Virus record (IMG/VR): IMGVR_UViG_3300045118_000311
Location: 1 to 37,854 of that record
Direction: 5' to 3' (one strand)
DNA: 37,854 bases
Origin: a virus
The number at the start of each line of letters is the position of its first letter. Position 1 is the first letter of the stretch. Below, in pieces: positions 1 to 37,854 of the stretch. Position numbers and translations under genes: made by a program. The notes beneath the pieces were generated by a model. It had not been told where the DNA came from and did not search any database. It worked only from the letters and a program-made list of their open reading frames with translations.

Positions 1-610
<610 letters not shown>

Positions 611-886
611 TTAAATGATAATAGCTAAAACATCCGAGTCTTCAAGCACCAGTAGTTCTTCTCCGTCTATCTTAATCTCAATAGGTCCATATTTGGTGAA
701 CAGAATTTTGTCACCACAAGCAACTTCAAGAGGTTTATCTTTACCCGGGCCAACTGCAATTACTTCTCCTTTCATTGGTCTCTCTTTAGTAGCAGTTTCA
801 GGGATAATAATCCCACTTTCAGAAACAGGTTCTTCTTTGATTGCTCTAACAATCAAGTGATTTGAAACAGGTTTTAAATTTGACAT
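611..886 (-). CDS. groES: Co-chaperonin GroES
   Basis: A 91-residue protein of normal GroES length, forming the heptameric lid of the GroEL chamber. Family features are visible in order: N-terminal KPVSNHLIVRAIKEE, the mobile loop SESGIIIPETATKERP, GEVIAVGPG, CGDKILFTKYGP and the C-terminal GEELLVLEDSDVLAII. The mobile loop keeps the hydrophobic III tripeptide that contacts GroEL. It is the second-last gene of the long leftward operon and is followed by groEL. The start has TAAC 12 nt upstream and no Shine-Dalgarno sequence. Confidence 0.96.
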   Translation of the reverse strand: MSNLKPVSNHLIVRAIKEEPVSESGIIIPETATKERPMKGEVIAVGPGKDKPLEVACGDKILFTKYGPIEIKIDGEELLVLEDSDVLAIII

Positions 887-895
887 ACTTTTTTG

Positions 896-1168
896 TTAAT
901 ATGGTATTTTCTGTTCTATAATTTTTGCCATACACTTGTCGCATGGGATATAATCTATTCCCTCTAAAATTTGTATTGGCATATTCCATTTGCTTAGGCG
1001 AAATTGAGCAGATGGGATTCCAAGAAATGCTTCGGTACAGAATTGTTCAATACAACAGTCAGGATAGCCAAAGATTTCTCCACATTTTCTGTGAAATTCG
1101 ATGGCTAATTTCTTGGTTTCAACAAGTTTTTTCTGGAAGTCTTTAATTTGAGTTTTTGTGATTGTCAT
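896..1168 (-). CDS. Small cysteine-rich protein with GYPDCC motif
   Basis: A 90-residue protein of unknown function. Cysteines at about 29, 38, 39, 44, 76 and 79 include a CC pair in FGYPDCCIEQFC and a C-terminal CDKC, which suggests metal or Fe-S binding. The GYPxCCxxxF signature occurs in several uncharacterised bacterial and archaeal proteins; I infer only a shared metal-binding role. The start overlaps the stop of the upstream nuclease-like gene by 4 nt, showing translational coupling within the leftward operon. It directly precedes groES. Confidence 0.75.
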   Translation of the reverse strand: MTITKTQIKDFQKKLVETKKLAIEFHRKCGEIFGYPDCCIEQFCTEAFLGIPSAQFRLSKWNMPIQILEGIDYIPCDKCMAKIIEQKIPY

Positions 1169-1641
1169 ACATTTTTAAATTTAAATAATTTATTTTCTGG
1201 TACACAATACATTTCCCTATTCTTAAAGTCCATATCAGGACACCTTGTAAAATAAAAAGGCGTAGTGTATCCAAGAATTTCAGCAGAATAATTATCAATA
1301 TAAACACCAACTAATATAGAAGAATTAATAGACGCTTTGTACAGTTGCCATTCATTAAGCGCAATACCGCGATATGCTTGCGAAGTCTTTATGTCAAGTA
1401 ATGTATCTTCAACACAAAAATCAAATTTATCACCACCTTTTAATTGCACTCCACTCCATTTATATTCAACACCTTTTGAATCAAGAAATTTCTTAAAAGC
1501 TAATTCTCCAAGATAGCCTATCACATCACAAAGTACATTCTGAGGCAAGTAAGTTTTTGCATTTGGTTCTGCCTTTAAAACTCGTTGCGTCATTTCTTCT
1601 GCTAATTTTATATCTTCTTCTGTAAAGTAAATTTTGTTCAT
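1165..1641 (-). CDS. PD-(D/E)XK nuclease-like protein
   Basis: 158 residues. A plausible catalytic core is visible: E46 in GYLGELAFKKFL, D74 in GDKFDFCV and the D83-I-K85 triad in LLDIKTSQ, the spacing expected for restriction-endonuclease-fold enzymes. It may cut host DNA, process branched phage DNA or act as a restriction-like enzyme; the sequence does not decide. Its ATG overlaps the stop of a 53-codon gene upstream (ATGA), and its stop overlaps the next start. It is one of three proteins of this superfamily in the same operon. Confidence 0.65.
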   Translation of the reverse strand: MNKIYFTEEDIKLAEEMTQRVLKAEPNAKTYLPQNVLCDVIGYLGELAFKKFLDSKGVEYKWSGVQLKGGDKFDFCVEDTLLDIKTSQAYRGIALNEWQLYKASINSSILVGVYIDNYSAEILGYTTPFYFTRCPDMDFKNREMYCVPENKLFKFKNV

Positions 1642-1799
1642 TTTATGTTATAATTATTACGGTAATTATCTTTTCGTGGTCTGTCCCCATACAGCTTTGT
1701 AGTTCCTTTAGGTAAACGTCCGGCTTTTTCTTCTTTTAGAAGAATATCTTTATAACGATCAATCCTTTTTCTTGGGCGTGGTGGAGTGTTGATCCGCAT
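1638..1799 (-). CDS. Small basic protein, 53 aa
   Basis: An open frame of 53 codons starting at ATG 1799 and ending in TGA at 1640-1638. The stop overlaps the next start as ATGA. It fills what would otherwise be a gap in a tightly packed operon and begins 41 nt inside the end of the upstream gene. The product is strongly basic and rich in Arg, Lys, Pro and Tyr (MRINTPPRPRKRIDRYK at the N-terminus). No family is recognised; nucleic-acid binding is a guess from charge alone. Confidence 0.6.
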   Translation of the reverse strand: MRINTPPRPRKRIDRYKDILLKEEKAGRLPKGTTKLYGDRPRKDNYRNNYNIK

Positions 1800-2085
1800 C
1801 TTTTGTTTGTATTAATGGTTTGCCATCGACATCAAACATAACAGCTTTCATTTCCGCTTGCATAAAACCCTTTTCAAGATGTTCAATGCAAGCCTTTAAT
1901 GTCTTAGCGGATGATAATATTCCCGCGTTCTCGCCAGCTCTCATTATCCCGATAATAGCTTCACATAGCGCATAGAGATCAAACGCAATAGGGATATCGA
2001 GAAATTCTTTTATTGTTGGTTTAATGACAAGGCATTTACTGTCTTTGCGATCTGTATCAAAATCTACCTGTAGTACTGTTCTCAT
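1759..2085 (-). CDS. Hypothetical protein, 108 aa
   Basis: Unknown family. The N-terminal third is predicted beta-rich (VLQVDFDTDRKDSKCLVIKP), followed by a helical centre (FDLYALCEAIIGIMRAGENAG) and a charged tail ending in a lysine run. The start overlaps the stop of the resolvase-like gene by 4 nt, so it is translated from the same operon. The last 41 nt are shared with the start of the 53-aa basic gene in another frame. Confidence 0.65.
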   Translation of the reverse strand: MRTVLQVDFDTDRKDSKCLVIKPTIKEFLDIPIAFDLYALCEAIIGIMRAGENAGILSSAKTLKACIEHLEKGFMQAEMKAVMFDVDGKPLIQTKDADQHSTTPKKKD

Positions 2086-2426
2086 AATGGATCGTAATAA
2101 TTTAAAAGTTCTTTTAAGAAATCTAAGTGCATAATGACGAGCCGGTCACTTTCACCTTTTTGTTCTGTAACAAGCATTGGTATGCCCCCATATTTTCTAT
2201 TAGCTTCATTCCATAAATAGTGATGTTTCATCCTTGCAAGTTTCTTGCAATCAATATTGATATTCTTGAATTTAACGTGATTGAATTTTATATCCGGCCT
2301 TGATTCAGCATAGTTTCCCATTCTCCATATGCGATATGCACCGAACTGCTTAAGTTCTTTAACAATCTGTCTTTCAAAATGTTTTCCGCGCGCGACATTA
2401 CGCGCTTGTGTGTTTCTTTTAGTCAT
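2082..2426 (-). CDS. Holliday-junction-resolvase-like PD-(D/E)XK nuclease
   Basis: 114 residues. The pattern is that of small archaeal-type or phage resolvases: a basic N-terminus, E18 in RGKHFERQIVKELK, D45 in ESRPDIKF and the D59-C-K61 catalytic pair in INIDCKKLARMKH, then a strand with GGIPMLVTEQKG. Such enzymes cut four-way or branched DNA during recombination and before packaging, which fits the position among replication and recombination genes. The exact subfamily is not certain. It overlaps the XRE gene by 8 nt and the next gene by 4 nt. Confidence 0.7.
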   Translation of the reverse strand: MTKRNTQARNVARGKHFERQIVKELKQFGAYRIWRMGNYAESRPDIKFNHVKFKNINIDCKKLARMKHHYLWNEANRKYGGIPMLVTEQKGESDRLVIMHLDFLKELLNYYDPL

Positions 2427-2631
2427 TAAATAATTTGATTATTTCTTCAAAAGGTAATCCGAAAGCATCCATCATTTTCCGGAGGGTACTCAACCGTGGA
2501 GTAGTTCGCATCTTTCCAGACTCAATGTTGGATATTGCGCACTTGGTGATACCGAGCACTTGCGCAAAATCAGCTTGAGTTTTATACCCTGCGGCAATTC
2601 TGTATGCTCTGAATTTTAATCTTTTTGGCAT
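2419..2631 (-). CDS. Cro/CI-type (XRE) helix-turn-helix repressor
   Basis: 70 residues consisting of a single HTH_3 domain: FRAYRIAAGYKTQADFAQVLG is helices 1 and 2, ITKCAISNIESGKMR is the recognition helix with the typical IxxxExGK, followed by TLRKMMDAFGLPFEEII. It is likely a dimeric DNA-binding regulator of early phage genes. It has no oligomerisation or peptidase domain, so it is Cro-sized rather than CI-sized. Start ATG 2631 has TAAC 13 nt upstream. Confidence 0.85.
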   Translation of the reverse strand: MPKRLKFRAYRIAAGYKTQADFAQVLGITKCAISNIESGKMRTTPRLSTLRKMMDAFGLPFEEIIKLFND

Positions 2632-2641
2632 GGTGTATATG

Positions 2642-3049
2642 TTAAGATCCTGTTTGATATATGTTTGACTTAATCTCTGCCGTAGTTCTTCTCTCTCTTG
2701 CCAACTCTATATCGTGTTGCATTTGCAGTGCAACTAGATAGGTTCTGAGAAATATTTTTAATTCCAGTGCTTGCAGATATTTTGTAGATTCTTCCTTGTA
2801 TTTATCCGTTGTCCGTGCCAATCTGCTTAACTTCGCTTCAGACGTTCCCTTTTCCGATACCAGCATCGCACCGAAATTCTTTGCTTCTGTCGCTAGTATC
2901 TCATCTCGCAACGTGTCCTTGTAGTAAGTAGCGTACGCCTCCGCCTCTGCTAAATATCTGGCTACCAACTTGACTTTTTCGGAGAGTAGTTCGGTATCAT
3001 CTAATTCTTTTTCTATGGCTTTTTGCGTCTTAAACGCAGATGGTGGCAT
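2642..3049 (-). CDS. Hypothetical helical protein, 135 aa
   Basis: No family recognised. It is almost entirely alpha-helical and highly charged, with likely coiled-coil stretches at about residues 10-50 and 65-125. It lies between the exonuclease and the XRE regulator in the replication operon, so a role as an accessory to recombination or replication is possible but unproved. A 107-nt spacer with a C-rich leader on the coding strand separates it from the exonuclease gene. Confidence 0.65.
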   Translation of the reverse strand: MPPSAFKTQKAIEKELDDTELLSEKVKLVARYLAEAEAYATYYKDTLRDEILATEAKNFGAMLVSEKGTSEAKLSRLARTTDKYKEESTKYLQALELKIFLRTYLVALQMQHDIELARERRTTAEIKSNIYQTGS

Positions 3050-3156
3050 ATAAATTTCTTATTTCTATTGGCCTAGCTTGCATTTTTAGGGGTGGGGGTG
3101 GCACATAATGTGTTTTAAAAACAAAGTCGCTGCAATCGCTTAAAAATGGCCTTCGT

Positions 3157-3903
3157 TTAATCAGCCAAATACGCCTGCCAGTCTTCGTTATCAAAATTCT
3201 TAAATGGATTTATCGGGTAATACGTCTGGTTCTGTACCATAAGACTGACTTGTCTGTACCATTCAGAAACTTTGTCTATCCATTTCTGGTCATATAGGAT
3301 CACTGTATCCTGTAGTTGTGGATTTTTGTCGCGGTTTTTTGTCTTTTTGAATTCTGATAAGACAAAGTATTCCGGGAATTTACCGGTTAGATTCTGGGTT
3401 GCCCAATAGTAAAACCATGCCTGGACATAGTGTTCGTATCCGTTACCAATAGAGTATACACCCACGTATTTGTGATCTACGGGATTCCCCTTGTTGTCTA
3501 CCAGATCCATTTGCGCGGTTAATGGGAGTCCACCTTCTATAGGAGATGGGATTTTACTAACTTTCATTTCAACGTACTGGTTATCTTTCCAATTTCTATC
3601 AGCAAATTCTTCTCTGTAGACAATGAGATTTTCTTCTAATCTTTCACCAACAATTTGAAATTCCTCCTCGTCAAAATCTTGAATTTCATCTTTAGTATCT
3701 GTTAATTCTTGAAGGGCATCTCCAATATAATTTTCTGGCCTTGTAAAAAACATTTCTAACCCTTTATGCCACGCTTTTCCTTCCGCCATTACAAGAGGAA
3801 ATGGTAATTGCTCTCCGTTGATGTAGCATTTTTCGAATTTCGATGGTGAGGTGAGAAATGTACGACAAGCTGAATACGACAGGTGATCTATGGTTTTGTT
3901 CAT
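3157..3903 (-). CDS. RecB/Cas4-like PD-(D/E)XK exonuclease
   Basis: 248 residues with the complete PDDEXK_1 motif set: SYSACRTFLTSPSKFEKCYI at the N-terminus, H46 in GKAWHKGLE, D133 in AQMDLVD, D143-x-K145 in VDHKYV, and Q161/Y165 in VQAWFYYW. This is the pattern of RecB, AddB and Cas4 nuclease domains. Free-standing phage versions act as 5'-3' exonucleases or recombination nucleases. The cysteine ligands of an Fe-S cluster are not evident. It overlaps the HNH-like gene by 4 nt and lies next to the ssDNA-binding candidate, consistent with a recombination module. Confidence 0.82.
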   Translation of the reverse strand: MNKTIDHLSYSACRTFLTSPSKFEKCYINGEQLPFPLVMAEGKAWHKGLEMFFTRPENYIGDALQELTDTKDEIQDFDEEEFQIVGERLEENLIVYREEFADRNWKDNQYVEMKVSKIPSPIEGGLPLTAQMDLVDNKGNPVDHKYVGVYSIGNGYEHYVQAWFYYWATQNLTGKFPEYFVLSEFKKTKNRDKNPQLQDTVILYDQKWIDKVSEWYRQVSLMVQNQTYYPINPFKNFDNEDWQAYLAD

Positions 3904-4274
3904 AGGTACAAATTTAGTTTTTTATAGGTTGTTTCGTAAAGTTGATAGAATTGTCTATCTCTTTCTGTCCATTGGTAATCTCCTCGTTTAACACTTTGCT
4001 TAAGAATTTCAAATGTCTTTCTAAGGCACTCTTCGCAGTTTTTAATTGAGTTATGCTCAGGGAGGTGACATTTTTGGTTGTTAATAGGGAATGAATTGAG
4101 CACTGAAGCATAAGTGCCGCTCTTGCGATGTTCTTTTGGGCCTCTTCCAAAGATATGATGTAGACAGTTCGAGTGAGATTGCCCGCATCTAAGACATCTG
4201 TACCATGCATTGGATTCCGGGGAGATTCTATTCCAAATTTCATAAGTTTCCTGAGGAAAGTTAACATATTTCAT
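3900..4274 (-). CDS. HNH-like / NinG-like small nuclease candidate
   Basis: 124 residues. A C27-x2-C30 pair is followed by LHHIFGRG (the HH of an HNH motif), an Asn in SVLNSFPINN and CHLPEH, the order His, Asn, His of HNH nucleases. Two later cysteines (CEEC) could complete a zinc site. HNH or NinG/Rap-type proteins are common beside phage recombination genes. I rate the fold likely and the substrate unknown. The start is 5 nt after the upstream stop, and the stop overlaps the exonuclease start. An alternative 117-codon frame on the same strand is a shadow, because it lacks these motifs. Confidence 0.6.
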   Translation of the reverse strand: MKYVNFPQETYEIWNRISPESNAWYRCLRCGQSHSNCLHHIFGRGPKEHRKSGTYASVLNSFPINNQKCHLPEHNSIKNCEECLRKTFEILKQSVKRGDYQWTERDRQFYQLYETTYKKLNLYL

Positions 4275-4279
4275 TTTTG

Positions 4280-5086
4280 TTAAGGTGTAATTTTTTTCTG
4301 TTCTTCATCCCAAGGCAAATCCACAACTTCAACTTCTTCTTCCTTCTTTTCAGTAGCTTGTGCCACTGATTCTTCTGCAATTTTGCTGTAGTATTTTGTA
4401 AGAGCTTCATCGAGTGTTTCGATATACTTAACAGCTTTCGCAACAGGGTACTGTTCACCAACTGCGAATTCTAAAACATTGAAAAACACCGAACCACTCT
4501 TTTCCATTCTCATTCCCGCTATCTTGAAAGTTGTTGGACGAACCTGTTTATCGAGTTGTTTTCTCAGCTTGAACCAAGAAGTAAAATGAGCACTGGAAAT
4601 TCTCCATCTGTAGATTTTATCTTCATAGACCGTGTAAGCGATATTCTGATAGCGAACGGGAAATTTCTCTTTAGCTTCTGTATATGTCCCAGTAAACACA
4701 ACCTCACCTGATGCAGTACTGGTCAATTCAATAGGTTCAAATTCGTTTGTTTCTCTGCAAACAAACTTTGGTAGACCTGACTTGTCGTCAAATTCTTTTC
4801 CGACTATCTGGACTCTTACCTTTGCCAGGAAGAACTGAGCAACTTTTGTATCAATCTCCTTCACATCAAACTCCCCTGCTGCATTTACGGTGTACGCAAA
4901 GAGTTTTCCAAAATCAGGGTTCTCCTTTCCCTCCGGTGTGAGCTTGCTGTTAACTAACCGGATCTCGTTAACATTGTGCTTCCTTGTATTCGACAAGGAT
5001 CTGTACTTTTTGAGGAGATCATTCTCCTCTGCCGGGGTAAGTTTCTTCTGTACATCCACTGGCTCAATTGCGAATAAATCGGACAT
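4280..5086 (-). CDS. Putative phage ssDNA-binding / recombination protein with acidic tail
   Basis: 268 residues. The centre (about 85-215) is beta-rich with many aromatic and basic residues, and the last 30 residues are a glutamate-rich tail containing VEVVDLPWDEE. Acidic C-terminal tails that recruit partners are typical of SSB and T7 gp2.5-type proteins. It lies between the helicase-primase and the nucleases, where a phage SSB is expected. No exact family is recognised, so this is an inference. It has its own promoter just upstream, and TAACCC 14 nt before the ATG. Confidence 0.5.
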   Translation of the reverse strand: MSDLFAIEPVDVQKKLTPAEENDLLKKYRSLSNTRKHNVNEIRLVNSKLTPEGKENPDFGKLFAYTVNAAGEFDVKEIDTKVAQFFLAKVRVQIVGKEFDDKSGLPKFVCRETNEFEPIELTSTASGEVVFTGTYTEAKEKFPVRYQNIAYTVYEDKIYRWRISSAHFTSWFKLRKQLDKQVRPTTFKIAGMRMEKSGSVFFNVLEFAVGEQYPVAKAVKYIETLDEALTKYYSKIAEESVAQATEKKEEEVEVVDLPWDEEQKKITP

Positions 5087-5118
5087 AGATGTTTGGGTTA
5101 GAAAATAAATACGGGTTT

Positions 5119-5147
5119 AATATATAGTATGATACTACAAAAGTCAA
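5119..5147 (-). promoter_or_regulatory. Sigma70-type promoter for the SSB-like gene
   Basis: On the minus strand TTGACT (5147-5142) and TATATT (5124-5119) are separated by exactly 17 bp. Transcription would start near 5112 and give a leader of about 26 nt. The leader contains TTTCTAACCCAAACAT, nearly the same as the leader of the rightward gene at 8286. The -35 box overlaps the stop of the zinc-ribbon gene. Confidence 0.6.
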
Positions 5148-5380
5148 GTGGAAAAAACATCTCCTTCTGATAAATCTATTTTGACAAATGCACAATCTCT
5201 CAATTCATCCATCAATTCATCTGTTTGTTTTTCGAAGCATTGAAACTTATTACACTTTGCGCAAATGCATTTGATCATAAAATTATATTTGGGATCGCGT
5301 TCGCATCTACGGTATCTGTTGGGTTGTGGTTTAAAAATGAGAATTCTGTTTTGATTTTGGCAATACTTGCATTGAAACAT
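5144..5380 (-). CDS. Small zinc-ribbon protein
   Basis: 78 residues with C4-x2-C7 at the N-terminus and C38-x-C40-x2-C43, plus C26 and C48, enough for one or two zinc sites. No family beyond zinc ribbon is recognised. It lies 11 nt downstream of the helicase-primase gene and may be an accessory of replication, for example supplying a zinc domain that the fused primase lacks; that is speculation. TAATCCC precedes the start by 14 nt. Confidence 0.7.
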   Translation of the reverse strand: MFQCKYCQNQNRILIFKPQPNRYRRCERDPKYNFMIKCICAKCNKFQCFEKQTDELMDELRDCAFVKIDLSEGDVFST

Positions 5381-5391
5381 ATTTTTAGGGA

Positions 5392-7113
5392 TTAAATACT
5401 ATCCTGCCATAGTTCCACTTTTTTTTCTTCAAATTCATCTTTGAAGGTACCCCGGTTGAAAAATACAGTTGTTTCAGCCCATTGTCCAAACCCCCTGTCT
5501 TTAGGTTGGACTATCATAAACTTTGCATTCTCTTCTATGGTAGCATCTTGGCTGTATGTTCTGAAACAAGCGAATACATTATCAGCGTTGTGTGCTATCT
5601 TTGCGCTTCCCCTCATTACTTCGAGTGGATTAGCTTTTTTTTCTTTGTCCCCAATTTTTCCGAAGTGATGCAATACCACAATTGGTATATTTATTTCCTT
5701 TGCAATCTGTGAAAGCATTTTTGAGATCCTGTTTTGCTCAACATATTCTTTGTTGTCATCCTTGTGTATCAAATCAAAATTGTCTATAAATAACAGATCT
5801 GGATTATATTCTGATACTACTTTAAATATATTGTCAAGCGTAGTTTCGATATCTTTGGGAAAACCAGTTAACAAAAGTGTTTTTATCTCTTTAATTTCAT
5901 TTTTCTTTTCTCGGTATAATTCTTTTTTATAATCTGGTATCATCCGTTTATCACGCCATTCGTTTTTGCGTATTCCGGCGTATGATCTTGAAATCCTCGT
6001 GAGTATTTCATCTGCTGTCATTTCAAGTGAGAGAAATAAAACCTTATGTCCATTGTGTGCATTTTTTATGGCAACGTCAAAACAAAAAGCTGTCTTCCCG
6101 GTACCTGTTCCTCCGACCAGGATGGTTATTTCGCCTCTCTGTAGTGGACTTAATTCATTGTCTAAAACTTCGGTACCCCAAGTGTACGGGATATCTTCAA
6201 CCAGTGAAATTACATCTTTGCCCGAGTATTCTGGAGTCAAGATCTTTTTTATGTCAATCTTTTTTTTAATTCCTGCCATCTCTTTCAGCCATTCGATGGC
6301 TTCTTTCAAATCCTTTTTACCATAGATCATAACTGCATCAATCGTGCTTCCGCTCCCAGGTTTACCGCTAAATCTATTAATGTAATTCTCTTTCACATTT
6401 ACGCTGGCACTTGTTGTCTGGCCATTCTCAATTATAAAATGGGTTGGTGTAAGTTGTACTCCTAGCTTATCGAGGACTTGTTTAATAGGAATATCTTTTA
6501 TAATAGATATATCGTCGTTTTTTAGATTATGTTTTTTTACAAACTTTTCCATGGGTGGCGTATATGGGAATGCTTGTATCATATCTTCTGGAGATTCTTT
6601 TATGAAATCAAATTTTATTATCTTCACTAAAAATTTATCTATTGGGTCTTTAACGTGATAAAATCCAGGAAATCGCAAAACTTCATTCTTCGAACTAATA
6701 GCAGGGTCGCCATCAAAAAAATCAAGTAGTCCGTTTATGATACTCTTGAATTGAGCATCTGTGCATTCCACATTCCAGTAAAGATGATAGCTTCTTTTGC
6801 TTTCAATTATCATGCCGGGTTGTATTGGTGCTTTTTTAATCTTTTCCAGTTGTTCAGGTTTGGAAGCATTATCCATATCAACATATACCCACTGGATTGA
6901 GATAACGTCTTTTTCTTTGCGGCCATTTTTACACGGGTTTGGTGTGAAAAAAATACCTGCACCTGCCGCGTTTTTTTCTTTTAGAAAATCGTATTTGGAA
7001 TCAAAATCGCTCATCGGGAATTGTAGGGTGTATCCAAATCTACCCTTTTTTTCATCATCGAAAGTCAAGATGTAACTGTCCTTGAAAACTTCTTTAAATT
7101 TTGTTATTTCCAT
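5392..7113 (-). CDS. Primase-polymerase (AEP/RepB-type) fused to RecA/DnaB-like helicase
   Basis: 573 residues, two enzymes in one chain. Residues about 1-175 are an archaeo-eukaryotic-type primase: D79 and D81 in VYVDMD, then IIESKRSYHLYW with H110, and LRFPGFYHVKDP, as in RepB-like PrimPols. Residues about 197-282 resemble a DnaG-type zinc domain that has lost its cysteines (INRFSGKPGSGSTIDAVM, then EAIEWLKEMAG). Residues about 300-573 are a RecA-fold ATPase: Walker A GGTGTGKT (334-341), LSLEM after it, Walker B LLFIDNFD (D444), and PIVVLHHFGK. The protein would unwind and prime phage DNA. The start overlaps the replisome-organiser stop by 10 nt. Confidence 0.88.
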   Translation of the reverse strand: MEITKFKEVFKDSYILTFDDEKKGRFGYTLQFPMSDFDSKYDFLKEKNAAGAGIFFTPNPCKNGRKEKDVISIQWVYVDMDNASKPEQLEKIKKAPIQPGMIIESKRSYHLYWNVECTDAQFKSIINGLLDFFDGDPAISSKNEVLRFPGFYHVKDPIDKFLVKIIKFDFIKESPEDMIQAFPYTPPMEKFVKKHNLKNDDISIIKDIPIKQVLDKLGVQLTPTHFIIENGQTTSASVNVKENYINRFSGKPGSGSTIDAVMIYGKKDLKEAIEWLKEMAGIKKKIDIKKILTPEYSGKDVISLVEDIPYTWGTEVLDNELSPLQRGEITILVGGTGTGKTAFCFDVAIKNAHNGHKVLFLSLEMTADEILTRISRSYAGIRKNEWRDKRMIPDYKKELYREKKNEIKEIKTLLLTGFPKDIETTLDNIFKVVSEYNPDLLFIDNFDLIHKDDNKEYVEQNRISKMLSQIAKEINIPIVVLHHFGKIGDKEKKANPLEVMRGSAKIAHNADNVFACFRTYSQDATIEENAKFMIVQPKDRGFGQWAETTVFFNRGTFKDEFEEKKVELWQDSI

Positions 7114-7916
7114 AAATTATTCTTTGCTACAAATGCTATGTATCTTAAAGAATCTGCACGTTCGAGTGCAGTTCTCCATTTTTTACCTTTATCCCACATC
7201 TCCAACCATTCCTGATCTGTTGCCTTCTTAATTTTTTCTTTTGGCCATATGGGGTCAGCTCGATTAAGCCACATCCGGACAGCACTTGGATAATCTTTGT
7301 ATGTCTTGCCAGTTGATTTAATCCATAGGTTCATCTCGTCGATTATCTTGTCGACATTGGCCTGCCCGAAATCGTCGCATATTTTTGAGTATTCAATTAT
7401 GGGCATCTTCACATAATCGTCATCCCTCGCGCGCGCGCGCGCGTAGAGAGAGTGAGAAGAATTCTTATCATTATTATTATCTTTATATATATTGTCTGCC
7501 ATTTTGGCAGTGTCCACACTGCCATTTTGGCAGTATCCGGCTGTCAATTTGGCAGTACCACTGCCATTTTGGCAGCCAAAGTTGTTTTTTCCTGATAAGA
7601 AAGCCGTTTCTTTGCCTTTGAACCCGATAATCCAGTCGTCTTTGTTGGCGATCATTTCGTTGAAATTGTCCAAAGTTTTAACGTATCCGGTTGATTCGTC
7701 TCTTGTTATCAGTTCTTTTAATTCTAGGGTTTTTAGTGTGCGATAAATTACTCTTTCGCTTAGATCTAAAACTTCTGCAAGTTTTCGTTTACTCATTATG
7801 CACCAGTGCCCGTAAGTTTGATTGTTTGAAAGGTGGTAAATTGTATCTAAAACCACGTATTCTTCTACTGAAAGACAAAGCGCTTTCCTAATTGGATGAA
7901 TTATGGTTGTGTACAT
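7104..7916 (-). CDS. Replisome organiser / initiator (lambda O-like), origin within the gene
   Basis: 270 residues. Residues about 15-90 are a winged helix (MSKRKLAEVLDLSERVIYRT, TLELKELITRDESTGYV). Residues about 114-160 are low complexity and are encoded by the iterons. The C-terminal third has the phage initiator pattern DEMNLWIKSTGKTYKDYPSA, followed by RMWLNRAD, which in relatives recruits the helicase. It heads the leftward operon and overlaps the helicase-primase gene, as O precedes P in lambda. The inserted segment with four palindromic iterons and an AT-rich tract mirrors the position of the lambda origin inside O. Protein-level similarity to O itself is not claimed. Confidence 0.82.
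   Translation of the reverse strand: MYTTIIHPIRKALCLSVEEYVVLDTIYHLSNNQTYGHWCIMSKRKLAEVLDLSERVIYRTLKTLELKELITRDESTGYVKTLDNFNEMIANKDDWIIGFKGKETAFLSGKNNFGCQNGSGTAKLTAGYCQNGSVDTAKMADNIYKDNNNDKNSSHSLYARARARDDDYVKMPIIEYSKICDDFGQANVDKIIDEMNLWIKSTGKTYKDYPSAVRMWLNRADPIWPKEKIKKATDQEWLEMWDKGKKWRTALERADSLRYIAFVAKNNLWK
7428..7494. other. AT-rich unwinding tract and (CG)8 run beside the iterons
   Basis: Immediately left of the iterons, 7461-7494 is almost pure A/T (for example TTATTATTATCTTTATATAT), a likely DNA unwinding element. Beyond it, 7428-7443 is an uninterrupted (CG)8, an alternating tract prone to Z-DNA, encoding the RARARAR stretch of the initiator. Order: CG tract, AT tract, iterons. Confidence 0.55.
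7496..7575. repeat. Four palindromic iterons, candidate replication origin
   Basis: CTGCCATTTTGGCAG occurs at 7496-7510, 7519-7533 and 7561-7575, with a variant CTGTCAATTTGGCAG at 7541-7555. Each is a dyad with 6-bp arms CTGCCA/TGGCAG and a 3-bp centre. Start-to-start spacing is 23, 22 and 20 bp, about two helical turns. The copies fall in two different reading frames of the host gene (encoding CQNGS twice and TAKM/TAKL once each), so the repeat is conserved as DNA and not as protein. Confidence 0.8.
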
Positions 7917-7919
7917 TTT

Positions 7920-8027
7920 TTATTTTATTGACACTTCGCTACCTCTTTCGCTGAACACACCATAGAAGTTGGCACAACTTAGTGACGAAAGAGATAGCGA
8001 GCTGTAAATAAGATAATGTGTGTTCAT
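7920..8027 (-). CDS. Possible 35-aa leader peptide ahead of the replication operon
   Basis: Between the leftward promoter and the replisome-organiser ATG there is an open frame of 35 codons, ATG 8027 to TAA 7922-7920, ending 4 nt before the next start. The peptide is Ser/Leu-rich (YSSLSLSSLSCANF). It spans the crossing inverted repeats at 7935-8041, so translation could influence RNA folding. No similarity is recognised and it may be fortuitous. Confidence 0.3.
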   Translation of the reverse strand: MNTHYLIYSSLSLSSLSCANFYGVFSERGSEVSIK

Positions 8028-8041
8028 TTTTCTTGTGCCAA
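7935..8041. repeat. Three mutually crossing inverted repeats in the operon leader
   Basis: TCGCTACCTCTTTCG (7936-7950) pairs with CGAAAGAGATAGCGA (7986-8000) with one mismatch. GAACACAC (7953-7960) pairs with GTGTGTTC (8018-8025). TTGGCACAA (7969-7977) pairs with TTGTGCCAA (8033-8041). The order is a b c a' b' c', so the pairs cannot all form as nested hairpins. A separate short dyad AAGTTG-GCA-CAACTT lies at 7966-7980. Confidence 0.65.
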
Positions 8042-8055
8042 TTAAATCTAAGTCC

Positions 8056-8083
8056 ATGATACCACAGCCGTAGCCGGAGTCAA
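8056..8083 (-). promoter_or_regulatory. Leftward early promoter
   Basis: On the minus strand TTGACT (8083-8078) and TATCAT (8061-8056) are 16 bp apart. Transcription would start near 8049 and read through the inverted repeats into the replication operon. A weaker alternative, TTGACT with TATAAG at 15-bp spacing, lies at about 8215-8189. Confidence 0.55.
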
Positions 8084-8098
8084 GTCATTTGTGATAAA

Positions 8099-8145
8099 TA
8101 AATTGCCTTCCTCTTTTACCCACAAGTGCGAGGGAAGGCAATTTA
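8099..8145. other. Long perfect hairpin between the divergent promoters
   Basis: TAAATTGCCTTCC (8099-8111) and GGAAGGCAATTTA (8133-8145) form a perfect 13-bp stem with a 21-nt loop. It lies upstream of the leftward promoter and about 80 bp left of the rightward promoter. On the minus strand it is followed by an AT-rich run (TTTATCAC) but no clean T-tract. It could be a terminator for leftward transcripts from the weaker upstream promoter, an operator or a small structured RNA. Confidence 0.6.
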
Positions 8146-8226
8146 GAATGGGGGCTAGATACTCGTGGGGGGATTAAGCGGCCTTAAACTTATATCATAG
8201 TTTTTAAAAAGTCAAGTAAGTTTTTG

Positions 8227-8255
8227 TTGACAATTTTAAAAAGAGCGTTTACTAT
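8227..8255 (+). promoter_or_regulatory. Strong sigma70-type rightward promoter
   Basis: TTGACA (8227-8232) and TACTAT (8250-8255) are separated by exactly 17 bp. Transcription would start near 8262 and give a leader of about 24 nt before ATG 8286, containing TTTCTAACCCGAACAT. It drives the short operon ending at the terminator at 9718-9752. Confidence 0.75.
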
Positions 8256-8285
8256 TAGTGCGGTTTATATTTCTAACCCGAACAT

Positions 8286-8816
8286 ATGGAACTTACGGTT
8301 CAACAGATTTTTTCTCTCCAGGGTATTCTTAAAACCACAGGGCAATTCAATCCCGATGGTTCTCCGGTGTTTCGCCGCTTGACAGGAGCGGATTTATCTG
8401 CTCTAAGATGGTTTGATAAGAATGTAGAAGAGATTGTTAAGACTTATCGCAAGTTGTTAGATGACAAGAGAAAGAAACTTGAAGAAGAGAAGTACAATCA
8501 GATGAAAACTGAGAGGGCGCAGTTTGTCAAAAGTCTTTCCAGCAAGATGGCAAGTAAGGAATGCACTGACGAAGAGTTGAAAGAGTCTATCAAGAAGTTA
8601 TTGGCCGAGTTGTCCGAGAAAAATATTGATCGTGATTTGACAAATGAGTTGAATTCTGATGAGGAGTTGACAACTGCATTTGCAAAAACTTTACACAAGG
8701 TTGAGATTCGTGAAAAAACAGAAGTGTTCATTAAAAATATTCTAAAGGAATCGGAGTTTACTGCAATGGAAGCGGAAGTTTTTGTCCCATTATTAGAAGT
8801 GTTTAATGTTGGCTGA
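8286..8816 (+). CDS. Hypothetical helical protein, 176 aa
   Basis: First gene of the rightward operon, directly after a strong promoter. No family recognised. Residues about 45-110 are charged and coiled-coil-like, following a short N-terminal domain (LTVQQIFSLQGILKTTGQF). Promoter-proximal position and co-transcription with the small-terminase candidate suggest a packaging or regulatory role, but nothing in the sequence proves it. The last 11 nt overlap the next gene. Confidence 0.75.
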   Translation: MELTVQQIFSLQGILKTTGQFNPDGSPVFRRLTGADLSALRWFDKNVEEIVKTYRKLLDDKRKKLEEEKYNQMKTERAQFVKSLSSKMASKECTDEELKESIKKLLAELSEKNIDRDLTNELNSDEELTTAFAKTLHKVEIREKTEVFIKNILKESEFTAMEAEVFVPLLEVFNVG

Positions 8817-9057
8817 TCTTAATATCAGATTAACTAGACGTGATTGCCGGAAGGGATTCCATTTGTGGAAGGTTGTTGATGATGATGAGCAGGTAACTAT
8901 TGAAGAGTGTGAAGTGTGTGGTATGAGGATGGGATACAACAAGGTTGGTGGTAAGGTTGATCCCCGTAAATGGGCGGCTAATCATAAGCTAGATTTGCTT
9001 CAACCGTTTGGTAAGACTGCGAGAGATTTTAATAAATATTATGCGATTGACAGGTGA
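8806..9057 (+). CDS. Small zinc-binding candidate, 83 aa
   Basis: Contains C35-x2-C38 (ECEVCGM) plus C14 and several histidines that could complete a site, then a basic segment (GGKVDPRKWAANHKL). Function unknown. It starts inside the end of the upstream gene and ends 17 nt inside the small-terminase candidate, so the three genes are translationally coupled. Confidence 0.65.
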   Translation: MLADLNIRLTRRDCRKGFHLWKVVDDDEQVTIEECEVCGMRMGYNKVGGKVDPRKWAANHKLDLLQPFGKTARDFNKYYAIDR

Positions 9058-9682
9058 GAAAAAATATAAGGCGCGTGTGGCTGTTGCTAACAAGGAGCGC
9101 GAAAAAAGGAAAAGAAAATTGTATGTTGGTTTAGAGAAGGTTATGAAGGACCCAGATTCTGCGTTCAATAAATGCACGCTTAAACAACAGGGTTTTATCA
9201 GAAGCCACGTTCTTGAAGGAAAGACAAAACATCAAGCGGCGCTTGAAAATTACAATCTTAATAGTGATAATTCTGCGCGTGCGGCTGGCGGTGTTATTGC
9301 TAATTATCCGAAGGTCAAACTCGCGATCCGGGAAATTTATGACAATATGGGAATTACTGATGAATATTTGACGCAGGTTATGCAAAGAGGGCTTGAGGCA
9401 AAGAAGGAGGTTTTTATGAGGGGTGAGGGGCTAGTTCAGTCTGATATTCCTGATTGTAAAATACAGCTTGAATTTCTAAAGTTTGCGCACGAGGTGAAGG
9501 GAGATGTTAGACCTCGTGTTGGCGTGCCTGATTCTGGGGGCGGCATTGACGTTCACATCCCGGCTGGTGTTGTAGGTAGTGATGAGGTTGAACACGCTGT
9601 TCAAATTGTTTTGAAAAAGAAATTTAAACGCAAGGGTGATGCTAATAAGGTTGACATTGTGGATGGTGCTGTGGTACAGTGA
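9041..9682 (+). CDS. Terminase small subunit candidate
   Basis: 213 residues from ATG 9041; an upstream TTG at 9008 would deepen the overlap with the previous gene and is less likely. The centre resembles small terminases: LKQQGFIRSHVLEGKTKHQA, the helix AALENYNL followed by SARAAGGVIANYPKVKLAIR, then GITDEYLTQVMQRGLEAKKE and DCKIQLEFLKFAHEVKGDV. This is the HTH-plus-helical arrangement of proteins that recognise the packaging site and recruit the large subunit. The C-terminus is basic. The large subunit is 2.7 kb away, beyond a leftward cassette, which is unusual. Confidence 0.65.
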   Translation: MRLTGEKKYKARVAVANKEREKRKRKLYVGLEKVMKDPDSAFNKCTLKQQGFIRSHVLEGKTKHQAALENYNLNSDNSARAAGGVIANYPKVKLAIREIYDNMGITDEYLTQVMQRGLEAKKEVFMRGEGLVQSDIPDCKIQLEFLKFAHEVKGDVRPRVGVPDSGGGIDVHIPAGVVGSDEVEHAVQIVLKKKFKRKGDANKVDIVDGAVVQ

Positions 9683-9717
9683 TTGTGCCGAAAGAAATCT
9701 TCCATAGGATGAGGTGA

Positions 9718-9752
9718 TAAAGGGGCATTAACAAATGCCCCTTTATTGTTTT
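9718..9752 (+). terminator. Rho-independent terminator
   Basis: TAAAGGGGCATT (9718-9729), loop AACA, AATGCCCCTTTA (9734-9745) form a perfect 12-bp stem followed by TTGTTTTT. It ends the rightward operon beginning at 8286 and contains the stop codon of the convergent gene. Confidence 0.9.
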
Positions 9753-9919
9753 TCTAGGAGGAAAAAGAATAGTACCAGTAGTATATTGCCACCGGCGAAG
9801 TAGATGAGTAAAAATTTATATCCGGGGTTTTCTATACTGGTTTTCTTGATGTAGTAGAGTGCGGATAGTCCGAAAACTACTAGCATTATCTCGCCGATTA
9901 CAAGATCGATTATTGTCAT
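9743..9919 (-). CDS. Small protein with two membrane helices
   Basis: 58 residues from ATG 9919, which overlaps the upstream stop as ATGA; the longer version from 9949 lies inside the upstream gene and is less likely. Two hydrophobic segments, IIDLVIGEIMLVVFGLSALYY and LLIYFAGGNILLVLFFFLL, are joined by a short polar loop. The size and topology would suit a holin, antiholin or superinfection-exclusion protein; the sequence does not distinguish these. Last gene of the 11044-9743 cassette. Confidence 0.7.
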   Translation of the reverse strand: MTIIDLVIGEIMLVVFGLSALYYIKKTSIENPGYKFLLIYFAGGNILLVLFFFLLEKQ

Positions 9920-10086
9920 TTTGTTGTGGTCATTTTTATACGTCTGCACATTTCCTTTTCCAGTTTAAACATTAGTTTTACATCTTCTTTGGTGCCGCTA
10001 CTGTACAGATAGATTTTGTCGAACAGTTTGTTATAGACTGTTTCGATTGTCTTGTAAGACAATAATTTTGTGTCGATTTGTTGCAT
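9916..10086 (-). CDS. Small hypothetical protein, 56 aa
   Basis: ATG 10086 to TGA 9918-9916, with the stop overlapping the next start. A Lys-rich helical protein (IETVYNKLFDKIYLYSSGTK near the middle) with no recognised family. The frame fills the gap between the flanking genes and the ATGA junction supports it being translated. Confidence 0.6.
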   Translation of the reverse strand: MQQIDTKLLSYKTIETVYNKLFDKIYLYSSGTKEDVKLMFKLEKEMCRRIKMTTTK

Positions 10087-10105
10087 AGGATTTGAGGTTT
10101 AAAAA

Positions 10106-10399
10106 TTAAAGTTGTGATAGGGCTTCTGTTAGGTATTTCTCAAATTTGTCGCCTGTTATACGTTTCTTTTTATCGGGTTGGAGGTTGTTTAAAAATTTAC
10201 CCGTTGTTGTTCCCCAGTCATTTTGACGTGTCCAAAACTCAGAAGATCCTCCGTTTACTGTTATTCCTCCGTTTAAGGTGGCCTGAAATGCTACTGGTGT
10301 GCTGTAACTAAACCAGATTGTCATTAAGCCATTTTTGCTTTTTAGGTGTAAGCGGTTTTTGTTTACGGTGCCTAAGTTGTAGAGTGTTATATTTTCCAT
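10106..10399 (-). CDS. Conserved phage protein, DUF8033-like
   Basis: 97 residues. The pattern TIWFSYSTPVAFQ, then a variable strand, then NDWGTTTGKFLNNLQPDK matches a small beta-rich family found in many phages, which I recall as DUF8033; the function of that family is unknown. TAACCC lies 15 nt before the start. Member of the leftward accessory cassette between the two terminase genes. Confidence 0.6.
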   Translation of the reverse strand: MENITLYNLGTVNKNRLHLKSKNGLMTIWFSYSTPVAFQATLNGGITVNGGSSEFWTRQNDWGTTTGKFLNNLQPDKKKRITGDKFEKYLTEALSQL

Positions 10400-10426
10400 G
10401 GTGTTTTAGGGTTAGAATGTAAAATG

Positions 10427-10687
10427 TTAGATATAGCAAATTGTTCCGTCATCGAGAGTTGCCCAGGTTCCGTATTTTGTGAATCTATTGACGGCTTCTG
10501 AATAATATAAATCATCGGAAAAGTCGTGTGGATTTGGTGGGAGCAGTGTTTCTGGTGCGTAATATCCGAGGGCTTCTTCCACGCAGGGCTGTGCTCTCTC
10601 GATTGAATTGAAATGAAAAATCAGGGTTGCGATCCAAGCAGTAAATACAGCAATTAGTAGATAGGTTGTTGTGTGGTCTTTCTTCAT
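10427..10687 (-). CDS. Single-pass membrane protein, 86 aa
   Basis: An N-terminal basic segment (MKKDHTT) precedes one hydrophobic helix (YLLIAVFTAWIATLIFHF), followed by a polar domain with two cysteines and many aromatic residues. Signal-anchor topology would place about 60 residues outside the cytoplasm. Function unknown; surface modification or exclusion is possible. TAACCCC is 14 nt upstream of the ATG. Confidence 0.65.
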   Translation of the reverse strand: MKKDHTTTYLLIAVFTAWIATLIFHFNSIERAQPCVEEALGYYAPETLLPPNPHDFSDDLYYSEAVNRFTKYGTWATLDDGTICYI

Positions 10688-10702
10688 TGGTTGAGGGGTT
10701 AA

Positions 10703-11044
10703 TTATAAATATCCGACAATCCTGTTCTCGTGGTCGCCGGTGCAGTCAGTACAGACAAGCATTACGTTTTTGTTTTCGTCTAATTCCTCTTTAAATTCTT
10801 CTATGAAGCCTTCGTGTCCGCAGTTGGGGCAGTCGTACCAGCGCCCAAGTTTATCGTCATCATCTAGCATCGCAACATCATGGTTGTTGTCAACTAGAAA
10901 TACATTGCCAGAGCTTGGGTTAAACTCTATTCGGACATTATCGCCTTGTAGTGCATCCGGGTAGTCTGCGTATTGTTTTAATAGCTCGCCAGCTATTGCA
11001 AGTTCTCTATACCCGAACTTGCTCAGGTCCGTTGTGTTCTCCAT
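10703..11044 (-). CDS. Zinc-ribbon protein, 113 aa
   Basis: Start ATG 11044 is preferred over ATG 11086, because a promoter occupies 11058-11086. The N-terminal part is helical (YRELAIAGELLKQYADYPDA), a beta segment follows (VRIEFNPSSGNVFLVDNN), and the C-terminal half has CPNCG and CTDC, a classical zinc ribbon. First gene of the leftward accessory cassette. Function unknown. Confidence 0.7.
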   Translation of the reverse strand: MENTTDLSKFGYRELAIAGELLKQYADYPDALQGDNVRIEFNPSSGNVFLVDNNHDVAMLDDDDKLGRWYDCPNCGHEGFIEEFKEELDENKNVMLVCTDCTGDHENRIVGYL

Positions 11045-11057
11045 ACTTGTGGGGTTA

Positions 11058-11086
11058 ATGATAAAGTCAACTCGATAATATATCAA
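11058..11086 (-). promoter_or_regulatory. Leftward promoter of the accessory cassette
   Basis: On the minus strand TTGATA (11086-11081) and TATCAT (11063-11058) are 17 bp apart. The expected start near 11051 leaves a very short leader before ATG 11044, so the TAACC at 11057-11053 might not be transcribed from this promoter. Confidence 0.55.
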
Positions 11087-11297
11087 CTAATTCTAAACAC
11101 AAGCCGAAGTTTTATAAATGACTTGCATTTTGCGTTTATGATGTTGTTGTATATTTAGCTTGCATTTACTAAAATTGCCAGCATAAGCGAGCGCGCGTCA
11201 GCGCGCGAACGCCAAAGAAAAAACAATTTGTAATTTTTACTGAGTCGTCCCCCTACATACACTCTCTTGTGTTTATGACTCTTGGGCGCGTTTGGGC

Positions 11298-11338
11298 GTG
11301 AATCTCGTGTGAATCTGGCGTGAATCTGGTGCGAATCT
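11298..11338. repeat. Four tandem 11-bp repeats (GTGAATCT)
   Basis: GTGAATCT at 11298, 11309 and 11320 and GCGAATCT at 11331, each exactly 11 bp from the last, separated by CGT/GGC/GGT. All copies face the same side of the helix. Confidence 0.75.
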
Positions 11339-11358
11339 GGGCAAACCTGAATGAAAAC

Positions 11359-11383
11359 AAGGCGAGGGACAGTCAATCGCCTT
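11359..11383. other. Hairpin presenting a GACAGTCA site in its loop
   Basis: AAGGCGA (11359-11365) and TCGCCTT (11377-11383) form a perfect 7-bp stem. The 11-nt loop contains GACAGTCA (11368-11375), an outlying copy of the array motif. A pyrimidine-rich run follows. Confidence 0.55.
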
Positions 11384-11430
11384 CTGTTTCTCTCCTTAAA
11401 AAAACATATTTTGCATGGTTTTGGCTATTT

Positions 11431-11598
11431 TCTAACCTGTAAATGGTATATTGCACAACATAATTGTTTACAAAGATAGTTTGCACAATGTTTATTGTAC
11501 AAAGTATCTATCAGGTTAGAGCATTGAAAGGGGGTTTATTTTGAATCGGGGTGTCAAAAATTTGAGCGTATGCCATAGAGTACCATTTACAGATTAGA
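11431..11598. repeat. 18-bp inverted repeat flanking TTGNACAA motifs
   Basis: TCTAACCTGTAAATGGTA (11431-11448) matches the reverse complement of TACCATTTACAGATTAGA (11581-11598) at 17 of 18 positions. Between them lie TTGCACAA (11451, 11481) and TTGTACAA (11495), and a hairpin TTTGCACAAT-GTTT-ATTGTACAAA (11480-11503). CAGGTTAGA at 11512-11520 is a third partial copy. Confidence 0.7.
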
Positions 11599-11636
11599 TT
11601 GATGTATTTCAAAATGGTTTTTAGATAAAATCAAGA

Positions 11637-11664
11637 GGGGGGTATGGGGGGGTTTAGGGGTGGG
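11637..11664 (+). other. G-quadruplex motif
   Basis: Four G-runs of 6, 7, 4 and 3 with loops TAT, TTTA and T satisfy the standard intramolecular G4 pattern on the plus strand, in an otherwise AT-rich region, 55 bp before the GACAGTCA array. Confidence 0.7.
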
Positions 11665-11719
11665 CATTTTTTTCGCCACTCCTGTCCCACCAGATATATT
11701 TTTTTCTAAATTCGCCTAG

Positions 11720-12093
11720 TGACAGTCAGTATCGACAGTCACTATTTAACAGGAGTGAGTGTGTATCGACAGTCACTATTTCTTGACAATGACAGTCACT
11801 TAGGAGTATAAAGTGACAGTCAGTGACAGTCATAACAAAATTGAAAATGGAATTAAAAACGGTTAGTCAACGCGAGTTCCAGAGGCATTTTCACAGATAT
11901 AAAGGTGAAAATGTAGTGGTAGTAAGTCAGGGGATTGTGATAGGGGAATGGAGGCCATTTATTGACAGTCAAGTGACAGTCAATAGTGACAGTCACCTAT
12001 CAGGTTTGAGCGACAGTCAACGACAGTCAGCAGCAGTCAGTGACAGTCAAGTGACAGTCAGTGGTGACAGTCATCCAAAAAGGGTGACAGTCA
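11720..12093 (+). repeat. Array of 15 palindromic TGACAGTCA sites
   Basis: GACAGTCA occurs 15 times, all in one orientation: 11 as TGACAGTCA (11720, 11790, 11814, 11824, 11963, 11974, 11987, 12041, 12052, 12065, 12085) and 4 as CGACAGTCA (11733, 11767, 12011, 12021). TGAC-A-GTCA is a dyad around one base. Apart from a 139-bp gap the spacings are 10-13, 20-24 and one of 34 bp. GTATCGACAGTCACTATTT is repeated exactly at 11729 and 11763. The right half lies inside a coding region and uses all three reading frames. Confidence 0.92.
11783..11812 (+). promoter_or_regulatory. Rightward promoter embedded in the GACAGTCA array
   Basis: TTGACA (11783-11788) and TATAAA (11807-11812) are 18 bp apart. 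One TGACAGTCA lies in the spacer (11790), one at the expected start site (11814) and one just upstream (11767), the layout of a repressible promoter. It would transcribe the Phd-like/zinc gene and the terminase-structural operon. Confidence 0.6.
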
Positions 12094-12401
12094 ATACTCC
12101 AAAAGGTGTGCAAAATGACGGCATTGCTAACAATGAAAATCAAGTGGACAGTGATGGGCATTTATTGTGTAGTAACTGTAAAAGGTATTGTGCGATGCGT
12201 AGTGGATTATGTATGGCGTGTGAGAGAGATAAGCCTGGGCCTGGGATAAGGTGTATGAAGTGCAATATGTATAAGGTGAAGGGGATATATGAGTGGTGGG
12301 AGGATGGAGAGGAGTATCCTGTATGTGAGGAATGTTTAAGGAGGGTGATACCGAGGAGTCATTGGAAGAGCAGGGTAGGGAAGTTAAAAAAACTTTGTTA
12401 G
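11847..12401 (+). CDS. Phd-like N-terminal domain joined to a double zinc ribbon
   Basis: 184 residues from ATG 11847, which has TAAC 14 nt upstream; a GTG at 11823 is possible but falls at the expected transcription start. Residues 1-38 (KTVSQREFQRHFHRYKG, VVVVSQGIVIGEWRPF) look like the Phd/YefM antitoxin fold, which binds palindromic operators. Residues about 40-85 are low complexity and encoded by the GACAGTCA array. The C-terminal half carries CSNC/CMAC (108, 111, 122, 125) and CMKC/CEEC (136, 139, 160, 163), two zinc sites. It lies 2 nt before the large terminase. I infer a DNA-binding autoregulator or packaging accessory; no toxin partner is visible. Confidence 0.7.
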   Translation: MELKTVSQREFQRHFHRYKGENVVVVSQGIVIGEWRPFIDSQVTVNSDSHLSGLSDSQRQSAAVSDSQVTVSGDSHPKRVTVNTPKGVQNDGIANNENQVDSDGHLLCSNCKRYCAMRSGLCMACERDKPGPGIRCMKCNMYKVKGIYEWWEDGEEYPVCEECLRRVIPRSHWKSRVGKLKKLC

Positions 12402-12403
12402 GT

Positions 12404-14008
12404 ATGGGAAAGATTGAAGAAAGCGTATTGGGTTGGATAATAGCGAACGGGATAAAGAATGAGAGGGGGGATCTTGTGGAGTTTGACGAGCATTATTTTT
12501 TATTGGAGCCATTTGGTGATTGGAATCCGAAGCAGGTATGTATGAAGAGTGCGCAGGTGGGGTGGAGTACACTAGCGATATTAAAGACGTTATATGGGTT
12601 AACGAAGAGGAAGTTGAACTGTATTTACACGTTACCGGCATTTGATGATGTGCATGATTTTGTACCTGCAAAGGTGGACGGGATGGTGACACAGAATCCT
12701 GTTTTGGCGGCGTTATTGGGAAAGAGTGATGCGGTAACGAAGAAGGAATTTGGGGGGAATTTCATATGGTACAGGGGGACGCACGGGAAGAAGGCGGCGA
12801 TAATGCACACGAGTGATTTGAATTGTTATGATGAATATGATGCTAGTAATATAGAGGTAATAGATTTATATGCTTCCAGGTTGCAGAGGAGTAAGTATAA
12901 GGGTGAGTGGATGTTCAGCAATCCTATCAGGCCTGGCGGAATAGATCAGAGATATGAGATGAGTGATCAGAAACATTGGATGATCAGGTGCAGTGCGTGT
13001 AACAAATGGCAGAAATTGGATTATTTTGAGAATGTGGATAAGGTAAAGGGGATATACATTTGTTCTAATTGTGGGAAAGAATTAAGTGAAGATGACAGGC
13101 ATGATGGTGAATGGGTAACGACGTATAAGGATAGGGAAATACACGGGTATCACGTGAATCAGTTGATGTGTAGTTGGGTAAAAGCGGCAGACTTGGTGTA
13201 TTTGGAGAGGACCAAGGGGCCACACTATTTTTATAATATGGTATTGGGGTTGCCATATGTGGAAAAAGATGATGTAGTAGATAGGTTGTTGATAGAGAAG
13301 AATATATTGGCGGACACTAATCCGATGCTAAGGAATGCAATGGGTGTGGACGTAGCGTATAAGGATCTGCATTATGTGTTGGGGAATCACGCAGGGGTAT
13401 TCAAGGTGGGAATAGCGAAGAGTTGGTCAGAGATTGAACAGATGATGAGGAAATATGATCCTGTAACAGTCATAGACGCTAACCCAGATTTCTATCCTAG
13501 AAGAATTTTGATGCCCAAATATCCGGGGAAAGTGTTTTGTAGTTTCTATAGACAGAATTTTAAGAGGAAAGAACTGTTCGAATGGGGCAAAGATACCCAA
13601 AGAGGATATGTTTATACAGATAGATCGCAAGCAATAAGCGCAGTAGTGAATGATTTCACTGATGGGAAGATACTTTTCACCACAAATGGGCGGCTTCCGC
13701 AATCCTTTTTAAATAGTGAGCTTGCATTATATGTCAAACATTGGGAAAATATATATCGGATAATAAAGGAGGATTCATTTGGGATACCGCATACGAGTTG
13801 GGAGAAGAGTGGGGAGGATCACTTCGTGCACGCTACGGTGTATTATAAGATGGCATTGGAGCGAGTACCTAGACTTGAGAATAGCATATATGATAGGATA
13901 GGGCCTGGTGGATTCTACAATCCGACAATAGAGGGTGATGGGATACCGGCAGACAAGATACCTATATTATCGGAGGAGGTGGATCCAGATGCATGGATTT
14001 ACGTATAA
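12404..14008 (+). CDS. terL: Terminase large subunit (GpA-like)
   Basis: ATP-driven DNA packaging motor and nuclease. 534 residues from ATG 12404, 2 nt after the preceding stop; an upstream in-frame ATG at 12332 lies inside the previous gene. The ATPase has a variant Walker A (K48-SAQVGWS) as in lambda gpA-type terminases and a Walker B ending CYDEYD (about 141-146). A zinc knuckle CSAC/CSNC (196-223) follows. The nuclease part begins near MGVDVAYKD, with further acidic residues in TVIDANPDFYP and SGEDHFVHA. The first kilobase favours AGG, ATA, GGG and GTG codons more than later genes. Confidence 0.9.
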   Translation: MGKIEESVLGWIIANGIKNERGDLVEFDEHYFLLEPFGDWNPKQVCMKSAQVGWSTLAILKTLYGLTKRKLNCIYTLPAFDDVHDFVPAKVDGMVTQNPVLAALLGKSDAVTKKEFGGNFIWYRGTHGKKAAIMHTSDLNCYDEYDASNIEVIDLYASRLQRSKYKGEWMFSNPIRPGGIDQRYEMSDQKHWMIRCSACNKWQKLDYFENVDKVKGIYICSNCGKELSEDDRHDGEWVTTYKDREIHGYHVNQLMCSWVKAADLVYLERTKGPHYFYNMVLGLPYVEKDDVVDRLLIEKNILADTNPMLRNAMGVDVAYKDLHYVLGNHAGVFKVGIAKSWSEIEQMMRKYDPVTVIDANPDFYPRRILMPKYPGKVFCSFYRQNFKRKELFEWGKDTQRGYVYTDRSQAISAVVNDFTDGKILFTTNGRLPQSFLNSELALYVKHWENIYRIIKEDSFGIPHTSWEKSGEDHFVHATVYYKMALERVPRLENSIYDRIGPGGFYNPTIEGDGIPADKIPILSEEVDPDAWIYV

Positions 14009-14041
14009 AAATATGCAAAAAAATCTTTTATCAACGTTTTC

Positions 14042-14050
14042 AGGGGAGGA
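14042..14050 (+). promoter_or_regulatory. Shine-Dalgarno-like site deciding the portal start
   Basis: AGGGGAGGA lies 4 nt before ATG 14055. It is one of the few good purine-rich sites in the window and supports ATG 14055 over the in-frame ATG at 14013. Confidence 0.5.
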
Positions 14051-14054
14051 CAAA

Positions 14055-15956
14055 ATGTCCGAGGGTATTATTGAGATTAGGCAATCGGTATCAATGGCTG
14101 ATTCTGATGAAGTTCTTTGTAAGATAGGAGAGAAGTGGATACAGGAGGCAAAGCCACTGCATGATAGTATGAAAAGGTTACAGGATAGGAATGAGAGGTA
14201 TTATTTAGGGGATCAGTTAGATGACGCGAAATTGGACAATTATCAGGCAAGGATAGTATTGAACAAAGTATTCCAGTCGTTGGAAACTGTATTGCCGCGA
14301 GCTACAAAGAAGTTGCCTGCGCCGATGGTGAGTTTACCGGCAGATGATGATCCGGCAAAAAATATTGATCATGCTGAATACTCTAACAATTTGGAAGAAA
14401 TTCTTTTAGGGATTGCCCAGGAGCAGGAGCTTTCGAGGTTATTGAAGGAGTTTGCGTTGTATCATCAGTTGTATCACTTAGGGGTTCTGAAATTTGGATA
14501 TGATGAGGATTTAAAGGAGATATGGATAGAAGTTGTGAGACCGCAAAGATTATTAATCCCTCCATATAATTCATTAAATTATGTCATTGAGTATCATGAA
14601 GATACAGTGGATGATTTGATAAAGATGTTCCCTGATGCAAAAGCTAAGATTGCATTAGCTGTATCAGATCAGAAGGGAGATATAGATGGTGGATCCAGGA
14701 TTGGATATTATGAGATTACGGTACCTGAATTTAAATTTTGGAAATTTGGGAATGTTATTTTGGGAAAAAAGGAAAATCCGAATTATGATTTTAAGAATAA
14801 GAAGAAAAATCATTGGAAAGAGCCATTATTGGATTATATATTTTCAGATTTGTGGACATTGGGACTTTCTAAATATTCGTCTACAACCCTTGTAACCCAG
14901 GTTATAACCCTACAAGATTCGATCAATAAGAGAAAAAGACAGATATCTGATAACGCTGATCGGGCAAATGGTACGATAGTAGGGTACCTTAATGGGAAAA
15001 TCACGAAAACTGAGCTGGCTAAATTGGAGACTGCAAGGAAGAAGCCCGATGGAATAGTCGCATTGGAAAATGCGGATCCTGGGTCTGCACAGCATTTTGC
15101 AGGGCAGGTGCTTCCGCCTCAGGTATTTGATGATTTATTACATACAATAAATGAAGTGGATAATATATTTGGTACACACGCTACTATCAGGGGTGAGAAA
15201 TCACCTGGTGAGGAAACTTTTGGAGGTAGACAGTTGTTAAAAGAGTCAGATCAGGAGAGGATTGATGAGATTACCAGAATGTTGGAGCGTGTTTCTGAGA
15301 GGTTGTATAATGCGATAGCGCAGTTGATTCGCGTGCATTTTGACAAAGATTGTTTTGTTACATTTCTTGGGGCGGACGGTGCGAGCAAACAATTAAAAAT
15401 TAACTCGCAAATAGTCAAAGAGGGGGTTAGAATTAGGGTGAAACAGGGGTCAACTATCGTCAAAGACAAAGTCGCCCTGTCCCAGGAAGCAATTGTATTG
15501 TGGCAAAACAAGGCGATAGACCCCGTCACCCTATATGAACGCATTGGAGATCCAACTCCATTTAAAACTGCTGAAAGATACTATAAATGGATGCAAGATC
15601 CTGGTAGTTTGTTTAAGTCTGCGCAGGCTGAGTATGATAGTGCAATAAAATCAGATATGCAAACGAAGGTGTTGAACTCAATGACACAGGCTGATATCGA
15701 AAATCGAGCACTTGTCAATGGTGAAAGCGTACCTCCTTATCAGGGAGCTACACCGCAGCATATTGCGGTCCATCAGGATTTTTTCCAAACACAACAATTC
15801 TTACAATTACCACCCGAAATAAGGAGAAATGCGGCTGAACATCTTAGAGGAGAGGTCGAGATTGTGAAAAGTGGGATGCAAGAGCAAAGAGAAAATATGA
15901 AAAATAAACCATCTGCTAGACAGATGCTTGACGAAAGGATAAAAACTAACGTATAA
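14055..15956 (+). CDS. Portal protein
   Basis: 633 residues, the usual size for a podovirus portal, which forms the dodecameric ring for DNA entry and exit. Features: an N-terminal DSMKRLQDRNERYYLGDQ helix, NKVFQSLETVLPRATKKLPA, HLGVLKFGYDED and IWIEVVRPQRLLIPP of the wing, then a long stem-like part with TLVTQVITLQDSINKRKRQI, and the helical C-terminus. It follows the large terminase. ATG 14013 is an alternative start that would add 14 residues. Confidence 0.88.
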   Translation: MSEGIIEIRQSVSMADSDEVLCKIGEKWIQEAKPLHDSMKRLQDRNERYYLGDQLDDAKLDNYQARIVLNKVFQSLETVLPRATKKLPAPMVSLPADDDPAKNIDHAEYSNNLEEILLGIAQEQELSRLLKEFALYHQLYHLGVLKFGYDEDLKEIWIEVVRPQRLLIPPYNSLNYVIEYHEDTVDDLIKMFPDAKAKIALAVSDQKGDIDGGSRIGYYEITVPEFKFWKFGNVILGKKENPNYDFKNKKKNHWKEPLLDYIFSDLWTLGLSKYSSTTLVTQVITLQDSINKRKRQISDNADRANGTIVGYLNGKITKTELAKLETARKKPDGIVALENADPGSAQHFAGQVLPPQVFDDLLHTINEVDNIFGTHATIRGEKSPGEETFGGRQLLKESDQERIDEITRMLERVSERLYNAIAQLIRVHFDKDCFVTFLGADGASKQLKINSQIVKEGVRIRVKQGSTIVKDKVALSQEAIVLWQNKAIDPVTLYERIGDPTPFKTAERYYKWMQDPGSLFKSAQAEYDSAIKSDMQTKVLNSMTQADIENRALVNGESVPPYQGATPQHIAVHQDFFQTQQFLQLPPEIRRNAAEHLRGEVEIVKSGMQEQRENMKNKPSARQMLDERIKTNV

Positions 15957-15961
15957 TCACT

Positions 15962-16102
15962 ATGCCGTTAAAAAAAGGTCGATCACAAGAAGTAATATCG
16001 AGAAATATAGCCGAATTGACACGTGCGAATGAACATAGGAAGAAGAAACGAAGTAGAAAACAAATTATTGCTATTGCAATGGAAAATGCACGAAGAAGTT
16101 AA
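15962..16102 (+). CDS. Small basic phage protein, 46 aa
   Basis: ATG 15962 to TAA 16102, 5 nt after the portal stop. The pattern MPLKKGRSQEVISRNIAEL, then KQIIAIAMENAR, matches a short lysine-rich protein found beside portal or capsid genes of many phages (usual form KKGKSKKVISxNI and QAVAIALxKA). Function unknown; an association with the head is presumed from position. Confidence 0.75.
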   Translation: MPLKKGRSQEVISRNIAELTRANEHRKKKRSRKQIIAIAMENARRS

Positions 16103-16133
16103 AGAATCCCCTCTTAAAACTTAACAATACGGT

Positions 16134-16886
16134 ATGTCTAATAATAATGCTGGTGAACCTGCCACGCAAGCAGGGGACGGTCAGGAACCGTCCGGAGTCA
16201 GCAACCAAGAAAAACCTGCGCAAGATCAGAAGTCTAACGCCAGTGAAGGCGATAAAACACAGAAAGAAGATCTTGATACAACTGCTTCTGATGATTCGAA
16301 AGAATCTAAAGAAGATGATCCTTCAAAAGAAGGGAAGATGCCTCCATTTCACACGCACCCGGCATGGAAAAGACAGCAACGTCAGTTAAATCAGACCAGA
16401 ACACTGGTCAAAGAACAGAGTGCTGCTCTAAGTGAATTGTTGGATGTGGTAAAGGAGATGAAGGCAAAAAGCGAGGGTCAGGAATATAAATCTGAAAAAG
16501 TTGGTGATGACAAAGATTGGCCAAACTTTGATGAGGTCCTTGATGCTGAGATGGACAAATTGTCGGAGACGGCAAATTTGGATGCTGAACAGGAAACAGC
16601 GATTATGGATATAGCAAAGAAGTATGCCTATGAGGTAGAACCAGGTAAAAAGGTTTACATCCCTGCGCCGATAGCGTTCAGGATCTATCAGGATCTTGAA
16701 AAGGCGAAGGTTCCTGTAAAAAAGGAGCCGGAGTCAAAACAATCGAAATCTCCAACAAAACCTAGCGCAGGAGGGAAAGAGGGAGAAGTTGCAAAATTGC
16801 AATTTAAAAAGCCCAATGAAACTTTCTCTTCACTCGATCAGGTAATCGAGAGGGCTAAGCGGTTGGCGGAGGTTGCGGTTGATTAA
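16134..16886 (+). CDS. Scaffold-like protein
   Basis: 250 residues, acidic and mostly disordered or helical. The N-terminal 70 residues are rich in Gly, Gln, Glu, Asp and Ser; a coiled coil at about 80-120 includes QRQLNQTRTLVKEQSAALSE; a helical C-terminus ends in a basic, charged segment. Scaffolds have this character and sit between portal and capsid genes, as here. It may be removed or cleaved during head assembly. Start has TAAC 12 nt upstream. Confidence 0.7.
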   Translation: MSNNNAGEPATQAGDGQEPSGVSNQEKPAQDQKSNASEGDKTQKEDLDTTASDDSKESKEDDPSKEGKMPPFHTHPAWKRQQRQLNQTRTLVKEQSAALSELLDVVKEMKAKSEGQEYKSEKVGDDKDWPNFDEVLDAEMDKLSETANLDAEQETAIMDIAKKYAYEVEPGKKVYIPAPIAFRIYQDLEKAKVPVKKEPESKQSKSPTKPSAGGKEGEVAKLQFKKPNETFSSLDQVIERAKRLAEVAVD

Positions 16887-16906
16887 TATCCGTTAACCTA
16901 AAAACA

Positions 16907-17959
16907 ATGACTTTCGATGAGTTTGTGACCACGGTGACTCAAGATGAGATTTTGCCTGTTGTTACAGATACAGTGCTAAGATCAAATGTCTTGACACTAA
17001 GGTTGCTTGGTAATCCAAAAGCCTGGAATGGTGAAAATATGAAGTTCCCAATCAAATATGCTTCTTCTACAAGTGGAGGTTCATTTGATGGATTTGATGT
17101 ATTTTCAACAGTTAAACCTGATACTCGTGTTAATATGCAGTTCTATCCAAAAGCGTATTATCAATCAGTTGTTCTCTCTAATATGGAGGCGGCTGTTAAT
17201 CAGGGGAAGGCTCGTGTTCTCGATCTAATTAAGACTGAAATGGATTCCGCTAAAGATGATATGGCGGATGGAATTGGTACTCTTATGTACGGTTTAGGCA
17301 CAGGTAATGGTGGAAAAGACTTTACTGGACTTGGTGCTGCTGTAGATGATGGTACTGCTGTTGCGGTTTATGGTGGATTGAATAGAGCTGTTTATACAAC
17401 AATTCAATCTACAAAAACAAACCTTGCAGGTAATTTGACATTGGCTGCTATGGCAACAATGTACAATGCTTGTGCGGTTGGAGCCGACAGGCCCACATTA
17501 ATTGTTTGTAATGAAACTGTTTGGAGCTATTATGAGACATTGCTTCAACCTACAGTAGTTGCAAACTATGATGCTGGCGGGTTTGCTCAGGTTACGAAAA
17601 ATGGAATCGCTGCTACAAGAGGAGCTTTGAATGGAGAAATCGGATTCGATGCTCTATTCTTCCGAGGTACTCCTGTAGTACGTGATGAGAAATGTACAGC
17701 TCAATATATGTATTTCTTGAATGAGAAGTACCTTAGTTGGTATGCTCTACCTCACCCAGATAATCAAAAGGCGGAAGGGAGAGGAAGTGCGATTGATGGA
17801 GCATATACAACTCAGGGAGATGTCCCTGTAATGAGTTGGACAGGATTTAAAGTTCCTGTCAATCAGGATGCTAAAATCGGTCAGTTTATTCTTTACGGAG
17901 ATCTTGTTAATCGAAACTGCAATCGATCAGGCGTTCTTATCGGTATAACCGGTGTATAA
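16907..17959 (+). CDS. Major capsid protein (HK97 fold expected)
   Basis: 350 residues, a normal size. The sequence has the capsid pattern: an N-terminal helix, GENMKFPIKYASST and FDVFSTVKPDTRVNMQFYPK of the E-loop, a long spine helix at SNMEAAVNQGKARVLDLIKT, P-domain and A-domain strands, and a C-terminal MSWTGFKVPVNQDAKIGQF followed by GDLV. It follows the scaffold gene and TAACC lies 13 nt before the start. It would be the most abundant virion protein and a likely GroEL client. Confidence 0.88.
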   Translation: MTFDEFVTTVTQDEILPVVTDTVLRSNVLTLRLLGNPKAWNGENMKFPIKYASSTSGGSFDGFDVFSTVKPDTRVNMQFYPKAYYQSVVLSNMEAAVNQGKARVLDLIKTEMDSAKDDMADGIGTLMYGLGTGNGGKDFTGLGAAVDDGTAVAVYGGLNRAVYTTIQSTKTNLAGNLTLAAMATMYNACAVGADRPTLIVCNETVWSYYETLLQPTVVANYDAGGFAQVTKNGIAATRGALNGEIGFDALFFRGTPVVRDEKCTAQYMYFLNEKYLSWYALPHPDNQKAEGRGSAIDGAYTTQGDVPVMSWTGFKVPVNQDAKIGQFILYGDLVNRNCNRSGVLIGITGV

Positions 17960-17979
17960 TATCAATAACCTAATTTAAA

Positions 17980-19395
17980 ATGTCCCTAAGATTTCAAAAT
18001 TATAATGAGTGGGCAAGAATCACAGGTTTTGATGTTATAGTCACTGCCGGTGTGCCCACTGAGAGTGGTCCTCCATGTGGTGCTTTAGCAGTTGATATGA
18101 CGAATGGTCATTTATATCAGAATCAAGGTACTCCTGCAGTAGCTAATTGGGTACTTTTTTCAGCACTTGGTGGACTTATTAATGTTACGGAAATAGAAGG
18201 TCTTGCTTCTGGTGAAATCATAATTGGTACTAATGGTACTCCTGCTGGTAATTCTAAGGTTACTATGAGTGGTGAAGGAACGTTATCTAATACCGGAGTA
18301 TTTATTCTTGGTGTTATGACTTCCAATAAAATTATCAGAATTACCAGTGATGGTGCCGTTGGTGCTAGTTTAATGCTAGATCATCTTTCTGCTTCTCCTG
18401 CTACTGGTGATGTAATATCAAATATTATATGTAGTGGTAGAGATAATGGAGCTGGTGTTACTACATATGCGGAAGCGTATGCTATAATAGTTGATCCTAC
18501 GGCTGCTGCTGAATATGGTGCGTATAATATAAGAACAATTGATGCTGGTGTTTTACCTGCTACTCCGCAATTTGCTGTTGTTGCAGAAGGAATAGGTGTC
18601 ACGCGAATATCTAATGGTGCTACTGGACCGATCACAAGATTCTTCCATAATTCTGCTTCGCCTCTTGCTGCTGATAATATTGGTGGATTGGTTTTTGATG
18701 GTAGAAATGATGTGGGTGGTATTATTACTTATGGTAGTTATGGGATAACAATTCTTGATCCTGGTGCTGCTTCTGCTTCTGCTGGATTTGGTATGTTCTT
18801 GCAAAATGGTACTGGTGTTATGCCGACTTATCCTGTTTTTACCGTAAATGGTTCAACTGGGTCTATTGGTGTGACTCGTGAGAGTAGTGGTACTACAGGT
18901 GCAGCTATTACTTTTACACAGATTTCTGCAACACCTGCTGCAAATGACGAGATTGGTCTTGTTAAGTTTGTCGGAGGGGATGTGGCATTAAATCCGCAAG
19001 AATACGCGCAAATTACTGGTGTTATTGTTAATCCTGTTGATGGTTCTGAATCAGGCGCAGTGAGTTTTAAGGCAGCCAATGGTGCTGGTACTATTACTCA
19101 GTTTGCTTGGGGTGTTCATAATGGTACTAATGCTGTATTTTCTGTTGGGGATGGTGCTGCTGATGGCATTTTTTCATCATTTGGTACTTTTAATTTAATC
19201 CTTCGAACTGGTAATGCTGTTACTGGTAATATTACTCTTGTTGATGGTGCTAATGGAGATTGTCAATTCAATCTTGATGGTACGGGTGTTCTCTGTTTTG
19301 GTACTTATGCGGCTCTTGGTGCGGAAGTTCCTGCTGGATATATTCTTATTAAAGATCAAGTTGGGAACTCTAGGAAAGTTTGTATAGTTGCATAA
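17980..19395 (+). CDS. Repetitive fibre-like or decoration protein
   Basis: 471 residues, Gly/Ala/Thr-rich, with no recognised enzyme motif. A module of about 85 residues recurs at least three times, each containing a form of ASPAxxDxIGxxxFxGxD, then TYxxxxxxIxDP and a strand-rich end. Such modules occur in trimeric phage fibres. An endosialidase-type chaperone end is not seen. Position between capsid and decoration genes suggests a head fibre or a baseplate-attached fibre. Confidence 0.6.
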   Translation: MSLRFQNYNEWARITGFDVIVTAGVPTESGPPCGALAVDMTNGHLYQNQGTPAVANWVLFSALGGLINVTEIEGLASGEIIIGTNGTPAGNSKVTMSGEGTLSNTGVFILGVMTSNKIIRITSDGAVGASLMLDHLSASPATGDVISNIICSGRDNGAGVTTYAEAYAIIVDPTAAAEYGAYNIRTIDAGVLPATPQFAVVAEGIGVTRISNGATGPITRFFHNSASPLAADNIGGLVFDGRNDVGGIITYGSYGITILDPGAASASAGFGMFLQNGTGVMPTYPVFTVNGSTGSIGVTRESSGTTGAAITFTQISATPAANDEIGLVKFVGGDVALNPQEYAQITGVIVNPVDGSESGAVSFKAANGAGTITQFAWGVHNGTNAVFSVGDGAADGIFSSFGTFNLILRTGNAVTGNITLVDGANGDCQFNLDGTGVLCFGTYAALGAEVPAGYILIKDQVGNSRKVCIVA

Positions 19396-19430
19396 TTTTA
19401 GATATTTATTATTTCTTTAACCTAATTCAA

Positions 19431-19925
19431 ATGAGTGCGAATAATATACCTCAACAAGCATGGAGAACGCCTCTCACTAGTAATTCTTCTGTTGCTTTAG
19501 AGCAGTTGAATAGTATTAGATGGGAGATTGATCCAACTTATGGTCTAAGAGGTTATATGTATGTACAAGCTGCTCCTGATACGACGGTAAATAATGGAGT
19601 ACCATTAGCATATGTAGATACATATAAAAAAAGTGTTACATCAGATATATCTGATGCATCACAAAACCAACCTGTTGGAGTTGGCGTAGGAAGAATCACG
19701 GCATCATATTATGGCTGGATTCAATTCTATGGATATCATTCAGCCGTTGTTACAAACGGTGATGATGATATTGCAGATGGTGATAGTATTATATTGGCTG
19801 CTACAGACGGTCAATGCGATAGTGTCCCGGCTGGTACAGCTTCTACGTATAAAATTATAGGAGTTGCGGTTGCTGATGATATTAACGCAGCTAATACTGT
19901 TGCTACAATGATTGATTGTCTTTAA
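19431..19925 (+). CDS. Capsid decoration protein candidate 1
   Basis: 164 residues from ATG 19431 (TAACC 13 nt upstream); the longer in-frame start at 19380 lies in the preceding gene. It begins NNIPQQAWRTPL and has SYYGWIQFYGYHSAVVTNGD with further beta strands and Gly-Asp turns, like small head-cementing proteins encoded after capsid genes. It is paralogous to the next gene. Confidence 0.65.
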   Translation: MSANNIPQQAWRTPLTSNSSVALEQLNSIRWEIDPTYGLRGYMYVQAAPDTTVNNGVPLAYVDTYKKSVTSDISDASQNQPVGVGVGRITASYYGWIQFYGYHSAVVTNGDDDIADGDSIILAATDGQCDSVPAGTASTYKIIGVAVADDINAANTVATMIDCL

Positions 19926-19935
19926 AGAGTTTCTA

Positions 19936-19962
19936 GTGTCGCTCTTGATAAGAGGGCGACAC
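19936..19962 (+). other. Stable stem-loop between the decoration paralogues
   Basis: GTGTCGCTCTT and AAGAGGGCGACAC fold into a stem of about ten pairs with a T-G wobble and a small loop. There is no T-run, so it is more likely an mRNA stabiliser, processing site or partial terminator than a full terminator. Confidence 0.65.
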
Positions 19963-19987
19963 AATGAAGTACTTTAACAACAACACT

Positions 19988-20515
19988 ATGTCGGTATCAA
20001 CTAGGGCGGATAATATACCACAAAAAGCTTGGAGAACTAATTTAAATAGTGAGACTCTTGAGATGAAAGAAAGACCTCACGATTTACGTTTTGAAAATGT
20101 GAATATGATACTATCGGGTCAGAGAATTACTACTTCTTGTGCGTTTAAATATGCTAAACTTCATGCTAATTCGTTACCCGTTACTGATGGGATGATTGTA
20201 TGTTTAGTTCCTACTGATGAAGTTACAACTGAATTTACAGCACATGGTACTCCTAATTTGATTTTTGGAGTTGCAATAGGGACTGTAAGACCTGGATATT
20301 ATGCTTGGTTTCAGGTTATGGGGTTTCATCCTGCTGTAAAAACAAATGGTGATGATGACATTTCTATAGGCGACATTATTATTGCAGCAGATCATGGTGT
20401 TTGTAATAGTATATCGTCTGGTACAAATATAAATTATAAACCTATTGGAGTTGCAATAGATTCAGATAATGATATTGCGAATACTGTACCTGTAAATATT
20501 CAACTTTTAAATTAA
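19988..20515 (+). CDS. Capsid decoration protein candidate 2
   Basis: 175 residues from ATG 19988 (TAAC 13 nt upstream; ATG 19964 is an alternative). Clearly related to the preceding gene: DNIPQKAWRTNL at the start, GYYAWFQVMGFHPAVKTNGD in the middle and PIGVAIDSDNDIANTVP near the end align with it. The pair looks like a tandem duplication of a head-cementing protein. Confidence 0.65.
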   Translation: MSVSTRADNIPQKAWRTNLNSETLEMKERPHDLRFENVNMILSGQRITTSCAFKYAKLHANSLPVTDGMIVCLVPTDEVTTEFTAHGTPNLIFGVAIGTVRPGYYAWFQVMGFHPAVKTNGDDDISIGDIIIAADHGVCNSISSGTNINYKPIGVAIDSDNDIANTVPVNIQLLN

Positions 20516-20534
20516 TTAATAACCCCCAAAAAGT

Positions 20535-21083
20535 ATGTCAGAAGAAAAAACAATGTACGAAGTAATTACCTTAACTAATCCATTGGATGTGGATTTTAAA
20601 TTCCAGTGGAATGGTGAGGAGTACAATGTTCCTGCGAGGTCAACAAAACCATTTCCGGCTTTTTTAGCTGTACATGGTGCAAAACATTTGGCTGATGCGA
20701 TAATGTCATCACGAGGACAATTTAATGACAAGATTATGCCGGATGGTAAAAGGAAATATGAAGCTGTCAGTAAGAATGATAGGGCTGCTCTTGCAAAGTC
20801 TTTGATTGGACAAGAAAAGGAAATGAATGTCCCCGAACCTGAAGTTGAAACTACGCCTGTTGCTACGGTGGAAAAGGAGGTTGAACAGATCGTTGATATT
20901 CCTGCTGGTCAGCCAGTTGAATCTAAAAGTGACCCCGTTAGTGGACCTATAAAAACGGCGGAAGAAACGATGAAAAATGAGAATAGGATGAGGTTTGAAG
21001 AGTTGGCTCTTGTTGGATGGGCTAAGTTGGGTAAGACAGAAAGAGCTGAGTACAGATTGCTTAAAAAGGAATTAAATCTTTAA
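20535..21083 (+). CDS. Structural protein of unknown role, 182 aa
   Basis: The N-terminal part (TLTNPLDVDFKFQWNGEEY, then FPAFLAVHGAKHLADAI) matches a type of small protein often found after capsid genes in phages. A Glu/Pro/Val-rich linker at about 95-140 joins it to a helical C-terminus. Function not known; head-tail joining or decoration are possible. TAACCCCC lies 15 nt before the ATG. Confidence 0.6.
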   Translation: MSEEKTMYEVITLTNPLDVDFKFQWNGEEYNVPARSTKPFPAFLAVHGAKHLADAIMSSRGQFNDKIMPDGKRKYEAVSKNDRAALAKSLIGQEKEMNVPEPEVETTPVATVEKEVEQIVDIPAGQPVESKSDPVSGPIKTAEETMKNENRMRFEELALVGWAKLGKTERAEYRLLKKELNL

Positions 21084-21093
21084 CAAATAAGAT

Positions 21094-21435
21094 ATGTCTA
21101 TTAAATCATTTGGAGGATTAAAAAGTTGTAAGAACCAAAAAGTTGTTCATACTGGATCTGCTTTTGTTACTCAGGAAACGGGAGCTGGTGGTTTAACTTC
21201 TCCCCAGGTTTCCGGAGTTGTTATTCGTCCTTTAAGTATTCCTGCACAGGCTGCAGAAGTTTATGTGATGGCTACAGAAGATTTGAGAATTGGTATAGAT
21301 ATTGCGTTTGTACGTGGCTATGCGAAAATTCCTAAGAATCAGTGGCATGGTTTTGGTGTTACTGATATGGATACAATTTATTATTCGAGAGATACTATTG
21401 ATGGTACGCTTTATTTTTACTTTGTAATCGTATAA
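21094..21435 (+). CDS. Hypothetical virion protein, 113 aa
   Basis: Beta-rich, with IRPLSIPAQAAEVYVMATED and DTIYYSRDTIDGTLYFYFV. No family recognised. It is packed between structural genes with short spacers and TAAC 13 nt upstream, so a minor virion role is likely. Confidence 0.55.
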   Translation: MSIKSFGGLKSCKNQKVVHTGSAFVTQETGAGGLTSPQVSGVVIRPLSIPAQAAEVYVMATEDLRIGIDIAFVRGYAKIPKNQWHGFGVTDMDTIYYSRDTIDGTLYFYFVIV

Positions 21436-21439
21436 AAAT

Positions 21440-22435
21440 ATGCCTTTAGGATTAAATCCCGGTAGTAGGGGTGGAGGAGGATATGGAATAGATATGTTCC
21501 CTGTTATACTGGGGGCTACTCAATCTGCTGTTTTTGATGCTACAATAACAGATCATACTGGTACGGATCCGTGTGTATGGTTGAAATTGGATGTTGCTGC
21601 AAATAATGTTAAGGGATATGGGGTTGATATGACTCTTATGGGTGATTATGGTACAAGTGTTTGTTATCGAGCTGTAATTACTGGGCCGGCGGCTGGGGGT
21701 GCTACTGGTAAAGCGCAAATTGCTTATTCTGCATTATTGGTTGGTGATAATAATGATGTAGATATAACGTATTCTGCTTTTTCTGCTGCGTTTATTGATA
21801 GTGGGGGAGCTGGTGTTGGTACGTTTGCGAATATTGGATTGGGATTTGATCACGCAATTTATTCATTTTCTGGGAATTTGAGTTTCTTTGGATATAGTCC
21901 TATTATACAAGTGACTAATGCTGTAGCAGGTAATGGTCAAAGTATTACCTTAAATGCTGCTGATGCTACTGGTGCTGGTCCGTCTCTTGGTGGTGATATT
22001 AATGTGAATCCTGGAGATGGAGTTGGAGGTGGTCCACGTGGGAAGATTCATATGTGTAATGATCTTCAAGGTGGTGGATATTGGCACGTTGTTATATCTT
22101 ATGATAGCGTTAATGCTGGTCCATTTGAGGTGTTCAATATACCTGTTTTGGATAATGAGGTGTGGTCGGTTGAAATTGTTGTAGTTGGCCAGAAAGCTGG
22201 AACAGAGGCTTGTAGGTTTCATAAATCTGCTGTTTTTTATAGACTTGGTGCTGCTTTGGCTCAATTAGGTGCTACGGCGGTTTTGGCTTCTGATACTTCA
22301 AAAGGTGGGTATGATGCCAATATGACTGCTGATGCTGTTAATAATACAATAGATATAACTGTTACTGGTGCTGCTGGTGATGGGATAAAATGGAAGGTTC
22401 TTGTTAAAGCAATGAAAGTTGTTAGAGATGTATAA
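21440..22435 (+). CDS. Fibre-like virion protein, 331 aa
   Basis: Gly/Ala/Thr-rich beta protein. A stretch with NGQSITLNAADATGAGPSLG, GDINVNPGDGVGGGPRG and KIHM looks like the repetitive triple-stranded shaft of tail fibres. The C-terminal 110 residues are a separate beta domain (YWHVVISYDSVNAGPF, then VWSVEIVVVGQKAG). No receptor can be predicted. Confidence 0.55.
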   Translation: MPLGLNPGSRGGGGYGIDMFPVILGATQSAVFDATITDHTGTDPCVWLKLDVAANNVKGYGVDMTLMGDYGTSVCYRAVITGPAAGGATGKAQIAYSALLVGDNNDVDITYSAFSAAFIDSGGAGVGTFANIGLGFDHAIYSFSGNLSFFGYSPIIQVTNAVAGNGQSITLNAADATGAGPSLGGDINVNPGDGVGGGPRGKIHMCNDLQGGGYWHVVISYDSVNAGPFEVFNIPVLDNEVWSVEIVVVGQKAGTEACRFHKSAVFYRLGAALAQLGATAVLASDTSKGGYDANMTADAVNNTIDITVTGAAGDGIKWKVLVKAMKVVRDV

Positions 22436-22449
22436 TTAATTTTAAATAT

Positions 22450-22656
22450 ATGGATGATGAAACTATCGCACGTCATATGGGGGAAATGAAGACTGATATA
22501 AAATGGATAAAAAATCAATTATTAATGGGTGATAAAATATATGCTAAAAAGTGGGTTGAGAAAGTGCAGTGGGTGATGTTGAGTGGTGCTGTGGTGTGGA
22601 TGATTGCACAAGTTTTAAATCTTATAAAAGTAGCGGAAGCATTATTTATACAATAA
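22450..22656 (+). CDS. XhlA/holin-like small membrane protein
   Basis: 68 residues: an N-terminal amphipathic helix (MGEMKTDIKWIKNQLLMGDK), then YAKKWVEKVQWVMLSGAVVW and one hydrophobic helix (VVWMIAQVLNLIKV). This resembles the XhlA type of haemolysin/holin accessory proteins, which act at the inner membrane during lysis. No endolysin is adjacent. Confidence 0.55.
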   Translation: MDDETIARHMGEMKTDIKWIKNQLLMGDKIYAKKWVEKVQWVMLSGAVVWMIAQVLNLIKVAEALFIQ

Positions 22657-22659
22657 ACA

Positions 22660-23364
22660 ATGGCTGACGATCAATACTTAGTAGATGTGAATGCAAAAGT
22701 AAAGGAGGGTGAAGATAAGATTAAGAGATTAGAGGGGATTATTGAGGCAAAAGAAAAGAAATTAAATGAATTGAATACTGGAATAAATAAGATAAGGGGC
22801 AATTTAAGAGGATATACACAAGAAGAAATAGGTAGAATGATGGAAGAATTAAGCAACGCAAAAAAGAAAACAGAAGAAGAAATTGAAAAACAAAAGGCAA
22901 GAATTGAGGCGCTAGATAGAAAAGAAAATGAATTGAAGATTAAAGAAGAGGATCTGAATATAAGGGGGGAGAGAATAGAAGATATGGAGGGAGATATTAA
23001 AGAGAAGGTAAAAGTTATTAATGGATTACATAAAGAGGCTGGTGAATTATTCAAGAGAGCAAAAGATTTGGATGAAATAGGCGTTAGAGAAAAGGATGTG
23101 GCTACTGATTACAGAAGAATGGCACAGGATGCGTTAAGAGATGCTTACGGGAAAGTTGAGGAGGCGAAATGTCATGAGGCTGAAAAAGATAAAATTGTCA
23201 AGATATATAAGGAAAGATTAAAGAAAATTGAAGAGATTATGTTATTAAAAAAGAAATTATATGAGGATGGGATGAGTTTTATAGATACACAAAAGAAATG
23301 GTTGGCAAGTCAATGGGAATCATTAAAGCTAACGCAAAACGAAATATATGGCAAAAAAGGATGA
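22660..23364 (+). CDS. Long coiled-coil protein, 234 aa
   Basis: Nearly continuous charged heptads over about residues 12-200 (for example ERIEDMEGDIKEKVKVINGL). No enzymatic motif. It begins 3 nt after the holin-like gene and overlaps the next gene by 17 nt. It may be a fibre shaft, a spacer or a lysis accessory; I cannot choose between them. Confidence 0.65.
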   Translation: MADDQYLVDVNAKVKEGEDKIKRLEGIIEAKEKKLNELNTGINKIRGNLRGYTQEEIGRMMEELSNAKKKTEEEIEKQKARIEALDRKENELKIKEEDLNIRGERIEDMEGDIKEKVKVINGLHKEAGELFKRAKDLDEIGVREKDVATDYRRMAQDALRDAYGKVEEAKCHEAEKDKIVKIYKERLKKIEEIMLLKKKLYEDGMSFIDTQKKWLASQWESLKLTQNEIYGKKG

Positions 23365-23620
23365 AAATAATGTTGTTGTTCTGATGGGAGTGAGTTCTGT
23401 CGATGGAGTCACTCCTGTAGAGATAGCGGTTAATCCTATCACACATCGAATACTCGTAGAAATGTATCCACTCACATATACACCACCAGCAACACAGCCG
23501 TATGATGCCAGAAGAGATCAGAATTTTGTACCGACAATACTGGCACATAGAAGTGACAACGAGAGGTCGGTAGGCGTACTGGTGAGAAGCGGACGGATAC
23601 TTGTAGAAACGCAACCATAA
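23348..23620 (+). CDS. Small virion-associated protein, copy 1
   Basis: 90 residues. Contains MGVSSVDGVTPVEIAVNPITHR, a short module shared with the next gene and common in tail regions of phages, then ARRDQNFVPTIL. Beta-rich, function unknown. The two parts of this protein are in reverse order relative to its neighbour, suggesting a duplicated and shuffled module. Confidence 0.6.
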   Translation: MAKKDENNVVVLMGVSSVDGVTPVEIAVNPITHRILVEMYPLTYTPPATQPYDARRDQNFVPTILAHRSDNERSVGVLVRSGRILVETQP

Positions 23621-23631
23621 CCAAAAAAACA

Positions 23632-23850
23632 ATGGCAAATGCAAATAGAGATCAGAATTTTGTACCAGCTATGATAGGTGTGAGTTCAGTAGATGGAGTT
23701 ACTCCTACGAAAGTATATGTTAATCCTGTTACGAAAAGAGTATTAGTTGAGGCAACAGGTTTAAATGATGGATCTGGGAATGTGGATGGAGGTCATTCAA
23801 ATTCAGTATATACAAGTATCCCTGTGATTAACGGGGGTAATTCAATTTAA
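23632..23850 (+). CDS. Small virion-associated protein, copy 2
   Basis: 72 residues: NRDQNFVPAMIGVSSVDGVT, then VNPVTKRVLVEA, and a Gly/Asn/Ser-rich tail. Paralogue of the preceding gene. TAACC lies 14 nt before the ATG. Likely a minor tail component; function not known. Confidence 0.6.
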   Translation: MANANRDQNFVPAMIGVSSVDGVTPTKVYVNPVTKRVLVEATGLNDGSGNVDGGHSNSVYTSIPVINGGNSI

Positions 23851-23863
23851 TAACAATAATAAT

Positions 23864-25852
23864 ATGGCTCAAGTAATACAATTAAGGAGAGATACTCTGG
23901 CAAACTGGACACTAAATAATCCAACACCTGCGCAAGGAGAGGCGTGCTATGAATCTGATACGGGAAAGTTGAAGATTGGAGATGGTATTAATGCATATCT
24001 AATTCTCCCGTACTTTTCTGGTACTGCTGGATTGGGAGATATGACTAAAGCTGTGTATGATCCGGCTGGTATTAATCAGCAGTTGATGGGATTGACTGCT
24101 GTCCAAACTGGTACGAATAAAACTTTTACGAATGTTGTTTTGGATGGGACTGTTACTGGATCAGGAGTATTGGATGAGGATAATATGGCATCCAATTCTG
24201 CTACCAAAGTTTGTACACAGCAATCAATCAAGGCATATGTTGATAATTCTATAGTAGGGTTAAGTGTTCCGGGGTTAAATACGCAAGTTGCGTTTAATGA
24301 CGCTGGTGCTTGGGGTGCTGATGCTGGGATGACTTATAATAAGGCTACAGATACGTTGACGCTTGTGGGTGGATTAATTACACCTTTAATTTCTTCTTCT
24401 GGTACGATTGATGTAAAACCTAGCGGTGATAACGATGATTATCTCCAATTTAAGACTGTTGGTAACGTACCGGAAATTACAACTGCTGGTGCTTGCAATC
24501 TTAAAATAACTGCTTCAAGTGGTACGATTGATTTTGATGATGAGAATTTACAGACAACGGGTAATCTTAATGTTGGTGGCAAGTTGACGGTTGGAGGTCT
24601 TATTGATCCAACGGGTCTTATTCTTACACCTCAAGCTGCTGCTCCAAGTGTTAGTAACGGAACAATATATTATAATTCTGGTACTAACAAGTTTAATTTT
24701 AGGGAAAATGGTGCGTGGGTAACAATTCCTGCTGCTGGTGGTGGAGGGGATATGACAAAGGCCGTATATGATCCTGCTAACATATCTGAGCAATTATTGG
24801 GATTGACTGCTACACAAAGTGTGTCAAATAAATCTTTTGTTGATGACAACACTTTCTTTGTAGACAATCTTGATGCTACAAAGAGAATGAAGTTTCAGTG
24901 TTCAGGGATAAGTGCTGGGGCTACGCGTACACTCACTATTCCTGATGTGAGTGATACATTGACCCTTGTTGGAGCTACCCAAACATTAACGGGTAAAACT
25001 CTCACAAGTGCAACTTATAATGGCACGATGATTGGTACGGCGATTAAGGATGAGGACAATATGGCAAGTAATTCAGATCAGCATACAGCTACACAGCAAT
25101 CTATCAAAGCATATGTTGATACGGCTGGTAAAGGTACATTGCAACAAGTATTTAATAATGGACAGAGTATTACTATTGCCGATGGTACCAATTTGAGGCT
25201 TGATATAACAAATAATGATGTAACGAATAATCCACACACAGTTTATATTGATAATAATGGAACGCGATCTGGTTTATACATTAATCAAGCTGGGAATGAA
25301 ACCACGGGATTGGGGGCGTTGTTTGTTGCAAGTTCTATTGGTGGTGCGACTCAAACCGGATCTCCTCTTGGACATTTCTATAGTGAAATTGCTGCTAGTA
25401 CTGCCGATGTAGTTAAGATCACAAATTATACGAAAGGGATAGGTATTAATATTGAACAGATTGGAGTATTGGATGTTGCTAAGTATGGGTTATATGTTTA
25501 CAGTAATGCTGCTCAGATAAACAGTGCTGCTCTTGTTAGGTATGTTCTTGATAATGCGTCTTCTACGGCTGCTGTTCTTCGACTCGATCAAGATGGTACT
25601 GGATATGGTTTAATATCCGTAAAAGCTGGTGGTGGTCCAAGTCCTAACATATATGTTCTTACAAGTGAAAATAGTGCTCAAAGATCTGTTGGTATTGACA
25701 TAAGTATAACAAATGCTGGAGCTGGTGTCGAATATGCGTTCCAGTTTAGTGGAGATGAACACGATGCTGCTGCTCATGGGAATACTGCTGCCGGAAGAGT
25801 TAAAGTTTATGACGGTGGTGTTACAAAATATATCTATATGTATTCAGATTAA
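23864..25852 (+). CDS. Tail fibre / receptor-binding protein
   Basis: 662 residues. The N-terminal domain (VIQLRRDTLANWTLNNPTPA, GEACYESDTGKLKIGDG) is the Mtd-type fibre N-domain that attaches to the tail. Two copies of a shaft module follow, each starting GDMTKAVYDPA and containing EDNMASNS followed by TQQSIKAYVD. The C-terminal 230 residues are a beta-rich tip ending in a short domain with KYIYMYSD. It would contact the host surface. The stop TAA overlaps the next ATG. Confidence 0.75.
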   Translation: MAQVIQLRRDTLANWTLNNPTPAQGEACYESDTGKLKIGDGINAYLILPYFSGTAGLGDMTKAVYDPAGINQQLMGLTAVQTGTNKTFTNVVLDGTVTGSGVLDEDNMASNSATKVCTQQSIKAYVDNSIVGLSVPGLNTQVAFNDAGAWGADAGMTYNKATDTLTLVGGLITPLISSSGTIDVKPSGDNDDYLQFKTVGNVPEITTAGACNLKITASSGTIDFDDENLQTTGNLNVGGKLTVGGLIDPTGLILTPQAAAPSVSNGTIYYNSGTNKFNFRENGAWVTIPAAGGGGDMTKAVYDPANISEQLLGLTATQSVSNKSFVDDNTFFVDNLDATKRMKFQCSGISAGATRTLTIPDVSDTLTLVGATQTLTGKTLTSATYNGTMIGTAIKDEDNMASNSDQHTATQQSIKAYVDTAGKGTLQQVFNNGQSITIADGTNLRLDITNNDVTNNPHTVYIDNNGTRSGLYINQAGNETTGLGALFVASSIGGATQTGSPLGHFYSEIAASTADVVKITNYTKGIGINIEQIGVLDVAKYGLYVYSNAAQINSAALVRYVLDNASSTAAVLRLDQDGTGYGLISVKAGGGPSPNIYVLTSENSAQRSVGIDISITNAGAGVEYAFQFSGDEHDAAAHGNTAAGRVKVYDGGVTKYIYMYSD

Positions 25853-27306
25853 TGGCAAAACCAATAATTACAATTGATAAGTTTCACAATGGTATCGCTT
25901 CTGATAATACGGGCGGTCAAAATGGTTTTGCTACGATTTATAATTGTGATATCTACAGTTTTCCTGGATTGATAACGGTTCCAAGATATTTTTACGAGCC
26001 ATATGTCATTACAAATTTTACAGGGGATATCTTATGTTTTGAAACCTATTGTAATTCGGTCACTTCTGTTGTATATGAATTTGCTCAACAGGCAGAGTCA
26101 GATATTTATATGCTTTCTGGTGCGCCATTGACTTGGAATTTAATCAGGAATTTAACTGGGGCTATTGGGATGAGGGCTTTTGGGAATTCTCTGTTTTATG
26201 TTAATACTTTTGGTGGGAACAATGTTGTTGGGCGATTGAATGGGGATCCTACTGTTCCTGCGAATTGGACTGATAATTACTTGGCATTATTGTCTGCACC
26301 GATGGCGAGCGACAGGGTAACTCCGTTAATCTCATTTGCTGGAGCATTGTTTGTCGGGTACGGAAGATATGTTGGTAGACTTGAGGCTGATGAAATTACT
26401 TGGAATAATGCTGCGCTCACGTTGCCCGCGGATGGCAATCGCGTGACTTCAATGACTGCTTGGAATGACAGGTTGGTGATTGCTACGATGACGTGGTTTA
26501 TTTCAACTGGTGGTAACGTATCACGGGAAGCTTTTATATATTTTTGGGATGGAGTGTCTTCGACTTATGAGAAGAGAATTGAGTTGCCTGGGGATATTGA
26601 AGCCGTTTACAATTTTAATGAAACTTTGTATGCATTTGTACAGGGATCAATCTATATGTATAACGGATCAGATTTCGTGATATACAAAAAATTCTCCTCT
26701 ACTGGAGGCACTAGGGTCAATGCAAACACAGTGATTAACGATGATGATTTTTTATTGTTTGGTACTTCTAGTATTATGTCGCCAGATATAGGTGGGATCT
26801 ATTGCTTAGGGAGAAGGTCCGCGGAATTCCCACTTGCTTTAAGTATTTTGTATGCGGTTAATTCTACGTTTTCTGTTGCCACTGCGACAAGAATCACGGC
26901 GTTCAAAAGAGGTTATGCGTCACTTTATGTAGCATATGTAAACGCCGGGGGGGTAGGGGCTTCGTTGTTAGGATTTAATAGAAAATCGAATGAGTCGTTT
27001 TTTGTCACAGACTCTTATGAAACAGGAGTGGATGATGGGGTGTTGGTGAAAGGAGTTGGAATTGATTTTAATGGAGCGTTGATTGCTGGTGGGGCAACAG
27101 TTGTGGTGAAATATAGATTGGACGAGAATGTATCCACTACTGATTTCACAACCAACTGGACTACTTTGGAAACTTTCAATGACACAAATTATAAGGATAT
27201 AATGTACGGAGTGTACAAAAAAGCAAAAATCATACAATTCAGATTTGATTTGGTTTCTGCTGCTGGTGCTACTCCACCATATATAAGACGTATAATGATT
27301 TATTAA
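25852..27306 (+). CDS. Beta-propeller-like tail protein
   Basis: 484 residues beginning ITIDKFHNGIASDN, with repeated WN/WD-type strands such as GNSLFYVNTFGGNNVVGRL and EAVYNFNETLYAFVQGSIY. The pattern is that of a propeller in the tail hub or needle of short-tailed phages, possibly equivalent to P22 gp10 or T7 gp12. Exact family unclear. It lies before the adaptor gene. Confidence 0.55.
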   Translation: MAKPIITIDKFHNGIASDNTGGQNGFATIYNCDIYSFPGLITVPRYFYEPYVITNFTGDILCFETYCNSVTSVVYEFAQQAESDIYMLSGAPLTWNLIRNLTGAIGMRAFGNSLFYVNTFGGNNVVGRLNGDPTVPANWTDNYLALLSAPMASDRVTPLISFAGALFVGYGRYVGRLEADEITWNNAALTLPADGNRVTSMTAWNDRLVIATMTWFISTGGNVSREAFIYFWDGVSSTYEKRIELPGDIEAVYNFNETLYAFVQGSIYMYNGSDFVIYKKFSSTGGTRVNANTVINDDDFLLFGTSSIMSPDIGGIYCLGRRSAEFPLALSILYAVNSTFSVATATRITAFKRGYASLYVAYVNAGGVGASLLGFNRKSNESFFVTDSYETGVDDGVLVKGVGIDFNGALIAGGATVVVKYRLDENVSTTDFTTNWTTLETFNDTNYKDIMYGVYKKAKIIQFRFDLVSAAGATPPYIRRIMIY

Positions 27307-27307
27307 T

Positions 27308-27715
27308 ATGTTACCAGATACACATCAACACAAAGGGACACCGGGCAGTGGTAAACAGGTAGAGGCTAAAGATATAGACAGATTGAGATTATATGTACAA
27401 AGAATTGCCAGAACAATAGTGTCTACGGCAACGTATACGGCAAGAGTTGTGGATTATTATCTTGGAGTCACCCGCACAACAGCAGGTGCCTGTGCGATAA
27501 CGCTACCACTCATAACAGCCATAAATGTACCACCAACTGAATTATTTAATCTGATAGTGCTGGATGAAGGGGGCAATGCGGCAGTCAATAATATCACCAT
27601 AAGTGCGGCGGCTGGAAATACGATTAATGGAGCAGCAAGCGTGACAATTAACACGAATTATGGTAGTAAGTGGTTGGCAACAGGTGGAGGAACACAATGG
27701 TTTGTAATCACATAA
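27308..27715 (+). CDS. Small tail/fibre-associated beta protein
   Basis: 135 residues. The pattern ITLP, then LFNLIVLDEGGNAAVNNITI, and INTNYGSKWLATGGGTQWFV is a small beta domain found in phage fibres and capsid-associated proteins. It probably trimerises. Codon choice (ACA, GCA, ATA) differs from the NNT-rich fibre genes before it, suggesting separate acquisition. Confidence 0.55.
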   Translation: MLPDTHQHKGTPGSGKQVEAKDIDRLRLYVQRIARTIVSTATYTARVVDYYLGVTRTTAGACAITLPLITAINVPPTELFNLIVLDEGGNAAVNNITISAAAGNTINGAASVTINTNYGSKWLATGGGTQWFVIT

Positions 27716-27724
27716 TCATACAGT

Positions 27725-28633
27725 ATGAAAACATTTGCAGAAATACAGACGTATATACAAAATAGATTTAATGATACTAGTACAAAGACTCAAACTAGAA
27801 TACAGGAACTTTTAGAGATAAACTATCAATGGTTTAAAACTCAAACAGGTTGGCCATTTGAGGAAACTTCTTATTCAACTGCTTCTGTTGCCAATCAAAG
27901 TAATTATAGATTGCCGATTGATTTCTTTAGACTTACATCTGTTATAGTACGAGTTGCTTCTGTTGATTATGTGCCAAAACCAATTTATGACAGGGAAACC
28001 TGGAATAATCTTATTTCAGGATCTTCTGCAAATGCAAAATCGGATCAATCTTTATACTTTACCATTATTAACGATGAAATTCTTTTCTATCCTACGTTCT
28101 CAAGTGCAACTGCAACCATTACTCTTAGGTATTATGTTAGGGGGCGTGATCTTATTAGTGGTGATTTTACTGATAAAGTTGCGGGTACGGTAACTGCTAC
28201 TCTTGCTTCAACAGCAATTGTTGGAGCAGGAACAGCATTTGCCGCTACTGATGTTGGTAGATACATAAAAGTTGACAATAATGGTTTTTGGTACAGAATC
28301 GCTACTTTTACTAACGTGACAAATATTACGATTTCTCGCCCGTATACAGGGGCGACGGTGGCTGGTGCTACTTATACTATAGGAACAGTACCAATTTATC
28401 CAGAAGAGGCAGCGCCCATAATTGCGTGGAAAACATTGCAAGAGTTGTGGGAAGATAGGGAAGATTTTAGTCCAACAGGAGGAAAAGCAAATTATTATAA
28501 AATAAAAGTTGAAGAAGGGATGAAGGAATTTATGAAGAGAATTAAGAATCAGGTAGATAATCCAGAAGTGTACAGTTTGGATGAGAATAATTTGCCACCG
28601 AATATAAATGATTATCCAGAAAACCTATCTTAA
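27725..28633 (+). CDS. Head-tail adaptor (P22 gp4 / T7 gp11-like)
   Basis: 302 residues. The N-terminal helix pair (FAEIQTYIQNRFND, RIQELLEINYQWFKTQTGWP) and NYRLPIDFFRLTSVIV, followed by YFTIINDEILFYP and LRYYVRGRDL, are typical of adaptor proteins that bind under the portal. An inserted beta segment (about 145-215) precedes the final helices. It seals the DNA-filled head and joins the tail. Confidence 0.7.
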   Translation: MKTFAEIQTYIQNRFNDTSTKTQTRIQELLEINYQWFKTQTGWPFEETSYSTASVANQSNYRLPIDFFRLTSVIVRVASVDYVPKPIYDRETWNNLISGSSANAKSDQSLYFTIINDEILFYPTFSSATATITLRYYVRGRDLISGDFTDKVAGTVTATLASTAIVGAGTAFAATDVGRYIKVDNNGFWYRIATFTNVTNITISRPYTGATVAGATYTIGTVPIYPEEAAPIIAWKTLQELWEDREDFSPTGGKANYYKIKVEEGMKEFMKRIKNQVDNPEVYSLDENNLPPNINDYPENLS

Positions 28634-28646
28634 TAACTGAAAATAT

Positions 28647-29993
28647 ATGGCTAAATATACGTATTCATATGGACAAGGTAAACTGACTCCGGTGGGAACA
28701 CCTGCTCCTATCACTAAACCTAAACCGGTAATGGTTCCTCCTAAAAAAATTGATTGGCAAAAAGAAATTGCAGCAAGTGGGGTTGAGGCTACAGATGTTG
28801 ATCCAACAAAATTTGTTGGGGGAATACCTCCGGGTCTTGATAAGGCTACATTAAAAATGATCGCTTATTTGCAAGCAAAAAATGCTGGGGTTGCCCCGGG
28901 TGAACAGGAAGGAAAGCAGAAAATTGAGGAAGTTCCTCCTGTTACAGGTGAATCAATAGCTGAGAAGACTGGTGTTGGAACAATGGATGCATTTGGAAGC
29001 AAGGCTTATAAGGATGTGGAAGATTACATTGGGAAAATGGCGGAAGAGAAAAATATGAAAGTGGAAGATGTTGTGAAATTAATGCAGGATTTGGGGACTG
29101 TGAAGCAATCTGCTTTTGACAAATACTTTGGTGAAGGGAGTAAGATTGCTCAATTCTATCAACCGGCTCTTACATCAATCGAACAACAGATTCTTGATGT
29201 GACTGATCTTTTAGATACTTTAGATCAAGATATAATAGAAAGTACAAAAGATGTGGGTATCAGTACAGGGCAGTTCGGCTTATTGAAGGGTAAAAAAGCT
29301 GGTGAATTGGCAAAAACACTTGGGAAACTCACTACGGCCCAATCTAGGCTACAGGCGGGGCTTGATACAGCAATTCTTCTATCAGATAAGGCCTATAGTG
29401 CAGCCATTGGACAGGCACAGGATGAGGTAAATGCTGCTATTTATTCTCTTGAGAACAGTGGGATGCCAGAAGAACAAATTAGTTTAATGAAACAAGCTCT
29501 ACAAAATCAATTCCAGATGGATTATGCGAATGCACAAGAACAGAAAGACATTGCTGCTGAAATAAGGGCACAACAACAGGCCGAGAAAGAGGCTACTGCA
29601 AAAGAGAAAAAGGAAAAACAGGAAGCCTTTGATAATGCAATAACAGATGTAACTAATTTTGTACTTGAAGCTGGGGTCATACCTTCTGATAGTTTTAATA
29701 AAATGGTTGAGGATCTCAAGACAATGTACGCTAATGGCGCTACTATATCTGAAATACAGTTGGCTGCTATGAAAACCGTTGGGATGCATCCGCAGGTGAA
29801 AGAATATGTAAAAATGTCGTTTGATAAGGCAAAGAAGGGTGCGTATAAAAGTAGTAGCTCAACATCTAGTGATTCAGATATTGATGCTTTAGTGGAAGGA
29901 TGGGGGGAAGATAAGAAGAAAGATGTCCCTTCTAGTGCTGCTGGTTGGGCTATAGATATAGTAAACTGGCTGGGCGATATTATAAGTAAATAA
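28647..29993 (+). CDS. Internal virion / ejection protein candidate, 448 aa
   Basis: Pro-rich N-terminus (SYGQGKLTPVGTPAPITKPK), then a largely helical protein with long coiled coils (about 240-340, AEIRAQQQAEKEATAKEKKE) and an amphipathic C-terminal helix (WAIDIVNWLGDIISK). It precedes a 1389-aa protein, the arrangement of the ejection proteins of short-tailed phages, which form a channel through the envelope. The inference rests on composition and position. Confidence 0.55.
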   Translation: MAKYTYSYGQGKLTPVGTPAPITKPKPVMVPPKKIDWQKEIAASGVEATDVDPTKFVGGIPPGLDKATLKMIAYLQAKNAGVAPGEQEGKQKIEEVPPVTGESIAEKTGVGTMDAFGSKAYKDVEDYIGKMAEEKNMKVEDVVKLMQDLGTVKQSAFDKYFGEGSKIAQFYQPALTSIEQQILDVTDLLDTLDQDIIESTKDVGISTGQFGLLKGKKAGELAKTLGKLTTAQSRLQAGLDTAILLSDKAYSAAIGQAQDEVNAAIYSLENSGMPEEQISLMKQALQNQFQMDYANAQEQKDIAAEIRAQQQAEKEATAKEKKEKQEAFDNAITDVTNFVLEAGVIPSDSFNKMVEDLKTMYANGATISEIQLAAMKTVGMHPQVKEYVKMSFDKAKKGAYKSSSSTSSDSDIDALVEGWGEDKKKDVPSSAAGWAIDIVNWLGDIISK

Positions 29994-29998
29994 TCATA

Positions 29999-32900
29999 AT
30001 GGCTATAAGTCCGTGGGTACAATCTGTTGTAGGAATGATACAGAAGGCCAAACAGAATGTTAAGCCTAAGACAACTTCGAAGTGGGTTGAGTCTGTCAAG
30101 GGTACAATTGAGAAGGCTGTAAAACCAGTGTTTAAAAAGAAATCTACAATAATTGGTCCAGAAGAACAATATCTTTCTATTTATAAAGAACCTACCGATG
30201 ATATATCTTTTGAAGAAAAATATAAAGGATATTTAAAAAATAAGGATAAACTCTCTCCAATTACTAAACTTAAAGCAGCTATTAATTTGATTGGATATGG
30301 AATGAAAAGGTATGCTACTAAATATGTACCGGAAACTGTGGAAAAATCTTTTGAGAAGTATCCCGAAGCAAGTGAGAAAGAAAAGCGAATAGCACTGGGG
30401 CTTGTTGGAGTTGTGTCAACACCAGTAGGGTTAATTGGTGGTGGTGTTGAAAAACTTACAAAAGAAGGTGCCACCACGGCTGAATTAATTCGTGGAGGGA
30501 TAGATAGTGCTTTTGGTAGTTTAATGCTTATCCCTAGTGGTGCTGCGTTTGCGGCTGGTATAAATGCAATATTTGCACAACCGGAAGTTGCTGATTTTTG
30601 GGAAAAGAATATACAACCTAAACTTGATAATGTTAAAGAGGAAGTAAATAAAGTCCCAATTGTTAAAAATAGTCCAGCATTACAGGAAGTAACTGATTCA
30701 ATGGTTGATATTTTACCCTGGATAGTTGCGCATAAAACTATGAGTTTACCGTTTAAAACATCTAAAAATGTTAAGATTGAGGTTTCACCAGGGAATATTA
30801 AGGAGTATAAAGTGCCTGTTGATAGAGAATGGTGGGGGAAAATGAAAGAGGAATTTTACAAGGATGTGGACACTTTTATGCAAGATCCTGTAGGATTTTT
30901 GAAACAAAAACAAATTGGTGGATCTATAAAATTTGAAGGGGAAGTACCTAAGAAGGTAGAGAAAGAAAAGGTAAGAGAAATAGAATCTCAAATACTTGCG
31001 GAATTAGAGGTGGCTCAAAAAGGAGAAAGAATTTTTACAGAAGAAGGGGTCACTGGTATAAAATCTACTTTTCCTGAGTGGGTACCACAAGATTTGAGAG
31101 ATAAAAAACTTTTTGATTCTATTATAGAAAAAATTAATACTGGTAATGCTGACAAAATAAAAGATGTAAAAGAGAAACAACTCTTGACAGCTTTACGCGA
31201 TGAATTATTGAAAAGATCAGGTATTAAAGGGAAAATTGAAACAAAGATTATACCAGAAATTCTTGTTCCAAAGGAGGGGGAAGCTGTTAATATGTTGGCA
31301 AATAGAATTCTAGAAAGCAAGATCCAACCAGAAGAAATAAAGAAGATGATTAAGACTGACCCATTGAGTTTTCATAAAATTATAACAGATAAAGAAACAA
31401 GAAGCATTGTTGATAAAATGACTGAACAAGAGTTGTATACTACACTACTAGAAGATCAAGGGAAAATTTCGACTTTTGCAGGCAGGAAGTTGCTAGATAA
31501 ACTTGAATCAGAAGGTAGAACAAAAGAAGCTTTTGATGTTGTACAAACACTTGAAGCAATTTCTACTAAGGGGGGGCAGATATTGCAAGCACAGAGGGAA
31601 ATGGCTGAATGGTTGACTCCAACACAAAAAGTTTATAAGATCTCAAAAGATTTGCAGTCAGAGAAAAAACGACTAACTGAAAAACAAAAAACTGAACTTA
31701 TTGATCTATTTAAGGAAGGGGATGTGTTAAAAGGAAAAGTTGAGGAAGCTGCTGAGAAAGCAAGGGGAACATTAAACGAAAGTGATTTTAAAAAATACGA
31801 AGATTTAGCAAAAAAATATGACAGGCATATTCTTAAGGAAGAAGCGCAAAAAAGTGCACTGAAAAGTAAAAGATTATTAGATATAGCTTCTTATACTATG
31901 AGGGGAAATATGTTAACTCCTGTATCTTTAGCGAGAAATGTTTTATATAATATATTTCTCTTACCGTTTGATGTAGTTAAAAGAAACATGGCTGCTATGA
32001 GTGATTTAATTATTTCTAAGACGTTGGGGAAAATACATACTGCTTTATCGAAAAAAATACCAGAAGATTCTTGGATACTGAATATAATCCCAAAAGAAGA
32101 AAGAACCATTTTATTTAGTCAGCCAAGAGCTTTTTTTGAGGGTACCAAAAAGGGATTAACTAAATCGATAGAGAATTTTGTTTTTGGTGGCAGTCCTGGT
32201 GAATATATTAAAACAGAGGTTAGGGAGCAATATAAACCTCTGAGAGCCTTAGCGTCTGCCTTCACTGGTAAAGATCTACTTGTTAGCAAAAAGACCGGTA
32301 AGCCATTAATATATGATAGAGTAAAAAAGCTAATAGAGGGTATTGTTGGTATTCCTCCAACTATATTATTTAGAGCTTTGGGGTTTGGAGATATTCCAAT
32401 ATATATGGGAGAAAAAGTAGCATTATTAACAGAATTTGGGAAATTAAGAGGATTAAAAGGGAAAGAATTAGAAGCTTTTGTCAGAATTCCAAATAAGGAA
32501 TTCCTAGACATATTGGAAGCAAAAGGAGAAGTTGGGGCAGCTACTTTCCAACAACAAAATTTATTAGGAAAATATTTTAATCGATTTATAAAATGGATTG
32601 GTGGAGGAGAGTATCTTCCTGGTAAAAAATTAATAGAATTTAAAAGTGCAATAGGAAGTGTTGCAGAATTTTTACTTAGATCACAAGTCCCGTGGGTTAA
32701 AACTACTGTTAATGTAGTAGGAACTACAATAAAATATGTAATCCCGCAAATATCTGTTTTAGAAGGTTTATGGAAGGCAGCTCAAAGAGATAGAAGAGGA
32801 GCGTTAATGGCTTTTAGTAGAGCTGTAATTGGTTTTAAGTTAAATGCTGCTGCTAAAAGTGTAGTAGATATGGGGTGTTATAATAGTACAATATATGAAA

Positions 32901-34168
32901 AGAAAAAAACATCTATTAGTTATTCGGGGATTCCCATGGGATATATGAACATAACAGGATTTTCTCGGGGGATAGTTGGTGAAGATCCTTCTTATAGGCC
33001 AGGAGATGTAGTTGTAGATATGAGGACATCTGGATTATGGGGAGCAGCACTAGAATTAAAATCTTATGAAAAAGATTTCCCCGAGAAAGAAAAAGGTTTT
33101 ATGACTACACTTGAGAAGGGAGTAGAAGAATCAAAAGAAATAATAGCAAAAACAATTCGTACTGTTGAGTATGCGATAGAAAATATGTTTTTAGGAGATA
33201 TTGCTGATTTTTTTATGGTTATTAAAGCTATGGATACCCCACAGGGGGAATCAAAATTTGATACTTGGTTGAACGGAACCTTTGAAAGTGTACTAGGAGT
33301 TGCCGTTCCTAATACTATATCTATATTTAGTAAAGGAATGGAAACTAACGTGAAAGAAACTAAAGACGATATAACTGCTAGAAATTTCAGTAATATTATA
33401 AAAAATAGAACTTTCCAGACTGAAGAATTGGTAGATAAAATTGGACTTTATGGTGAACCAATAGAAAGAACACCAAAGGGGAGATCTTTTCTTTGGTATA
33501 TTCTTGGTCCAATAAAATGGCATACAATAGAAACAGATTTACCATATAATGAGTTGCATAAATTATATCAGCAAACTCAAAATGAATCTATCATCCCATC
33601 TTATCCTGAAAAAACTTTTAAGTATAAAGGAGAAGATATCCAGATAGATACACCAGAAGAGTTGCATAATTTATATGTAGAAGTGGGTTCAGCTAGAAGA
33701 AAATTAATTGAAGACGTTACTACATCTGCTTTTTATGATAAACTTGACTCATCAATTAAAATAGAATTATGGAAAGACCTAAATGAAAAAGGGAGAGAAA
33801 TAGGGATAGCAAATTATATGGGAGATGAGCCTCCTCTTGTTACCACGATAAATATGTATAGAGGAGCTTATAGTGAACCAAATTTAACACAGGCTCAGTT
33901 GGGTGAAAGATTGGCAACCTTGGGTGTAAAAGTAAATGCTGATGGAACAGCACGTCGAGAAGATTATAAAAAATACAAGAGAATAGTATACGAATTACAC
34001 GGAGCAACATTGGAAGATATCGAGAAAGTTAATAAAATAATTAAATACGTAAATAGTTTTGATTTAAAAAGAAATGAAATAAAAGAAACCATATTAAGAC
34101 TTGGCGAAAAAGCTGGTTTAACAAAAAAACAAATGTGGTATTTAAAATCACAAACTATATTTGATTAA
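29999..34168 (+). CDS. Giant internal virion / ejection protein, 1389 aa
   Basis: Largest gene of the window. The N-terminus has an internal repeat (SPWVQSVVGMIQKAKQ and SKWVESVKGTIEKAVK). Two hydrophobic segments lie at about 131-150 and 172-193, then a long helical, charged body. Large helical proteins at this place in short-tailed phages (T7 gp16, P22 gp16/20) are carried in the virion and injected. A lytic transglycosylase domain is not recognisable. Alternative: a structural or tape-measure-like protein, but no other long-tail genes are present. Confidence 0.65.
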   Translation: MAISPWVQSVVGMIQKAKQNVKPKTTSKWVESVKGTIEKAVKPVFKKKSTIIGPEEQYLSIYKEPTDDISFEEKYKGYLKNKDKLSPITKLKAAINLIGYGMKRYATKYVPETVEKSFEKYPEASEKEKRIALGLVGVVSTPVGLIGGGVEKLTKEGATTAELIRGGIDSAFGSLMLIPSGAAFAAGINAIFAQPEVADFWEKNIQPKLDNVKEEVNKVPIVKNSPALQEVTDSMVDILPWIVAHKTMSLPFKTSKNVKIEVSPGNIKEYKVPVDREWWGKMKEEFYKDVDTFMQDPVGFLKQKQIGGSIKFEGEVPKKVEKEKVREIESQILAELEVAQKGERIFTEEGVTGIKSTFPEWVPQDLRDKKLFDSIIEKINTGNADKIKDVKEKQLLTALRDELLKRSGIKGKIETKIIPEILVPKEGEAVNMLANRILESKIQPEEIKKMIKTDPLSFHKIITDKETRSIVDKMTEQELYTTLLEDQGKISTFAGRKLLDKLESEGRTKEAFDVVQTLEAISTKGGQILQAQREMAEWLTPTQKVYKISKDLQSEKKRLTEKQKTELIDLFKEGDVLKGKVEEAAEKARGTLNESDFKKYEDLAKKYDRHILKEEAQKSALKSKRLLDIASYTMRGNMLTPVSLARNVLYNIFLLPFDVVKRNMAAMSDLIISKTLGKIHTALSKKIPEDSWILNIIPKEERTILFSQPRAFFEGTKKGLTKSIENFVFGGSPGEYIKTEVREQYKPLRALASAFTGKDLLVSKKTGKPLIYDRVKKLIEGIVGIPPTILFRALGFGDIPIYMGEKVALLTEFGKLRGLKGKELEAFVRIPNKEFLDILEAKGEVGAATFQQQNLLGKYFNRFIKWIGGGEYLPGKKLIEFKSAIGSVAEFLLRSQVPWVKTTVNVVGTTIKYVIPQISVLEGLWKAAQRDRRGALMAFSRAVIGFKLNAAAKSVVDMGCYNSTIYEKKKTSISYSGIPMGYMNITGFSRGIVGEDPSYRPGDVVVDMRTSGLWGAALELKSYEKDFPEKEKGFMTTLEKGVEESKEIIAKTIRTVEYAIENMFLGDIADFFMVIKAMDTPQGESKFDTWLNGTFESVLGVAVPNTISIFSKGMETNVKETKDDITARNFSNIIKNRTFQTEELVDKIGLYGEPIERTPKGRSFLWYILGPIKWHTIETDLPYNELHKLYQQTQNESIIPSYPEKTFKYKGEDIQIDTPEELHNLYVEVGSARRKLIEDVTTSAFYDKLDSSIKIELWKDLNEKGREIGIANYMGDEPPLVTTINMYRGAYSEPNLTQAQLGERLATLGVKVNADGTARREDYKKYKRIVYELHGATLEDIEKVNKIIKYVNSFDLKRNEIKETILRLGEKAGLTKKQMWYLKSQTIFD

Positions 34169-34187
34169 AATTTAACCCCCCCTAACT

Positions 34188-35285
34188 ATGTCAAAAAAAG
34201 AAAGTCTTACGTTTAGTGATATCGAACAATCACTAAGATTGAATCCGGCTCTTAAAGATCCCATGGATCAGAGAGATTATAGTTTCATTGAAACGGCAAA
34301 TAATGTAGTGGGAGCAATTGATTTGCCTAAGATGTATTCGTTAAGAGCAAAATGTTCACCTGTTAAGAACCAGGGCAGCAGAGGTACTTGTGTTGGATTT
34401 GGGTCTACAGGAGTATCAGAGTTTTTCAATAGAGCTGAAATGGATGATAAGTTTCTCAATCTATCAGAAGAGTTTTTATTCAGGAAAATCAAGGATATTG
34501 ATATAAAGGATTACAACTATTCTGGATATGGTGCTTATATCAGAAGTGGGGCGAAAGCATTGAGAGGATTCGGAACCTGTCCTGAGTCAAGATTACCATA
34601 CAATTTTTATGGATCGGAAGATTCTTGGAAGAATGTAGAGATTACTCCTGTTATGGAAGCAGAGGCTAAACTGTTTAGAGTAAAGAATTACTTTTCAGTA
34701 GCTTGCAATAAAGAAGAGATTAAAAAAGCTTTAGTTGTTTCAAAAGGTCCATTAATAGCAGCATTCAGTCTTTATGAGAGTTATAGACAAGCAAAGAAGA
34801 ATGGTGGTTTTATCCTTGTACCAAAGGCTAAAGAAAAGAAAATAGGAGGGCATTGCATGGAAATAGTGGGATACAATGATAAGTATATGGAATTGAAAAA
34901 CAGTTGGGGATCTGCATGGGGTAATAATGGATACATATGGTGGCCATGGGAAGCTCTTGACAAGGTGTCTTCTATATGGAGTTTTATTGATCTTGAGAAT
35001 CCGGAGATGCAAAAACATTTTATAGCATTACAAAAAGGTCAGACTAAGTTTTCTTTCAAGAAGATATTAAAGAAAATCTGGAAGTCAAAAAGAATAAGAT
35101 CTTTAATATGGAGAGCTGCAATGATGTTCCTAGGCATTGTAACTGCCATTGCTGCAAATATGCTTCTAGATTTACAGATTGAAAGGAGTAGTTGGAAAGC
35201 AAGTCTTGTACTTTTCTGGGGATTGGTATTAGGAGAAGTGTCAAAGGCAATCAATAACAAGTATCAGGGAAAGGATACTATTTAA
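34188..35285 (+). CDS. Papain-like (C1A) cysteine peptidase with two C-terminal membrane helices
   Basis: 365 residues. The catalytic set of papain-like peptidases is intact: Q62 and C68 in VKNQGSRGTCVGFGS, H222 in GGHCMEIVGYND and N238 in LKNSWGSAWGNNGY. After about residue 290 comes a basic linker (FSFKKILKKIWKSKRIRS), then helices at about 308-327 (AAMMFLGIVTAIAANMLLDL) and 337-353. No signal peptide is evident at the N-terminus. It is the last gene of the structural operon, where lysis genes often lie. It could act as an envelope-degrading or maturation peptidase anchored in the membrane. Its last 8 nt overlap the convergent gene. Confidence 0.85.
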   Translation: MSKKESLTFSDIEQSLRLNPALKDPMDQRDYSFIETANNVVGAIDLPKMYSLRAKCSPVKNQGSRGTCVGFGSTGVSEFFNRAEMDDKFLNLSEEFLFRKIKDIDIKDYNYSGYGAYIRSGAKALRGFGTCPESRLPYNFYGSEDSWKNVEITPVMEAEAKLFRVKNYFSVACNKEEIKKALVVSKGPLIAAFSLYESYRQAKKNGGFILVPKAKEKKIGGHCMEIVGYNDKYMELKNSWGSAWGNNGYIWWPWEALDKVSSIWSFIDLENPEMQKHFIALQKGQTKFSFKKILKKIWKSKRIRSLIWRAAMMFLGIVTAIAANMLLDLQIERSSWKASLVLFWGLVLGEVSKAINNKYQGKDTI

Positions 35286-35520
35286 TCTCATTGATTATCT
35301 TTTCAATTTCATTTCTCATAACCTGTATTAGAGCTTCAGGATTGTCTTCCTGTGTGAGCACACCCATAAACTCATACCTGATTCCTCTTATTGTAATCCC
35401 GATCAATATTTCTGCTGTTCTTATGGTCTGGTTGACTTGACAATCATAAGAATCAACCTTTTTCCAGATAGATTGTATGACTTCGCTTGATATTTTGGTC
35501 GCTTCGGCATAAAGATTCAT
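35278..35520 (-). CDS. Hypothetical protein, 80 aa
   Basis: No family recognised. Mixed alpha/beta with AEILIGITIRGIRYEFMGVL in the centre and a helical end (LIQVMRNEIEKIINEIK). Start overlaps the stop of the preceding leftward gene by 4 nt. It converges on the peptidase gene with an 8-nt overlap and no hairpin terminator is visible between them. Confidence 0.6.
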   Translation of the reverse strand: MNLYAEATKISSEVIQSIWKKVDSYDCQVNQTIRTAEILIGITIRGIRYEFMGVLTQEDNPEALIQVMRNEIEKIINEIK

Positions 35521-35705
35521 TTCTCGTTAATTAAAATCCTCACCGATCTTATTATAGCATAAATTGAAGTCAAAATCACCTCTTGTGTTTCTCTTGAATA
35601 TGTGGGCAATTCTTCCAAATCTCTCTTGCAAGATTTTAAAGCTTCATCATCTGGTGCGAGCTTAAGGAGAGTGTCTACTTCTTCGTGTAGTTGTTTGAGG
35701 TTCAT
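35517..35705 (-). CDS. Hypothetical helical protein, 62 aa
   Basis: Small acidic helical protein (LHEEVDTLLKLAPDDEALKS). The ATGA overlap with the next gene supports translation. The 166 bp upstream, to the Tad2-like gene, contain no good gene: one frame has KGCWTCKF but no start codon before a short 33-codon end. Confidence 0.55.
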   Translation of the reverse strand: MNLKQLHEEVDTLLKLAPDDEALKSCKRDLEELPTYSRETQEVILTSIYAIIRSVRILINEK

Positions 35706-35871
35706 AATTATTTTTACAAGCTTTTTGTTGTTCGAGCGATTTTTCTAGGGATAGTGGGAACATTTTGTTGCTTGCTTGGCTAGGGATGAACTTGCAAGTC
35801 CAACATCCTTTACGAGCGTCCTCGTTGCCCTTTGCCGTCTAAGTATTGAGCTTCAACGACAGAGAGTGAAT

Positions 35872-36138
35872 TTATACGATTATATTAGCCCAATCTTCAG
35901 CCAGCATATCTGTTTGGGAAGCAAGCCACGGAACTCTGTCGTATACAGTTATAGTTCCTCCTGGTTCAGATTGGGCACCAATAGGAATACAGAGATAGAC
36001 GTATGGCAAAGTGTTAGCAGAATACTCAACGGGATTTTGTAATCCGAGATACATTCCTGCCAAGTGCCATCCTCTACGAGTTACGTATGCACCTGCCTTG
36101 AGTTGGGTTAACGCCCAACCGAAATCTGTTTTGTCCAT
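35872..36138 (-). CDS. tad2: DUF2829 / Tad2-type anti-Thoeris protein
   Basis: 88 residues, the family size. All DUF2829 signatures are visible: FGWALTQLKAGAYVTRRGWH at the start, GMYLGLQNP, a central strand YVYLCIPIG, and the C-terminal VPWLASQTDMLAEDW. Tad2 proteins of this family form tetramers that bind the cyclic nucleotide signals of bacterial immune systems (Thoeris gcADPR) and so block defence. That function is known for characterised members; here it is inferred. TAACCC lies 14 nt before the ATG. Confidence 0.85.
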   Translation of the reverse strand: MDKTDFGWALTQLKAGAYVTRRGWHLAGMYLGLQNPVEYSANTLPYVYLCIPIGAQSEPGGTITVYDRVPWLASQTDMLAEDWANIIV

Positions 36139-36149
36139 TTTATAATGGG

Positions 36150-36374
36150 TTAAAAATTATTTTTCATTTTTAGTTCATATTCTTTCGTTATTTCATAGCA
36201 AGCAGTTTTGGCAGAAGACGTAGTGTCATTCAGACATAAACACTCAGCTGCAGTATATCCGAAACTTGCACATTGTCTATCTTCTGTTAAATCATACCAT
36301 GCACAAAAGAGTGCAAATCCAAATAAAGGAATTGATATGCATAATGTCAATACAATAATTTCAAAGATTTTCAT
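36150..36374 (-). CDS. Single-pass membrane protein, 74 aa
   Basis: N-terminal hydrophobic helix (IIVLTLCISIPLFGFALFCAW) and a cysteine-containing, Thr/Ser-rich exterior part (CASFGYTAAECLCLNDTTSS). A signal anchor is more likely than a cleaved signal because no clear AXA site follows. Function unknown. Confidence 0.65.
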   Translation of the reverse strand: MKIFEIIVLTLCISIPLFGFALFCAWYDLTEDRQCASFGYTAAECLCLNDTTSSAKTACYEITKEYELKMKNNF

Positions 36375-36385
36375 TGTGATTTTGG

Positions 36386-36571
36386 TTAAATTTTAAGTTT
36401 ATTTAGGGTTTCTTTGACTTCGGAGAGGCTAACCATTTTCATTTTCCTAAGGTTTTTTACCTTAAAATCTTCTTCCTCCCCAATTTCTATGAGTTGTTCG
36501 ACATACCAGAGTTTGTCTAATTTCTCTAAACATTTGTTGATTATTTTTGTTCGCTGTTCTTTAGTTGTCAT
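36386..36571 (-). CDS. Small helical protein, 61 aa
   Basis: Charged and helical (IINKCLEKLDKLWYVEQL, SLSEVKETLNKLKI). No family recognised. It has TAACCCCC 12 nt upstream of the ATG and lies 9 nt after the methyltransferase stop. Confidence 0.55.
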   Translation of the reverse strand: MTTKEQRTKIINKCLEKLDKLWYVEQLIEIGEEEDFKVKNLRKMKMVSLSEVKETLNKLKI

Positions 36572-36580
36572 TTGAGGGGG

Positions 36581-37192
36581 TTAGAATAATTCTTGGACAT
36601 CACTTTTAAAGGCTTCTCTAAATATATGCAAGCCGGTTTCAGGTTCTACACAATTTCGTAGAATTTTTCGTTTGTCCACTCCTGTATATTTGTCTAAATT
36701 AAATCCTTTTCTTGTTTCGAGTGTGTTTATACTGCCATGATGTTCTCTCGTCGTTACTAACTTGGGTCGTATAAAAAAGTTAGTCCAAAAATAATGCCCA
36801 TCAATTTCTTGTGGGGGTACTAAAGGAGGATACCAAGAAATAACATTTTCCACACAATATTTCCCTTTGTAATATCCTTGTAAAAATAAAATCTCTTCGT
36901 AGAGCTTCATATCTGGATAGATTGGCTTGGAATCCCCTCGCTGTTCAACTCCCAATTCTTTCCTTATGTGGCTATGTGTAGGGCAAGGTGGACTACTCCA
37001 AATAAAATCGTATTCTTCAAAATGGTCGAGCAAAAACAGATGAGCGTTAGCAATAATAACTTTATCTTTTGGGAAGAAGTCCTGATAGATTTTAGCAATT
37101 TTAGGGTCAATTTCAATAGCAGTAATTTCATGCTCATCGCCCCACGATTTACGATTTCCTCCTATGCCACAGTAAAGATTAAGTATCTTCAT
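36581..37192 (-). CDS. Short C5 cytosine DNA methyltransferase
   Basis: 203 residues. Motif I is LNLYCGIGGNRKSW, an acidic AdoMet loop follows (ITAIEIDP), motif IV is SSPPCPTHS with the catalytic C70, and motif VI is CVENV (E115). It is much shorter than typical enzymes because the target-recognition part after motif VI is reduced, as in several phage methyltransferases. It may protect phage DNA from restriction or modify regulatory sites. The ATG overlaps the upstream stop by 4 nt. Confidence 0.85.
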   Translation of the reverse strand: MKILNLYCGIGGNRKSWGDEHEITAIEIDPKIAKIYQDFFPKDKVIIANAHLFLLDHFEEYDFIWSSPPCPTHSHIRKELGVEQRGDSKPIYPDMKLYEEILFLQGYYKGKYCVENVISWYPPLVPPQEIDGHYFWTNFFIRPKLVTTREHHGSINTLETRKGFNLDKYTGVDKRKILRNCVEPETGLHIFREAFKSDVQELF

Positions 37193-37440
37193 TTTAAATT
37201 GTTTAAAGATTTAATTGCTTCTTCTTTGCATTTCTCAAATCCATATTCAGAATTTTTACTATTAGATACATACTCTAAATTTTTTATCTTTTCTATACCC
37301 CTCTCTATTGCTTGAGTTCTGCCGAGTTTGACATACGCCTGACATTCTTGGAATGAATAGGTTTTTGCCATTTCTACCTTATCGGAGAGTAAAATTTTAA
37401 GTTCCAAGTTTGTCGTTTTTGTTTTCTTTTTGTTGGTCAT
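37189..37440 (-). CDS. Hypothetical charged protein, 83 aa
   Basis: Lys-rich start (MTNKKKTKTTNLELK) and helical remainder (QECQAYVKLGRTQAIERG). No family recognised. Coupled to the methyltransferase by an ATGA overlap, so perhaps functionally linked. TAAC is 15 nt upstream. Confidence 0.55.
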   Translation of the reverse strand: MTNKKKTKTTNLELKILLSDKVEMAKTYSFQECQAYVKLGRTQAIERGIEKIKNLEYVSNSKNSEYGFEKCKEEAIKSLNNLK

Positions 37441-37452
37441 TTTTTTATTAAG

Positions 37453-37713
37453 TTATAAAGACAATTCACTCTCTACCTGCTCCACCTTTGAGAAGCGGTA
37501 TTGTAGCCGGATGGCAAGTGCATAGTTATGCATAATTTTAAGAATTTTGCGTAGTTTTAAGAACTTTTTAATAATTTTTGCCAACTCTTTCTCGCACTTT
37601 TTGCAAACTTCAAGAACAAAATAGTGATCTCCGAATCCTGCACAAGCAAGTCCATAGGACTCAAACTTTTTTCCACAATGCTTACACTTATGTTTTGTTT
37701 CGCAGAAATACAT
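37453..37713 (-). CDS. Small zinc-finger protein, 86 aa
   Basis: C10-x2-C13 (CKHC), C24 and C37-x2-C40 (CKKC) form a zinc site; a basic helical C-terminus follows (KIIKKFLKLRKILKIMHN), which could bind nucleic acid. First gene seen of the rightmost leftward operon. TAACC lies 12 nt before the ATG. The remaining 141 bp to the window edge show no gene and only a weak promoter (TAATAA-like -10 near the start). Confidence 0.65.
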   Translation of the reverse strand: MYFCETKHKCKHCGKKFESYGLACAGFGDHYFVLEVCKKCEKELAKIIKKFLKLRKILKIMHNYALAIRLQYRFSKVEQVESELSL

Positions 37714-37854
37714 TTTGATTGGTTATTATTGACAGACTTTTGTCGCCAAAGTGGGCGTTTTGTGATCTGTCTCATCGTCTGGTTTGTAGAAGGTTCCACA
37801 CTACAAACTTCAACGACCGTATGTTGTTATTTTTTGTCAACAATTTCACTAACA

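Follow-up and report, generated by a model that had tools for sequence, protein, structure and literature searches.

What kind of DNA element can run from a promoter into the gene behind it, repeated fifteen times in one orientation, just in front of the large terminase gene of a phage? The question is raised by one entire IMG/VR virus record, 37,854 bases long, which was analysed here and is called the window. The palindromic core GACAGTCA occurs in it as 16 exact copies, all on the + strand, against 0.85 expected for the whole window and a maximum of 3 in 100 shuffles. Fifteen of them are clustered at 11721-12093, and motif search places a lone sixteenth away from the cluster (11368-11375, +). 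The core is invariant across the clustered copies by definition of the exact-match search; eleven of the fifteen read as the full TGACAGTCA, the other four begin with C, and an A stands three bases ahead of the core in 13 of the 15. The steps from site to site are 13, 34, 23, 24, 10, (139), 11, 13, 24, 10, 20, 11, 13 and 20. Six copies precede the ATG at 11847, where shuffled sequences gave a mean of 0.009 and a maximum of 1. This upstream part (11720-11832, +), read directly and backed by copy statistics, comprises sites at 11720-11728, 11733-11741 and 11767-11775 (the latter two with C first), at 11790-11798, and at 11814-11822 and 11824-11832.

The nine remaining sites (11963-12093, +) lie within a gene for a 184-aa protein (11847-12401, +) and are read in three frames, five as DSQ/DSH, three as VTV and one as RQS. 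Nine in-gene copies were never reached in 5000 trials of each of three randomisations, namely codon-order shuffles (mean 0.06), back-translation with the phage codon usage (mean 0.29) and synonymous permutation (mean 2.98), so that it is the DNA word which has been kept and not the peptide. The original prediction had described a fifteen-copy array in one orientation, with in-gene copies in three frames and with selection acting on DNA rather than on protein; the first two points are borne out, the array standing far above shuffles, and the third is supported by the randomisations.

A 33-bp block at 11963-11995, also pointed out earlier, is indeed repeated on direct reading at 12041-12073 with two changes, and local duplication has therefore contributed to the array. 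This, together with a genome-wide scan of bacteria for three TGACAGTCA, whose 62 stretches were mostly regular, short tandem repeats, would suit a selfish or merely amplified repeat that has no function. But most copies differ in their flanks, none of the 15 departs from the 8-bp core, and a further phage (L273, discussed below) builds a related layout with another palindrome, which leaves such an explanation highly improbable.

The upstream sites are placed over regulatory DNA. A strong sigma-70-like promoter element is read directly at 11783-11812 (+), with TTGACA at 11783-11788, an 18-bp spacer and TATAAA at 11807-11812; a consensus scan did not list it because the scan demands T at the last -10 position. 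One site (11790-11798) partly fills the spacer and two follow directly after the -10, where transcription is expected to start, in agreement with the overlap that had been predicted. Next after the 184-aa gene and directly 3' of it, as was likewise anticipated, comes the gene of the terminase large subunit (terL, 12404-14008, +; phrog_675, E 9e-82; PF05876, E 2e-18), whose listed ORF opens at 12332 and whose likely start, by comparison with its nearest terL relative found, L197, is the ATG at 12404, past the small-gene stop. Every large ORF between 12404 and 35285 is on the + strand, so that transcription from this promoter would run on into the genes for the terminase and the structural proteins; the promoter may serve as the main late promoter.

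Which protein could read these sites? By its sequence and predicted structure, the product of the 184-aa gene comprises a Phd/YefM-like N-terminal domain (residues 1-37, codons 11847-11957, +), a disordered linker and a cysteine-rich C-terminus; Pfam and PHROGs gave no match to it. Its AlphaFold2 model was made on the single sequence because MAFFT misaligned the protein against its family. The model has a beta-alpha-alpha-beta-beta topology (strand 3-7, helices 8-13 and 15-18, strands 22-27 and 30-35), with pLDDT of about 82-85 for residues 1-30 and below 50 for residues 38-108, and all nine in-gene sites, being codons 39-83, fall inside this predicted disordered linker. The matches of the N-terminal domain in structure searches include the antitoxin domains 6jqy, 2odk, 9w3a, 6l8e, 4zlx and 4zm0, among which 6l8e is YefM with DNA, 4zlx is P1 Phd alone and 4zm0 is P1 Phd with its operator. 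The first match of the window model was an antitoxin N-terminal domain at a probability of 0.99, its best Foldseek E being 0.21 and Phd-type chains having Z of at most 4.5, values that are weak in absolute terms. The corresponding protein of L273 was modelled from an alignment of five sequences, and its top fifteen Foldseek hits were without exception antitoxin structures, including the Phd-operator complexes 4zm0 and 4zm2; for both proteins the best antitoxin matches have a probability of 0.99-1.00 together with weak E-values. With scores this modest and models this small, a Phd/YefM-type DNA-binding fold of residues 1-35 is a supported prediction and no proof. The C-terminus is a low-confidence region of the model, and unrelated zinc domains match it about as well.

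Phd/YefM antitoxins repress their own promoters via palindromes, which in YefM have a TGTACA core and one of which overlaps the -10, and the YefM arginines R10 and R31 are required for DNA binding (PMC4803016). The window locus resembles this autoregulation, as in P1 phd-doc and E. coli yefM-yoeB, in having palindromes over its own promoter (in the spacer and past the -10, hence a predicted operator), in the topology of residues 3-35, which agrees with the antitoxin domain as a prediction with weak E-values, and in the predicted disordered segment that follows the domain. Unlike these systems, it has no toxin gene adjoining the small gene, terL lying downstream instead; it has fifteen sites against two palindromes, nine of them in-gene and in three frames; and its protein, which Pfam does not recognise, carries an extra cysteine-rich C-terminus. 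Pfam found no Phd/YefM match among the proteins of the window, L024, L056, L110 and L273. The locus would work in the manner of Phd/YefM autoregulation, from which it departs by the missing adjacent toxin, the missing match to a sequence model and the many more sites. When the window, L024 and L273 proteins were compared with phage and plasmid proteins, no usable match emerged. Within the terms used, the open-access literature yielded no account of an element of this kind; of 287 papers containing the motif letters, the 30 listed looked unrelated by title, being mostly eukaryotic or medical.

We consider it fairly probable that the array serves a toxin-less, Phd-like autorepressor as its operator and that this repressor controls the terminase and structural operon. 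Among the four roles offered originally, that of an operator array is now the best supported, because of the promoter-overlapping sites, the Phd/YefM-like domain and a palindrome which is swapped at a kept layout in L273, and those of iterons and of a packaging site have become disfavoured. Several features speak against the operator: a symmetric operator would need no uniform orientation of its sites, fifteen sites are many more than the pair of palindromes in a classical Phd/YefM operator, two of the related phages below (L024 and L110) have no site outside the gene, the related family is confined to few lineages, the structural matches are weak, and neither Pfam nor PHROGs recognises the protein. 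The sites face one direction, head-to-tail, in the window, L024, L056 and L273 alike, which could reflect asymmetric reading of the central base, duplication or direction-dependent roadblocks.

The operator reading gains most from related loci. Viral contigs were scanned for paired TGACAGTCA and for a control palindrome of equal composition; the pair stood within 1.5 kb upstream of terL at 8 of 95 loci (about six independent), and the control pair at 2 of 74 (one independent). In the uncultured phages L024, L056 and L048/L110, a small gene upstream of terL contains the sites or is surrounded by them; a profile search relates the N-terminus of its product to that of the window protein, the E-value for the window protein itself being circular because the profile included its sequence. 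This Phd-like family was located in only five lineages, and the profile found no member among the 62 bacterial TGACAGTCA stretches. The next gene after the small one is terL in L056 and L110 as in the window, and a small ORF of HNH-like appearance in L024; in L024 and L110 every site is inside the gene. In L056 the first site overlaps the -35 TTGACA (186-191) and the second overlaps the end of the -10 TATTAT and the ATG. L273, found among the TerL relatives of L056, has the same layout and the same type of small gene with the palindrome TGTAGTTACA instead, in six copies at matching places, among them the spacer of the promoter, the start codon and three positions within the gene; the -35 is at 550, with sites at 557 and 576, and the half-sites TGTA/TACA resemble the YefM core. 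Promoter-overlapping sites are thus found in the window, L056 and L273 alike. The expectation that relatives would carry motif clusters upstream of terL holds for several less related phages and fails for the close terL relative L197, which has neither the array nor the small gene.

L056 and L024 share the same TGACAGTCA and have N-terminal domains 57% identical, with TerL only 27% identical, whereas L056 and L273 have TerL 87% identical, domains 34% identical and different palindromes. The motif therefore appears to go with the Phd-like small protein and not with the terminase, and this comparison of sequences, which has few lineages behind it, is our main argument for the operator. At the position after the start of helix 1 the four TGACAGTCA proteins have R (RQLQR, RQLDR, REFQR) and the L273 protein has Q (RQFQQ); as a hint from a single case, this difference may be linked to the reading of TGACAGTCA versus TGTAGTTACA.

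The same comparison bears on the possibility that the array is a pac/cosB-like packaging site, bound by the small terminase or by a Phd-like terminase partner. The location would suit it, since the array, like phage pac/cos, sits between terS (9008-9682, weak phrog_641/51 match) and terL, and those about six independent contigs likewise have the motif clustered upstream of terL. Moreover, 55 bp upstream of the array there is a G-run block GGGGGGTATGGGGGGGTTTAGGGGTGGGC (11637-11665, +), a candidate packaging-site component and possible cleavage mark, which is similar to L197 63-91; the part common to both, GGGGGTATGGGGGGG...GGGTGGGC, is upstream of terL. A pac/cos site would, however, be conserved along with its terminase, and here the motif is absent from L197, is common to phages with unrelated terminases, and differs where TerL is 84-87% identical and TerS ends are 74% identical; it also overlaps a promoter, which a packaging site would not need. 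We regard a packaging function as unlikely.

A role of TerS as the reader of the motif was considered and set aside. In L275, after a partly conserved left flank, three TGATACGCTA stand at the promoter of a small cysteine-rich gene of another kind, and the TerS C-terminus of L275 is 74% identical to that of L273 (43 aa), the repeats of the two phages being different. The cassette is sporadic, since the majority of the sixty-odd phages related in terL to L056, L110 and L024 are without any array; in MG269973 and MW202566, the best capsid relatives, there is no such array before terL. A terminase relative, L310, has at about 1466-1575 a GTAACAC/GTAACAG repeat array before terS, another motif at a similar place. 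The noncoding stretch before the window array also holds an 18-bp inverted repeat (11431-11448 and 11581-11598) whose arms are 94% complementary and separated by 132 nt.

Repeats inside the gene of their presumed binder are reminiscent of the lambda O iterons, and the array might accordingly be a replication origin, its in-gene direct repeats being bound by an initiator in lambda O fashion. All copies are head-to-tail, and in many other phages a replication-initiator-like gene contains a GACAGTCAC array. In this phage, though, the initiator-like gene is elsewhere (7104-7916, - strand) and carries its own four in-gene palindromes at 7496-7580, of the CTGCCATTTTGGCAG type (+ strand), which makes a replication role for the terL-proximal array less likely; the array-bearing gene has no match to a replication protein, and the site spacing is irregular. 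Iterons are in our judgement improbable. One of the four palindromes at 7496-7580 reads CTGTCAATTTGGCAG, a (CG)n run also lies within the initiator-like gene, and the palindromes and the run together are a candidate replication origin.

The GACAGTCAC-type arrays deserve a separate mention. Some 17 distinct phage protein sequences have them in their own gene, many with replication-initiator-like N-termini (L003, L006, L010, L012, L014, L015 and L027 among others, and further L033, L035, L038, L042, L068 and L114), and the arrays shortly follow a basic stretch (AARKRRQRAK, NRLRKQRQRD, NRDRQRECRARKK) resembling a bZIP basic region. bZIPs recognise TGAC half-sites.

Multi-copy repeats over the promoter of a small DNA-binding protein are also the general layout of partition sites, and the window array shows this layout, as if the small repressor doubled as a centromere-binding protein in segregation. 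No ParA-like ATPase was recognised among the about a dozen ORFs scanned, and the motif stands at terL in several phages; among all explanations weighed we give partition the slightest chance.

Returning to the operator, we infer the following scheme of how the protein would bind and repress, what the sites inside the gene would do and how the late operon would be autoregulated. The 184-aa protein would be a Phd/YefM-like repressor that has no toxin partner, and its dimer would bind TGACAGTCA via the N-terminal domain. A repressor bound to the sites in the spacer and at the start would shut off the promoter, which reads into the repressor's own gene, terL and the structural genes, so that the operon would be under negative autoregulation. 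The nine sites in the disordered-linker codons would offer extra binding capacity and probably serve as a roadblock to transcription or as a platform on which a longer protein-DNA complex could build up.

If this is true, the Phd/YefM fold is used outside toxin-antitoxin pairs and controls phage packaging and structural genes, the operator sites are encoded in several frames in the codons of the repressor's own disordered linker, and pairs such as L056 and L273 are a natural experiment on how this fold changes its DNA word. More tentatively, and with more doubt than for the operator itself, we suggest that toxin-less Phd-like repressors with multi-site operators in linker codons have settled between the two terminase genes, terS and terL, in a diverse set of phages that are for the most part uncultured, and that palindrome and protein switch together as an exchangeable specificity cassette for late genes, which perhaps excludes related phages.

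As for the phage as a whole, the major capsid protein (16907-17959) is 38% identical over its full length to the counterpart in the TM7 phage DolZOral124_53_65, and a Patescibacteria host is therefore possible. The window also encodes a papain-family cysteine protease (34188-35285; PF00112, E 1e-17).
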